A DNA stretch of 54,509 nt from Pseudomonadota bacterium. GTDB lineage: Bacteria; Pseudomonadota; Alphaproteobacteria; Rickettsiales; SXRF01. Each line of letters starts with the position of its first letter. The stretch's first letter is position 1. The notes below the pieces were generated by a model. It ran no database searches. It was given only the letters and a program-made list of their open reading frames with translations, and was not told where the DNA came from. The position numbers were made by a program, and so were the translations under genes. Location of the stretch: NCBI GenBank assembly GCA_028873525.1, contig JAGWIM010000004.1, positions 1 through 54,509 of the forward strand. Direction: 5' to 3'. Of this stretch, positions 1-54,509 are shown in pieces.

Positions 1-124
1 AATTTTTTTCATTGGATTCATCCTTATATCTATGGGGTTGCAACAAAATCGCGCGCAGGCAATTTCACGCCCGGCGACATAGCATATAAAACAATTGGAT
101 GGCGTTGGCAATAGCAAACCGCAC

Positions 125-2503
125 CTAGGCTGAAAGATTGAAATCGGCATCCGTTTGTTGCCGGCGGCGCGCATGGCGTTCGCGGTAGCCCTGGACATAA
201 TCGGCCTGGATTTTATCGACGTTTTTCTTGGCGCCCAGCACGCCCGCGATGGCGCCGGATAGGCCGTTATTGCCCAGGTGCGCCGCCGCCGGGTCAAGCC
301 CGACCTGCTCGAGCGTCTCCTCCAGCCCGGCGCCCTTGAGATGCGCTTTCAGCTCGCTTTCAAGCTGCTTTTTCATCTCCTCCGGCACGCCGCCTTCCTT
401 GAAAAAACGGTCACGCACTTCGTGCACTTTGCCGACGAAGGCTTCCACCTGCCGCGGCGTCACCTCGTCGGACCAGGGCTTGAGTACGCCGATGGCGTAG
501 GTTTCAAGCAGCTCCGGATCGACGCTCCTGTTGTTGACGGCCTCCTTGATCAGCATGTCCACCATGCCCGGCGGACCGAACGGAAACAGCGTCTCATTGT
601 TGGACCACCATTTGCCGACGATGGGCAGCGCCACCTTGCGGTTGGAGGCGATGGAGAAGCGCGATCCGAGATTGGTCGAGTAGTTGGCCAGCGGCAGCAG
701 CGGCAGGCCGGAGGGATAGCCGAACAGGCCGCTGATCGCCGAGCTGTACGACCACGGCTCCGACTGTGCCATCGCCGCCTTGTCGTCCATCTCGTCCAGA
801 TATTTGGCGTTTTTGTTGCGGTCGTAGCGTTCCCTGAAGAACAGCTTGCTGCCTTGAATGACAGAGGCAGTGCCGACGATGCCAGGGACGCCCCAACGCA
901 CGATCTGCATCCACTTATCTTTCGGCAGATCGCTGTGCGGGTTGAATGGAAGGATTTTATATATCGCTTGCAATGGCTTCCACAGTTCATGTTTATGTAC
1001 CCGCGTGCCGGCGAAGGTGAAGCCGGTCATGGCCTTCATTACCTCATCGCCAAACCAGCTTCCCAGCCATAATCCGGCGGCGCAATGCACGCGGTGCATG
1101 CCGATGGCGGCGTTGAGCATGCCGGTGATGCCTTCGGCGGCGTCAAGCAGATGGCCGTCCACAAAGTTGCGTTCCCTTTTGGCATGGATGACATGCTTTC
1201 CCGCCGGTTGCTGTTGTGCAATACGCTGGCCGAAGCTGGCCGGAATGACGTCCGTCGCGCCCGCCGCCGGCGCCAGGTCGCTGACGCCGGTATCCCTGGC
1301 CGTACTGATGGCGGCGACGGTGGCGGCGCCGGTGCCGAGGAACGCTCCGGCAACCAGCTTGGCGGCGGTCGAGGATTGGGTGAGATCAGCCGGGGTGAAG
1401 GTTTTTGTGACCAATTCGGGATGGCGCAGTTCCACGCCCTTGATCATCAGTTGCTGCGCCGCCTTGATCCTATCCGTGGTATTGCGTCCGGTCAGGTCGC
1501 CGATCCAGCGCGCGAACGTGGTGACCACGCCGGCGTCGCCGATGGCGGCTTCGCGCGGGTCGATGCCGGCTTCGATCAGTCGTTTTTCGAGTTGGCCGTC
1601 CTTGAAGCAGTGCTGGAGATGTTTCCTGACGGCAGCTTCGGTCTGTCCCAGCGTGTGATGGCTGGCTTTGGCCTCGGCGACAACATGATCACGCAGCGCC
1701 AGCGTGTTGCGCTTGAAGATGTCGATCTGCTGCGGCGTCACGTCGCGGAACCAGGTTTTAAGCATTCCCTCGGCGGTGTCGGTGAAGCTTTGCGGTGTTT
1801 TCAGCCCGCGCGCGCTTCCTGCCAGATGCTCAATCATGCTGCCGATCAGCTTGGTCGGGCGGAAAGGTTCCAGTGAATGGTTGTTGATCAGCTTGGCGCG
1901 CAGCGTTTTCCCCAGCCACGGCATGACGGCGCTGCGCTCGGCGTCGAGGGTGAACTTGGTGCCCAGCGTCGAACTGTAATTAAGCCAGGAGGGAATCAGC
2001 CCGAAGCCGCTGGCCGAGCCGAACGTCGAGGCGAGGCGGGAGAACCCGTTCCATATCCGCCCCTGGTGGTACAGCGCCCGGCGTTCGGCGTCGGCCAGGG
2101 TGAAATGCCTCGCGGACGCGGTCATCTTGGCTTCGACCGGCAGGAGAAAATCTTTCTTGAAGAAAATGTCGCTGCCGATGCCGGCGCCGATGCCGCCCAA
2201 AATGCCGGGAATCATCATGTCGATGATCTTCATCCAGCGATGCTTCGGGTCGTCGGAAAAATGATCATATGCCAGAATGCCGTGCAGCGGCCGTAGTCCC
2301 GCCGGCACGTCTTCCTTGTCGATTTTCTTGCCGCCGAGCGTTGATCCGGTCAGGATGTTCATGCCCCAGCGTCCGGCGACGATGCCGGCCGTCAACCCGA
2401 CGGCGTTGTAAAGTCGGTGGCGGTTGGGCGGCACGTTGAGATACGCCGTGCTGAAATGGGCGATTTTGTAGAGAATGCCGCCGTTGCTTTGGTTTCCTGC
2501 CAT
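125..2503 (-). CDS. Large unknown protein with two homologous halves
   Basis: This 792-residue protein belongs to no family I recognise. Its N-terminal half (about residues 29-370) and C-terminal half (about 470-790) are clearly homologous: HRLYNAVGLTAG aligns with HRVHCAAGLWLG, WMKIIDMMIPGILG with WMQIVRWGVPGIVG, PSWLNYSSTLGTKF with PLANYSTNLGSRF, and TPQQIDIF with TPRQVEAF. The linker (about 370-460) contains an Ala/Gly-rich hydrophobic stretch, and each half has one or two Gly-rich hydrophobic segments that may associate with membrane. There is no signal peptide. A TTG at 2518 would add five residues, but the ATG at 2503 has an AGG about five bases upstream and is preferred. It diverges from the large gene at 2876 across an A-rich spacer. 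The frame is open and conserved between its halves, so the gene is real; the function is unknown. Confidence 0.8.
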   Translation of the reverse strand: MAGNQSNGGILYKIAHFSTAYLNVPPNRHRLYNAVGLTAGIVAGRWGMNILTGSTLGGKKIDKEDVPAGLRPLHGILAYDHFSDDPKHRWMKIIDMMIPGILGGIGAGIGSDIFFKKDFLLPVEAKMTASARHFTLADAERRALYHQGRIWNGFSRLASTFGSASGFGLIPSWLNYSSTLGTKFTLDAERSAVMPWLGKTLRAKLINNHSLEPFRPTKLIGSMIEHLAGSARGLKTPQSFTDTAEGMLKTWFRDVTPQQIDIFKRNTLALRDHVVAEAKASHHTLGQTEAAVRKHLQHCFKDGQLEKRLIEAGIDPREAAIGDAGVVTTFARWIGDLTGRNTTDRIKAAQQLMIKGVELRHPELVTKTFTPADLTQSSTAAKLVAGAFLGTGAATVAAISTARDTGVSDLAPAAGATDVIPASFGQRIAQQQPAGKHVIHAKRERNFVDGHLLDAAEGITGMLNAAIGMHRVHCAAGLWLGSWFGDEVMKAMTGFTFAGTRVHKHELWKPLQAIYKILPFNPHSDLPKDKWMQIVRWGVPGIVGTASVIQGSKLFFRERYDRNKNAKYLDEMDDKAAMAQSEPWSYSSAISGLFGYPSGLPLLPLANYSTNLGSRFSIASNRKVALPIVGKWWSNNETLFPFGPPGMVDMLIKEAVNNRSVDPELLETYAIGVLKPWSDEVTPRQVEAFVGKVHEVRDRFFKEGGVPEEMKKQLESELKAHLKGAGLEETLEQVGLDPAAAHLGNNGLSGAIAGVLGAKKNVDKIQADYVQGYRERHARRRQQTDADFNLSA

Positions 2504-2518
2504 AGCCTGTCTTTGCAA

Positions 2519-2875
2519 TAAACAGTTCGCTTCACTTTACAGGGTATCACGAAGCGGCGGGCGGCCTCAAGCGATGACGGCGCCGTGGATGCAATCTTCA
2601 CACAACTGCAACAATTCTCCGGTCGGTAAACAGGCAGAAACAGGCCGGAAAAACCCAAAAAAATAGGGAAAAAATGCCCGGAAAATGCCTGAAAAATGTG
2701 AAATAAACAGGGAAAAATAGAAAACAAATGGGCAAAAAATGCCTGAAAATAAACCATTCCGTCACAAAAGCTTCACAAAAAACCAGTCAAAAACCGGTGC
2801 AAAATAGCGGATAATGAAGAGGAAGAAATCCGTCCCGAAACCGGGCGAACGCGAACGATGGTTTAACGACGATTT
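2519..2875. other. A-rich intergenic region between two divergent large genes
   Basis: No gene is apparent in these 357 bases. Bases 2640-2800 are strongly A-rich on the plus strand and contain repeated short units of the type AAAATGCCTGAAAA (near 2682 and 2735) with a close variant near 2670. An open frame on the minus strand here gives a Phe-rich low-complexity peptide and is rejected. A GATAAT at 2810-2815 could be the -10 of the rightward gene, but no good -35 is visible. Both divergent promoters should lie in this spacer. Confidence 0.4.
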
Positions 2876-4942
2876 ATGGGTAATCAATTGTTTAGTAAAG
2901 ATAAAAAAGAAAATAAGGATGTGCCGGATCAGCCCGGCGCCCGCTTCGGCGCCTATGGCGTGTCCGCACAGCCATTTGAAATACAATGGAAAAACGCAAA
3001 AATAGATAGCGATACCGGACGCCCGTGGAAAGACAGCCGGGCCAACCGGCTTGCCATCCGCACTTTCTCGCGCGGCGTGCTGGGAGCGCTGGCGTTCGCC
3101 GGCATGGGCTGGTATGCGCGCGGCAACACCGCTACCAACAAAGGTTTCTGGCGCGGCATGGGCGAATACGACCCGCTCAAGCCCGGCAGCATGGAGTGGA
3201 AAAAACCGCTGACGGTAATCGCCAAAGTTGTCGATACGGTGATAGGAAAGCCGATTAGCTATACAATTCATGCGATTACAGGAGACGCCGCCCGCGCCGA
3301 ACGCTGGGTGCGTTTCCGGCCTTCGGCCAAGGAATTTTCCGGCGTCAATGGCCGATCGCTCGGCAGCGAGGTGGTGGGCGTCACCGCCGACTTTGCGGCG
3401 ATGAGCATTGGCGACGCGCTGGGGCGCGACCTCGTCGATCTGGCCGATCCAAACCTCAAAAAACCGTGGCGGGATGAAGAGGGGCATTTAAGCGCCGGCA
3501 AAGCGCTGAAATCAATGGCTAAAACCGGCTGGCGCTATGTCAGTTACAATGCCGGCGAAGACTGGGCGGTGGCGTTGCCATATGTATATTTCATGCGCAC
3601 CTTCAAACATGGGCTGGGCGCGATCAGCCCCGGCTTTCGTTACGACTCCGACCGCAACCTCAACGGCGGAAGCCTGAAAATAGACAGTAATTCCAACGTT
3701 ATCGGCAATTACAACAGGGTCGGCATCGTTGACCTGCAGGCGCGGTTTACCGCCTACAATATGGGCACGCTGCTCTACCGCGAATGGTATAACTGGGCGG
3801 CGGACAGATGGTGGCATAAAACGCCGACGCGGCTGTATGGCGCGCCTGACGCGCCGGTGGAAACGAAAGACCGCAGCATAGCGGGCAACGCGGCGTACCT
3901 GGCCAAGTGGGTGGCGCGCGGCGTCATCAAGGGTGGCGTCTACATGACGCCCGCCGTGCCGTTTTTCTGGATCACGCGCACGCCGCAGTCGAAATACAAG
4001 GGCATGTTCATCGATCCTGAAACCAGGGAGGTGCTGGGGTATCTCGACCCCAAAGACAGCCGCCCGCAAGCGGTACACGCCAACGAGGTCGGCACGCGTT
4101 ACGACAGCGGCAACCATGAGCAATATTTTTCGTCCCGGACAAAGGTATTCCGCAACCGCTACAGCCGGGACATTCATAACTGGGAACAGGTGCCCGGGGC
4201 TGTTCCGGCGGTTAATCCGCATAAAAACCCAAGCTTCGACGCCTATGCGAAACATTTCGGCGCCGGCGATGCCCTGCTGAACGGCATTGGCTGCTCCAGC
4301 AATTACATACGCAAGAAATTCCATCATTTTCCCAATGAGTTGAAACGTACCTTCAATTTGAAACCCGGGCAGAAAGATTTCTTTGAGAATCCCAGCACCT
4401 TCTGGGAATATAAGCGCAATTCCGACCGCTACTGGAACGCGGCCGTCTCCTACACGCCGTACTTCATGGCCAAGACCGAGTTCGCCAATATGTGGGATAC
4501 CGGCAAGACCGACCTGGCAACCGAGCGCCTGATCGACGGCGCGGCCAGCCTGAACTGGGGCGAATTCAAGGCGGGAGCCGGAGAGTTATGGGCGTCGCTG
4601 ACCGGCAAGCCTTTCGCCGATCCGGCGCGTGAAGTCGAGGCGCTGCGGCGCATTATCATCGATCCGTCTTCCGCCGACGAAGCAATCGATAAAACCGAAA
4701 AAGAGGTCGCGGCGAAAGAGGCGGAACAAAAAAGGGACAGGTTGCTCGCGCAGAAAAAAAACGCCGCTCACGTACCGGCCATAAAAACGGACGATCTGCC
4801 GTGGCATAACCGCGTCTTCAGCGGGCCGAAGCCCGACACCTTCGCCCAAACGGTCGGCGGCAAGCCGATCAGCCATTCCGAACGCGAAGAAATGCGCAAG
4901 TTACTTGAAGAAATAGAACCGCCGACGAGCAGCCGGCACTAG
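2876..4942 (+). CDS. Large unknown protein, 688 residues
   Basis: I do not recognise a family. The N terminus is charged and Lys-rich. A hydrophobic Gly/Ala segment follows at about residues 64-82 (FSRGVLGALAFAGMGWYARG), and the body is rich in aromatic residues (many WY, YW and RY pairs). The C-terminal 90 residues are charged, with a likely Glu/Lys coiled coil (about 605-630) ending in a Glu-rich tail. No catalytic signature stands out and there is no signal peptide. The gene diverges from the duplicated 792-residue protein and stands alone to its right. The start is uncertain: the ATG at 2876 has only weak ribosome-binding sequence. Base composition drops slightly in the first 100 bases and is then typical of the window. 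Confidence 0.75.
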   Translation: MGNQLFSKDKKENKDVPDQPGARFGAYGVSAQPFEIQWKNAKIDSDTGRPWKDSRANRLAIRTFSRGVLGALAFAGMGWYARGNTATNKGFWRGMGEYDPLKPGSMEWKKPLTVIAKVVDTVIGKPISYTIHAITGDAARAERWVRFRPSAKEFSGVNGRSLGSEVVGVTADFAAMSIGDALGRDLVDLADPNLKKPWRDEEGHLSAGKALKSMAKTGWRYVSYNAGEDWAVALPYVYFMRTFKHGLGAISPGFRYDSDRNLNGGSLKIDSNSNVIGNYNRVGIVDLQARFTAYNMGTLLYREWYNWAADRWWHKTPTRLYGAPDAPVETKDRSIAGNAAYLAKWVARGVIKGGVYMTPAVPFFWITRTPQSKYKGMFIDPETREVLGYLDPKDSRPQAVHANEVGTRYDSGNHEQYFSSRTKVFRNRYSRDIHNWEQVPGAVPAVNPHKNPSFDAYAKHFGAGDALLNGIGCSSNYIRKKFHHFPNELKRTFNLKPGQKDFFENPSTFWEYKRNSDRYWNAAVSYTPYFMAKTEFANMWDTGKTDLATERLIDGAASLNWGEFKAGAGELWASLTGKPFADPAREVEALRRIIIDPSSADEAIDKTEKEVAAKEAEQKRDRLLAQKKNAAHVPAIKTDDLPWHNRVFSGPKPDTFAQTVGGKPISHSEREEMRKLLEEIEPPTSSRH

Positions 4943-4972
4943 AGGATTTCGGATTAATCCTACGCCACGCCC

Positions 4973-5080
4973 CCGTCATTCCCGGAGTTTTGCTTTTGCA
5001 ACATTCCGGGGAATCGAAAATACATCCGGCTATACTGCGCCGCCGGGTCGCCTCGCCGCCATGCTTCCCGCAATGACGGC
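4973..5080. repeat. Intergenic palindromic repeat
   Basis: The ends are inverted copies: CCGTCATTCCCGG at the left and CCCGCAATGACGG at the right, about 80 bases apart, with a smaller CATTCCGGGGAATC palindrome inside. It fills the gap between two convergent genes. The GTCATTCCCG ends are typical of common bacterial intergenic repeats, and similar ends occur at 9491 and 44444. Confidence 0.6.
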
Positions 5081-5082
5081 CG

Positions 5083-6477
5083 CTACCCCGGCCCCAGCAT
5101 GGTTTCGGGCTTGACCCACTGGTCGAATTGCTCGCTGGTGAGTAATCCCAGCGCAATGCCCGCTGCTTTGAGCGACGTGCCTTCCTTGTGGGCTTTTTTG
5201 GCGATTTTGGCGGCGTTGTCATAGCCGATGTGCGGGTTAAGCGCCGTCACCAGCATCAGCGATTCGTTGAGAAGTTTATCGATGCGTTCTTTGTTGGCCT
5301 TGATGCCCACCACGCAATTATCGGTGAAGCTCATACAGGCGTCGGCGAGCAGGCGGATGGATTGCAATACATTGTATATAATGACCGGCTTAAATACATT
5401 CAGCTCGAAATGGCCGTTGCTGCCGGCGATGGACACCGTGACGTTATTGCCCATCACCTGCGCAGAGACCATCGTCATGGCTTCGCACTGCGTCGGGTTG
5501 ACTTTGCCTGGCATGATGCTGGAGCCGGGTTCGTTTTCGGGCAGCGAGATTTCGCCGAAGCCGCAGCGCGGGCCGCTTCCCAGCAGCCTTATGTCGTTGG
5601 CGATTTTCATCAGGCTGACGGCGCAGGTATTGAGCGCGCCGGAGGCATCGACCAGCGCGTCATGCGCCGCCAGCGCCGAAAACTTATTGGGTGCGGTGAT
5701 GAAGGGCAGCCTGGTTATTTTCGCAACTTCCTTGGCGAACGCTTCGGCGAATCCTTTTTTGGCGTTGAGGCCGGTGCCGACCGCCGTGCCGCCCTGCGCT
5801 AACTCCAGCAAGCCATGGAGCACGCCTTTCTCGCCTAAGCGCATGATATTATCCTGGATCATCTGCACATAGCCGGAAAATTCCTGGCCGAGGGTCAGCG
5901 GCGTCGCGTCCTGCAGATGCGTGCGGCCGATTTTGATGATGGAATTGAAGTCGTGCGCTTTTTTGTCGAGCGCTTTGTGCAGATGGTGCAGCGCCGGGAT
6001 GAGATGATTGTGGATTTCGTACGCGGCGGCGATGTGCATGGCGGTGGGGAAAGAGTCGTTGCTGCTTTGTCCCATGTTGACATGGTCGTTGGGATGCACC
6101 GGTTTCTTGCTGCCCATGACGCCGCCCGCCAGCTCGATGGAGCGGTTGGAGATGACTTCGTTGACGTTCATGTTGGTCTGCGTGCCGCTGCCGGTCTGCC
6201 AGACGACCAGCGGGAAATTGCCGTCGAGCTTGCCGTCGATGACTTCCGAGGCGGCGGCAACGATTTTTTCGCCGACGGCTTTGTCCAGAACGCCAAGCGA
6301 CATGTTCACCTTGGCCGCGGCGAGTTTCAGGATGCCAAACGCGGTGATGAGCGGTTTTGGCATCGTTTCGCCGCCGATTTTGAAATTCTGCAAGCTGCGC
6401 TGCGTCTGCGCCCCCCAGTATTTATCGGCCGGGACGTCGATATTGCCAAAAGAGTCGGATTCGGTGCGGTGGGCCAT
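5083..6477 (-). CDS. fumC: Class II fumarate hydratase
   Basis: This enzyme interconverts fumarate and L-malate in the TCA cycle, as a soluble homotetramer of the iron-independent class. The length of 464 residues is normal. The superfamily signature [15 protein letters not shown] lies near residue 318, the substrate-binding [14 protein letters not shown] near 128-141, and [10 protein letters not shown] carries the catalytic-base His region near 185-195. The start ATG follows AGGGAG six bases upstream. It is monocistronic, diverging from a small membrane-protein gene and converging with the unknown gene on the left. Nothing is missing from the active site. Confidence 0.97.
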
Positions 6478-6516
6478 GCTATCTCCCTATAATCTTAACG
6501 AAATTGTCATATTTAC

Positions 6517-6537
6517 AGCCTATGGATAGGCTATAAT
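6517..6537 (+). promoter_or_regulatory. Palindrome overlapping a consensus -10 box
   Basis: A perfect inverted repeat AGCCTAT-GG-ATAGGCT (6517-6532) runs directly into TATAAT at 6532-6537, which is placed correctly for the gene starting at 6575. A TTGTCA at 6504 is too far upstream (22-base gap), so the -35 is unclear and the promoter may depend on a regulator bound at the palindrome. It could also act on the divergent fumC. Confidence 0.4.
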
Positions 6538-6574
6538 AGGATGATGGCTATATGTAAAGCGGATGGAGATATTT

Positions 6575-6952
6575 ATGGTGGATGATCCGAGAATTAAGCG
6601 GCTTACAGAAGTTGAGCGAGAGAAAGTCATAATTGGTCCGTGGAGAGGTGCTGGCATTGTTGCCGCAGGAGGGGCTATCTTGGCAGCTATACTGGGTGGT
6701 GCAGCAGTCATAGGTGTGCCCGGGCTGCTTTTATTCGGCGCAGCCGGTGTTGCAATGGCATACTATGGGCACAGTAAGTTCAATGCGCTGACACAAGAAA
6801 GCCTTGAGTTGCAAAAGTCTATTATGCAATCCACCGGCAATAAATCATCTGAACGTGCGGTGTCTCAAGACATAGAACAACCATCCATGTCGTTTGCAGC
6901 GCGATCACCGGAAGCTTCCCGAACTTCCGGGAAAGATTCCAGAGGCCGCTAA
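6575..6952 (+). CDS. Small membrane protein with Gly-rich hairpin
   Basis: This is a 125-residue protein of unknown function. After a charged N terminus it has a Gly/Ala-rich hydrophobic stretch at about residues 19-60 long enough for two membrane helices (GAGIVAAGGAILAAILGG, then a second hydrophobic part ending in MAYYG). A polar, Ser-rich tail of about 60 residues with a possible short coiled coil follows. The start at 6575 is favoured over the in-frame ATG at 6563 because GGAG at 6565-6568 sits six bases before it. The stop codon overlaps that of the convergent purK by four bases. No domain assignment is justified. Confidence 0.65.
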   Translation: MVDDPRIKRLTEVEREKVIIGPWRGAGIVAAGGAILAAILGGAAVIGVPGLLLFGAAGVAMAYYGHSKFNALTQESLELQKSIMQSTGNKSSERAVSQDIEQPSMSFAARSPEASRTSGKDSRGR

Positions 6953-7986
6953 TCCCGCGGCGACAAAATCGTCACATGCCCCATCTTGCGGCCGGGACGT
7001 GATTCTTTTTTCCCGTACATATGGATATGCGCGCCGGGTTTTTTCCAGCTCTCTAAATGATTCACCTCGTCGCCGATGAGGTTAGTCATCACCACTTTTT
7101 CGGCCGTGCGTTTTGGGGCGATGAGCTTCATGCCGGTGACGGCGCGGATGGCCTGCTCGAACTGGCTGACGTTGCAGCCGTCCAGCGTCCAGTGCCCGGA
7201 ATTATGCGGGCGGGGGGCCATTTCATTCATCAGCACATGGCCGTCCCTGGTGATGAACATCTCCACGGCCAGTAACCCCGCCACTTCCAGCGCATTGGCA
7301 AGCGTGGTGGCGGTATGAATGGCCTTTGCCGCAATTTCGGCGCTGATATTGGCCGGCGCCGTGGTGGTGTGGAGGATATGGTTCCTGTGCATATTTTCCA
7401 CCGGCTCGAAACACTGGATTTCACCGCCTGTGCCTCGCGCGACGATGACGGAGATTTCCTTGTCGAACTGAACGAAGCCTTCGTAGATGTAATCGCCCGG
7501 CGGTAATGGCGGTGCATCGGCAGGCGTTGCGACTTTCCACTGTCCCTTGCCATCATAGCCCAGCGTGCAGGTTTTGAGGATGCCCGGCACGCCGACGGTT
7601 TCCATGGCGCGCCGTAGCTCTTCGGGCGAACGCACCGCTGCAAAAGGCGCGGTTTCAATGCCCAGCGAGTTTGCCAGCGTTTTTTCGCGCACGCGGTGTT
7701 GCGAGATTTCGAGCGCTGCGGGAGAAGGGTAAATCGGCGTCGCAAGTTTTTTCAGCGGCGCCACCGGCACGTTTTCAAATTCCAGCGTGATGACATCCAC
7801 CGACGCGGCGAATTTTTGCAGCGCCTTGATGTCTTCGTAATCCGCTTGAGTGAAATGCGTGGCGGCGGCGGCGGCAACCGGGTCGGCGTCGGGGGCGAAA
7901 ACATGCGTCTTAAAGCCCAGCTCCGCAGCAGCCTCGGCCAGCATTTTGCCTAACTGCCCCGCGCCTAAAATGCCGATGGTAGTCAT
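6949..7986 (-). CDS. purK: 5-(Carboxyamino)imidazole ribonucleotide synthase
   Basis: PurK uses ATP and bicarbonate to carboxylate AIR to N5-CAIR in purine biosynthesis; PurE then moves the carboxyl group. The 345-residue length is typical. The N-terminal fold begins TIGILGAGQLGKMLAEAA, the ATP-grasp domain follows, and the conserved NEMAPRPHNSGHWT lies near residues 255-268. It begins three bases after the purE stop, so the two genes form a purEK operon reading leftward. The 3' end overlaps the convergent small membrane-protein gene by four bases. Confidence 0.97.
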   Translation of the reverse strand: MTTIGILGAGQLGKMLAEAAAELGFKTHVFAPDADPVAAAAATHFTQADYEDIKALQKFAASVDVITLEFENVPVAPLKKLATPIYPSPAALEISQHRVREKTLANSLGIETAPFAAVRSPEELRRAMETVGVPGILKTCTLGYDGKGQWKVATPADAPPLPPGDYIYEGFVQFDKEISVIVARGTGGEIQCFEPVENMHRNHILHTTTAPANISAEIAAKAIHTATTLANALEVAGLLAVEMFITRDGHVLMNEMAPRPHNSGHWTLDGCNVSQFEQAIRAVTGMKLIAPKRTAEKVVMTNLIGDEVNHLESWKKPGAHIHMYGKKESRPGRKMGHVTILSPRD

Positions 7987-7989
7987 ACG

Positions 7990-8487
7990 TTAGGGCTTTT
8001 CGGCGACGCCCGCCGTCTGCGCATCGCGCCATGCCCCCAGTTTTTTTGCCAGCTTCTTATCTTCCAGCGCCAGAATGGCGGCGGCGAGCAGCCCGGCATT
8101 GGCGGCGCCCGCCTTGCCGATGGCCAGCGTCCCGACCGGCACGCCGCACGGCATCTGCGCGATGGACAGCAGGCTGTCGAGGCCATTGAGCGCCTTGCTT
8201 TCGACCGGCACGCCGAGGACGGGCAAGGGAGTCATCGAGGCCGCCATGCCGGGCAGGTGCGCCGCCCCCCCCGCGCCGGCGATGATAATTTTCACGCCGT
8301 TTCCGGAGGCGGATTTGGCAAAATCATATAAACGCGCAGGGGTGCGGTGCGCCGAGATGACGCGCGCGTCATACGCAACGCCCAGCGCATCCAGCATATT
8401 CGCGGCGTGCCGCATGGTCTCCCAGTCGGAGGCGCTACCCATGATAATGGCGACAGGCGCCGATTTTCTGCTTGTTTTCTTGGCCAT
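7990..8487 (-). CDS. purE: N5-CAIR mutase, PurE catalytic subunit
   Basis: PurE converts N5-CAIR, the PurK product, to CAIR in purine biosynthesis. The 165-residue protein has the N-terminal GSASDW nucleotide-binding motif, the catalytic ISAHRTP motif and the [14 protein letters not shown] loop expected of class I PurE. It is first in the purEK operon. An in-frame GTG at 8499 would add four residues; neither start has a strong Shine-Dalgarno sequence, and the ATG was chosen. The AT-rich spacer to the right probably holds its promoter. Confidence 0.96.
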
Positions 8488-8499
8488 AGGGGCAGGCAC

Positions 8500-8783
8500 G
8501 TTACAGGATTCATCCGAAAAGTCAAAATCGCCGTTGCCGCGTCGCCCACCGGCTTTGTCACGATGAATATTATTAATGAATTGATTAATTTTATTACATA
8601 TATATTAATAAATACAGGGATATTAGGGGGCGGAATCGGTTGCATATTTTTACAATGCCGCCGATATATCCTAACGATTATACTTTTATCTTGGAAAGTT
8701 TAATGCTATGCACGAGGCAGGTGGCGCTGGACGCGCCGTAACGGCGGCGCGGATTTTCCGTCGGCTCGCCACACGGAGAATAA
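8500..8783. other. Divergent spacer with AT-rich core
   Basis: This is the gap between purE and the GGDEF gene. Bases 8560-8640 are very AT-rich, with several TTAAT and ATTAAT motifs, and contrast with their surroundings. I see no gene and cannot pick convincing -35/-10 pairs. It should contain promoters for both directions. Confidence 0.4.
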
Positions 8784-9485
8784 ATGAAATCGGAGACGGT
8801 AAAAGAATTGACGTCCGATCCGGTCGAGGCGCCGGCCAGAAAAAACAGGGCGTCGGATCGCCTGCCCATGCTCGGCATCCCGCCGGAGGACATGACGCCG
8901 GCGGTGAGCCTTGCCGTCACCGCCCTGCTGGAAAAGCTCGACGACCTCAGCCGCGACCTCTCGCGCACGCGGGAGAGCCTGTCGGAAATCGAGCGGCTGG
9001 TCGATGTCGATTGCGTTGCCCCCATCCCTAACCGCCGCGCCTTCATGCGCCGCCTTTCCTGGGCGATTACCATGCACGAGCGCTACGGTCATCCCTCGAC
9101 CATCCTTTATTTCGACATCAACGACTTCAAGGAAATCAACGACCGGTATGGCCATGCCGCCGGTGATCTCGCCATCCGCCATATTTCCCATTTACTTTCC
9201 ACCGCCATGCGCGAGTCGGATTTCCTGGCGCGCATCGGCGGCGACGAGTTCGCCGTCATCATGTATTACGCCAGCGAGGAGGCGGCCAGGAAACGTGGCG
9301 CCAAAATCGCCGAGAAGCTGCACGACACGCCGTTCGTCTATAATGGCCAGCGCCTGAGCGTTACCACTGCCTACGGCTATTACTCGATCAAAAGCGGCGA
9401 GGACGCCGAAACGGCGCTGGCGAGCGCCGATATGTCGATGTATGTCGACAAGCGCCGCATGAAAGCCGGTGCGGCGGGGGAGTAA
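8784..9485 (+). CDS. GGDEF diguanylate cyclase
   Basis: This 233-residue soluble protein should make cyclic di-GMP from two GTP. The GGDEF domain fills about residues 65-225, with an intact GGDEF active-site motif (IGGDEFAV) and RESD exactly five residues before it, which matches the RxxD inhibitory I-site. The usual start of the domain (D-x-LTGLPNRR) is altered to DCVAPIPNRRAF. About 65 N-terminal residues form a charged, probably coiled-coil segment with no sensor domain or membrane helix, so its input is unknown. The start ATG has GGAGA five bases upstream. The gene stands alone. Confidence 0.93.
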   Translation: MKSETVKELTSDPVEAPARKNRASDRLPMLGIPPEDMTPAVSLAVTALLEKLDDLSRDLSRTRESLSEIERLVDVDCVAPIPNRRAFMRRLSWAITMHERYGHPSTILYFDINDFKEINDRYGHAAGDLAIRHISHLLSTAMRESDFLARIGGDEFAVIMYYASEEAARKRGAKIAEKLHDTPFVYNGQRLSVTTAYGYYSIKSGEDAETALASADMSMYVDKRRMKAGAAGE

Positions 9486-9490
9486 TGCTT

Positions 9491-9538
9491 CCGTCATCGC
9501 CCGAATTTTGCCAGTAGGCAAAATCATAGGGGATGACG
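9491..9538. repeat. Palindromic element with hairpin after the GGDEF gene
   Basis: GTCATCGCCC and GGGGATGAC form outer arms around an inner perfect hairpin ATTTTGCC-AGTA-GGCAAAAT (9505-9524). The position just after the GGDEF stop codon suggests it also ends transcription, but no T-run follows. Its ends resemble those at 4973 and 44444. Confidence 0.5.
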
Positions 9539-9580
9539 ATAATGGTTTTATTTCAGTATGTTAACAGTTTCTTTACCAAG

Positions 9581-9610
9581 TTGTCACACACCGGGGCGCA
9601 TTGTCACACA
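9581..9610 (+). promoter_or_regulatory. Phased direct repeat, possible operator
   Basis: The decamer TTGTCACACA occurs at 9581-9590 and again at 9601-9610, exactly 20 bases apart (two helical turns), about 80 bases before the start of the next gene. Such spacing suits a dimeric regulator or paired -35-like elements. No convincing -10 follows at the right distance, so the role is inferred. Confidence 0.3.
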
Positions 9611-9687
9611 ATCTTCATTTGTTACTACGGGGATTTCCTGCGAAAATAAGGCGTTATATTGTAATAATGCCTTGAGGAGAAATGGTT

Positions 9688-11295
9688 ATGGCTGAACCGA
9701 AGATCTGGTGGGAAGGCGCCTGGGACAGCGTCAAGGATACTCTTGGTGGAGGCGCCGGCGCGTGGATAATCGGCGGCCTGGCTGCCGCCGCCGGGCTGGC
9801 GATGGGCGGCGTGTCGATCATCGGTTTCCTGCTGGCGGCGGCGCTGTCCATGCTGGCTATCAACTTCGCTCCGCAGATTCTGGGGGCGTTCGGCATTCAC
9901 CCGAAAGCCGCTGCGTCCGGCGGACGGCCGCCGGTCCCCTCCCGCCAGGAAACGCCTGCTCGGCCTCTTACGCCGGAACAGCGGTTGTCAGCAGAAGTGA
10001 TTGAGCTTCCGACGGACGAAGATAGAAATAAAGCCAAAGTCAAAATCGATGGGCAGAAATATGATATTGTCGTGGAATATGATGGAAACACCCCGGGTAA
10101 ATTTAAAGCTACTGCCGTTAAATATAAGAAAGTCGAAGATCCCGATGAAGACAGATTCTATCGTTCTTTGACCTTGTCTCCTATCGAGATTGGCAGATTG
10201 GACAAAGAGGGAAAAGCGGCATTTGATGAGGAAGCTGTCGGCAAAATGACCGGCAAGATTGCCGAAAAAATGCGCGCGGAGATACTAAAGCAAGGCAAAG
10301 CGGCGGTGGTCACCGGTCTTAACCCCTTAATTGGAAAAGACGGTAATGCCTTTATCGTAAAGGGGGGCAGTGGCGCGAGATATGTCATTAAAACTGAAAA
10401 TGATGGCCTGACTATCAATAATCTTGATGGGCAAGTAATGCAGAATATTGAAGTGACCGATCCGGCGGCGCTGCAAAATCCATCAGCATTATCAAGGATA
10501 ATTGTTGAAAATGTTGCTCATATCGGTAGCACAGAACAGAGCGTAAGAAAAACTACAGTAGGTGGCATGCCTATTACTTTCCCACCTTCCGGTTCGATGA
10601 TTGGCATAACTACTGCTGCTATTGCATCGGAAAATAAACCGGCGGGAGAAGGCTCATTCATGCTGAACGGCCAGAAGATAGAGTATAAATTGAACAGCAG
10701 TTATAATGAAGATAAAGGTGAATATACCTCTGAAGGTATTACTCTCATCGTTGATGGTAAAGAAGTACCTGCTTATATAAAAAGTATGAATCTTGGAAAA
10801 GCGATTCCCGGCAAAGATGGTACAGTTACCTATACGCCGGATGAAAAGAAATTCGAAGAATTGTTCAAAGGCGCGCTCAAGCAACATGAAGACAGCATCG
10901 AGGGGCTAAAAACACATCTTTATGAAATAACCCCTGCCGCGCCTGCCGGTGCTGCCCCGGCGGCGGAAAGTTACTTGCTCGAAGCCCAGAAAAGCAATTA
11001 TGTCATCACCGCGAAGGAAAGTGGCGGCAAGTTCAAAGTAACGGTAAGAAACTTAGCTGATGACCAAGAAATTTCCGTGGACAAGGAATTTACCGGCAAG
11101 CACGAAGCCCTGAAAGCCGGGCTGCATACAGTGGTCGATGAATTTGGGGAAAACGGCAAAAAAGGCGTAAATGTTAAAAAACGGGATATGATAAACGACT
11201 ATGCGTCCAACCAATCTGGTGGTAACCAGCAGTTACCCGTCTACCCGCAGACGGGCGTCGCGGCGGCGCGAGGATATTCGGGGGCAGTAGTGTAA
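9688..11295 (+). CDS. Membrane-anchored unknown protein, 535 residues
   Basis: The family is not recognised. A short amphipathic start (AEPKIWWEGAWDSVKD) leads into a Gly/Ala-rich region at about residues 23-66 that can form two membrane helices. A Pro-rich linker (about 73-100) and a soluble region of over 400 residues follow. The soluble part contains several similar-looking beta-type segments (for example KVKIDGQKYDIVVEYDG and FMLNGQKIEYKLNSSYN), suggesting divergent repeats. GAGGAG at 9674-9679 is only two bases from the ATG at 9682 but eight from the ATG at 9688, so the latter is chosen. From about 10000 to 10900 the codons are much more AT-rich than in the first 300 bases or in the neighbours, which suggests a mosaic origin. 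Confidence 0.75.
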   Translation: MAEPKIWWEGAWDSVKDTLGGGAGAWIIGGLAAAAGLAMGGVSIIGFLLAAALSMLAINFAPQILGAFGIHPKAAASGGRPPVPSRQETPARPLTPEQRLSAEVIELPTDEDRNKAKVKIDGQKYDIVVEYDGNTPGKFKATAVKYKKVEDPDEDRFYRSLTLSPIEIGRLDKEGKAAFDEEAVGKMTGKIAEKMRAEILKQGKAAVVTGLNPLIGKDGNAFIVKGGSGARYVIKTENDGLTINNLDGQVMQNIEVTDPAALQNPSALSRIIVENVAHIGSTEQSVRKTTVGGMPITFPPSGSMIGITTAAIASENKPAGEGSFMLNGQKIEYKLNSSYNEDKGEYTSEGITLIVDGKEVPAYIKSMNLGKAIPGKDGTVTYTPDEKKFEELFKGALKQHEDSIEGLKTHLYEITPAAPAGAAPAAESYLLEAQKSNYVITAKESGGKFKVTVRNLADDQEISVDKEFTGKHEALKAGLHTVVDEFGENGKKGVNVKKRDMINDYASNQSGGNQQLPVYPQTGVAAARGYSGAVV

Positions 11296-11406
11296 CGCTG
11301 CTGACGCCTGCTGCGCCGCACACACCTCCTTGCTTGTGCTTCCGGTGCGTTTTTGCTAGACTGACCGTCCGGTCGCCGGCTTAACCCCTTGCCAGAGAGG
11401 AACATG

Positions 11407-12375
11407 ATGCGCATCGCCAAAGCCATCCTCGTGTTTTCAGCAACCATCGCCGCGACGTTCGCTGCGCCCGCGTTCGCCGCCGAGCGCATCATCACCATCG
11501 GCACCGCCGGCGTCACCGGCGTTTATTACCCGGCGGGCGGCGCCATCTGCCGCCTCGTCAACCGCGACCGCAAGAAAACCGGCATCCGCTGCGTGGTGGA
11601 ATCCACCGGCGGCTCGATCAGCAACTTAGAAGGCATCCACAGCGGCGATCTTGACCTCGGCATCGTGCAGTCCGACCTGCTCTATCACGCCACCACCGGC
11701 ACCGATATTTTCTCCGACGCCGGATCCGACCGCAATGTCCGCATCCTGATGCGGCTGCACGCCGAGCCGTTCACCGTCGTCGCGCGCAAAGGCGCGCATA
11801 TCGCCGTTTTCGACGATCTGAAGGGCAAGCGCGTCTATATGGGCGCGCCCGGCTCCGGCCCGCGCGCCACCATGGAGGAAGTGATGAAGCGCAAAGGCTG
11901 GACGAGCGGGACTTTCACCAGCGTCGATATTCCCGCCGCCGATCAGGCGAAGGCGCTGTGCTCCGGCAGGATTGACGCGCTGATTTATACCGGCGGCCAT
12001 CCCAACGGCACCATCCAGCAGGTGACGGCGCGCTGCGCCACCCGGCTGGTCAGCGTTACCGGCCCGGCGATTGACAAGCTGATCGCCGAGCATCCGTTCT
12101 ATTACCATGCCGTCATTCCCGGCGGCATGTATGCCGGCAATCCGAAGCCGGTGCATACCTTCGGCGTTGAGGCGATACTGGTGGCATCGAAAAACCTCGA
12201 CGACGCCATTGCCTATGAGGTGGTGAGGGCGGTGTTTGAAAACCTCGATCATTTCAAGACGCTGCATCCGGTCTTCGCCACGCTTGATATGCATCATATG
12301 ATTCCCGCCGGCGACATCGCGCCCATCCATCCCGGCGCGCTGAAATATTACAGGGAAAAGGGGCTGATCAAGTAG
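11407..12375 (+). CDS. TAXI-family TRAP transporter binding protein
   Basis: This is a periplasmic solute receptor of the TAXI type, which normally delivers a ligand such as a dicarboxylate or amino acid to a fused TRAP permease. An N-terminal signal peptide ends near AAPAFA-AE. The mature protein begins ITIGTAGVTGVYYPAGGAIC, the family hallmark, and the STGGS and QSDLLYHA regions follow. The start at 11407 is six bases after GAGAGG; ATG at 11404 and TTG at 11389 are in-frame alternatives. No TRAP membrane subunit is adjacent. The next gene is a symporter of another class, so the partner permease is elsewhere or the receptor acts alone. The ligand cannot be told from the sequence. Confidence 0.92.
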   Translation: MRIAKAILVFSATIAATFAAPAFAAERIITIGTAGVTGVYYPAGGAICRLVNRDRKKTGIRCVVESTGGSISNLEGIHSGDLDLGIVQSDLLYHATTGTDIFSDAGSDRNVRILMRLHAEPFTVVARKGAHIAVFDDLKGKRVYMGAPGSGPRATMEEVMKRKGWTSGTFTSVDIPAADQAKALCSGRIDALIYTGGHPNGTIQQVTARCATRLVSVTGPAIDKLIAEHPFYYHAVIPGGMYAGNPKPVHTFGVEAILVASKNLDDAIAYEVVRAVFENLDHFKTLHPVFATLDMHHMIPAGDIAPIHPGALKYYREKGLIK

Positions 12376-12385
12376 GGTTTTTCAA

Positions 12386-12405
12386 CTCCCCCCTGAAGGG
12401 GGGAG
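12386..12405. repeat. GC hairpin between binding protein and symporter
   Basis: A perfect inverted repeat CTCCCCCC-TGAA-GGGGGGAG lies ten bases after the TAXI gene stop. It lacks a T-run on either strand, so it is either an imperfect terminator or one of the short GC-rich repeats found elsewhere in the window. Confidence 0.5.
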
Positions 12406-12483
12406 CAAAATAAGCAGGGGAAAAAAGATTGCAAAACCCTGCCGCTTATTTATAACCATTCCTTCTTCAACTTTTTCGTCCTT

Positions 12484-13779
12484 ATGGCAAAACTGAAATC
12501 CCTGTTTGACACTCTGTGGTTCCGTGTGCTGCTCGGCCTGGTGCTGGGTATCGCGTTCGGCTTCGCCGTCGGGCCGGTCACGGCGCACGGCGCGCTGGGC
12601 ATTGACGGTAAAAGCTTCCTCACCGAATATATCCGTCCCGTCGGCACCGTTTTCATCAACCTCATCAAGATGGTCATCGTGCCGCTGATTTTCTTCTCGC
12701 TGATTTCCGGCATCGTCAGCATGACCGACGCCAAAGCCTTCAGGCGCATCGGCCTTAAATCGGTGGCGTATTACCTGACGACCGGCGCGTTCGCCGTTTG
12801 CATCGGCCTGGCGTTCGGCCATTTTTTCCGCCCGGGCCTGGGCGTTGACTTGAGCGCGCTGGCCGCTGTCGCCGGCACGCCCGCCGCGCCCGCCGCGGCG
12901 TTGCCGCCCGTTAACGTCATCAGCATACTGGTCGGCACCATTCCGCCCAATGTCGTGAAGGCGATGGCCGAGGATAATATCCTGCAGGTGGTAGTGTTCG
13001 CTCTTTTCGTCGGCATCACGCTCAATGCGCTGGGCGACAAGGTGCGCAACCTGACCGCCGTCTTCCAGCAATCGGCGACACTGGTGTTCCGCCTCATCGA
13101 AACCGTCATCCGCTTTTCGCCGTACGGCGTTTTCGCGCTGACCGCCTGGATGGTCGGCACGCAGGGGCTGGATATTCTGTTTGCCCTGTTCAAGCTGGTG
13201 TGCGTGGTTATCGGCGCGCTGTTTACGCAGTACCTGCTGTTCGGCCTGATGCTCGTAGCCTTCGGGCGTCTGTCGCCGCTGCCGTTTTACAAAAAAATGC
13301 TCGAGCCGCAGCTCATGGCGTTTTCGACCAGCAGCAGCAAGGCGACGCTGCCGGTGGCCATGCGCGTGGTCAATGAAAGCATCGGCGTTTCCAAGAGCAA
13401 CACCGCTTTCGTGCTGCCGCTCGGCGCTTCCATCAATATGGACGGCACGGCGATTTATCTCGGCATCACGGCGCTGTTTTTCTCGCAGGCTTACGGTATC
13501 CCGCTCGGCCCGCACCAGTATTTCATCCTGGTGCTGACGGCGACGTTAGGCAGCATCGGCGCGGCGGGCATTCCCAGCGGGTCGCTGTTCATGATGGGCA
13601 TGGTGTTCACCTCGGTCGGGCTGCCGCTGGACGGCATCGCGCTTATCGCCGGCATCGACCGCATCCTCGACATGATGCGCACCACCGTCAACATTACCGG
13701 CGACTCGCTGATTACCCTGCTCGTGGATAAGTCGGAAGCGACGTTCAACCGGCAGGTCTACGAGGATATGAGCCGGTAG
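12484..13779 (+). CDS. Dicarboxylate/amino acid:cation symporter (DAACS)
   Basis: This is an inner-membrane secondary transporter of the glutamate/aspartate/C4-dicarboxylate family (GltP, DctA and relatives), driven by proton or sodium. At 431 residues it has the usual length and hydrophobic profile. The serine-rich hairpin motif SSSKATLPVAM (near residue 281) and the NMDGTAIYLGI motif of TM7 (near 318) are both intact, as is the C-terminal GIDRILDMMRTTVNITGD, whose Asp and Arg residues contact substrate in this family. I cannot decide between dicarboxylate and amino-acid substrates. It follows the TAXI receptor by about 110 bases and faces a convergent operon. Confidence 0.93.
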   Translation: MAKLKSLFDTLWFRVLLGLVLGIAFGFAVGPVTAHGALGIDGKSFLTEYIRPVGTVFINLIKMVIVPLIFFSLISGIVSMTDAKAFRRIGLKSVAYYLTTGAFAVCIGLAFGHFFRPGLGVDLSALAAVAGTPAAPAAALPPVNVISILVGTIPPNVVKAMAEDNILQVVVFALFVGITLNALGDKVRNLTAVFQQSATLVFRLIETVIRFSPYGVFALTAWMVGTQGLDILFALFKLVCVVIGALFTQYLLFGLMLVAFGRLSPLPFYKKMLEPQLMAFSTSSSKATLPVAMRVVNESIGVSKSNTAFVLPLGASINMDGTAIYLGITALFFSQAYGIPLGPHQYFILVLTATLGSIGAAGIPSGSLFMMGMVFTSVGLPLDGIALIAGIDRILDMMRTTVNITGDSLITLLVDKSEATFNRQVYEDMSR

Positions 13780-13787
13780 AGCCTGGA

Positions 13788-15230
13788 TTATGTTCTTGGC
13801 CTTTGGCCGTTGCGTGGATTCTGGCGTTCGTCGGTCTTGCGGTCGGCGAAGCCTTTGTCGTCCGGCAGGATTTTATCCATCGCCAAGAAGGCGGTGAGGG
13901 TGGCCTGAGTAGTGGATTTAGCGTCTTGCGCCGGTTTACCCTTCTTATCCTTACCGGCCGATTTTGCGCCTCCGGCCGCCTGGCTGCTGACGGCGCGCAG
14001 CGATTCGCCGAGCTGGCGGACGGCGATCATGTCGCCCTGCCGCAGGTTAAGCCCCTGCAGCGCATCGGCGATGCCGTCGCCGTTTAAGTCGCCGGCGCCG
14101 CGCCGCTTGGCGGCTTTGGTCAGCCCGCCTGACGAGCCGGAGCGACGGCGGCGCTTGCGATGGTGAAACATCTGTTCCTGCTGCCTGGCGTGGTCGACGG
14201 CCTCCTGCGCCAGGTCGCCCTGCCGCTGCGTTTCCTGCTGCCCGGCCTCGATGTCCTGCGCCGCGCGCTCGACGCCGGCCTCCATGGTTTTGGTCAGCCT
14301 GCTGACGGTGCGGCTGTCGAGATTTTTCCATTCCTCCGGCATCTGCGCGATGTCGGCGGAAATCTGCTGCGCCGCAGCGAGGCTGTTCGGCATTTCCCTG
14401 GCGGCCATCAGCGAAATGGCATGGGCGAAGCAGCCGGCGGCCTCGTTGGCGTCCCTGATGCGCGGATCGTTCAGGATGCCGGGGTTGATCTCCGCCGCTT
14501 CAGACAGCAGGTTCTTGTAAATTTCCAGTATGTCTTCGAGTTTTTGCGCCAGCGCGGTTTTTTCTTCCGCGTTGCCGATGCCAATGGCGGAGGCCGGCGT
14601 TTCATTGCTGCCGCGCATATTGCGCAGGCGGCGCAGTATCTCGCGCGCCAGCTCGATGGATTCCTCGCGCGCCGGGTGTTTCAGCGTATCAATGGAGTAA
14701 AGCTGCCGCGCGCCCTGCCGCATAGTGGCGCTGATAGCTGCGAGTTGTTCCGGGGCGGGGCGCTCGAAGGCGCGCACCATGAGCGCCAGCAGCCGCTGCA
14801 CCGATTGCGCCTGCCTGAGTCCGGCGCGTTTGGGCAGCGATGGAAGCAGCGCTTCCAGCCGCGTGCGATCCGGATGATTATCGGGCAGGAGGGACAGCGT
14901 GTGTGTAATGACCGAAAGCGCCAGCGACTCCGCCGCTTCACCGGCATCGGCAAGCGGGGTTTCGTCCATCGCCTTTTTTTTCCGCTCGCATTCCACCACG
15001 GCGGCGGCCAGCAATTGTTCCAGCATGGCGGCCTTGGCTTCCTGTTCTTCTATCAGTCCGCGCGCCAGCCAGTCCTGCGCGTCGTCCTCCGTTCCCTGAA
15101 GGTTGGCCAGCCAGCGCAATAGTTTCTGCGCTTCCTCAGCGGAGATGGCGGCAAGCTGCCCGCCGCCGCCGGATTCCAACCGGAAGATGAGGGCGGCAAG
15201 GGATTCGCTGATGCCAAGGATCGTCTGCAT
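13788..15230 (-). CDS. Unknown protein with a D-x-N-x-D-G calcium-like motif
   Basis: This 480-residue protein is mostly alpha-helical by composition and matches no family I know. The first 350 residues are rich in Ala, Leu, Glu and Gln, with long charged helices. A strongly basic patch (HHRKRRRRSG) follows, then D381-L-N-G-D-G-I-A-D389, which looks like a dockerin or EF-hand calcium loop. The C-terminal tail is Lys/Asp-rich and disordered. The frame extends upstream to 15806, but that part overlaps the real 284-residue gene in another frame. The start at 15230 has AAGGAC just upstream and lies four bases after that gene's stop, so the two are one operon. Confidence 0.75.
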   Translation of the reverse strand: MQTILGISESLAALIFRLESGGGGQLAAISAEEAQKLLRWLANLQGTEDDAQDWLARGLIEEQEAKAAMLEQLLAAAVVECERKKKAMDETPLADAGEAAESLALSVITHTLSLLPDNHPDRTRLEALLPSLPKRAGLRQAQSVQRLLALMVRAFERPAPEQLAAISATMRQGARQLYSIDTLKHPAREESIELAREILRRLRNMRGSNETPASAIGIGNAEEKTALAQKLEDILEIYKNLLSEAAEINPGILNDPRIRDANEAAGCFAHAISLMAAREMPNSLAAAQQISADIAQMPEEWKNLDSRTVSRLTKTMEAGVERAAQDIEAGQQETQRQGDLAQEAVDHARQQEQMFHHRKRRRRSGSSGGLTKAAKRRGAGDLNGDGIADALQGLNLRQGDMIAVRQLGESLRAVSSQAAGGAKSAGKDKKGKPAQDAKSTTQATLTAFLAMDKILPDDKGFADRKTDERQNPRNGQRPRT

Positions 15231-15234
15231 GTCC

Positions 15235-16089
15235 TTATCCTTTGCGCAATGTGCCGCCCGGCGTGCGGCCGGTGAGGCGCGCGGCAAAACCGGGGGGGCG
15301 TTCCGCCGATGCGGCACCCGGCGCGCGCGGCGGCGGGGCGGCAAGCCCCGGCGGTGAAAACGGCGTCTGCGCCAGCGGCGGCAGGCCGAAGGCGCGGGTC
15401 GGCATGGAAAGCTTGCTGCGGAAAAATTCGCCGATCGACGCCAGCGCGCCCGGCTTGTCCTGAATCTCCAGCAGGTAAGTATACATCTCGGCGGCGCCGA
15501 CGCCCGGCGCGTTCGCCACGCCGACGCTGATGGAGGGCATAAATGGCCGCTTCCACCAGGTGTCGCCCGCCAGCGCATTGCCCAGGGAGTCGGCGATAGT
15601 GGCGATGAGCGGTATATATGCTTCGTCGCCCGGATCGAACGATCCGTCGTTGAGGTATATGCCCATGATGTCGTTGCGCAGCACTTCGAGGTTGGCGCGC
15701 AGGCCGGCATTTTCAGGCAGCAGCGCGGCGGGGAAGCGTGCGGCGATGATGTTGTCGAAGTACGGGTGTTTGGCGGGGTTGAACTGCAGCCCCTTGCGGT
15801 CGTCACTAATCAGGGCGACATGCGCCGCCCAGGTGTTTTCGGCAGGGATGGCGAACGGCCCGACGTCCGGCCAGAAGGAAACGACACGGGGGGCAGGCGC
15901 CGCGCCGCCCTGCTGCGCCAGTTGCTGGCGTAACAGCGCTTCCCGCTGAAAGTCAGGCTGTTCGAGAAAGGAGGAGCTGTTAACTTCGGTGTCGGACGCA
16001 TCGTACTTGCGCTCGTAAGCGGAGCTTTCCCATAGCTGGTCTATATCGCCGCCGCCTTCACCTCCGCCGTTCCTGTGTCCGTTTGGCAT
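15235..16089 (-). CDS. Unknown soluble protein, first gene of a two-gene operon
   Basis: This 284-residue protein matches no family I recognise. The N terminus is Gly-rich (NGGGEGGGDIDQLWE), the central 150 residues look like a compact alpha/beta fold with several Trp and Pro-Phe motifs, and the last 50 residues are Pro/Ala-rich and likely disordered. There is no signal peptide or membrane helix. It is followed after four bases by the 480-residue gene, and the small DUF2610-like gene lies 12 bases upstream on the same strand, so the three may be co-transcribed. Function unknown. Confidence 0.7.
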   Translation of the reverse strand: MPNGHRNGGGEGGGDIDQLWESSAYERKYDASDTEVNSSSFLEQPDFQREALLRQQLAQQGGAAPAPRVVSFWPDVGPFAIPAENTWAAHVALISDDRKGLQFNPAKHPYFDNIIAARFPAALLPENAGLRANLEVLRNDIMGIYLNDGSFDPGDEAYIPLIATIADSLGNALAGDTWWKRPFMPSISVGVANAPGVGAAEMYTYLLEIQDKPGALASIGEFFRSKLSMPTRAFGLPPLAQTPFSPPGLAAPPPRAPGAASAERPPGFAARLTGRTPGGTLRKG

Positions 16090-16101
16090 GTCGATACCCT
16101 A

Positions 16102-16392
16102 TCAGTGCACCGCGGATTCGCCCTCCGGCTGCACCTGCTGGCCGCCCTCCGCGGCGGCGGTGCCCAGCGCGTAAACGCATAGATCCTCGAATGAAACATT
16201 GTTCTCGATGGCGATTTTGTGCAGCCGCTCGAAACTGTCCATCACCTCCTGCGGAATGGTGCCGCCGCGGATGGTGCTAAGCCACCAGGCCTGATGCTGC
16301 AGCGGGTGACGCGCCGGATGCGGCTCGCCGACATAGACGTGGAACGGGTATTTGGTGCCGTTGAAATCGCAGGGGATGGTGAAACGTTTCAT
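16102..16392 (-). CDS. DUF2610-like small conserved protein
   Basis: This 96-residue protein reads MKRFTIPCDFNGTKYPFHVY, then a His/Pro-rich loop, GGTIPQEVMDSFERLHKIA and NNVSFEDLCVYAL. From memory this agrees with DUF2610, a short protein conserved in Rickettsiales and other alphaproteobacteria with no known function. The start is set by an excellent TAGGAGG six bases upstream. A longer in-frame reading to 16470 runs through a palindromic element and is rejected. The gene is immediately upstream of the 284/480-residue pair on the same strand. Confidence 0.82.
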   Translation of the reverse strand: MKRFTIPCDFNGTKYPFHVYVGEPHPARHPLQHQAWWLSTIRGGTIPQEVMDSFERLHKIAIENNVSFEDLCVYALGTAAAEGGQQVQPEGESAVH

Positions 16393-16407
16393 GGGTAGCC
16401 TCCTAAG

Positions 16408-16549
16408 GTTTTTCTCACAAATTCTACTATGCCGGGCAAACGCTTCGTTTTTTGCGCTTCCGTTGCTCACGTACTAAAGTGTACGCTGCGCTGCGGTTCT
16501 CGAAAACTTCGCTTTTTGCCTCCGGCCTAGCGAATTTTTGAGAAAGACC
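16408..16549. repeat. Long imperfect palindrome (about 142 bp)
   Basis: The ends are near-identical inverted copies: GGTTTTTCTCACAAATTC at the left and, read on the other strand, GGTCTTTCTCAAAAATTC at the right. The arms continue inward (GCCGG and AACGCTTCG against GGCCGG and AAGCGAAG). At the centre is CGTACTAAAGTGTACG (16470-16485). The whole could fold into one long hairpin or be a MITE-like mobile unit. It lies directly upstream of the DUF2610-like gene's Shine-Dalgarno sequence, so it would be in that gene's leader RNA. No transposase is present. Confidence 0.65.
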
Positions 16550-16655
16550 CCTGGATGTACGTGTAACAGTATAACATGAGAGTGTTACGGAATGATGACA
16601 GGAAGCGCATTTTTACGGTCGCCGGCAAGAACAGGAAATGTTAAATATCAGAGTA

Positions 16656-16955
16656 TTAGTGCTGCGGCCGGCCGAACTTGAAATTATCGGCATAGGCCTT
16701 GGCGACCTGACGGCGCGTGTTGGGGTCGTAAACCTCGTGCGGGATGCCGCGTTTTTTAGCGTAGGCGACGGCGGCATCTTTCGTAGGAAAATAAAGGCGG
16801 ATTTCCTGTTTCATGTCGGTCATGCCGTTCCAGCCCATGAGGCTGTCCACCGGCGACGGCTGATCGGGCGAGAATTCAAGCAGCCATTCCTTCATGCCGG
16901 CCTTGCCGGATTGCATGGCGGTTTTGTCGGGGCGGTAGATGCGGGCTTTGGTCAT
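16656..16955 (-). CDS. ETC complex I subunit, NDUFS4-like
   Basis: This 99-residue protein matches the alphaproteobacterial homologue of the mitochondrial 18-kDa accessory subunit of NADH:ubiquinone oxidoreductase. The start ARIYRPDKTAMQSGKAG and WLLEF, then a central LYFPTKDAAVAYAKKRGI segment and a C-terminal YADNFKFGR are typical of the family. It probably binds the peripheral arm of complex I on the cytoplasmic side. It stands alone, far from any nuo operon in this window, as is usual in alphaproteobacteria. A short fragment of a TTAGTCGATAGTC-type repeat lies just upstream (16963-16990). Confidence 0.93.
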   Translation of the reverse strand: MTKARIYRPDKTAMQSGKAGMKEWLLEFSPDQPSPVDSLMGWNGMTDMKQEIRLYFPTKDAAVAYAKKRGIPHEVYDPNTRRQVAKAYADNFKFGRPQH

Positions 16956-17011
16956 GGTAGAGGTGTTAGTTGTTAGTCGATAGTCTTGGCATATCTGTTT
17001 ACACTACGTAA

Positions 17012-17176
17012 TTAGGACACAGGGAAAGGACCTGATAATATACAACCTTTACCGTATTGAGATTCTAACATTGCTCTTGCATTTAGTGAATTGTCAGCCT
17101 GAATCATGACTTGTTGGGTGACAAAACTAGCGCCGCTTTTTATTTTAATTGTAGCTTTATAAGTTTTAGCTTGCAT
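17012..17176 (-). CDS. Short AT-rich ORF, 54 residues
   Basis: This unannotated small frame starts MQAKTYKATIKIKSGASFV, continues QQVMIQADNSLNARAMLES and ends GKGCILSGPFPVS. AGGG lies about six bases before the ATG. The composition is balanced and protein-like, with a beta-hairpin-type start and one amphipathic helix. I have a general impression of similar tiny proteins in phage and plasmid genes, but cannot name a family. It lies 28 bases after the 53-residue ORF on the same strand and probably shares its promoter at 17408-17436. Confidence 0.5.
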   Translation of the reverse strand: MQAKTYKATIKIKSGASFVTQQVMIQADNSLNARAMLESQYGKGCILSGPFPVS

Positions 17177-17204
17177 AAATACCCTAAAATTTAAAATGTG
17201 TGCA

Positions 17205-17366
17205 TTATAGGTGCTGCTTCATCCGCTTAAGTTGTGTTTGTAACTTTTTTATAAACACATCCCTAGCCTTGAGCTTCGCTTCATACTTAGCCTCAATAGC
17301 TGCTATTTGCTGTTTAAGCAATTTTTCTCGGTCATTAAGGTTTTTATCACCCGGATTGCGTGCCAT
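17205..17366 (-). CDS. Small basic coiled-coil protein, 53 residues
   Basis: The frame encodes MARNPGDKNLNDREKLLKQQ, then alternating Ala/Glu/Lys residues, ending TQLKRMKQHL. Residues 10-50 form a plausible single amphipathic or coiled-coil helix with strong positive charge. AGGAG sits seven bases before the ATG, and a good sigma-70-like promoter lies 45-70 bases upstream. The role is unknown; a nucleic-acid-binding or scaffold function is only a guess. Base composition is far lower in GC than the chromosome around it. Confidence 0.55.
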   Translation of the reverse strand: MARNPGDKNLNDREKLLKQQIAAIEAKYEAKLKARDVFIKKLQTQLKRMKQHL

Positions 17367-17407
17367 ACATCTTCTCCTATTTTAGAGTTTATTACAAAAT
17401 TTATTTT

Positions 17408-17436
17408 AAAATACAAAATAGATTATCTATTGTCAA
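17408..17436 (-). promoter_or_regulatory. Promoter with operator-like palindrome in the spacer
   Basis: Read leftward there is a perfect -35 TTGACA (17431-17436), a 17-base spacer and TATTTT (17408-17413). The spacer contains almost all of a perfect 15-base palindrome, AATAGAT-T-ATCTATT (17417-17431). A repressor bound there would block RNA polymerase, an arrangement common in phage and plasmid control regions. It faces the two small leftward ORFs; the C39-like gene begins 33 bases away in the other direction. Confidence 0.6.
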
Positions 17437-17468
17437 GCGCCTTAACAACGTAGGACGTGAAGGGCATT

Positions 17469-17831
17469 ATGAAACTCATAAGACAGAGGTTAGAGAATGA
17501 TTGCGGCGTTGCCTGTGTAGCGATGCTTACGGGAGTTCCATACCGTGTTGCTAAGAGAGCTATCTTTGGAAGCGGCATTGTCGGACTCACCGACGTCCCC
17601 GAAATCAAAGCTGCATTGGCTGATCTAGGCCGATTACCGGCAAATAGGCTGATTCCGCTTAGGGGTCGTGACTACCGGACATTAAATGGCTTGGCTTTGC
17701 TCAAGGTAAACATTAGATCCAATCGTAAGTGGCACTGGGTAGTTTGGAGTGGGAAGAAATTGCTTGATCCTAAAGTACCTCCATACCAACCCTCTCGGCT
17801 TCGCCCTGTATCATACCTGAGTGTAGAATGA
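17469..17831 (+). CDS. Small stand-alone C39-like cysteine peptidase
   Basis: This 120-residue protein has the plan of the papain-like peptidase C39 domain: Q6 then D11-C12-G13 (RQRLENDCGVACVAML), H89 in KWHWVVWSG, and D100 in LLDPK. Together these give a Cys-His-Asp triad with its oxyanion-hole Gln. In ABC exporters this domain cuts double-glycine leaders; here there is no membrane or ATPase part. The ATG at 17469 has AAGGG at 17460-17464 about four bases upstream; a GTG at 17457 is less likely. The substrate is unknown. It lies in an AT-rich island with two small ORFs, which could be a peptide system, but no double-glycine leader is visible. Confidence 0.65.
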   Translation: MKLIRQRLENDCGVACVAMLTGVPYRVAKRAIFGSGIVGLTDVPEIKAALADLGRLPANRLIPLRGRDYRTLNGLALLKVNIRSNRKWHWVVWSGKKLLDPKVPPYQPSRLRPVSYLSVE

Positions 17832-17845
17832 ACCGAAGTTTTCCC

Positions 17846-18742
17846 CTATGGGGGGAGGAAAAATTTGATGCTATGCACGCAGGTAAAGGCGATGCGGTTT
17901 TTTCGCGCGCGGGAAAACTGCCGCGCCGATGCAACGATATGCCGCACGATGCGCTCGCCCAGTGAACTCGCGCCGAATTCGGGGTGCCACTGGACGCCCA
18001 TGATGCACTGCCCGGCATAGTCGCCGTCCGGGTCGGACTCGATGGCTTCGGCGAGATAACCCATCGTGCCGTCGGGCAGCCGCACCGTGTCGGTGACGGC
18101 AGAGACGCAAAGCCCCGGCGCGATGATGTCCAGCGCCTGGTGATGCAGGCTGTTTTCCATCAGCACCGTTGGGCAACCGCTTCCGCGCACGAACGGCATC
18201 CTGATGCCGCGCGCGATTTGCGCCAGCGCCGTGTCCTCCTTGATAACGATCGGCACGACCGGGATGTGCAGCGCGATGCCGCGCCGCGCCTGCATGTGCC
18301 TGTCGCTGCCCACCATGTCGGGGATGTGCTGGTGCAGCGTGCCGCCGAGCGAGACGTTGATGCGCTGCATCCCGCCGCAGACGCCGAGCAGCGGCATTTT
18401 CGCCGCCAGCGCCGCCTGCAAGATGGCTTCCTCGTAACGCGCGCGCGCCGCGCCTTTGGGAATGGCCATTTCGCTTCTCGTATGCGGATGGCATTTCCGC
18501 TTATGGCTATCTTCCGGATAACGATGGGCATAGCGCTTGGGATCGATATCGAGACTGTTGCCCATCAGCACCAGCGCGTTGATGCGGCCGAGGTCGCGGG
18601 CGACGGCGGCGGTCAGACTCTTCACCTGGCTGGAGAGGAATGCCGCCGCCGCTCCTGCCTCGCGGATCTGCCGCATCATGGCGCGCACCGATTTGGTATG
18701 CGCGGACGCGCCGCTGACGCCGATGGTGCAGATGGGTCTCAT
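17846..18742 (-). CDS. Class I glutamine amidotransferase-like hydrolase (peptidase C26)
   Basis: This resembles gamma-glutamyl-GABA hydrolase (PuuD) and relatives, which cut gamma-glutamyl amides. The nucleophile elbow GVCGGMQRINVSLGGTLHQH is complete, and the catalytic His-Glu pair is present in MGVQWHPEF. The 298-residue length is slightly above the family norm because of a C-terminal extension (RKNRIAF onwards). The ATG at 18742 was chosen over a GTG at 18760; neither has a clear ribosome-binding site. Its 3' end is separated by 14 bases from the convergent C39-like gene. The true substrate is not evident: no polyamine or GABA genes are nearby. Confidence 0.9.
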   Translation of the reverse strand: MRPICTIGVSGASAHTKSVRAMMRQIREAGAAAAFLSSQVKSLTAAVARDLGRINALVLMGNSLDIDPKRYAHRYPEDSHKRKCHPHTRSEMAIPKGAARARYEEAILQAALAAKMPLLGVCGGMQRINVSLGGTLHQHIPDMVGSDRHMQARRGIALHIPVVPIVIKEDTALAQIARGIRMPFVRGSGCPTVLMENSLHHQALDIIAPGLCVSAVTDTVRLPDGTMGYLAEAIESDPDGDYAGQCIMGVQWHPEFGASSLGERIVRHIVASARQFSRARKNRIAFTCVHSIKFFLPP

Positions 18743-18784
18743 CGCGCCATAGTAGCACAAAAAAACCGACAGAAAATAAGGGAA

Positions 18785-21307
18785 TTAGCCCGTTTTTTTC
18801 TTCCGGGTGAATTTTTTCTTAGGGGAAGCGGCCTTGGCGGCAAGCAGCGGGACGGCTTCTTCCAGCGAAAAACTTTCCAGCGATGCGCCCTTTGGCAGGG
18901 TGGCGTTGAGCTTGCCGTGTTTCACATACGGGCCGTATTGCCCCTTGTAGAGCGCGACCTCGCCGCCGTCCGCCGGGTGCTTGCCGAGGATGCGCAGCGG
19001 TGTGGCTTTCGCGCGCTCGCCCTTTTTCGGGGCGTTGGCCAGCACTTCGACCGCGCGGTTGATGCCGATGGTGAGCGGGTCTTCCTCCTTCGGCAGCGTG
19101 GTGAATTTTCCGTCATGCAGCAGGTACGGCCCGAACTTGCCGTTATTGACGAGGATGGGTTTTCCAGTATCGGGATGCATACCCAGCTCGCGCGGCAGCG
19201 CCAGCAGTTGCAGCGCAATTTCGAGCGTGATGTTTTCCGGCCGCATGGTTTTGAAGAGGCTCACGCGTTTGGGTTTGTCGCCCTCGCCGCGCTGCGCATA
19301 GACGCCGTAAGGCCCCTTCCGCAGGCTGACATCCTCGCCGTCCGGTGATTTGCCCAGCGCGCGCGGCCATGTGAATTCCACGCCTTCGGCGTCGATCATC
19401 GCCGGGCTGGCGCGCTGGCCGATCTGCTCCTTGTGGTTGCATTCGGGATAGTTCGAGCAGGCGATATACGGGCCGAACCGCCCGATTTTTAAGCCCAGAC
19501 GCCCCGTGCCGCAGGCCGGGCAGACGCGGGGATCCTTACCTTCCTTGGCGGCGCCGAATGCATAAGAGGCGAGTAAAAGGTCGAGCGCTTCCAGCACCTG
19601 CGAGACGGTCAACTCTTTGCTCTCATTAATCTTGAGAATAAAATCCTTCCAGAAATCGCGCAGCAATTCCTTCCATTCGCGCTCGCCGGCCGAGACATCA
19701 TCAAGGCGGGATTCCAGATCGGCGGTGAAATCATATTCCACGTACTGCGTGAAGAAGCTGACAAGGAAGGCGTTGACCAGCCGCCCGAGTGATTCGGCGA
19801 TGAAGCGCTTTTTGTCGAGCCGCACATAGCCGCGATCCTGCAGCACCGAGATGATGGAGGCATAAGTGGACGGGCGGCCAATGCCCAGCTCTTCGAGCTT
19901 TTTGACCAGGCTCGCTTCCGAATAGCGCGGCGGCGGCTCGGTGAAATGCTGCTCGGGCGTGATGTCTTTGGCGGTGAGCGCCTCGTCCTGCTTCAGCACT
20001 GGCAACTTGGCTTCGCCTTCTTCATCGTTCTCGTCGTCGCGGCCTTCCATGTAGAGCTTCAGGAAGCCGTCGAACCGCACGACCGAGCCGGAAGCGCGCA
20101 GCACGGCTTGATGGTCACTGGCGGCAATATCCACGATGAGCTGATCGAACAGCGCGTTTTCCATCTGGCTCGCCACCATGCGCTTCCAGATAAGCTCATA
20201 CAGCCGCGCCTGATCCTGCTCCAGCGCCCCGCCGATTTTTTCCACCGTCTGCGTAACATCGGTGGGGCGGATGGCTTCGTGCGCTTCCTGCGCGTTTTTG
20301 GATTTTGTTTTGTACGCGCGCGGCGCACCGGGCACATAATTCCGGCCGAAGGCGCTGCCGATATAACCGCGCGCCGCATTCACCGCGTCCTGCGACACGG
20401 TAACGCCGTCGGTACGCATGTAGGTAATATGCCCGGCCTCGTAGAGTTTCTGCGCCGTCTGCATGGTGCGCTTGGCGCCGAAACCAAGTTTGCGCGCCGC
20501 TTCCTGCTGTAGCGTCGAGGTGGTGAACGGCGGCGCCGGATAGCGGCGGACTTCCTTGGGTTCGAGCCGCGCGACTTTATACTGTTTGGTTTTCAGGTCG
20601 GCGGTGATGTCCTTCGCCTGTTTCTCCGTGGTGATGGAGAATTTTTCGAGCTTCTCGTTTTTATATTCAATCAGCCGCGCCGAAAGGTTGCTGCCGCCGG
20701 TGGAGAGCAGATCGGCCTTGATGTCCCAATATTCGCGGCTCTCAAACTGCTCGATTTCCTCGTCGCGCTCACAAATTAATCGCAGCGCCACCGACTGCAC
20801 GCGCCCGGCCGATTTGCTGCCGGGGAGCTTGCGCCACAGCACCGGAGATAAGGTGAACCCGACAAGGTAATCGAGCGCGCGGCGCGCCTGCTGCGCGTTG
20901 ACGAGGTGCATGTCGATGGCGCGCGGATGGGCGAAGGCATCGAGCACGGCTTTCCTGGTGATTTCGTCGAAGGTGACGCGGTGCACCGCTACGTCCTTGC
21001 CCAGCGCGCGCGAGGCTTTCAGCGCTTCCAGCACATGCCAGGAAATAGCCTCGCCTTCACGGTCGGGGTCGGTGGCCAGATACAGCGCGTCGGCGCCTTT
21101 CAAGGCTTTGGCGATGGGGGAGAGATGTTTTTTCGCGTCGTCGTCCACCTCGTAGGTGATGGCGAAATCCTCATCCGGCCTGACAGAACCATCCTTGGGC
21201 GGCAGGTCGCGCACATGGCCGAACGACGCCAGCACGGTATAATCCGCACCGAGATATTTATTGATGGTCTTGGCCTTGGCCGGTGATTCGACGACGACGA
21301 CGTTCAT
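18785..21307 (-). CDS. topA: DNA topoisomerase I
   Basis: This type IA topoisomerase relaxes negative supercoils by single-strand passage. The 840-residue protein begins NVVVVESPAKAKTI (Toprim start), has the acidic Toprim motif ATDPDREGEAISWH near residue 85, and the catalytic tyrosine Y296 in GHITYMRTDG. The C-terminal region has one four-Cys zinc finger (CPACGTG to CSNYPEC) and several topoisomerase C-terminal repeats with GPYGVYA, GPYLLHDG and GPYVKHG. It ends in a Lys-rich tail. It follows dprA in the usual alphaproteobacterial order, with about a 100-base gap. The ATG at 21307 is preferred over GTG at 21310. Confidence 0.97.
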   Translation of the reverse strand: MNVVVVESPAKAKTINKYLGADYTVLASFGHVRDLPPKDGSVRPDEDFAITYEVDDDAKKHLSPIAKALKGADALYLATDPDREGEAISWHVLEALKASRALGKDVAVHRVTFDEITRKAVLDAFAHPRAIDMHLVNAQQARRALDYLVGFTLSPVLWRKLPGSKSAGRVQSVALRLICERDEEIEQFESREYWDIKADLLSTGGSNLSARLIEYKNEKLEKFSITTEKQAKDITADLKTKQYKVARLEPKEVRRYPAPPFTTSTLQQEAARKLGFGAKRTMQTAQKLYEAGHITYMRTDGVTVSQDAVNAARGYIGSAFGRNYVPGAPRAYKTKSKNAQEAHEAIRPTDVTQTVEKIGGALEQDQARLYELIWKRMVASQMENALFDQLIVDIAASDHQAVLRASGSVVRFDGFLKLYMEGRDDENDEEGEAKLPVLKQDEALTAKDITPEQHFTEPPPRYSEASLVKKLEELGIGRPSTYASIISVLQDRGYVRLDKKRFIAESLGRLVNAFLVSFFTQYVEYDFTADLESRLDDVSAGEREWKELLRDFWKDFILKINESKELTVSQVLEALDLLLASYAFGAAKEGKDPRVCPACGTGRLGLKIGRFGPYIACSNYPECNHKEQIGQRASPAMIDAEGVEFTWPRALGKSPDGEDVSLRKGPYGVYAQRGEGDKPKRVSLFKTMRPENITLEIALQLLALPRELGMHPDTGKPILVNNGKFGPYLLHDGKFTTLPKEEDPLTIGINRAVEVLANAPKKGERAKATPLRILGKHPADGGEVALYKGQYGPYVKHGKLNATLPKGASLESFSLEEAVPLLAAKAASPKKKFTRKKKTG

Positions 21308-21410
21308 CACACTCTATATGCGCTGTGCGGAATTGGTGAATACGACAATGGGCTAAAGCATATATAGCAGCAAGGCCGCTTCAGCAAGGGGTATCGTGGA
21401 AGGCGAGGTT

Positions 21411-22571
21411 TTACGCCATTTCCTCCGCCGTTTCCACGTTCATTAAATACACTTTGTTTCCGGCGCTGCGCTTCAGGCGTCCGGCCAGTTCCAGTTCCAG
21501 CAATATGGCCATCACCGCCCCGGCGGGAAGCGCGCATTGATCGACCAGCTCATCCACCGACACCGCCGTTGCGCCGAGTTTTTCGAGGATGGTGCGGCGC
21601 GCGGTATCGAGTTCGCTGTCGCTTAACGCGGCGGCCATATGATCGGATGCGTAAGTCATGGCGGGGTTCTCCTCGAGCTTGCGGCCTCGCAGGTGGGCGA
21701 TGCCTTGCAGGATGTCGGCGGTGGATTCGACCATTGTCGCGCCCTGCTTGATGAGATGGTTGCCGCCGCGCGAGCGCGGGTCGAGCGGCGAGCCGGGGAC
21801 GGCGAACACCTCGCGGTTATTCTCCAGCGCGAACTTCGCCGTAATCAGCGAGCCGGATTTGGGTGAGGCTTCGACCACCACCGTGCCGAGCGCCATGCCG
21901 GCGATGATGCGGTTCCTGCCGGGAAACGCGCCGCTGAAAGGAATCGCGCCGAACGGCTGCTCGCTGGCGATGGCGCCTGATTCGCGGATTTGCCCATAGA
22001 GCGCTTCGTTTTCCGGCGGGTAGATATTGTCGATGCCGCCGGCGATGACGGCCACCGTTCCCGAGGCCAGCGATCCCTTATGCGCGAACGTGTCAATGCC
22101 GCGCGCCAGCCCCGAGGCGATGACCAGCCCGGCTTCGCCCAGTTCGCGGGCAAGCTTTTGCGCGAACTGGCAACCGGCGGCCGAGGCGTTGCGCGCGCCG
22201 ACCATCGCCACCACGCCTTTCCGCCACAGATGCGTATGCCCCAGCATGGTGAGAATCGGCGGCGGATCGGTGATAGTGTGCAGCAGCGGCGGATAATCGG
22301 ACGCGCCGTAAAGAATCATGCGTGCGCCGAATTTCTCCACGGCAGCCATTTCTTTTTCCGCTGCCTCTTTGGAGCAGGCCGAAAGCGCCCGCAATCTTCC
22401 GCCACGCAAAGACATCTCCGGGAGTACCGCGAGCGCCTCCGCCGCCGTGCCGAACCGCGCCATCAATTGAAAAAACGTCACCGGCCCGACATTGAGCGTG
22501 CGAATGAGCCGCAGCACATCGAGCAGGTTCTGCGAGGCGAGGCTGGGGTATTGCGTGGTGAATTCACTCAC
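21411..22571 (-). CDS. dprA: DNA-processing protein DprA
   Basis: DprA binds incoming single-stranded DNA during natural transformation and loads RecA. The 386-residue protein has an N-terminal SAM-like region, then the Rossmann fold with GARNAS, SGLARGIDTFAH, GGIDNIYPPEN and FPGRNRIIAGMA, and a C-terminal winged helix (about 320-386, VSVDELVDQ to RLKRSAGNKVYLM). The start is a GTG whose last bases form GTGA with the plsY stop, a four-base overlap. The open frame continues far upstream, but that part is a shadow of plsY. Confidence 0.96.
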   Translation of the reverse strand: MSEFTTQYPSLASQNLLDVLRLIRTLNVGPVTFFQLMARFGTAAEALAVLPEMSLRGGRLRALSACSKEAAEKEMAAVEKFGARMILYGASDYPPLLHTITDPPPILTMLGHTHLWRKGVVAMVGARNASAAGCQFAQKLARELGEAGLVIASGLARGIDTFAHKGSLASGTVAVIAGGIDNIYPPENEALYGQIRESGAIASEQPFGAIPFSGAFPGRNRIIAGMALGTVVVEASPKSGSLITAKFALENNREVFAVPGSPLDPRSRGGNHLIKQGATMVESTADILQGIAHLRGRKLEENPAMTYASDHMAAALSDSELDTARRTILEKLGATAVSVDELVDQCALPAGAVMAILLELELAGRLKRSAGNKVYLMNVETAEEMA

Positions 22572-23146
22572 GGCGCCGTCTTTCCAAAACGATGTTCCGT
22601 TCCATTCATGAGCCGCCGGATGTTGGCGCGATGGGTAAAAACAATCAGCAGCGCCAGAATGAATGTCGGCAGCGCCAGGCCATCTCCAAGAATATGCGCG
22701 GCAACCGGCGCGCCGGCAATGCCGGCCATCGACGCCAGCGACACGATGCGGAAAGGCAGAAATATCACCAGCCACACGGCGCAGACGATCAGCGCCAGCG
22801 GCAGGCTCAGTGCCAGCAATACGCCGATGGCGGTGGCCACGCCCTTGCCGCCTCTCCATTTCAGCCAGATCGGGAACACATGGCCAAGCACGGCGCACAG
22901 TCCGGCCAGCGACAGCGCATCGGGGGCGATGGAACGGGCGAGCAGCACAGCGGTGAACCCTTTGGCGGCGTCGCACAGCAGCGTGAGTACGGCCAGTTTT
23001 TTATTGCCGGCGCGCAGCACGTTGGTCGCGCCGATATTGCCCGAGCCGATGGCGCGCACATCGCCTAAGCCGGCCAGCCGGGTGATTATCAGCCCGAAGG
23101 GAATCGAGCCGAGCAGGTATGCCCCTATCAATAATGTTGTGATCAT
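22568..23146 (-). CDS. plsY: Acyl-phosphate:glycerol-3-phosphate acyltransferase
   Basis: PlsY adds an acyl chain from acyl-phosphate to glycerol-3-phosphate, the first step of phospholipid synthesis, in the inner membrane. The 192-residue protein has about five membrane helices and the three family motifs: SGNIGATNVLRAGNK, WLKWRGGKGVAT and, near the end, the THRANIRRLMNGTEHR segment. It overlaps the ruvX stop (ATGA) upstream and the dprA start (GTGA) downstream, so the three are translationally coupled. Confidence 0.96.
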   Translation of the reverse strand: MITTLLIGAYLLGSIPFGLIITRLAGLGDVRAIGSGNIGATNVLRAGNKKLAVLTLLCDAAKGFTAVLLARSIAPDALSLAGLCAVLGHVFPIWLKWRGGKGVATAIGVLLALSLPLALIVCAVWLVIFLPFRIVSLASMAGIAGAPVAAHILGDGLALPTFILALLIVFTHRANIRRLMNGTEHRFGKTAP

Positions 23147-23628
23147 CGCACGCTATCCAGAAACCCCTGCAGCATATAGCCTGCCGCCAGTTTGTCCACC
23201 AGCGCGTCGCGCCGCGCGCGCGACAGGTCGGCCTCGAGCATGGCGCGCTCCACCGCCATCGTGCTCAGGCGCTCGTCCCACAGCAACATCGGCAGTTCGA
23301 TATATTTTTGCAGGTTGGAAACGAACGTGCGCGTCGATTGCGCGCGCGGGCCGAGCGAGCCGTCCATGTTGATGGGATAGCCGATCACCAGCCCGGCCAC
23401 GGCATGTGCGGCGATGATTTTTTTTAGGTGCTCCATATCCTTAGTGAATTTTCCGCGCTCGATAGTGGAGAGCGGCGTGGCGATGCGGCGCGTGGCGTCG
23501 GTCAGCGCCAGTCCGATGGTTTTTTCGCCCACATCGAGGCCAAGCAGCCGTGCCGCAGACGGCAGGGCAGCAGTGAATTCGGCGGGGGAATTGGCTATTA
23601 TCAACTTGTCATTATTCACAATTGCCAT
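23143..23628 (-). CDS. ruvX: RuvX/YqgF RNase H-like nuclease
   Basis: YqgF/RuvX is an RNase H-fold protein implicated in pre-16S rRNA 5' processing and annotated as a putative Holliday junction resolvase. Conserved parts are LLGLDVGEKTIGLALTD, VIGYPINMDGS, LLWDERLST and the final DALVDKLAAGYMLQGFLD. The 161-residue length is normal, with a 25-residue N-terminal extension. It starts 38 bases from the divergent gatC, and the close spacing means their promoters must overlap the coding starts. It heads the ruvX-plsY-dprA-(topA) operon. Confidence 0.95.
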   Translation of the reverse strand: MAIVNNDKLIIANSPAEFTAALPSAARLLGLDVGEKTIGLALTDATRRIATPLSTIERGKFTKDMEHLKKIIAAHAVAGLVIGYPINMDGSLGPRAQSTRTFVSNLQKYIELPMLLWDERLSTMAVERAMLEADLSRARRDALVDKLAAGYMLQGFLDSVR

Positions 23629-23666
23629 TAAAACCGGCCTTCTCGCATTCGTTCAAGGTTTTATTT

Positions 23667-23954
23667 ATGGTATTAGATACGCAGGCGGTGGCGAAAATCG
23701 CCCGGTTGGCGCGCATTGAGGTGACGGAGGCCGACAGGGAGCATTTCGCGCGCGAGATTTCCGGCATCCTTAAGTGGGTGGAGCAGCTTTCCGAGGTGGA
23801 TACCAGGGGCGTGCCGCAGCTTACGTCGGTGTCGGCGGTGAAGCTGCCCTGGCGCGAGGACAAGGTGACGGATGGCAACCGGCAGGAAGCCGTCGTCAAA
23901 AACGCGCCGCAGTCGGACTATGGCTGCTTCGTGGTGCCGAAGGTGATGGAATAA
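23667..23954 (+). CDS. gatC: Aspartyl/glutamyl-tRNA amidotransferase subunit C
   Basis: GatC stabilises GatA in the GatCAB complex, which converts mischarged Glu-tRNA(Gln) and Asp-tRNA(Asn) to the amidated forms. The 95-residue protein has VAKIARLARIEVTE at its start, ISGILKWVEQLSEVDT in the middle, and a C-terminal PQSDYGCFVVPKV, all typical. The ATG at 23667 is preceded by AAGG; the frame stays open further upstream but those residues are not GatC-like. An extra gene separates it from gatA. Confidence 0.95.
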   Translation: MVLDTQAVAKIARLARIEVTEADREHFAREISGILKWVEQLSEVDTRGVPQLTSVSAVKLPWREDKVTDGNRQEAVVKNAPQSDYGCFVVPKVME

Positions 23955-23965
23955 GGAGAAAGACA

Positions 23966-24343
23966 ATGGCTGACATTGATCCGGCAAGTTTTGCATGTGT
24001 ATTTACAACCATCGCAGATGCAAAAGGCGTTCCTCTAACGCCTGCTATGTCAGCTTACATTGAGGCCGCCAGACAGGCTATGCAACGTGTTATGAATTCT
24101 GAACAGATTGAAGCAATTAGTGAAATACGTCACCAGCCAGTTGAAAGAATTCGAGCGGCGCTTAATAATGAACCTCTGGATTCAACGCCTCCGGGAAGAG
24201 TCGGTTCAGTTAATCATGTCCATCTGGGAGAGGCGATACGCAGCATAGGGACTGTATCGACGAGTATCAACAACCAGATAATGAGGCTGGCAAAACCCAC
24301 AGGCCATTTTCAAATCGAGCAATCTCAAGAAGCGCGGGTATAG
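23966..24343 (+). CDS. Unknown gene inserted between gatC and gatA
   Basis: This 125-residue protein is of unknown family. It is polar, Ala/Ile-rich and probably helical (for example TPAMSAYIEAARQAMQRVMN), with no signal peptide or membrane segment. A strong AAGGAGAA lies seven bases upstream of the ATG. Both gaps are about ten bases (11 after gatC, nine before gatA), so it is translated as part of the gatC-X-gatA-gatB operon. Its codons are more AT-rich than those of gatC and gatA, consistent with later insertion. The frame remains open upstream through gatC but only this part has a ribosome site. Confidence 0.65.
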   Translation: MADIDPASFACVFTTIADAKGVPLTPAMSAYIEAARQAMQRVMNSEQIEAISEIRHQPVERIRAALNNEPLDSTPPGRVGSVNHVHLGEAIRSIGTVSTSINNQIMRLAKPTGHFQIEQSQEARV

Positions 24344-24352
24344 GAAAAGTCC

Positions 24353-25813
24353 GTGAGTGATCTCCGCCAGCTTTCCCTTTCCGACATGCGCGACGGCCTC
24401 CGCGCCAAGAGATTCTCTGCCGTTGAATTGGCCGAGGCGCATCTGGATGAAATCGAGAAGACGCACGCGCATATCAATGCCTTCATCACCGTCACGCGCG
24501 ACATTGCACTGGCGCAGGCCAAGGCATCCGACGCCAAACTCGCCAAGGGCGAGGGCAGGGGCATCGAGGGCGTGCCTGTCGGCGTCAAGGATTTGTTCTG
24601 CACCAAGGATGTGCTGACGACCGCCGCCTCGCACATCCTGGATGGTTTCAAGCCGCAGTATGAATCCACCGTGACGCAGAACATCTGGAATGCGGGCGGC
24701 GTTATGCTCGGCAAGCTCAACCTTGATGAGTTCGCCATGGGTTCCTCCAATATGACAAGTTATTACGGGCCGGTGAAAAGCCCATGGACGAAAGACGGCC
24801 AGCCGCTGGTTCCCGGCGGTTCTTCCGGCGGCTCGGCGGCGGCGGTGGCGGCGCACCTTGCGCCGGTGGCGCTCGGCACCGATACGGGCGGCAGCATCCG
24901 CCAGCCGGCATCGTTCTGTGGCATTGTCGGCATCAAGCCGACTTACGGGCGTTGTTCGCGCTGGGGCATCGTTGCATTTGCCAGCTCGCTCGACCAGGCC
25001 GGGCCGCTGACCCGCAACGTACGCGATGCGGCGATTATGCTCAATGTCATGTGCGGGCATGACGTCAAGGACTCCACCAGCGCGAAGCTGGCCGTGCCGG
25101 ATTTTGAAAAGGCGCTCACCGGCAATGTGAAGGGCAAAAAAATCGGCATCCCCAAGGAATACCGGCCGGACGGGATGAATCCGGAAATCCTCGCCATGTG
25201 GGACAAGGGCGTCAAGCTGCTCAAAGAAGCGGGCGCGGAAATTGTCGACATCTCGCTGCCGCATACGAAATACGCGCTGGCGACCTATTATATCGTGGCA
25301 CCCGCCGAATGCTCCTCCAACCTGGCGCGCTATGACGGCGTGCGGTTCGGCCTGCGCGCGCCCGCCGACAGCCTCACCGAGATGTACGAAAAAACCCGCG
25401 CCGCCGGTTTCGGTCATGAGGTGAAGCGCCGCATCATGATCGGCGCCTATGTGCTCTCGGCAGGTTATTACGACGCCTATTACAAGAAGGCGCAGCAGGT
25501 GCGCTGGCTGATCGCCAATGATTTCAATGAGGCGTTTGGGAAAGTCGACGCGATTTTAACGCCGACCGCACCCTCCGCCGCCTTCGGTTTCGATTACAAA
25601 CCGAGCGACCCGGTGGAGATGTACTTGAACGACGTCTTCACCGTGCCTGCTTCGCTGGCCGGTCTGCCCGGCATCTCCATTCCCGGCGGGTTGAATAAAG
25701 AGGGATTGCCGCTCGGGCTGCAACTCATCGGCAAGGCGTTCGACGAGGAAACCGTGCTGAATGTGGCACATGCTTTGGAAAATGCACTCCAATTCAAAGG
25801 GAGAGCCGCATGA
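24353..25813 (+). CDS. gatA: Aspartyl/glutamyl-tRNA amidotransferase subunit A
   Basis: GatA is the amidase subunit: it hydrolyses glutamine and sends ammonia to GatB. The 486-residue protein has the complete amidase signature. By spacing from the motif [13 protein letters not shown], the catalytic triad is K79 (VGVKDLF), S157 and S181 ([10 protein letters not shown]). The start is GTG with AGGAAAA upstream. The stop overlaps the gatB start (ATGA). Confidence 0.97.
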
Positions 25814-27282
25814 TCAAAGGCAATACCGGCGACTGGGAGATCATCATCGGGCTGGAGGTGCACGCCCAGGTGACGACCGAGAGCAAGCTGTTCTCCGGCG
25901 CCAGCACGCAGTTCGGCAATGAGCCGAATGCCAACGTGTCGTTCGTCGATGCCGGGATGCCGGGGATGCTGCCGGTCATCAACGCGAAGGCCATCGGGCA
26001 GGCGGTCAAGACCGGGCTTGCCATCGGCGCGAAAATCAATTTAAAAAGCGTGTTCGACCGCAAGAATTATTTTTATCCCGACCTGCCGCAGGGCTACCAG
26101 ATTTCGCAGTTCTTGGACCCCATCGTCGGCAGAGGCGAGGTGCTGCTCGACATGCCGGAAGGCGTGAAAAAAGTCGGCGTCACGCGCATCCACATCGAGC
26201 AGGACGCCGGCAAATCACTGCATGAATATAATCCGAAATTCACCTATATCGACCTCAACCGCGCCGGGGTTGCGCTGATGGAAATCGTCTCCGAGCCGGA
26301 CATGCGCTCGGCCGACGAAGCGGCTTCGTACCTCAAAAAACTGCGCTCCATCGTGCGCTATATCGGCGCCTGCGACGGCGACATGGAAAAAGGTAACATG
26401 CGCTGCGACGCCAATGTGTCCGTGCGCAAACCCGGCGCGCCGCTCGGCACGCGCTGCGAAATCAAGAACGTCAATTCTGTGCGCTTCCTGCATAAAGCCA
26501 TCGAATTCGAGGCAATGCGCCAGGTGGAAATCCTGGAAAGCGGCGGTAAAATCGATCAGGAAACGCGGCTGTTCGATGCCTCCCAAGGCGAAACCCGCGC
26601 CATGCGCAGCAAGGAAGACGCGCATGATTACCGCTATTTTCCCGACCCTGATTTATTGCCGCTGGAATTAACGCAGGAGTTTGTAGACAACATCAAAAAG
26701 TCGCTGCCGGAGCTGCCTGACCAGAAAAAGCAGCGTTACATGGAAACGTTTGGCTTCAATTCGTATAATGCAGGTGTTTTAGTGGCTGAGCAGGAATCCG
26801 CACAATTTTTTGAAGATACATTGAAGGCATTAGACGACAAAAAAACTATTGGCCTTACGAGGTTAGCCGGAGAAGTCAGCAACTGGCTCGCAAATGAGTT
26901 GTTCGGTCGGTTAAGCAAATTGGGCGTGGAAATTACTCAGTCACCGGTTTCGCCAGAAAAATTTGCCGGTCTTATCAGGCTCATGGTTGACAACACCATC
27001 TCCGGCAAAATCGCCAAGGACGTGCTCGATTTCATGATGGAAACGGGTAAGGAAGCCGCCGTTATCGTCGAAGAAAAGGGCTTGCGCCAGGTCACCGATA
27101 CCGGCGCCATCGAGAAAGTCATCGATGGCGTCATGGCCGCCAATCCCGATAAAGTCGCCGAATACCGCGCGGGCAAGGAAAAACTATTCGGCTTCTTCGT
27201 CGGGCAGGCGATGAAGGCCTCCGGCGGCAAGGCCAACCCGTCGGCGGTTAATGAATTATTAAAGAAAATGCTCTCGGCGTGA
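25810..27282 (+). CDS. gatB: Aspartyl/glutamyl-tRNA amidotransferase subunit B
   Basis: GatB binds the mischarged tRNA, activates its side chain with ATP and receives ammonia from GatA. The 490-residue protein has the family start [13 protein letters not shown], the metal and nucleotide region [12 protein letters not shown], and [10 protein letters not shown], plus the C-terminal YqeY-like tail domain. Bases about 26740-26960 use noticeably more AT-ending codons than the rest of the gene, although the protein reads through normally. It is the last gene of the gat operon. Confidence 0.97.
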
Positions 27283-27325
27283 TTGGCACAATGTTTGCTT
27301 TCTCGTTACCCGGAGAAAGTAACCT

Positions 27326-27931
27326 ATGAAACGCGACGTTATCCTGATGATGCTCTGCGGTACGGCGGTGGCGGGTTGCACGCCGTCGACCGGCGTCGTG
27401 CAAGGCGCCGCCATTTATGGCGCTGCCTCCGCTGTGTCCGATCCTCCTCCCGATGCTTCCACCGCCGTCAAGAACGTTGCCAAGGACGTGCAGTCCAATA
27501 CCGCGGAAGCGCTTAACCATGTCAATAATTTAGGCACCGCCGCCAAGGAAGGCATCTATCACGGGATGGACAGCTTTGCCGACTGGATGCGTCCGCCACC
27601 GCCGCCACCGCCGCCCAAGGTGATTGCTTCCTCCTATTGCTACCGCACCTATCAGGACATTTTATGTTACCGCCAGCCGATGCCGGGCTGGGAATACCGG
27701 CTGGTTGGCTATCAGGGAACCTATGCCGCGCCGCCGCCGCCTGCGTTCATGCAGCCGCTGCCGGTGCAGGCGGCAATGGCCAATTCGTCCTCGGCCCGCG
27801 TGGCCGACGCGAAGCCGGTATTTACCGACATGCCGCCGCCTGAGAATGAGGTAACAAAGCCTGACGATACAGGCACCGCCGATCCGACGCATGAAATGTT
27901 GCCAAATCCTGCCCTGGTGCCACAATTGTAG
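27326..27931 (+). CDS. Putative lipoprotein with poly-proline run
   Basis: This 201-residue secreted protein has a type II signal peptide, with lipobox VAGC at residues 15-18 (MMLCGTAVAGC-TPS). A hydrophobic Ala-rich region and a linker with eight consecutive prolines follow (about residue 90, RPPPPPPPPK). The most conserved-looking part is a Cys/Tyr/Trp-rich stretch, SYCYRTYQDILCYRQP and GWEYRLVGYQG, whose two Cys residues may pair. The C-terminal third is Pro-rich and disordered. The poly-proline run would need EF-P for efficient translation. I do not know a function; a cell-envelope role is likely. Confidence 0.75.
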   Translation: MKRDVILMMLCGTAVAGCTPSTGVVQGAAIYGAASAVSDPPPDASTAVKNVAKDVQSNTAEALNHVNNLGTAAKEGIYHGMDSFADWMRPPPPPPPPKVIASSYCYRTYQDILCYRQPMPGWEYRLVGYQGTYAAPPPPAFMQPLPVQAAMANSSSARVADAKPVFTDMPPPENEVTKPDDTGTADPTHEMLPNPALVPQL

Positions 27932-28113
27932 CCGCATTCTTTTTCTCTTTTCCGCCTGCAGGAGAGGAAAACGTCCGGGCGTCTTGCGAAGATCATTCTT
28001 GATTTAACCTCCGTTGTTTATCATCCCTGCGGCACGCAGGAATTTTCTTCAACCGGCGGGCAAGTTTCCTGCTGGCGCGGCAGCAACACGGAGTGAAACG
28101 AACACGCCCTGGC

Positions 28114-29181
28114 TCACGTCAGCGTGTCGAAACCGTGGCAGGCCGGGCAATGCGCCGACCATTCGCCGGTGTTATGTCCGCAGGCGCGGCATTGCCAGGC
28201 CGGTTCGGGCGGTTTTTGCGTATAGATGGCGCGGAATTGGTCGGTCAGCTTGGCCTGGCCGGCCCTGGGTTGAAGGGCGATGATGTCTCTGAGCGCTGCG
28301 CCGAGCTGCGGATGCGGCGCGCGTTTCCATGCGCCGGAGATGATGGCCAGCGCTTTTTTCGCTTGTCCGCAGGCGGCAAAGGCACGCGCCAGCAGGGTCA
28401 CCGCCGGTGCGAAATGCGGCATATCCTTTATCCCGGCGCGCGCCGCCGCCAGCGCCGCTTCATTGCGTCCGGCAGCAAGCCACGCCAGTCCCTGCTGAAT
28501 ACGCACGATGCCGCGAAGCCGCCTCAGTTCCTGGTGGCCGAGATGCCCCTTGCGCCTGGCTTGATCCAGCGCCATATCCGCTTCCTGCCATTGTGACAAC
28601 CGCACATGCAGGCTGACGATGCTCGCAATGGCGTTTTTCGCCCCCGGATTCAGCGCATAGGCGCGCTTGGCCATCGCCAGCGCCTGCGGCAGCAGGAGCT
28701 GTTTGCTGGCGGCGTCGCTGAGCGACCGCGCCGCCAGGTATTCGGTTTCCTCATGATCGAGCATCTGCGTCAGCAGGGCGCGCGTTCCGGCCTCGTCGCC
28801 CCGGCTGCGCGCGATTTGCGCGGAAAGCAGCAGTGTCAGCGGTATCTTGCCCAGATGCTTTTCCGCCTTTTTCATATGCGCCTGCGCTCCTTGCATGTCG
28901 GTGGCGGCCAGCGCGGCGATGCCATAGGTCAGTTCGGCCAGTCCCTTGCGGTAATGTTTCGATCGGCGCGCTTCCACAGCATTTTTCGGCGTACGCAGAA
29001 TCCAGGTCAGCAGCGTCCAGGCGCACAGCAGCAGCGCTGCCGCCGCCAGCAACACGGCGGCGCTGGTGTCGATGCGCCAGTCGAGCCAGGTGATGGTGAC
29101 GGCGCCGGGATGTTCGGCCATCCAGGCGGCGGCGATACCAAGGCCGGCAAGCAGGATCAGGAAAAAAAACGGCGCAATCAT
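28114..29181 (-). CDS. hemY: HemY domain TPR membrane protein
   Basis: This is the HemY-type protein of proteobacterial heme operons, not the Bacillus protoporphyrinogen oxidase. The 355-residue protein has two membrane helices in the first 75 residues, then tetratricopeptide-like helices (about 95-310). It ends in a zinc-ribbon-like motif C-x2-C (CRAC) and C-x2-C (CPAC) separated by ten residues, as in alphaproteobacterial members. Its precise role in heme synthesis is unproven. The start ATG overlaps the stop of the mitofilin gene (ATGA), so the two are coupled. Confidence 0.9.
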   Translation of the reverse strand: MIAPFFFLILLAGLGIAAAWMAEHPGAVTITWLDWRIDTSAAVLLAAAALLLCAWTLLTWILRTPKNAVEARRSKHYRKGLAELTYGIAALAATDMQGAQAHMKKAEKHLGKIPLTLLLSAQIARSRGDEAGTRALLTQMLDHEETEYLAARSLSDAASKQLLLPQALAMAKRAYALNPGAKNAIASIVSLHVRLSQWQEADMALDQARRKGHLGHQELRRLRGIVRIQQGLAWLAAGRNEAALAAARAGIKDMPHFAPAVTLLARAFAACGQAKKALAIISGAWKRAPHPQLGAALRDIIALQPRAGQAKLTDQFRAIYTQKPPEPAWQCRACGHNTGEWSAHCPACHGFDTLT

Positions 29182-30131
29182 TTGGCCGGCGCCGTTTCGG
29201 GTGCCGGCGCAGGCGTGGCAGCGGGCCGGTCCTGCAACAACGCCGGTCGCAGCGCCGCCAGCGCGCCGTTGATGCGGATGCAATCCTGCGCCTGTGACCG
29301 CCACGATGCAAATGCCGCCGACGCTTTCGGCGACAATTCGGCAAGCGCATTGGCCGCCTTTTCGATCTCGCCATCGCCAAGCCGTATTTCAGCGCGGGCG
29401 ATGACGGCGTCGTCGCCGCTCCCCGGCTGGTCGCCGATTCTGCGGATGCTGACCAGCGTGCGCAGGTATTGCCTCCACCCCGTTTCATCGCCGGCAGACA
29501 GGGCGGCGGGGATGGCGTTTTCGAATTCATCCTGCAATTGCGCCAGCGTCGCCGTGCCTTTTTCAGCATAAGGAGCCAGTTGTGCCAGCAATGCCTGCAC
29601 GGATGCGTTATCCGCCGTCACTTGCGTCAGCGTGGCCAGCGGCGCGGCAAACGGATTGCCATGGCGCACGGCGTCTTCCAACATGCCGAGCGCCGCCAGC
29701 GCCGTCAGTCGGTGCGCGTCCCTTGTCTCAACGGCGTCCAGCCGTGCGCTTAAGGCTTGCAGCGCCAGTTGCTGCTCATTCACCAGCGCTTCCAGATGGG
29801 TGTTCGGCGCCGAATCGCCGACGTGGGACGGCGGCGCCAGTGCATCGACCTTTGCCTGCAATGCCGCGATTTTCGCATCGGCGTCGCCGGGCGGCCTGGG
29901 CGCGGCGATGACATCTTCGAGCGCTTTAATTTTGGCGTCCGACTGGTCGAGATGATGTTGAAGGTCGGACAAAAGATGGTTCGGCGCCGGCCGGCTGACA
30001 ACCGGCTCGGCCTGCAGCGTCAGTCGCGGCAGCGCCCGCATGAACACCATCCATATCGCAAGCGCCACGGCAAGCAGCAGCAAGCCGGAAAGAATGCGGG
30101 CGGGCCTTGCGTTATGGGGCGTCTCGTTCAT
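29178..30131 (-). CDS. Mitofilin (Mic60-like) membrane protein
   Basis: Alphaproteobacterial mitofilin is related to mitochondrial Mic60, which shapes inner-membrane folds. The 317-residue protein fits: a cytoplasmic N terminus, one membrane helix (about residues 13-32, ILSGLLLLAVALAIWMVFM), a long coiled-coil region (about 50-130) and a C-terminal mitofilin-type helical domain. A Pro/Ala-rich tail ends the protein. Its position between hemD and hemY is the usual one in alphaproteobacteria. The start at 30131 lies inside the hemD end by 20 bases; a longer frame upstream reads through hemD and is rejected. Confidence 0.88.
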   Translation of the reverse strand: MNETPHNARPARILSGLLLLAVALAIWMVFMRALPRLTLQAEPVVSRPAPNHLLSDLQHHLDQSDAKIKALEDVIAAPRPPGDADAKIAALQAKVDALAPPSHVGDSAPNTHLEALVNEQQLALQALSARLDAVETRDAHRLTALAALGMLEDAVRHGNPFAAPLATLTQVTADNASVQALLAQLAPYAEKGTATLAQLQDEFENAIPAALSAGDETGWRQYLRTLVSIRRIGDQPGSGDDAVIARAEIRLGDGEIEKAANALAELSPKASAAFASWRSQAQDCIRINGALAALRPALLQDRPAATPAPAPETAPAK

Positions 30132-30858
30132 GCAACATATTATCCACGCTGCGGATAAGAGATGCAAGCGTTGCCTTGTCGGCCACATGCACGCGCCGCC
30201 AGGGCGCACCCGCCAGCGCCTCGGCGACGGTATGGCTTAAGGCGAACGCCTCCAGTTGCGCGGTTTCTTTCCCAAGGCCGGCCTTGGCCAGCAGCGCCGA
30301 GAAAATCCGTGCGGTGCGTGGAGAAAGGAAAGTTATCGCATCAATCTGGCGGCGGTTCAGGTGCGCCGTCAGTATATCCGAAAGCTGTGATACGGCGACG
30401 GCTTCATAGAGCGCAATTCTCTCGACCTTCATCGTATGTTCAGCCAGCGCCATGCCGATATCGACGCGCACTTCCTCGCCTGAAGCATAGAGAAAATGGG
30501 TGCCATCGTCATAGGCGGCGGCGATGTAGGAGGCCAGCTTATCGGACGTGCCGCCGCAGACGGCGATGCGCGAAAATCCCAGTGACTGCGCCACCAACGC
30601 CGTCGCCTCGCCGACGCAAAGCAACATCGGGTCGCGCAGTTCGGTGAGCGCGGCCAACGCGCGCGCGCCGTGGCGGCTGGTGAGGATGACGGCGTCGGGT
30701 TCGCGCTTCAAGGCGTGCTCCAGCGCCTGCCGCCGGTCATGCTGCAGGATGATGTCCATCAGCGGCTCGCAGATGACGCGCGCGCCCATCTCCTGCAGCG
30801 CTTCGGCCAGATCCGCCTCGTCGCCGCGCGGGCGGGTGATGACAATGGTTTTACTCAT
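30112..30858 (-). CDS. hemD: Uroporphyrinogen-III synthase
   Basis: HemD closes hydroxymethylbilane to uroporphyrinogen III in tetrapyrrole synthesis. The family is poorly conserved, but the 248-residue length, the start SKTIVITRPRGDEADLA, the DAVILTSRHGARAL motif (usually TSxNAV) and AITFLSPRTARIF are all consistent, and the context with mitofilin and hemY supports it. hemC, which often precedes it, is not here. The start at 30858 was chosen because the longer frame reads through a repeat element. Confidence 0.9.
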   Translation of the reverse strand: MSKTIVITRPRGDEADLAEALQEMGARVICEPLMDIILQHDRRQALEHALKREPDAVILTSRHGARALAALTELRDPMLLCVGEATALVAQSLGFSRIAVCGGTSDKLASYIAAAYDDGTHFLYASGEEVRVDIGMALAEHTMKVERIALYEAVAVSQLSDILTAHLNRRQIDAITFLSPRTARIFSALLAKAGLGKETAQLEAFALSHTVAEALAGAPWRRVHVADKATLASLIRSVDNMLHERDAP

Positions 30859-30866
30859 TCCTATCT

Positions 30867-31003
30867 TCCCCCTCCCCCTTTCAGGAGGAGGGTTGGGGTG
30901 GGGGTTATCAGCTGCATTATAAGTTAGAGAATCATAAACAGAATGAGAAGCGTTGTTTATAATAACCCTCACCCCAGCCCTCGCCCTAGGAAGGAGAGGG
31001 GGT
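30867..31003. repeat. Inverted pair of a common GC-rich intergenic repeat
   Basis: Copy one (30867-30908) and copy two (30963-31003) are inverted versions of the same roughly 40-base sequence, with shared cores GGGTTGGGGTGGGGGTTA and, inverted, TAACCCTCACCCCAGCCC. The unit translates as NPHPNPPPERGRG, a repeat peptide seen in many proteobacterial genomes. Copy two overlaps the end of acpS and provides its stop codon. Confidence 0.7.
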
Positions 31004-31414
31004 GATTACCACGGCTTCGATGATGACCTGCGCGGAAGCCAAGGGATAGTCGTCGCTGAGCGAGACATGAATGGCGGCGGCCATGCCTTCCGGCGTCATC
31101 GTCTGAAGTCTGCGCAGCGCACCGCCGGAGAGCCGCATGGCGGGTTGGCCGGTGGGAAGGTTTATTACTTCCATGTTGCGCCAGAACGTGCCCGCCCTTA
31201 AGCCTGTGCCCAATGCTTTGGCGCAGGCTTCCTTGGCGGCAAAACGCTTGGCGTAAGTCGCGGCCACGATGCGTTCGCCGGCTTTTTTGCGGCCGTGCGC
31301 TTTTTTTTGCTCGCCGTCGGTGAAAACGCGGTTCTCAAACCGCGTGCCGAAACGCCTGAGCGATTTTTCGATGCGGCGGATGTCCACCATGTCGCTGCCG
31401 GTGCCCAAAATCAT
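30986..31414 (-). CDS. acpS: Holo-acyl-carrier-protein synthase
   Basis: AcpS transfers the phosphopantetheine arm of CoA to apo-ACP, activating it for fatty acid synthesis. The 142-residue protein has the metal-binding [13 protein letters not shown] at the start and [14 protein letters not shown] in the middle. The last residues (ITPSPS) and the stop codon come from an intergenic repeat, so the C terminus is longer than in typical members of about 125-135. The start overlaps the pdxJ stop (ATGA). Confidence 0.96.
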
Positions 31415-32160
31415 CGTGACTCGTGGCTCGTGGCTCGTGATTCGTGTATGATGCGTCGCATGGCGACTATCGCCTCCTTTATCCCCACGAACACCGCCTC
31501 GCCGATGATAAAATGCCCGATGTTCAGTTCAATTATTTCCGGAATCGCCGCGATAGCGCCGACATTATTATAATTGAGGCCGTGCCCGGCATGGACTTCG
31601 AGACCGAGGCCATGGGCGAGAATGGCGGCTTCCGAAATAGCATGGCGTTCCTTTTCACGCGCCGCGCCGAGCAGGTGGCAATAAGCGCCGGTATGGATTT
31701 CAATTGCGCGTGCGCCGATGCGCTGTGCGGCGTGGATTTGTTCATGTGACGGAGCGATAAACAATGAAACGCGGATGCCTGCGTCCTGCAATTTTTGTAC
31801 GAACGGTGCGATCTGTTTTTCATAGCGCGCCGCGTCGAGGCCGCCTTCGGTGGTCAGCTCCTCGCGCTTTTCCGGCACGAGGCACACCGCATGCGGCATG
31901 GTTTTCAGCGCGATAGAAAGCATCTCGTCGGTCATCGCCATCTCTAAATTCAGCGGCAGCGCGATTTCGTTTTTGAGCCGTTCGATGTCGCGGTCGCGGA
32001 TGTGCCTGCGGTCTTCGCGCAGATGCGCCGTGATGCCGTCGGCGCCCGCTTCCTTGCATAGCTCAGCGGCGCGGACAGGGCAAGGGTTCTCGCCGCCGCG
32101 CGCATTGCGCAGCGTGGCGACATGGTCGATGTTAATGCCGAGGCGGAGGTTTTTTGTCAT
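31411..32160 (-). CDS. pdxJ: Pyridoxine 5'-phosphate synthase
   Basis: PdxJ condenses 1-deoxyxylulose 5-phosphate with 3-amino-2-oxopropyl phosphate to make pyridoxine 5'-phosphate. The 249-residue TIM barrel has [31 protein letters not shown], the [10 protein letters not shown] region and [13 protein letters not shown]. The natural C terminus is replaced by a repeat-derived [11 protein letters not shown] tail. The ATG at 32160 is the family start; a longer frame to 32235 is rejected. It is the first gene of a pdxJ-acpS pair. Confidence 0.96.
31414..31448. repeat. Heptamer tandem repeat at the pdxJ-acpS junction
   Basis: Five 7-base units of the type TCGTGRC/T lie in tandem: TCGTGAC, TCGTGGC, TCGTGGC, TCGTGAT and TCGTGTA. 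They encode the last residues of pdxJ (read leftward as [11 protein letters not shown]) and lie directly before the acpS start. Seven is not a multiple of three, so a change in copy number would shift the frame of the pdxJ tail and uncouple its stop from the acpS ATG. Confidence 0.75.
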
Positions 32161-32172
32161 CCCGTGGCGCGC

Positions 32173-32192
32173 CTTTTTGCGCACGCAAAAAG
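32173..32192. terminator. Perfect hairpin between spoT and pdxJ
   Basis: CTTTTTGCG-CA-CGCAAAAAG is a perfect nine-base-pair stem. It lies after the spoT stop and before the pdxJ start on the minus strand, so it could end or slow transcription from spoT. The bases after it are not a T-run, so it may instead be part of the local repeat material. Confidence 0.35.
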
Positions 32193-32244
32193 CGTGAGCA
32201 CAGGATTTGATAAAGATAAGAATCGTCTCATGCACATTCTCCCT

Positions 32245-32279
32245 GGATACTGCGCAGCCGCGGTCGTGGCCCGCAGGAT
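32245..32279. repeat. Dispersed repeat, copy A
   Basis: The sequence begins GGATACTGCGCAGCCGC and ends CGCAGGAT. A closely similar 34-base copy occurs at 40578-40611 in the spacer before tadB. Fragments resembling its ends occur near 46910-46980. Confidence 0.6.
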
Positions 32280-32283
32280 GACG

Positions 32284-34434
32284 TCAAGTCTGATACCGCT
32301 CAACACTTTGCACCACTTCCTTCGCGCGTAAATTGGCGATGATGTTGTTGAGGTGCTTTAAGTCGCGCACCTCGACATCGATGAGGATTTCGAAAAAGTC
32401 AATCGAGCGGTTGGTGATTTTCAAGTTGTTGATGTTGCCCATCTCCTTGGCGATGACGTTGGTGACGGTGGCGAGTGCCGCCGGCTCATGGCTCACCTGC
32501 GCGCGCAGGCGCCCGATGTGCCGCGCATCGGTCTGGTCATGCTCCCACGCCACGTCGATCCAGCGTTCCGGCGCGTCGGAATAATTTTCGAGCGTCTCGC
32601 ATTCCATCGTGTGAATAGTAATGCCCTTGCCGGTGGTGACGATACCGACGATGCGGTCGCCCGGAATCGGGTGGCAGCAGCCGCCGAAATGAATCGCCAT
32701 GCCGGGGATGAGGCCTTTGATCGGCATCGGCGTATGCCCGCCGCTTTTTTTCTTGCGGAATGGGTTGGAGAGGCTTGAAAGCAGGCCGGGGCTGGCCGCC
32801 GGTTTCTTCTCGCCGATCACCACGTCCGCCACCTGCTGGCGGGAAATCAATCCTTCGCCGACTTCGGCCAGCAAATCGTCCACCGTTTTTTTATTGAACG
32901 CCGGCAAGTGCGGTTCGACCATGCTTTCGGCAAATTCGTGCCCTTCCTGCTTGAAGGTCTTGACCAGCACGGCGCGGCCGAGATTGATATATTCGGCGCG
33001 CTGCGACGTGCGCACGTATTTGCGGATTTCCGATTTTGCCTTGCCGGTGACGACGAACCGCTCCCAGCTTGGGCTTGGCGTCTGCGTTTTGCTGGTGATG
33101 ATTTCCACCTGGTCGCCGTTTTTAAGCTTGGTGCGCAGCGGCACGATGCGGCCGTTGATTTTCGCGCCGACGCAGGTGTCGCCGACGCCCGAATGCACCG
33201 CGTAGGCAAAATCCACCGGCGTGGCGCCGCGCGGGAAGGCCAGGATGTCGCCCTTTGGTGAGAAGCAGAACACCTGGTCGTGATACATCTCGAGCTTGGT
33301 GTTTTCCAGGAATTCCTCCGGGTTCGAGGATTTTTCGAGAATCTCCAGCAGTTCGCGCAGCCAGCGGAACTGCTTGCCGTCCTTCATGTTCTTGTGCGTC
33401 TGCTTATAGGCCCAGTGAGCCGCCAAACCGTATTCGGCGATCTCATCCATCTCGTGCGTGCGTATCTGGATTTCGACGCGCTGCTGCCCCGGCCCGAGCA
33501 CCGCCGTGTGCAGTGACTGGTAGCCGTTCGACTTCGGCGTGGAAATATAGTCCTTGAAGCGGCCGGGAATGGTGTGCCATTCGGCGTGGATGACGCCGAG
33601 TGCCTGGTAGCATTCGGCCACCGTGTCGGTGACGATGCGGAAGGCGATGATGTCGGACAATTGCTCGAACTCGATATTCTTGTTCTCCATCTTCTTCCAG
33701 ATGGAAAACGGACGTTTCTCGCGGCCATGGATTTCTACGGTTTTCAAGCCCGCCTCGTCGAGCTTTCTGCGGATGCTGGAGAGCGTTTTGTCCAATTCGG
33801 CTTGGCCTTCCTTGCGCAGGAAATCAAGCCGCTTGACGATGGACTCGCGCGCTTCCGGGTACAGCTCGGCAAACGCCAGATCCTGCAATTCATCCTTCAG
33901 TCCCCTCATGCCGATGCGTTCAGCCAGCGCCGCGTAGATTTCCACCGTCTCGCGGGCGATGCGCTGGCGTTTTTCGGGACTTTTGATGAAGTTAAGTGTT
34001 TCCATATTGTGCAGCCGGTCGGCGAGCTTGACCAGCAGCACGCGCAGATCTTCACTCATGGCGATCAGCAGTTTCCGGAAATTCTCCGCCTGGTTGAGGT
34101 TCTCCGATTTGCCCTCCAGCCGCGAAAGTTTCGTCACGCCGTCGACCAGCGTGCGAATCTCTTTGCCGAAATTCGCCTCGACATCGTCGAGCGTCACCTC
34201 GGTGTCCTCAACCGTATCATGCAGCAACGCTGTTATAATCGAGGCGACATCCAGCTTGTAGCGAGTCAGCTTGTAGGCCACTTCCACCGGATGGGAAAAA
34301 TAGGGGTCGCCGGAGGCGCGCTTCTGCGCGCCATGTGCTTTCAGAGCAAATTCATAGGCGCGGTTGATGGCGTCCTCGTCGGCGTCGGGGTCATAGGATT
34401 TGACCTTTTCAACCAGATCATGCTGTCGTATCAT
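32284..34434 (-). CDS. spoT: Bifunctional (p)ppGpp synthetase/hydrolase (Rsh)
   Basis: This protein makes and degrades the alarmone (p)ppGpp and controls the stringent response. The 716-residue layout is complete: HD hydrolase domain (about 20-175, with SHPVEVA and H72-D73 in HDTVEDT), synthetase domain (about 230-345), TGS domain (about 385-450, FPRGATPVDFAYAVHSG) and a C-terminal ACT domain (about 640-716). The synthetase carries RFKDYISTPKSNGYQS; the RxKD motif there marks bifunctional enzymes, whereas RelA-only synthetases have ExDD. It is likely the only such long enzyme in the cell, as in most alphaproteobacteria. Confidence 0.97.
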   Translation of the reverse strand: MIRQHDLVEKVKSYDPDADEDAINRAYEFALKAHGAQKRASGDPYFSHPVEVAYKLTRYKLDVASIITALLHDTVEDTEVTLDDVEANFGKEIRTLVDGVTKLSRLEGKSENLNQAENFRKLLIAMSEDLRVLLVKLADRLHNMETLNFIKSPEKRQRIARETVEIYAALAERIGMRGLKDELQDLAFAELYPEARESIVKRLDFLRKEGQAELDKTLSSIRRKLDEAGLKTVEIHGREKRPFSIWKKMENKNIEFEQLSDIIAFRIVTDTVAECYQALGVIHAEWHTIPGRFKDYISTPKSNGYQSLHTAVLGPGQQRVEIQIRTHEMDEIAEYGLAAHWAYKQTHKNMKDGKQFRWLRELLEILEKSSNPEEFLENTKLEMYHDQVFCFSPKGDILAFPRGATPVDFAYAVHSGVGDTCVGAKINGRIVPLRTKLKNGDQVEIITSKTQTPSPSWERFVVTGKAKSEIRKYVRTSQRAEYINLGRAVLVKTFKQEGHEFAESMVEPHLPAFNKKTVDDLLAEVGEGLISRQQVADVVIGEKKPAASPGLLSSLSNPFRKKKSGGHTPMPIKGLIPGMAIHFGGCCHPIPGDRIVGIVTTGKGITIHTMECETLENYSDAPERWIDVAWEHDQTDARHIGRLRAQVSHEPAALATVTNVIAKEMGNINNLKITNRSIDFFEILIDVEVRDLKHLNNIIANLRAKEVVQSVERYQT

Positions 34435-34676
34435 CGGTTGATTCTAGCTCAATGCGATACGCATGAGAAGCGCATTTGAAATTACCATTTTACGCGGCCG
34501 GCGGATTTGTACTAAGGTCATGATTAATTGCCGGGGATAATTAATTAAATTTTATTTACAAATATGTCCATAAGCCACTGAGGTACGATTATTCTGATGC
34601 CTGAGCTTAACACTTTTTTAAGTAAGCGGGCGGTATCATTTTGGTGGAATTGAAGACTAAAATAACTCACTATCGG

Positions 34677-35618
34677 ATGTCCATGTCCAGACGTGCCATA
34701 TTGTTGTTGATTGCCGGCACCATTGCCGCTTTTACCGCCATATCGGTGAAGAACCGCCTGTCGCAGGCGCCGGCGGAACAGTCGGCCTCCGCCGCTGCCA
34801 GCCGCGTTGTCATCGCCAAGCACGACCTGTCGCCGGGCAGCTTCGTGCAGGCGGCGCAGGATCTTGGCTGGGGGGTGCCACCGCCGGTTTCCGCCGCCGC
34901 TACCGCCCCGGGTGAGAATGCCCGGCCGGCCAATCCGGAAGAAGGTACTGCCGGCGCCGCCAAAGAAATTTACCTGTACGAAGGCGCCGTCAATCTCGCC
35001 GATTTCAACGGCGCCGTGGTGCGCCGCCTGATCCATGCCGGCGATCCGGTGCCGACCAGTGCGCTGATGAAGTCGGGCGAGGGCGGTTTCATGTCGGCGG
35101 TGCTGAATCAGGGGATGCGTGCCGTGTCGATTGCGGTGACGCCGACTTCGGGAAATGCCGGTTTCATCTCGCCGGGTGACCATGTCGACCTCATCGTCAC
35201 CCATCGCATTAAAACGTCAGGCGGCGGAAACGGCAGCGGCGAATCGGTGGTCAGCGAAACCTTTGCGCGCAACGTGCGCGTCGTCGCCGTTGACCAGATG
35301 CTGGATAACCCGGACAATAAAGCCATCGTTGCCAAGACCGTCACCGTTGAGGTGGCGCCGCGCCAGGCTGAGGAAATCGCCGTCGCCTCCGAGATGGGCA
35401 CAATCTCGGTGGCGCTGCGCAGCCTGTCGGAGCCGACGCCCGGTGTCAGAAAGGCCGGCAGCAACGCGAACGCGCTGACCGATCTCTATGGCGAAGGCGA
35501 TGCGGGTTACACGCGCGACACCGACCTTATGCAGTTGAAAAGCGCCATCGTGCCGCATGTGCAGGTGATTCGCGGCGATAAGAGCGAGACGGTCGAATTT
35601 TATCGGGGCGCCCAATGA
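34677..35618 (+). CDS. cpaB: Flp pilus assembly protein CpaB
   Basis: CpaB (RcpC) is a periplasmic, membrane-anchored part of the Tad pilus machine. The protein has an N-terminal signal-anchor (about residues 5-25, RRAILLLIAGTIAAFTAI), then a SAF domain (RVVIAKHDLSPGSFVQ) and the CpaB core (VSIAVTPTSGNAGFISPGDHVD). I chose the ATG at 34677; another ATG at 34683 and a TTG at 34641 are possible and none has a strong ribosome site. Its stop overlaps the cpaC start (ATGA). It is the first gene of the operon. No Flp pilin gene or prepilin peptidase lies upstream in this window. Confidence 0.95.
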   Translation: MSMSRRAILLLIAGTIAAFTAISVKNRLSQAPAEQSASAAASRVVIAKHDLSPGSFVQAAQDLGWGVPPPVSAAATAPGENARPANPEEGTAGAAKEIYLYEGAVNLADFNGAVVRRLIHAGDPVPTSALMKSGEGGFMSAVLNQGMRAVSIAVTPTSGNAGFISPGDHVDLIVTHRIKTSGGGNGSGESVVSETFARNVRVVAVDQMLDNPDNKAIVAKTVTVEVAPRQAEEIAVASEMGTISVALRSLSEPTPGVRKAGSNANALTDLYGEGDAGYTRDTDLMQLKSAIVPHVQVIRGDKSETVEFYRGAQ

Positions 35619-37069
35619 AGGTTTTTACCACATTCGCCGTTGTTCGCGCTCTCGCCTGCATGGCGGCGCTGGCCGCCGTGCTGACGACTGCCGTATCGGC
35701 CCGGGCAGCCGATGATCGCGTCATCAGCGTCGAGATCAACAAGGGCGCCCTGGTCAAGCTTGGCCGGGCGGCGTCTTCCGTCGTTATCGCCGATCCGGCG
35801 ACTGCCGATATCGAGATGGTATCGCCGAAGCTCGTCGTCGTGCGCGGCAAGAAAATCGGACAGACCAGTTTGTACGCCGTTGACGCGCAGGACAATCCGA
35901 TCCTGAACGCCGTCGTCAGCGTGACGTATAACCTCAGCAGCCTGCAGCAGACGGTGAAAAGCGTTGTGCCCGACGCCAGTGTCAGTTTCCGGACGGTAGA
36001 TGGCGGGCTGGTGATGGAAGGTTTTGCCGATTCGGTCGCCGATTCGGAAAAAATACGCACCATCGCGCAGTCTTTTATCGGCGCCAGCGACAAAATGGTC
36101 GACATGATCCAGACCGCCGGATCCGACCAGGTGATGCTCAAGGTCAGGTTCGTCGAGATGGCGCGCAACGATTTGAAAAATCTCGGCGTCAACATGCAGA
36201 ACGCCTTTTCCAGCGGCGTCGGCGGCCTGGCCCTGCAGGTTGTGCAAGGGCCGAACATAGGCATCAACAATGCGACCAATAATTTTGAGACGCTCAACGC
36301 CGGCGCAACGCCGGTTGACCGTACCGGCCTGCTCGACCGTGGCAGCAGTCAGAATACCGGCATCCTGGCGCGCTGGCACGGCGGCCAGATGACCAGCATG
36401 ATCGACGCGCTGGAGACGCAGGGTCTGGCCACCATCCTTGCCGAGCCGACCCTGACCACGACTTCCGGCAAGGCGGCCAGCTTCCTGGCCGGCGGCCAGT
36501 TTCCGGTGCCGGTGGTTGGACAGAACGGGCAGACGACCATCCAGTACCAGCCGTTCGGCGTCAGCTTGAAGTTCACGCCGGTGGTGATGTCGCATGACCG
36601 CATCAGCATGACGGTGGCGCCGGAAGTCAGCACGCTCGATTTCAACAACCCCATTCAGGTATCGGGCATCACCTACCCGATCCTGGACACGCGCAGCGCC
36701 GCCGCCGTCGTCGAGCTGGGCAGCGGTTCTTCTTTCATGCTGGCCGGCCTGCTGCAAAACGACGGCAGCAACACCATCAACAAATTTCCCGGGCTTGGCG
36801 ATCTGCCGGTGCTCGGCGCGCTGTTCCGCTCGACGTCGTTCCAGAATAACGAAACCGAGCTGGTGATACTGGTGACGCCTTATATCGTGCATCCGGTGGC
36901 CGATGCCTCGAAACTGCAGACGCCGCTGGATGGTTTTAGGCCGCCGTCCGATCTCCAGCTTCTGTTGATGGGCAACCTGTTTCAGCAACAGCCGCTGAAA
37001 GCGCCGGATAAAGCGCCGCCCGCCGCTATGCCACCGCTGTACGGCGACGGCGGGTTCATCATGGAATAG
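35615..37069 (+). CDS. cpaC: Tad pilus secretin CpaC
   Basis: CpaC (RcpA) forms the outer-membrane channel of the Tad pilus. The 484-residue protein has a signal peptide ending at about SARA-AD, an N-terminal pilus-associated domain (VISVEINKG to VVVRGKKIG), a BON-like domain and a secretin domain with LAEPTLTTTSGKAASFLAGG and the GLGDLPVLGALFRS signature. The C-terminal tail is Pro-rich. It is coupled to cpaB by ATGA and followed 14 bases later by cpaD. Confidence 0.96.
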   Translation: MKVFTTFAVVRALACMAALAAVLTTAVSARAADDRVISVEINKGALVKLGRAASSVVIADPATADIEMVSPKLVVVRGKKIGQTSLYAVDAQDNPILNAVVSVTYNLSSLQQTVKSVVPDASVSFRTVDGGLVMEGFADSVADSEKIRTIAQSFIGASDKMVDMIQTAGSDQVMLKVRFVEMARNDLKNLGVNMQNAFSSGVGGLALQVVQGPNIGINNATNNFETLNAGATPVDRTGLLDRGSSQNTGILARWHGGQMTSMIDALETQGLATILAEPTLTTTSGKAASFLAGGQFPVPVVGQNGQTTIQYQPFGVSLKFTPVVMSHDRISMTVAPEVSTLDFNNPIQVSGITYPILDTRSAAAVVELGSGSSFMLAGLLQNDGSNTINKFPGLGDLPVLGALFRSTSFQNNETELVILVTPYIVHPVADASKLQTPLDGFRPPSDLQLLLMGNLFQQQPLKAPDKAPPAAMPPLYGDGGFIME

Positions 37070-37083
37070 GATGGGATACGCAA

Positions 37084-37818
37084 ATGACGACATATGCATA
37101 TACAATGATGTCCGCCGCCGCCCTCCTGTTGTGCGCATGCACGGCCCGCATGGACATGCAGGGGCAGGATCCCAATGAGTTTTACGCGGCGCACCCCATC
37201 AAGAACAAGGTGGAGTCGCGCGAGGTTTCGGTGATGGTGCATTTCCCGCCGGAGGCGTCGTCGCTGCCGCCCGGTGACATGGCCCGGTTGCACCAGGCGC
37301 TGCAGAACATTGCGCCGCCAGCCATTGACGTGGTGCGCATCCGGATTGCAAAAAACGATATGCATAACCAGGCGCGAAAAACCTATCTTGCCGCGCTGTT
37401 GCGCCGCATGGGTTATAAGAACGGCATCCGTTTTGAATCTTCTCCGGGGCTTGCCCGCGGCGACGCGGACATCGACGTCACCTATCTTGCTATCGTGCTG
37501 CCCGATTGCCCCGACTGGCGCACGTCGCCGGTCACCAGCTACAGCAATACATGGCAGGGCAATTTCCATTGCGCGCAGGAAGTCAATCTCGGGCTGATGG
37601 TTGCCGATCCGCATGATTTGGTCAAAGGCAGCGCCCGCGTTTCGCCCGACACCGACCGCGACGCCAAGGTTATCGAAGATTACCGAGCCGGTAAGGGCTT
37701 TGATCAGGTAGCGCCGTGGGACACCAGCTCATCTTCCGGATCCGGCGCGGGCAGTTCTACCCCGGGATCCGGTTCCGGCCCGACGACCGGGGCCGGCGCT
37801 TCCTCCGGCGGCCCGTGA
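37084..37818 (+). CDS. cpaD: CpaD pilus assembly lipoprotein
   Basis: CpaD is a small lipoprotein of the Tad apparatus that helps the secretin. The signal peptide ends in the lipobox LLCAC (cysteine near residue 19). The family-specific C-terminal region is present: NTWQGNFHCAQEVNLGLMVA followed by DPHDLVKGSARVSPDTDRD. The last 30 residues are a Ser/Gly-rich low-complexity tail that is longer than usual. Confidence 0.93.
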   Translation: MTTYAYTMMSAAALLLCACTARMDMQGQDPNEFYAAHPIKNKVESREVSVMVHFPPEASSLPPGDMARLHQALQNIAPPAIDVVRIRIAKNDMHNQARKTYLAALLRRMGYKNGIRFESSPGLARGDADIDVTYLAIVLPDCPDWRTSPVTSYSNTWQGNFHCAQEVNLGLMVADPHDLVKGSARVSPDTDRDAKVIEDYRAGKGFDQVAPWDTSSSSGSGAGSSTPGSGSGPTTGAGASSGGP

Positions 37819-37825
37819 GATATGT

Positions 37826-39049
37826 ATGGTTATGAGCAATCCAGGCCAATCGGCAGCTAAACCTCCTTTCCTTGCCTTCGTCGGCGAAGGCGCCGATATC
37901 GCCACGCTTAAATCCTTTGCTGGAAGCCGCCAATGGCCGGATGACTGCATCCACCATGGCAACATTGGGACGGCGTCGCAGTATCTGAAGTCCAACCCAT
38001 CGCCGGCACTGCTTCTGATTGAGATTCCTTCGGCCGAGGAAGCGCCGCCGTTGCTCGACCAATTAGCCAATGTCTGCGATCCCGATACCAAGGTCATCAC
38101 CGTCGGGCGCGTCAATGAATACAGTTTTTATTGCTGGCTGATGGATCTGGGCATTTTCAGCTACCTGTTGATGCCGTTGTCTGAAGCGGCGCTGGAAAGC
38201 GCATACCAGAAATCCATAGCGCCTCCGTCTTCGCAGGCGAAACAGGAAAAACCGCCGGGCGGCGCCATCGCCGTCATCGGCGCGCGCGGCGGTGTGGGCG
38301 CGTCGACGGTGGCGCTTAGCCTGGCCGGCATTATCGCCGATCTGTCGAAGAAGCAGGTGGCGCTGGTCGACGTCGATCCGCAGGAAGGCAGTATCGCGCT
38401 GGCGCTTGACATCGAGCCGAGCCGGGGCCTGCGCGAGGCGCTGGAAAAACCTGACCGTATTGACTCGCTGTTCATCGAGCGCGTCATGACCAAGCCGCTG
38501 AAGAATCTGTCGGTGCTCTCCGCTGAAGAAGCGTTGCAGGATCGCATCAATGTGCATGACAACGCCGCTGACACGCTGATGAAGGAATTGCGCGGCAAGT
38601 TCGACGTGACCGTGCTCGACATCCCGCGTCGTATGAACCCATTCGCCCGCGCCTTCCTGAAACAGGCCGACCAGGTGGTGCTGGTGGCCGAGTTGACGTT
38701 GCCGTCCCTGCGCGATGCGCTGCGCCTGTCCGACATGATGTGCGAGACGCTGAAGATGAAGCCGCCGGTGATTGTCGCCAGCCGCGTCGGGTGTGCGCCC
38801 AAACAGGAGATGCAGCCTGGGGATTTTGAGAAAGGCGTGAATGCCAAAATTATGCATCGCGTGCCGTTTGCGCCCGATCTGTTCATGCCGGTTGGCAGCG
38901 ACATCCCGGCGCTGAAATACAGGGATCATGCCGGAATGAAGCCGCTCTATGCGCTGGCGTCGCAACTGGTGCCGGGGGCGAAGCAGAAAACGGTGGCAGC
39001 GGCCGGTAAGGGCATGGCGCTGTTTGCCAAATTCAAGAAGAGGACGTAA
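37826..39049 (+). CDS. cpaE: CpaE pilus assembly ATPase
   Basis: CpaE (TadZ) is a MinD/ParA-like ATPase that places the Tad machine at the cell pole. The 407-residue protein has an N-terminal atypical receiver-like domain (about 1-130), then the ATPase domain with the deviant Walker A GARGGVGASTVALSLAG and DVDPQEGSIALAL. Alanine replaces the Walker lysine, common in CpaE proteins. ATG at 37826 is used; 37832 is an alternative. The stop overlaps the cpaF start by one base (TAATG). Confidence 0.95.
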   Translation: MVMSNPGQSAAKPPFLAFVGEGADIATLKSFAGSRQWPDDCIHHGNIGTASQYLKSNPSPALLLIEIPSAEEAPPLLDQLANVCDPDTKVITVGRVNEYSFYCWLMDLGIFSYLLMPLSEAALESAYQKSIAPPSSQAKQEKPPGGAIAVIGARGGVGASTVALSLAGIIADLSKKQVALVDVDPQEGSIALALDIEPSRGLREALEKPDRIDSLFIERVMTKPLKNLSVLSAEEALQDRINVHDNAADTLMKELRGKFDVTVLDIPRRMNPFARAFLKQADQVVLVAELTLPSLRDALRLSDMMCETLKMKPPVIVASRVGCAPKQEMQPGDFEKGVNAKIMHRVPFAPDLFMPVGSDIPALKYRDHAGMKPLYALASQLVPGAKQKTVAAAGKGMALFAKFKKRT

Positions 39050-40500
39050 TGTTCGGGCGCCGCAGCAATACAGATCCGGCGCCGCCCGTTGCGCCGCCGC
39101 CGGCCGGTCCGGCGCCCGTTCTCGCCGCGCCCAATGGCGCTGCGCCTGCGGCCAGGAAAAGCGGTGAGGAATTGCTGCGCAATGCCACCGAGGCCAGCCT
39201 GAAAGCGCCGGTGGCGATGCCCAAGGCGGATGACGATCTGAGCGCAGCCAAGGACAGGATTTACAGCCTGCTCATGGAACAGATCGACATCGCCACTTCC
39301 TCGCGCCTGCCGCGCGATGAATTAAAGCGGCAGATTATCGAGATCATCGGCGAAATCGTCGTCGAGCAGAAGCTGCCGTTGTCGCAGTCGGAGCAGCAAT
39401 TGCTTGCTAACCAGATTGTCGACGACATGCTTGGCTTTGGTCCCTTAGAACCGTTGCTGCGCGACGATCTTGTCACCGACATCATGGTCAATGGTCCCTA
39501 CCAGATTTACGTCGAGCGCAAGGGCAAGCTGGAACTCACCGACGTTAAATTCCGCGACAACGCGCATGTCATGACGGTGGCGACGCGCATCGTCACCGGC
39601 GTCGGCAGGCGCGTGGACGAGTCCTCTCCTATCTGCGACGCGCGCCTGCCCGATGGCTCGCGCGTCAACGTCATCGCCCAGCCTTGCGCCATCCGCGGTG
39701 CGGCCATCTCCATCCGCAAATTCTCGCAGAAAAAAATCACGCTTGATACCATGGCGTCACAGAAAAATATTTCTGATTCGCTATGCAAGGTGCTGAAAAT
39801 TTTTGGCGCCGTCCGCCTCAATATCATCATTTCCGGCGGCACTGGCTCCGGCAAGACGACGCTGCTTAATGCCATCTCGCGCATGATTTCGCATGGCGAG
39901 CGCATCGTTACCATCGAGGACGCCGCCGAGCTGCAACTGCAGCAGCCGCACGTCGTGCCGCTGGAAACCCGCATTGCCAACCTCGAAGGCGAGGGCGAAA
40001 TCACCATGCGCGACCTGGTGAAAAACGCGCTCAGAATGCGCCCCGACCGCATCATCTTAGGCGAGGTGCGCGGCGCCGAAGCGTTCGACCTGCTTCAAGC
40101 CATGAACACCGGCCATGACGGCTCAATGGGCACGCTGCATGCCAACACCCCGCGCGAGGCGCTGACCCGCCTTGAGAACATGATCGGCATGGCCGGCATC
40201 AACCTGCCGAGCAAGGCGGTGCGCACGCAGATCTCCAATGCCGTCAACGTCATCGTCCAGATCAGCCGCATGCGCGACGGCATCCGCCGCATCACGCATC
40301 TAACCGAAGTCGTCGGCATGGAAGGCGACGTCGTCATCACGCAGGATCTGTTCACCTTCGAGTTCAAGGGCGAAGATGAAAACGGCAAGTTGACCGGCGA
40401 GTTCAAATCCACCGGCATCCGTCCGCATTTCACGCACCAGGCCGCCTATTATGGACTCGACCAGGCGCTGATTGAGGCGATGATGGCGGGACAGTCATAA
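39049..40500 (+). CDS. cpaF: CpaF/TadA secretion ATPase
   Basis: CpaF is the hexameric motor that powers Tad pilus assembly. The 483-residue protein has a Pro/Ala-rich N terminus, the N-terminal helical domain, and the ATPase core: Walker A SGGTGSGKTTLLNAIS near 265, the Asp box (IVTIEDAAELQL), the Walker B region (RPDRIILGEVRGAEAFDLL) and the His box (GSMGTLHANTPREAL). All are intact. Confidence 0.97.
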   Translation: MFGRRSNTDPAPPVAPPPAGPAPVLAAPNGAAPAARKSGEELLRNATEASLKAPVAMPKADDDLSAAKDRIYSLLMEQIDIATSSRLPRDELKRQIIEIIGEIVVEQKLPLSQSEQQLLANQIVDDMLGFGPLEPLLRDDLVTDIMVNGPYQIYVERKGKLELTDVKFRDNAHVMTVATRIVTGVGRRVDESSPICDARLPDGSRVNVIAQPCAIRGAAISIRKFSQKKITLDTMASQKNISDSLCKVLKIFGAVRLNIIISGGTGSGKTTLLNAISRMISHGERIVTIEDAAELQLQQPHVVPLETRIANLEGEGEITMRDLVKNALRMRPDRIILGEVRGAEAFDLLQAMNTGHDGSMGTLHANTPREALTRLENMIGMAGINLPSKAVRTQISNAVNVIVQISRMRDGIRRITHLTEVVGMEGDVVITQDLFTFEFKGEDENGKLTGEFKSTGIRPHFTHQAAYYGLDQALIEAMMAGQS

Positions 40501-40577
40501 TCCTGTGGCGCGCGAAACGCGGGCGTGGGATCTTGTATGGAGGATACGTCGATGACCCGTATTGTGATAATGGATAA

Positions 40578-40611
40578 GGATACTGCGCAGCCGCTGCGCG
40601 TCTCGCAGGAT
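40578..40611. repeat. Dispersed repeat, copy B
   Basis: This 34-base sequence matches 32245-32279 at both ends (GGATACTGCGCAGCCGC and CGCAGGAT). It lies in the 116-base gap between cpaF and tadB, ending five bases before the tadB start, so it replaces the normal ribosome-binding region of tadB. Confidence 0.6.
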
Positions 40612-40616
40612 TTAGA

Positions 40617-41582
40617 ATGCTGACCGATATTCTTATTTTTGCAGGCGTGGTGGCGCTGTTCTTCCTCGGCGCCGAATTATTAGGCGGCGGCGAGCGCCGG
40701 CAAATGCAGAAACGCATTGACCGTTTGAAAAACCGCAAAATCGTTGCTGTCAAGTCGCCGCAGGATATGAAACTGCGCCGCCAGACCATCGAAAGCAAAG
40801 GGGTATCTTACTGGCTGGCAAAGCCGCTGCCCAACATCAGGCGGTTGGGCGATCGGCTGGCGCGCGCCGGCAAAACCATCAGCCCCAAGCAATATGCGCT
40901 GCGCCGCCTGCTGTGGCTGCTGGCCATCATGTTTATCGTCTCCTTCATTTTCAGGAAATCGCCGTTGCTCGGTTTTTTCCTCGGCATTATTTTCGGCGTC
41001 TGGCTGCCGCTGCAGTTCCTTAAATTTTCTGCCAACAAGCAGTCCAAGGTGTTTCTCCAGCTTTTTCCCAATGCCATCGACCTCATTGTGCGCGGCTTGC
41101 GCTCGGGGCTTCCGGTGTCGGAATCGCTGGTGCTGGTGTCGCACGAGATACCCAATCCGGTGGGCAGTGTTTTCAGCAATATTTCCAACACCATGAAGCT
41201 GGGCGTGCCGATGGAAAAGGCATTGCAGGAAACGGCGCACAAGCTCGACCTCACCGAATTCAATTTTTTTACCACCAGCATCATCCTCCAGCGCGAGACC
41301 GGCGGGAATCTGGCGGAGATACTCGGAAATTTATCGGAAGTGCTGCGCGGGCGTTTCCTGATGCGCATGAAAATCAAGGCGATGTCGTCGGAAGCGCGCG
41401 CCTCGGCCTACATTATCGGGGCGCTGCCGTTCATTGTTATCAGCGCCGTCGCTGCCGTCAGCCCGGATTATCTGAAGCCGCTCTACGAGGATTATCGCGG
41501 TAATGAGTGCGCTGCGTCGGCGGCATTCCTGATGGTTTTCGGCATGTGGGTCATGCGGCGGATGACGCAGTTTGAGATATGA
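40617..41582 (+). CDS. tadB: Tad pilus inner-membrane protein TadB
   Basis: TadB and TadC are the platform proteins of the Tad machine. The 321-residue protein has an N-terminal helix (LIFAGVVALFFLGAELL), a second hydrophobic region near 95-140, the T2SS-F domain (about 145-280, FPNAIDLIVRGLRSGLPVSE and GNLAEILGNLSEVL) and two more C-terminal helices. It has no obvious Shine-Dalgarno sequence because a repeat lies just before it. Confidence 0.95.
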   Translation: MLTDILIFAGVVALFFLGAELLGGGERRQMQKRIDRLKNRKIVAVKSPQDMKLRRQTIESKGVSYWLAKPLPNIRRLGDRLARAGKTISPKQYALRRLLWLLAIMFIVSFIFRKSPLLGFFLGIIFGVWLPLQFLKFSANKQSKVFLQLFPNAIDLIVRGLRSGLPVSESLVLVSHEIPNPVGSVFSNISNTMKLGVPMEKALQETAHKLDLTEFNFFTTSIILQRETGGNLAEILGNLSEVLRGRFLMRMKIKAMSSEARASAYIIGALPFIVISAVAAVSPDYLKPLYEDYRGNECAASAAFLMVFGMWVMRRMTQFEI

Positions 41583-41586
41583 GGTA

Positions 41587-41690
41587 ACAGATGTCAGGTG
41601 TCGGGTGTCAGATAGAAGATGACCACGGGCAGAAAACGGCAGATGGGTTTTTTCTGCCGTCTGTCGCCTGTTGCCTGACGCCTGGAGCAT
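41587..41690. repeat. Palindromic repeat between tadB and tadC
   Basis: The region contains GTCAGGTGTCGGGTGTCAG, then CGGCAGATGGGTTTTTTCTGCCG (a seven-base stem with a T-rich loop), then TCGCCTGTTGCCTGACGCC. The outer parts are imperfect inverted copies of a TGTCAGGCG-type unit. Within the operon it could form a stable RNA hairpin that sets the tadB:tadC ratio. Its kind resembles other low-complexity repeats in the window. Confidence 0.5.
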
Positions 41691-41695
41691 AGCCC

Positions 41696-42688
41696 ATGCG
41701 ATCAGGTGAGCCTTTCCAGTTAAGCCAGGCATTGCCGTATTGGATCAACGTTGACGATTTCTATGTCGCCCTGACCGGCGTGGCGGCGTTCCTCTGCGTG
41801 TGGGCGATTGGCACCGGTTTCAGCGAACGCGACAGGATGGCGGCCAAGATCAAGGGCATCCAGGAACGGCGCAGGCTGCTGCAAAACGACCTGACCGGCC
41901 CCAAGAAACGCAGGAAGCCGGAAGCCAGCGTGAATTTCATGCGCGCCGTCGTCATGAAATTCCAACTCATCAAGAAAAACCAGATCGGCAAAACCGAATC
42001 CACCCTTGTCGAGGCTGGTTTCCGTTCGCGCGATGCCATCGTCGTGCTGGCGTTTTTCAACCTGGTGCTGCCAATTGCGCTGGGTATACTTGGCATTATC
42101 GCCATGCGGCTTAATGCCAACGTCAGCGAAAAATGGCGGGTCATCAATTATATCTGGCCGGTGCTCGGCGCGTATGTCGGCCTGAAACTGCCGGGATGGT
42201 ATGTTGGCCGGGTACGCAGGAAGCGCTACCTGCACATCCAGCGGGCGCTGTCCGACACGCTCGACCTGATGACTATCTGCGCCGAAGCCGGCCTAAGCTT
42301 CACGGCCATGCTCGACCGCGTATCGAAAGAGCTGAGTATTTCCTATCCCGAAATGGCCGAGGAACTGGCCATGACCTCCCTTGAAATCGGCTTCCTGCCC
42401 GACCGTAACCAGGCGCTCTCCAACCTGGCCAAGCGCTGCACGTTGCAGGAAATGCGCGGCATCGTCAGCGTCCTCATCCAGACCGAAAAATACGGCACGC
42501 CAATCGCCCAGGCGCTGCGCGTGCTTTCTACCGAGTTCCGTCAGCAGCGTATGCTGCGCGCCGAGCACAAGGCGGCGGCCTTGCCGGCGAAGATGACGGT
42601 GCCGATGATTCTCTGCATCCTGCCGGTGCTGTTTATCGTCATTATCGCGCCGGCGGTTATCAAGCTGCTCGATACGATGAACCATTAG
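41696..42688 (+). CDS. tadC: Tad pilus inner-membrane protein TadC
   Basis: This is the second platform protein of the Tad machine. The 330-residue protein has an N-terminal helix near 18-38, two helices near 115-165, and the T2SS-F domain (about 175-305: RALSDTLDLMTICAEAGLSF, PDRNQALSNLAKRC, TEKYGTPIAQALRVLS) with a final helix (MILCILPVLFIVIIAPAVI). GGAG lies nine bases before the ATG. It ends the operon and converges with nadE. Confidence 0.95.
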   Translation: MRSGEPFQLSQALPYWINVDDFYVALTGVAAFLCVWAIGTGFSERDRMAAKIKGIQERRRLLQNDLTGPKKRRKPEASVNFMRAVVMKFQLIKKNQIGKTESTLVEAGFRSRDAIVVLAFFNLVLPIALGILGIIAMRLNANVSEKWRVINYIWPVLGAYVGLKLPGWYVGRVRRKRYLHIQRALSDTLDLMTICAEAGLSFTAMLDRVSKELSISYPEMAEELAMTSLEIGFLPDRNQALSNLAKRCTLQEMRGIVSVLIQTEKYGTPIAQALRVLSTEFRQQRMLRAEHKAAALPAKMTVPMILCILPVLFIVIIAPAVIKLLDTMNH

Positions 42689-42812
42689 CGCACGTTCGAC
42701 GCGACGGGAAGCCCCTGCGAACGCCCGAAAAAAAGAAGCGCTATACTATGCGAGGTTGTTGAAGAGGCCTAATGCCCATTACCAGTCGGAATGACTATAA
42801 ATCGCAAATGAT

Positions 42813-44432
42813 CTAAAATTTATTCGTCAGCGGGAACCGCCTGTCACGACCGAACAGCATCGGCGAAAGCTTGACACCGGGGCAGGACTGGCGGCGCTTG
42901 TATTCACTGAGTCGTACCATCTTCACCACTTTCTCAACAATGGTCTTGGGATATTTTTTGGCAATGATTTCCTCTGCCGACAGCCTGCCCTCAAGATGCA
43001 GCGCCAGCATCTTATCGAGCAGCGCGTAGGGCGGCAACTGGTCATCATCCTTCTGGCCGGGCGCCAACTCCGCCGTCGGCGCGCGCGTGATGCTGCGTTT
43101 TGGAATCACCGCGCCCTGCTTATTACGCCAGTTCGCCAGCGCATAGACTTGCGTTTTGTAGAGGTCTTTCAGCGGCGCGTAGCTGCCGCAGGAATCGCCG
43201 TATAACGTAGTGTAGCCGACGGCGATTTCGGACTTGTTGGAGGTGGCAAGCAGCAGCCAGCCGAACTTGTTGGAAATTGCCATCAGCGTGATGCCGCGCA
43301 GTCGCGCCTGCACGTTGCCGCCGATGGCCACGTCATCCATCCAGCCGCTCTGCCGGAACACCGGGCTCAGCACCTCGTCGAAAATCTCCATGCCGGGCGT
43401 AATCGGCACCGTCATCGTCTCAACGCCGAGCAGCTTGGCGCTGGCCTTGGCATCCCCGATGCTTTCCTTTGACGTGTAGGGAGACGGCAGCAGTACGCCC
43501 CTCACATTGTTTGCCCCCAGCGCATCTACGGCGAGAGCGAGAGCCAGCGCCGAATCGATGCCGCCGGACAGGCCGAGCATGATGCCCTTGAAGCCGTTTT
43601 TCTTCACATAGTCGGCAAGGCCGAGTTTCATCGCCGCCCAGAGGGATTCCATGGTGGGTAGTGGACGGTGGACGGTGGAAGGTGAGGCAGCGACGCCACC
43701 CGCCATCCACCGTCCACCATCCACCACGGCAAGATCTTCCTCAAACTCCGGCAGTTGCGCGATGACTTTACCTTTGGCATCGAGCACGAACGAGCCGCCG
43801 TCAAAGACGATGTCATCCTGCCCGCCGACGAGGTTTGCGTAAATCAGCGGCGCCTTCGCCTGCCGCGCCGCGCGCGCCGCGATGTGCCGGCGGTGCGCCA
43901 TTTTCCCCGCTTCAAACGGCGAGGCGTTGATGACGATAACGAGCGTTGCCTCCTGCTCTTTTAGGCGCGCGTCAAACCCCTGCGACCACATATCCTCGCA
44001 GACCAGAATGCCGAGCCGCTGCCCGCGCCAGGTGACGATTTTCGTGCCGCTCCCCGGGGTAAACCAGCGTTTTTCGTCGAACACGCCGTAATTGGGCAGC
44101 ACGGTCTTGTACTGGATATGCAGAATTTTTCCGGCGTCGAGCAGCAGCGCCGCGTTATAGGTTTTGTCCTTGTCCTGCCACGGCGCGCCGATAACAAGCG
44201 CCGGGCCGCCTGCGGTTTTTTTCGCCAGTTTTTGCGCTGCCGCCATGGCTTCCTTCACAAAGGCGGGCATCAATATCAAATCCTCCGGCGGGTAGCCGAC
44301 CAGCGACAGTTCCGGCGAAACGACAAACTCGGCGCCCTGCTTTTTTGCTCTTTCGTAAAACCCCAGAATTTTCGCTGCGTTGCCGGCGATGTCGCCGACG
44401 GTGGGATTCATCTGCGTAACGGCGAATTTCAT
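42813..44432 (-). CDS. nadE: Glutamine-dependent NAD+ synthetase
   Basis: NadE amidates deamido-NAD to NAD+ using glutamine. The 539-residue protein has an N-terminal nitrilase-like glutaminase (about 1-240), with catalytic Glu (SPELSLVGYPPED), Lys (YKTVLPNYGVFDEKR) and Cys (LGILVCEDMW). The C-terminal synthetase (about 262-539) has the P-loop LGLSGGIDSALALA. Between them, about residues 237-261 are encoded by an inserted palindromic element (43653-43727) and read VDGGRWMAGGVAASPSTVHR. The linker there is variable in the family, so activity may be unaffected. Confidence 0.96.
   Translation of the reverse strand: MKFAVTQMNPTVGDIAGNAAKILGFYERAKKQGAEFVVSPELSLVGYPPEDLILMPAFVKEAMAAAQKLAKKTAGGPALVIGAPWQDKDKTYNAALLLDAGKILHIQYKTVLPNYGVFDEKRWFTPGSGTKIVTWRGQRLGILVCEDMWSQGFDARLKEQEATLVIVINASPFEAGKMAHRRHIAARAARQAKAPLIYANLVGGQDDIVFDGGSFVLDAKGKVIAQLPEFEEDLAVVDGGRWMAGGVAASPSTVHRPLPTMESLWAAMKLGLADYVKKNGFKGIMLGLSGGIDSALALALAVDALGANNVRGVLLPSPYTSKESIGDAKASAKLLGVETMTVPITPGMEIFDEVLSPVFRQSGWMDDVAIGGNVQARLRGITLMAISNKFGWLLLATSNKSEIAVGYTTLYGDSCGSYAPLKDLYKTQVYALANWRNKQGAVIPKRSITRAPTAELAPGQKDDDQLPPYALLDKMLALHLEGRLSAEEIIAKKYPKTIVEKVVKMVRLSEYKRRQSCPGVKLSPMLFGRDRRFPLTNKF
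43653..43727. repeat. Palindromic element inside nadE
   Basis: The left arm GGTGGGTAGTGGACGGTGG and the right arm CCATCCACCGTCCACCATCC (ending CACCAC) are inverted copies of a GTGGACGGTGGA-type unit, with about 20 bases between. The element is read in frame through nadE without a stop, giving the Val/Gly/Pro-rich inter-domain linker. Confidence 0.65.
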
Positions 44433-44443
44433 TTTTTTATTCC

Positions 44444-44510
44444 GTCATCCCCGCGGAAGCGGGAATCCAGTTTGCTTTTAGACATGGATCCCCGCCTGCG
44501 CGGGGATGAC
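44444..44510. repeat. Palindromic repeat between etfA and nadE
   Basis: The element begins GTCATCCCCGCGGAAGCGGG and ends CCCCGCCTGCGCGGGGATGAC on the plus strand, each half itself a hairpin and the two ends inverted. This is the widespread 'GTCATTCCCGCG...GGGATGAC' intergenic repeat type. It lies upstream of the nadE start. Confidence 0.75.
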
Positions 44511-44544
44511 CATTTTCTAGGTTTGCTTGACTCAAGAAAATATG

Positions 44545-45510
44545 TCATTTGGACAGAAGCTGCTCCAGCCTCGGCAACGTAGTTTCCCAGTCGGCAACCA
44601 GCCCGTAATCGGCGACGTCGAAAATCGGCGCGTTTTCATCCTTGTTGATGGCAACGATAATCTTGCTGTCCTTCATACCGGCCAGATGTTGGATAGCGCC
44701 GGAGATGCCGATGGCAATGTACAAATCGGGCGCGACGACCTTGCCGGTCTGACCGACCTGGTAATCGTTGGGCACGTAACCCGCATCCACCGCCGCGCGC
44801 GACGCGCCAATGGCCGCGCCGAGCCTATCCGCCAGCGCCTCGATTTTCTTGAAATTTTCCGTGGAGCCGAATCCCCGCCCGCCGGAAACCACGATACGCG
44901 CCGACGTCAATTCGGGCCGCTCGGATTTATTTTCCTTCGCCTCAACAAATTGCGAAAGTCCGCTGTCCGGCAACGGCGCAAGCTTTTCAATCGTGGCATC
45001 GCCTCCATCGGACGCGGCGGCAAACGCCGCCTGCCGCACCGTGATGATTTTGGCGGCGTCTTTCGCCTGCACGGTTTCCAGCGCATTGCCGGCATAAAAC
45101 GGGCGCTGGTAGGTGTCCGGCGAGATGATCTGCACAATCTCCGATACCTGCGCCATATCGAGCAGCGCCGCCGCGCGTGGCATAATGTCTTTGCCGGTCG
45201 TTGTAGCGGTGGCAAGAATGTGCGAATAGCTTTTGCCGACGGAGGCTATGAGCGGCGCGATGTTTTCGGCCAGCGGCCAGGCATAATGCGGCGCATCGGA
45301 TTGCAAGACTTTCGTTACGCCTTTGATGGCGGCTGCCTGCTTCGCCGCTTCATCACAGCCACTGCCCGCCACCAATACATGAATCCCGACGCCTGCCGCG
45401 CCGGAGCCATTTGGCGAAGGCGTGCCGATTTGCGCCGCCGCCGTGACCGCGTGTTTCGTGGCGGGATGCAGAGATGTGTTGTTATGTTCGGCGAGGACGA
45501 GAATGGTCAT
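44545..45510 (-). CDS. etfA: Electron transfer flavoprotein alpha subunit
   Basis: EtfA with EtfB carries electrons from acyl-CoA and other dehydrogenases to ETF:quinone oxidoreductase. The 321-residue protein has the FAD signature region [10 protein letters not shown] and [34 protein letters not shown], and ends ADWETTLP. Near residues 29-42 it has a Ser/Gly/Pro-rich insert ([14 protein letters not shown]) not usual in the family. The start overlaps the etfB stop (ATGA). Confidence 0.96.
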
Positions 45511-46325
45511 ATTACCCTCGCCTCGTTTTTAAGCTTCTCCACCAGTTCCTCAACGCTTTTCACCTTGATGCCGCCTTTGCGTTTCTTTGGTTCCTCGACT
45601 TTGACGAGCGCCGTGCGCGGCGAGAGGTCGACGCCGAGTTCAGCGGCGGGTATTCTGGCCAACGGCTTGCCGCGCGCTTTCATGATGTTGGGAAGCGTAG
45701 CATAGCGCGGCTCGTTGAGGCGCAGGTCGGTAGTGACGACGCAGGGCATCTTGAGTTTTACCGTCATCAATCCGCCGTCAATCTCGCGGGTGACGAGAAT
45801 GTGCCTGCCCTCATCCGCCTCCCCCGCAACAAGTGCGGGGTCAGCACCCTCTCCCGCAAGCGGGAGAGGGGAGTTAGAAACAAAATCTATTTTGGAAGCA
45901 AATGTCCCCTGCCCCCAGCCGAGGAGTCCCGCCAGCATCGGGCCGGTCTGCGAGGCGTCGTCGTCGATCGCCTGCTTGCCGATGATGAGCAGGTCGGGTT
46001 TTTCTTTTTCGGTAATGGCCTTGAGTAATTTTGCGGCATTCAGCGGCTGGATGTCGCTATCAATGGAGACATGGATGGCGCGGTCGGCGCCCATGGCGAG
46101 CGCGGCGCGCAGCACCTCCTGCACGCTGTCTGCGCCGATGGACACGGCCACCACTTCCGTGGCGGCGCCTTTTTCCTTGAGCCGCACCGCTTCCTCGACG
46201 GCGATTTCATCGAACGGGTTCATCGACATCTTGACGCCCGCCGTCTCGACGCCGGAGCCATCGGCCTTGACGCGGATGCGCACGTTGAAATCAACGACGC
46301 GCTTGACGGAGACAAGAATTTTCAT
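45507..46325 (-). CDS. etfB: Electron transfer flavoprotein beta subunit with repeat insert
   Basis: EtfB is the AMP-binding partner of EtfA. At 272 residues it is about 20 longer than usual (about 250). The start [12 protein letters not shown], the AMP-binding region and the signature [20 protein letters not shown] are normal. The extra piece is at about residues 151-174, [19 protein letters not shown], encoded by a palindromic element at 45810-45876. It sits in the segment where family members read straight from ASKI/V to TRE-DGG. The start overlaps the upstream adenosyltransferase stop (ATGA). Confidence 0.96.
45810..45876. repeat. In-frame palindromic element inside etfB
   Basis: Two perfect hairpins lie side by side: CCCCGCA-ACAAG-TGCGGGG (45822-45840) and CCCTCTCCCGC-AA-GCGGGAGAGGG (45847-45870). 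The translated [11 protein letters not shown] is the characteristic peptide of a common proteobacterial intergenic repeat. Here it is read in frame through a conserved gene. Confidence 0.8.
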
Positions 46326-46900
46326 CTGTTCACCCCCGGCTGCCACAGCACATCTTTTTTGCCGTTACTATTGGCGACGCGTGCCAGCACGAAAAGAAAA
46401 TCCGACAGACGGTTCAAATACTGGATGGCGATGGGATTAACGCTTTCCTTTTCGGCCAGCGCGCAGGTGACCCGTTCGGCGCGGCGGGTTATCGCACGCG
46501 CAAGATGCAGCGCCGCCGCCAAATCCGTACCGCCGGGCAGCACGAAAGAATTAAGCGGCGAAAGCTTGGCATTAAGCGCGTCGATTTCCTTCTCCAGCCG
46601 CGTGACTTGCGAAACAACGATGCGCAACGGCGCGTTTTTTCCGATTTTTTTATCCCGGGCGGGTGGCGTCGCCAGATCGGCGCCGAGGTCGAACAGATCA
46701 TGCTGAACGCGCTTCAGGCTGGCATCGAAGGCAGATTTTGAGCGCATATGGCAGCGGGCGATGCCGATCATCGAATTGGCTTCATCGACCGTGCCGCAGG
46801 CCTCGATGCGCAGGTCGTGCTTGGCGCGGCGGCTTCCGCCAACCAGCCCGGTGGTGCCGTCATCGCCGGTACGGGTGTAAATTGTATTCAGTTTAACCAT
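46322..46900 (-). CDS. PduO-type cob(I)alamin adenosyltransferase
   Basis: This enzyme transfers adenosyl from ATP to cob(I)alamin to give adenosylcobalamin. The 192-residue protein has the ATP-binding [16 protein letters not shown] at the start, the [17 protein letters not shown] motif, and the [17 protein letters not shown] and RRAERVT motifs of the PduO family. AGGA lies six bases before the ATG at 46900; 46903 is also possible. It precedes etfB and etfA, a common alphaproteobacterial order. The link to B12 in this cell (for example methylmalonyl-CoA mutase) is inferred. Confidence 0.94.
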
Positions 46901-46980
46901 CATACATCCTGCGCGGGGCAAAGCCGGGGCACAGGATCCCGCGCTGTCGATCCTGCGCTGACGCGGTGCGTCCCGCAGGA

Positions 46981-47175
46981 TTAAGATTTACCGAGAAAGA
47001 ACAACAAAGCAAGCATCAACACCACCATGCTCTGCAACGACACGCGCGCCACCATCAGCTTGTTGCCATAATGCCTGTTCTCCGCGCCGCCGACGCCCAT
47101 CAGCGCAATGCCGGCCATGAGAACGCCCAACGTCGCCAGCATCAAAGTGGCGATGATATAATCCCCGACAGACAT
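46981..47175 (-). CDS. Twin transmembrane small protein
   Basis: This 64-residue protein has two membrane helices, residues about 6-26 (YIIATLMLATLGVLMAGIAL) and 43-62 (ARVSLQSMVVLMLALLFFLG), with a short basic loop GGAENRHYGNKLM. This is the plan of the 'twin transmembrane helix small protein' often encoded just before the adenosyltransferase-etf genes in alphaproteobacteria. The function is not known; a weak similarity to HIG1-type respiratory proteins has been noted for such proteins. The start has GGGGGA upstream. Confidence 0.85.
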   Translation of the reverse strand: MSVGDYIIATLMLATLGVLMAGIALMGVGGAENRHYGNKLMVARVSLQSMVVLMLALLFFLGKS

Positions 47176-47244
47176 AATGTTCCCCCGAAGCGTTAAGCCC
47201 GGGATCGGCGCCGGGCAGGTATCCGCCTCTTCGGGCAGTTCCAC

Positions 47245-47725
47245 CTATGACTGTTTTTGCCCCGCGACGGGCGCAGCACGCATCCTGTACAATCCTAGAA
47301 TCCGGACGTAAGGCGTTAAACGGAACCTGCATTATGCGCCTGCCGGACGCATTGCGCAATATCATTAGTGAATAATGTACAGGACAAAGTCGTCAATGGT
47401 TAATATTGCGCAAAAACCAAGGAAAACCGTCGTTCCTGCGCAAGCGGGAATGGCATTAACCATTGATGGCCTGGGACTGGAATAATTTATAAGCATGGCG
47501 GATGGAGGAAGCGCATGGAGAATGCCGGAAAATATCCATATTTCGTGGAATACATAGTGTTTTTTGTTACAAACAGCACCCATCGGAACCAGTATGGATG
47601 CGTAATCCCGATTTAGAATTATCCCAAATCAGGAATTTTTAGCTTGTCCGGCATATCATAATCCTCTATAATAATCGGAGGAAACTAAGGGTTTCTCTTG
47701 CTTTTAACCATTGGGAGACATTGAC
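47245..47725. other. Intergenic region with nested inverted repeats
   Basis: I see no gene in these 481 bases. Two inverted pairs are visible. ATTGCGCAATAT (47351-47362) is the inverse of ATATTGCGCAA at 47403-47413. CAATGGTTAAT (47394-47404) is an exact 11-base inverse of ATTAACCATTG (47454-47464), and the bases between include GTTCCTGCGCAAGCGGGAAT, a fragment of the common palindromic repeat. The frame at 47365-47583 on the minus strand reads repeat peptide (NAIPACAGTT) and is rejected. The last 80 bases contain a promoter. Confidence 0.5.
47644..47672 (+). promoter_or_regulatory. Sigma-70-like promoter of the VirB2-like genes
   Basis: TTGTCC (47644-47649), a 17-base spacer and a consensus TATAAT (47667-47672) stand 54 bases before the start of the 47-residue ORF. 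It should drive that ORF and the two pilin-like genes after it. Confidence 0.55.
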
Positions 47726-47869
47726 ATGGATACTGTGCGCCGTCCACCACTCAGCCGGTTGGTGCTGTTATGGGTGTTGATACTTTTCTCCATCGCATCC
47801 GTGTGGACATCCCCGAAGTTAGTCCACCGTCATAATGCGCCGGCGCCGAGCGCGAAGGAGCGGTTATGA
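47726..47869 (+). CDS. 47-residue single-helix membrane protein
   Basis: This short gene has GGGAG eight bases before its ATG and a stop codon that overlaps the next start (ATGA), both signs of real translation. It encodes MDTVRRPPLSRLV, then one membrane helix (LVLLWVLILFSIASVWTS) and a short polar tail. It is probably a small partner or regulator of the VirB2-like protein translated right after it. I know no family for it. Confidence 0.6.
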   Translation: MDTVRRPPLSRLVLLWVLILFSIASVWTSPKLVHRHNAPAPSAKERL

Positions 47870-48243
47870 TAGTCCAGAAGCGAGAACCGGCCGCAGGGAA
47901 GCTGTATAGACTCATGCTCTTCAGTTCTTTCGCCGTTGCTATTTATGCGGCGGGCATCGCCGCGGCTTATGCCCAAGTGGGTGTAATGAGTGTTCCAGGC
48001 AATATATTATGCTACATATTAGCCATCATCTATGGCAATCTTGGCCGCGCCATCGCAACGATAGGCGTGATCATGATAGGCCTCGGCGCCCTGTTCGGCA
48101 AGGTGACGTGGGGCATGGCAATTATTGTTACGATCGGCATCTCCGTTGTGTTTGCATCCTCTGTACTGGTTTCGGATGTTATCTCCACCATGCCGACTGG
48201 CTTCGGCGCGGCTATTTGTGCTGGCTCGAATGGGGTTCCATGA
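47866..48243 (+). CDS. VirB2/TrbC-family pilin-like protein 1
   Basis: This 125-residue protein has a signal-type N-terminal helix (RLMLFSSFAVAIYAAGIAAA) with a possible cleavage after AYA-Q, and then two hydrophobic helices (GNILCYILAIIYGNLGRAI and TWGMAIIVTIGISVVFAS) around a short loop. This is the arrangement of the VirB2/TrbC pilus subunit of type IV secretion. A similar paralogue follows. No other VirB gene lies in the window. Confidence 0.85.
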   Translation: MIVQKREPAAGKLYRLMLFSSFAVAIYAAGIAAAYAQVGVMSVPGNILCYILAIIYGNLGRAIATIGVIMIGLGALFGKVTWGMAIIVTIGISVVFASSVLVSDVISTMPTGFGAAICAGSNGVP

Positions 48244-48324
48244 TTTCTACAGCCGGATCCGTGAGTCGACTTCCGGAATAAGCTATTGCCGGATTACAGG
48301 CATAATACAAAAAGGCAATCTTAA

Positions 48325-48648
48325 ATGGCGGACCGATTGAAGTTTCTGCTGCTCGGCATCCTTGCGTTAGCTATCTATATGGCGGATACCGGCGCCGTCT
48401 ATGCTCAGACGACCCCGATGGGCAGTGTGCTGTGTTTCATATTAGCCATCATATACGGCAATCTCGGGCGCGCGGTGGCCGTGATGGGCGTCATTACATT
48501 GGGTTTCGGCGCCGTGCTTGGCAAAATATCGTGGGGGCCGGCCATAACCGTCGCCGTCGGCATTAGCATTGTTTTCGGATCCGTTGGTCTTGCCATGGAT
48601 ATTACCGGGCAACCTGGCGTTTGTTATAGCCTGTATAAAATACCATAA
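48325..48648 (+). CDS. VirB2/TrbC-family pilin-like protein 2
   Basis: This 107-residue paralogue of the preceding gene has an N-terminal signal helix (LLLGILALAIYMADTGAVYA-Q) and shares the run ILAIIYGNLGRA and the I(T/S)WG-containing second helix with it. An 81-base gap separates the two. The pair looks like a tandem duplication that has diverged. The C terminus ends with Cys-Tyr residues. Confidence 0.85.
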   Translation: MADRLKFLLLGILALAIYMADTGAVYAQTTPMGSVLCFILAIIYGNLGRAVAVMGVITLGFGAVLGKISWGPAITVAVGISIVFGSVGLAMDITGQPGVCYSLYKIP

Positions 48649-48845
48649 TTCCCGGCTGCGCGCGTTCTGTACCTTAATAAACCATCCGCTTTCGCAGAAG
48701 CGACCAATACATTGAAAATGACCTCGCACTATCGGGGAAGGTTGCCATGCAATCCCCGGCAATCGAGACACGGCGGCTGAGGCGGGGGCAACATCAAACT
48801 TTTCGTTAAGCGCTGTACGAAGGCCGGCGGCACGTTTGGGCGGCA

Positions 48846-49877
48846 TCACCTTCGATTCATCAAACTCAAAATAATCCCTTCGCGCACGCCACGGTCGGCG
48901 ATGGTGATGGCGCCTTGCGGCCACAGGCTGCTGATCGCTTCAAAAATGGCGCAGCCGGAGAGAATGAAATCGGCGCGGTCGGGACCGATGCAGGGATGGT
49001 TGAAGCGCTCTGACGGGCGCATGGTCAGCAATTTTTGAACAGTGTCGCGGATGTCGGCGACGGGCATGGCAATGCCGTCGATGCGCGATCGGTCGTAGCG
49101 CGGCAGGCCGAGATGGACGGCCGCCAGCGTCGTTACCGTGCCCGAGGTGGACAGCAATTGCACCGGCGCGTCGCCGATAATCTCGCTGATGCGGTTGGCT
49201 TCATCGAAAGGCCGGATGCGCTGGACCAGAAAATTCACCATGTCGCCAAACGCCAGGTCGGCCAGACCTGCCCCGCCGAACTTGTCGGCCAGGTTCATGA
49301 CGCCGAAACCAATGGACAGCCAGTCGGCGATAACATGCTCGCTGCCGCCGCTGCCTATATCGACCCACATCAGTTCCGTCGAACCGCCGCCGATATCAAA
49401 TACGATGGCGCGCTTGCTGGCTCCCGTTAACAGCGACGAGCAGCCGAGGAACGCCAGCTTTGCTTCTTCCTCGCTGGTGATGATGTCGATGGACAGGCCG
49501 GTCTGTTTGCGCACGCGCTCCAGAAATTCGTGGCCATTCCTGGCGCGGCGGCAGGCTTCGGTGGCAACAAAACGGGCGGCGGTGATGTGGTACCTGCCGA
49601 GTTTTTTTTTGCAGGCCAAAAGCGCCGCCAGCGTACGCTCCATCGCATCTCCGGACAACTCGCCGGTAGCGCTTACGCCCTCGCCCAGGCGCACAATGCG
49701 CGAAAAACTGTCGAACACCTTGATGGCGGGCGCCGCCAGGCCGCCTTCGGGCTGCGCTGAAGCGATGAGCAGACGGCAATTATTAGTACCGAGGTCGAGT
49801 GCCGCATAAATGCGATCCCGCGGTGATGCGATCCTGCCTGCGCCAACCTCGCCTGTGTCCTGCGAAGATTGCAGCAT
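48846..49877 (-). CDS. Ppx/GppA family phosphatase
   Basis: This family hydrolyses polyphosphate or pppGpp. The 343-residue protein has the ASKHA phosphate-1 motif ALDLGTNNCRLLIA, phosphate-2 FDIGGGSTELMWVD and the adenosine-like region STSGTVTTLAAVHLG. The C-terminal HD extension found in the 500-residue enzymes is absent, as in many alphaproteobacterial members. It cannot be told whether polyphosphate or pppGpp is preferred. AGAG lies upstream of the ATG. Confidence 0.93.
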   Translation of the reverse strand: MLQSSQDTGEVGAGRIASPRDRIYAALDLGTNNCRLLIASAQPEGGLAAPAIKVFDSFSRIVRLGEGVSATGELSGDAMERTLAALLACKKKLGRYHITAARFVATEACRRARNGHEFLERVRKQTGLSIDIITSEEEAKLAFLGCSSLLTGASKRAIVFDIGGGSTELMWVDIGSGGSEHVIADWLSIGFGVMNLADKFGGAGLADLAFGDMVNFLVQRIRPFDEANRISEIIGDAPVQLLSTSGTVTTLAAVHLGLPRYDRSRIDGIAMPVADIRDTVQKLLTMRPSERFNHPCIGPDRADFILSGCAIFEAISSLWPQGAITIADRGVREGIILSLMNRR

Positions 49878-49980
49878 ATACTTCTCTTGCCCGCCCGGCC
49901 GGTGCCAAGTGGGTTCATAATGGTTACTCCGACAGCTCCAGCATAAAGGAGATTGAAGCAGTGCACAAGAAAAACAGCAG

Positions 49981-51117
49981 CTACAATTTCGGCGTCAGGC
50001 GCAGCGGCAATTCATCGCGGTGCACCCAGGCGTTCTGCAGCAGGCCGACGGCCAGCACCGTCGAGAGCATGATGCTGCCGCCATATGACATCAGCGGCAG
50101 CGGCACGCCAACCACCGGCAGCAGATCCATCACCATGCCGCAATTGATGAGGATGTGCAGAAAAATCAGCGCCACCACGCCGGCGGCCATCAGCGAACCG
50201 AAGGTGCTGCGGCTGCGCCCCGCCACCATCATGCCGGATGCCAGCAGCATCACATACAGCCCGAGCAGCACCAGGCAGCCGAAAAAACCGAACTCCTCGG
50301 CCAGCACGGTGAAAATGAAATCGGTGTGCTTTTCCGGCAAAAAATCAAGCTGGCTCTGCGATCCCTGCAAAAATCCCTTGCCGAAAAACCCGCCCGATCC
50401 GATAGCGATCATCGATTGCAATATGTTATAACCGGCGCCCAGCGGGTCGGAATCGGGATTAAGAAAAGTCAGCACGCGCCGCTTCTGGTAATCATGCAGC
50501 AGATGCCACACCACCGGCGCCGCCGCCAACGCCGCCAGCGCCAACCCGATAAAATAGCGCCAGCGCACGCCGGCGAAAAAGCATATCACGCCGCCGGTCG
50601 TCACGAGAATAAGCGTCGTGCCGAGATTAGGTTCTTTGAGAATAAGCACCGCCGGCAGCGCGATCATCATGGCCGGTGGAATGAGAAAAGGAATACGCCG
50701 GATGTCCTCGGGGTAGGTCTGATGAAAGTAGCGCGCCAGCGCCAGAATGACGGCAAGTTTCATGAATTCCGACGGCTGGATATTGAGGCCGCCGAGCGAT
50801 AGCCAGCGCCGCGCCCCCATGCCGATATGGCCGAGAATATCCACGCCGAGCAACACCAGCAAGCAGGCGATATAAACGGGATAGGCATAATCCATCAGCA
50901 ACCGCATCGGCAGCAGCGCGATAATGATCATCAACACAAACGCCAGCGCAAACCGCATCATCTGCGGCACCGCCCAGGGCAAAAACGACCCGCCGGCCGC
51001 CGAGACCATCATGACAAAGCCAATGCAGGCGATGATCGTCATCAAACCGACGATAAGCCAGTTGATTTCGGCCAGGCTTGCCAACGGCGACTGTCTGTAA
51101 TCAGGGCGGATGCTCAT
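49981..51117 (-). CDS. rodA: Rod shape-determining SEDS protein RodA
   Basis: RodA is the peptidoglycan glycosyltransferase of the elongasome in the inner membrane. The 378-residue protein has about ten membrane helices and the family motifs GARRWLSLG, QPSEFMKL, YNILQSMIAIGSGG, FLPEKHTDFIF and GVPLPLMSYGGS. Its sequence favours RodA over FtsW. ATG at 51117 is used; a GTG at 51132 is an alternative. Other rod genes (mreBCD, pbpA) are not in the window. Confidence 0.93.
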   Translation of the reverse strand: MSIRPDYRQSPLASLAEINWLIVGLMTIIACIGFVMMVSAAGGSFLPWAVPQMMRFALAFVLMIIIALLPMRLLMDYAYPVYIACLLVLLGVDILGHIGMGARRWLSLGGLNIQPSEFMKLAVILALARYFHQTYPEDIRRIPFLIPPAMMIALPAVLILKEPNLGTTLILVTTGGVICFFAGVRWRYFIGLALAALAAAPVVWHLLHDYQKRRVLTFLNPDSDPLGAGYNILQSMIAIGSGGFFGKGFLQGSQSQLDFLPEKHTDFIFTVLAEEFGFFGCLVLLGLYVMLLASGMMVAGRSRSTFGSLMAAGVVALIFLHILINCGMVMDLLPVVGVPLPLMSYGGSIMLSTVLAVGLLQNAWVHRDELPLRLTPKL

Positions 51118-51297
51118 GGCGGCGCAACGCACGGGGGGCTTTTTCAGCCTTTATAATCCGTCCCTTGCCAGCCGTCCATCTTTTAATAAAAAACGTCTTA
51201 ATTATCAATCAACTGCCGCCGATGATTTACCCATCTTTAACCGATTCCGTGTTAACCTGTGAAGTTGTTGCCCCACATACATTATGGACAAGCGTTC

Positions 51298-52674
51298 ATG
51301 CCCGGCACATACCTCACCCACCAGCAGCAGGAAACGACCGGCGGCAAGCTTCCGGCGCGCCGTCAGGCCGGCGTCGCCGCGATGAAAAAATTTTCCGCAG
51401 GGAACACTGCGCCAGGATTCCTCAAATGCCAGAACGGGGGAATAATGATAACGTGGGCGATATTGCTGCCTGCTATCATTGGCATGATGGGGTTGGGTCT
51501 GGAAACGGGCAATTGGTACCTGGCAAAACGCAATTTGCAGGCGGTTGCCGACGCCGCGGCGATCGCTGGTGCTTATGAAACGACTGCCAGCGCCCGTACC
51601 ACAAGCGCCACCAATGCCGTGGCCGCTAATGGCTTTGGCAATGGCAGCAATGTGACTATTACGGTAAACAATCCCCCCCGGAGCGGCAATTACACGTCTA
51701 ATACCAGCGCCGTGGAAGTGCTTCTTTCCCAGCCGCAAACGATGATGTTTTCAGCCCTGTTCTTAAACCAGTCCCCGACCATTACCGTTCGCGCCGTGGC
51801 CTTGCCTAAAACCAGCCCGCCCAACGATGGCATTGGTGGATGTATCGTGGCGCTTGATCCATCAGGCAGCAGTGATTTCGATATGTCGGGCGGAGCGACA
51901 ATTAATGCTACCAATTGTTTCATGGCGTCCAATTCCAATAACAGCCAGGCCATCAAAATGACCGGCGGCGCCACCATGAACGTAGACGGTCTTTACACCA
52001 TGGGTAATTATACTTTAAGCGGCGGGGCAGAACTTAATTCCACCAACGCTCCTATCGTTGATGCGCTTTCTCCCATAGCCGATCCGTACCAGAATCTGTC
52101 CATTCCCAGCTATTCTGGTTGCGACCATAACCAATATAGCCTTAACGGCGGAAAAACAGCTACCCTGTCCCCCGGCGTCTATTGCAACGGCATTTCCCTC
52201 AACGGAGGATCTACAGCCACTTTACAGCCGGGCGTATATATCATCGACCGCGGCACGCTGAGCGTTAATGGCGGCAACACGCTTACCGGCAACGGCGTCA
52301 CCATTATTCTTACCAGCAGCACCGGTTCCGATTACGCCACGGCCTCTATCAATGGAGGAGCCAACGTCACCCTGAGCGCTCCTACCAGCGGCACCGATGC
52401 AGGGGTGGCCATCTATCAGGATCGTAACGCTCCCATTGATAGTTCCAGTAGTTTCAATGGCGGATCCACGATGAATGTCACGGGAGCAATTTATTTCCCA
52501 CATGGAGAATTGTCCTTTACCGGCGGCAATTCCACGTCCAGCCCGTCTTGCACCCAGGTCATCGCGTGGTCGCTTAATTTCAGCGGCGGCACCAATTTGA
52601 GCGGCAACTGCCCGAACAGCGGTATGAGCAAGATTACGACGCCGGTCTCAGGGTCGGTCACCTTGGTAGAGTAA
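51298..52674 (+). CDS. TadG-like pilus protein with repetitive surface domain
   Basis: The N-terminal region (near residue 40) carries GGIMITWAILLPAIIGMMGLG with LETGNWYLAKRNLQAVADAA, the TadG/TadE-like helix. After about residue 190 the protein is made of many short Asn/Ser/Gly repeats, each with a turn such as SGGATINA, TGGATMNV, SGGAELNS, NGGKTATL, NGGSTATL, NGGNTLTG, NGGANVTL and NGGSTMNV. The spacing is irregular. This suggests a right-handed beta-helix on the cell surface or pilus. The start is uncertain: GTG at 51259 or ATG at 51382 are alternatives. It is followed by two TadE-like genes. Confidence 0.85.
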   Translation: MPGTYLTHQQQETTGGKLPARRQAGVAAMKKFSAGNTAPGFLKCQNGGIMITWAILLPAIIGMMGLGLETGNWYLAKRNLQAVADAAAIAGAYETTASARTTSATNAVAANGFGNGSNVTITVNNPPRSGNYTSNTSAVEVLLSQPQTMMFSALFLNQSPTITVRAVALPKTSPPNDGIGGCIVALDPSGSSDFDMSGGATINATNCFMASNSNNSQAIKMTGGATMNVDGLYTMGNYTLSGGAELNSTNAPIVDALSPIADPYQNLSIPSYSGCDHNQYSLNGGKTATLSPGVYCNGISLNGGSTATLQPGVYIIDRGTLSVNGGNTLTGNGVTIILTSSTGSDYATASINGGANVTLSAPTSGTDAGVAIYQDRNAPIDSSSSFNGGSTMNVTGAIYFPHGELSFTGGNSTSSPSCTQVIAWSLNFSGGTNLSGNCPNSGMSKITTPVSGSVTLVE

Positions 52675-52679
52675 GATAC

Positions 52680-53138
52680 ATGCTGATAAGACACGTATAC
52701 GAAAATGCCAGGCGCCTTGGCAGGGATTGCCTGGGCGCCGCCACCGTCGAGTTCGCTATTGTTGCGACCACGGTCATTATTATAGTGCCGCTTATATGGG
52801 ATCTGGCATCGGTCATCAGCAGTTCGATGTCTTTGAGCGGCGCCATGCGGGCAGGAATACAGTACGCCCTTTCTCAACCTTCCGATAATGCCGGCATTGC
52901 ACAAGTTATTCAAACGGCAAGCGGCTTTCCAGCCAACAGTGTAACCGTCACCACCGCCCAATCCTGTACCTGTTCGGGATCGTCCGCAACATGCGGGCGA
53001 TCATGTTCGGACGGCGGCAATCCTGCCATGTATGATACCGTGACTGCAAATTATTCGGTGCCCACCATGCTGCCTTATGCCAATTACCCGAATAATTCAT
53101 TTTCCATCAGTAAAACTGTAACCGTGCGTGTACAATGA
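52680..53138 (+). CDS. TadE-like minor pilin 1
   Basis: This 152-residue protein has a short charged leader, the TadE motif GAATVEFAIVATTVIIIVP and one membrane helix, then a periplasmic domain with two pairs of closely spaced Cys (CTCSGSSATCGRSC). It is a pseudopilin of the Tad system, processed by a dedicated peptidase. Its stop overlaps the next start (ATGA). Compared with typical TadE, the four-cysteine patch is notable. Confidence 0.88.
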   Translation: MLIRHVYENARRLGRDCLGAATVEFAIVATTVIIIVPLIWDLASVISSSMSLSGAMRAGIQYALSQPSDNAGIAQVIQTASGFPANSVTVTTAQSCTCSGSSATCGRSCSDGGNPAMYDTVTANYSVPTMLPYANYPNNSFSISKTVTVRVQ

Positions 53139-53548
53139 AAATTTACGGGCGGCATTCGGTTCGATGGCTGTGTAAACATGAAACCGGCGCGGCAACGGTG
53201 GAAATGGCCTTGGTGCTGCCTGTATTTCTGTTATTGGTTTTAGGCATCATGGAATTTGGGCGGGCTTACTGGACGCTCAATTCCATGCAAATCGCTATCG
53301 ACGAGGCCGGACGCTATGCGATGATAAACGTTGCGGCGCCTGACTCGCAGATTATTTCTGTGGCACAATCAAATTTGTATGGCCTCAATCCCAACGACTT
53401 CACCGTCACTTCTCAATCGAAAACCATCAACAGCATAAACTATAAAGTGATCACCGCCACTTACACGTTCAGTTTTATAGCGCCAGGCGTACTGCCTTTT
53501 GGCAACATAACGCTCACCCGTCAAACGACCGTCCCTCTCGTACCATAA
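53135..53548 (+). CDS. TadE-like minor pilin 2
   Basis: This 137-residue protein has the motif TGAATVEMALVLPVFLLLVL followed by GIMEFGRAYW, then a periplasmic domain that is mostly beta-type. It is translationally coupled to the previous TadE gene. Like it, it should be a minor component of the Flp pilus. Confidence 0.9.
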   Translation: MKIYGRHSVRWLCKHETGAATVEMALVLPVFLLLVLGIMEFGRAYWTLNSMQIAIDEAGRYAMINVAAPDSQIISVAQSNLYGLNPNDFTVTSQSKTINSINYKVITATYTFSFIAPGVLPFGNITLTRQTTVPLVP

Positions 53549-53624
53549 TGCCGAAGCCAATTGACGCGTCTTTTCCGGCAAATCGGCGATTCGCTTGCGA
53601 ACCTGTTCATAAGCCAGTAGAGTC

Positions 53625-53677
53625 GCCAGTCGATAGTCGGTAGCATTCGCTTACTGTCGACTCACGACTAACGACTG
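53625..53677. repeat. Inverted low-complexity repeat before the TadD-like gene
   Basis: CCAGTCGATAGTCGGTAG at the left and CTCACGACTAACGACTGG at the right are imperfect inverted copies. The unit TTAGTCGATAGTC also occurs at 16963-16990. It is directly before the ribosome-binding region of the next gene. Confidence 0.55.
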
Positions 53678-53684
53678 GAAAGCT

Positions 53685-54488
53685 ATGGCGCGTTTCTTCC
53701 TTGCTTTTGCCCTGTTTGTCTTCCTCGCCGCCTGCACGCCGCCCACCCAGGCGAAAAATGCCGCCGGCGCAAGCGGGCAGAAACGGGATGACATCCAGGA
53801 GGCGCGCCAGTTGCGGCAGTCGGGCAAGGCTGCGGAAGCGGTCACGCTGCTGCAGGCGGCGGCGGTCAAACAGCCGGACAACCCGGAGTTGCTTGCCCAG
53901 CTCGGCTACGCGCAAATTGCTAACAGCCAGCCGGAAGATGCCATCAACACGTTCGACCGGCTAATCGCCATCGCCCCCGGCGATGCGGTGGCCTATGACG
54001 GCAAGGCGATAGCCTTCGACCATGCCGGCAATCACCTTGCGGCACAGGAATTGTACCAGTACGCGCTGAAACTGGCGCCAGGATCGGTGCGTATTCAGAA
54101 CAATCTTGCCATGTCGCTGATCCTAAACGGGCAGTTCGACCAGGCCATCGGCCGGCTTGAAGCGCTGAACACCGTCGCCGGCGGCAACCTTACGGTGCGC
54201 CAGAACCTGGCGCTGGCTTACGGCTTAAGCGGCCAGGACGAAAAGGCGCTGGCGCTCAACCTGCAAGATCTGCCGCCGGAACAGGCCAAGGAAAACCTGC
54301 GCTTCTACGAAACCTATAAAAAACATCAATCACTCAAGGAGGCCGGCGCGGCGGCGCCCAAACAAATCGGCTTCGCTGAAGCGCCGTCCGCCACCAGAAA
54401 TGATGCCGGAAAATCTCATCCGCAGGGCGGCGCGCTCAAACCGGCGAAGGATGAGCCTGCCGCGTCAAATCCCACGCCGGACGACTAG
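53685..54488 (+). CDS. TadD-like TPR lipoprotein
   Basis: This 267-residue protein has a type II signal peptide with lipobox LAAC (cysteine near residue 17), then five or so tetratricopeptide repeats (about 38-200, for example NPELLAQLGYAQIANSQPED). The tail is Pro/Ala/Lys-rich. In Tad systems the lipoprotein TadD has this layout and helps pilus assembly, and the position after the TadG/TadE genes supports it. A repeat element is just upstream, so the ribosome site is weak. Confidence 0.85.
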   Translation: MARFFLAFALFVFLAACTPPTQAKNAAGASGQKRDDIQEARQLRQSGKAAEAVTLLQAAAVKQPDNPELLAQLGYAQIANSQPEDAINTFDRLIAIAPGDAVAYDGKAIAFDHAGNHLAAQELYQYALKLAPGSVRIQNNLAMSLILNGQFDQAIGRLEALNTVAGGNLTVRQNLALAYGLSGQDEKALALNLQDLPPEQAKENLRFYETYKKHQSLKEAGAAAPKQIGFAEAPSATRNDAGKSHPQGGALKPAKDEPAASNPTPDD

Positions 54489-54509
54489 AGCATTTTCGCT
54501 CCACTCTTT

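Follow-up and report, generated by a model that had tools for sequence, protein, structure and literature searches.

A predicted stand-alone C39-type cysteine peptidase of a phage- and plasmid-borne family in an acquired island of a Rickettsiales genome

C39 peptidases are normally fused to peptide exporters and cut after Gly-Gly. The window analyzed here, a 54,509-nucleotide stretch of a Rickettsiales genome, holds an AT-rich island in which an earlier note had recognized a divergent 120-residue C39-like protein with C12/H89/D100, two small ORFs of 53 and 54 codons, and a palindromic operator-promoter (Table 1). The locus raises the question of what such a peptidase does when no exporter is in sight, and whether it forms, as had been proposed, a small peptide-processing or phage-derived module together with the two small genes.

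Table 1. Positions of the island and its features in the window
Feature	Positions	Strand	Remarks
Whole insertion	16956..17845	.	Flanked by the NDUS4-like gene (16656-16955) and the puuD-like gene (stop at 17846)
54-aa protein	17012..17176	-	Sparse conserved family; motif ADN-NA-M-E-QYGKG-I-SGP; predicted beta-beta-alpha-beta
53-aa charged ORF	17205..17366	-	Probably helical; without relatives
Putative promoter of the two small genes	17408..17436	-	TTGACA-17-TATTTT; consensus scan
7+1+7 palindrome, possible operator	17417..17431	.	AATAGATTATCTATT; inside the promoter
Stand-alone C39-like cysteine peptidase, 120 aa	17469..17831	+	ATG 17469 to stop 17831; Gln6, Cys12, His89, Asp100
Hairpin, possible two-way terminator	17838..17862	.	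Between the peptidase gene and puuD, which converge here; z -1.1, not better than chance

The peptidase gene is present in a single copy in the genome. Its product scores 17.8 bits against the Pfam C39 family (PF03412), below the gathering cut-off of 22 and over the first 22 residues, and 32 of 42 relatives match the same family at an E value of up to 0.01. The profile of the peptidase family reaches ComA at an E value of 1e-7 and the ComA peptidase domain at 3e-7 over profile positions 2 to 114, as well as the peptidase domains of PCAT1 and LahT and the toxins Cpe1 (9l5u) and CdiA-CT (8ssm). The AlphaFold model of the window protein (pLDDT 92.5) is closest to the exporter domains, with Z scores of 13.1 for PCAT1, 12.8 for ComA, and 12.7 for LahT (range of 12.6 to 13.1 across these), followed by Cpe1 and CdiA-CT (Z 10.9), and a structure search returned viral models corresponding to several uncharacterized phage proteins and to one protein named peptidase C39. 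According to the alignment of the 42 relatives, Cys12, Gly13, Ala15, Ala18, Met19, and His89 are invariant, while Gln6, Tyr25, Asp100, and Pro101 are conserved in at least 90% of the sequences, which bears out the triad read earlier. Close relatives show dN/dS ratios of 0.07 to 0.22 (unsaturated pairs only), indicating purifying selection. With a predicted C39 fold and a Cys-His-Asp triad with an upstream Gln, as in PF03412, the window protein is, as modeled, an intact and stand-alone C39-type cysteine peptidase; the earlier C39-like assignment is upheld by the fold, the family profile, and the conserved residues.

The C39 domains of the ABC exporters ComA, PCAT1, and LahT share with the window protein the fold (Z of about 13), the triad with its Gln, and the length of the core. 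In contrast, the window protein, at about 20% identity, is not N-terminal to an ABC exporter and has neither an exporter nor a double-glycine leader or substrate nearby. It lacks a transporter and any fused domain, and the N-terminus leads directly into the catalytic core, which makes a cytoplasmic location probable. Neither a PF03412 match nor a C39-ABC exporter was detected in the genome, and no double-glycine leader family was detected with TIGR01847, a 15-position model of low power. No credible promoter was found for the peptidase gene, the sole nearby rightward site overlapping the start codon, and its expression is therefore uncertain.

Relatives of the peptidase, mostly stand-alone proteins of 110 to 180 aa, were found in 165 plasmid records, 19 viral contigs, and 29 genome contigs, and even the nearest share no more than about 42% identity with the window protein. 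Plasmid and chromosomal rows are mixed in the family tree, where the window protein is placed with low support. Two phage families without assigned function are matched by the 42 relatives, phrog_31365 by 16 and phrog_4049 by 13, and the window protein itself matches phrog_31365 over residues 3 to 110 (E value of 0.0015); unlike members of these families, the window copy is chromosomal and lies outside a recognizable prophage. No relative in a cultured phage was found by tblastn. Across 385 genomes of the class, a single match besides the window was both strong and stand-alone (G221, E value of 2.5e-16), and most of the others fall in open frames of about 700 to 1000 aa, the size of C39-ABC exporters. 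Plasmid copies are located in replication modules and near phage-like genes; phage copies adjoin helicase, nuclease, ParB-like, and terminase genes; the copies at loci L028 and L029 are near transposase-like genes (PF13340 in L028). The peptidase family is thus carried by phages and plasmids, and this part of the earlier proposal stands, while the single peptide-processing module does not. Clustering of the neighbors at 55 loci revealed no common partner gene, only the C39 gene itself being shared beyond groups of related plasmids, and a fixed partner was rejected on these grounds. Homologues of the small genes were not found beside the peptidase relatives.

Some of these loci have an arrangement of their own. 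In a Gynuella MAG (L043:1-5000), a C39-like gene is found among the cassettes of an integron-like array with attC-like repeats at 187-294, 637-741, 1498-1606, 3123-3229, 3598-3666, and 4911-4975. In two Sphingomonadales (L034:4047-8306 and L038:4397-8366), the C39-like gene directly follows the carboxyltransferase gene of a biotin-dependent carboxylase, and in L038 it sits between the carboxyltransferase and biotin carboxylase genes.

The island is confirmed as AT rich, with the GC content falling to 0.35 to 0.36. The GC3 values of the peptidase (0.45), 54-aa (0.26), and 53-aa (0.42) genes compare with 0.76 to 0.84 in the five flanking genes used as a reference. In the window, 890 bp (~0.9 kb) separate the puuD-like and NDUS4-like genes, whereas in a genome of the same genus (G001) the two nearly adjoin, with 22 bases between the end of the puuD match and the start of NDUS4. 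Searches of 54 relatives, 15 belonging to the same family, returned homologues of neither the peptidase nor the 54-aa protein. Given this empty site and the absence of homologues, the island is an insertion in the window's lineage, and it represents horizontally acquired accessory DNA. The spot itself is variable, since in another genome of the genus (G002; L075:4776-5660) a low-GC (0.45) TPR-like gene takes the place of puuD. Most of the other genera read in this family have the order topA, puuD-like, rnr, NDUS4-like, and DUF2610; rnr (RNase R, identified by eye from sequence) separates puuD from the NDUS4-like gene in L077, L079, L080, and L081 and is absent from this position in the window's genus. 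A block of 102 bases in the intergenic region that separates the DUF2610 and NDUS4-like genes (16450-16551) may be a dispersed repeat, with three more partial copies in the genome (77 to 96%) and one in a relative (L067). As for the route of entry, a transposon or site-specific insertion was rejected, as the window has no tRNA and the island no flanking target-site duplication. An integron cassette was likewise rejected, since the simple attC pattern that is present in L043 is absent from the island. A structured RNA was rejected in the absence of an Rfam match of note.

The two small ORFs are present as described, leftward and with Shine-Dalgarno-like sequences upstream; those of the three island ORFs read AGGAGA, AGGG, and GAAGGG. 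In dinucleotide shuffles of the 513-bp stretch, one ATG-initiated ORF of at least 53 codons occurs in 16% and two occur in 1.6%. The earlier expectation that such frames would be conserved proved right for the 54-aa protein, with relatives at 53 to 56% identity on a Bradyrhizobium plasmid and in G314 and at 48% in G642, 24 positions being invariant across the first three sequences aligned. It does not hold for the 53-aa frame, which has no detectable relative and whose matches are generic helices. The 54-aa protein has no credible profile match, and the structural matches that might suggest a binder of the T7 Gp2-like or the ribosomal L20a/LX-like type are weak (Z of 6.9 to 7.9 with a single-sequence model, Foldseek E values above 0.1). 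Weaker relatives in two genomes (L083:1498-2141 and L084:1477-2075) both adjoin related 145-aa genes; L083 has a recombinase-like frame nearby, and the pair is perhaps a small mobile element.

The leftward TTGACA-17-TATTTT promoter is the best of four sites in 1.5 kb and is weak if judged by its consensus match only, since shuffles give 2.1 ± 1.3 sites. The perfect 15-base palindrome is also there, although not wholly within the spacer as had been stated: its 7-base arms and central base occupy 14 spacer bases and the final base of the TTGACA hexamer, an A. Allowing two mismatches still gives a single occurrence in the window (0.05 expected), and some 7+1+7 palindrome turns up in 4% of the shuffled 513-bp sequences. 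Taken singly, the small ORFs and the palindrome each have a non-negligible probability of arising by chance. In the stretches read, the 54-aa homologues lie at unrelated sites with no C39 gene near them. For want of such co-occurrence, a single module of small proteins and peptidase was rejected, and the two small genes seem to have arrived independently of the peptidase. They would constitute separately acquired cargo with its own promoter, possibly under the control of a repressor.

The reading that we favor, and hold to be reasonably probable, is that of an acquired island bearing a stand-alone C39 peptidase from a phage and plasmid family, probably cytoplasmic and cutting a specific protein, with the small genes as separate cargo. 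The peptidase would be an endopeptidase in which Cys12, His89, and Asp100 are catalytic and Gln6 acts as the oxyanion residue. Cleavage would most likely occur after a pair of small residues such as Gly-Gly, in a specific protein of the host or of a competitor, and we infer that some benefit, to the host or to the element, would follow from it, the peptidase itself probably being accessory cargo of mobile elements. Cytoplasmic cutting is favored for the following reasons. The Cpe1 toxin, an exporter-free protein of the same fold, cleaves GyrB and ParE after GG at LHAGGKF in the cytoplasm (PMC12136450), the host GyrB carries this LHAGGKF site, and phage peptidases of patchy occurrence have been put forward as acting on proteins of the host (PMC7824862). 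By analogy with Cpe1, the window peptidase most likely cuts a specific cytoplasmic protein.

Alternatively, the island could be what is left of a decaying prophage or plasmid, with no function at present, which we regard as unlikely. It would fit the single copy, the lack of an integrase, transposase, or structural gene beside the peptidase gene, and the missing target-site duplication; however, the frame is intact, the ribosome sites are in place, and all catalytic residues and the conserved core are kept, which an unconstrained gene at such divergence would rarely retain. A toxin-antitoxin or toxin-immunity pair, in which a Cpe1-like toxin is neutralized by an autoregulated small protein, appears more doubtful still. 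The peptidase shares with Cpe1 (T6SS) and CdiA-CT, both papain-like cysteine protease toxins, a fold and a catalytic domain able to work within bacterial cells in the absence of an exporter, the cleavage site of Cpe1 is present in the host, and the small operon is divergent and has a palindromic possible operator. Yet the window protein has no PAAR, Rhs, or CdiA delivery domain and no recognized immunity gene, and it is not known as toxic. The two adjacent ORFs, considered as possible immunity genes, do not accompany its homologues elsewhere; those of the peptidase and the 54-aa protein were never together in the loci examined, no common partner gene was found, and GC3 differs between the genes. 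There is also no PADLOC-DB match, for which reason a defense system was rejected as well. Finally, a peptide-maturation module, in which the C39 protein cleaves the double-glycine leader of one of the small proteins and an exporter is encoded elsewhere in the genome, is very improbable despite the nearness of the fold to ComA, PCAT, and LahT and the adjoining small ORFs, because substrate and exporter are both missing: neither small protein contains Gly-Gly, the genome yielded neither PF03412 nor leader matches (the latter with the low-power model), and 54-aa homologues occur where no C39 gene was found.

Returning to a cytoplasmic peptidase carried as mobile cargo, a more speculative extension, to which we give little weight, is that the family consists of counter-defense or host-takeover peptidases of mobile elements, whose C39 Gly-Gly pocket would cut cytoplasmic targets; examples might be GyrB/ParE-like sites or, in bacterial ubiquitin-like conjugation systems, the C-terminal tails. 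Neither the fold nor the set of catalytic residues is new, while no function seems to have been described for the stand-alone mobile family in the literature searched, which excluded most subscription journals. A fold regarded as the part of peptide exporters that does the processing appears here repeatedly without an exporter, its catalytic residues being intact, in phages, plasmids, and an integron. If cytoplasmic proteins are cut, mobile elements would have in this peptidase a widespread and as yet unassigned means of editing the proteome of their host, and its small size makes the targets directly testable.
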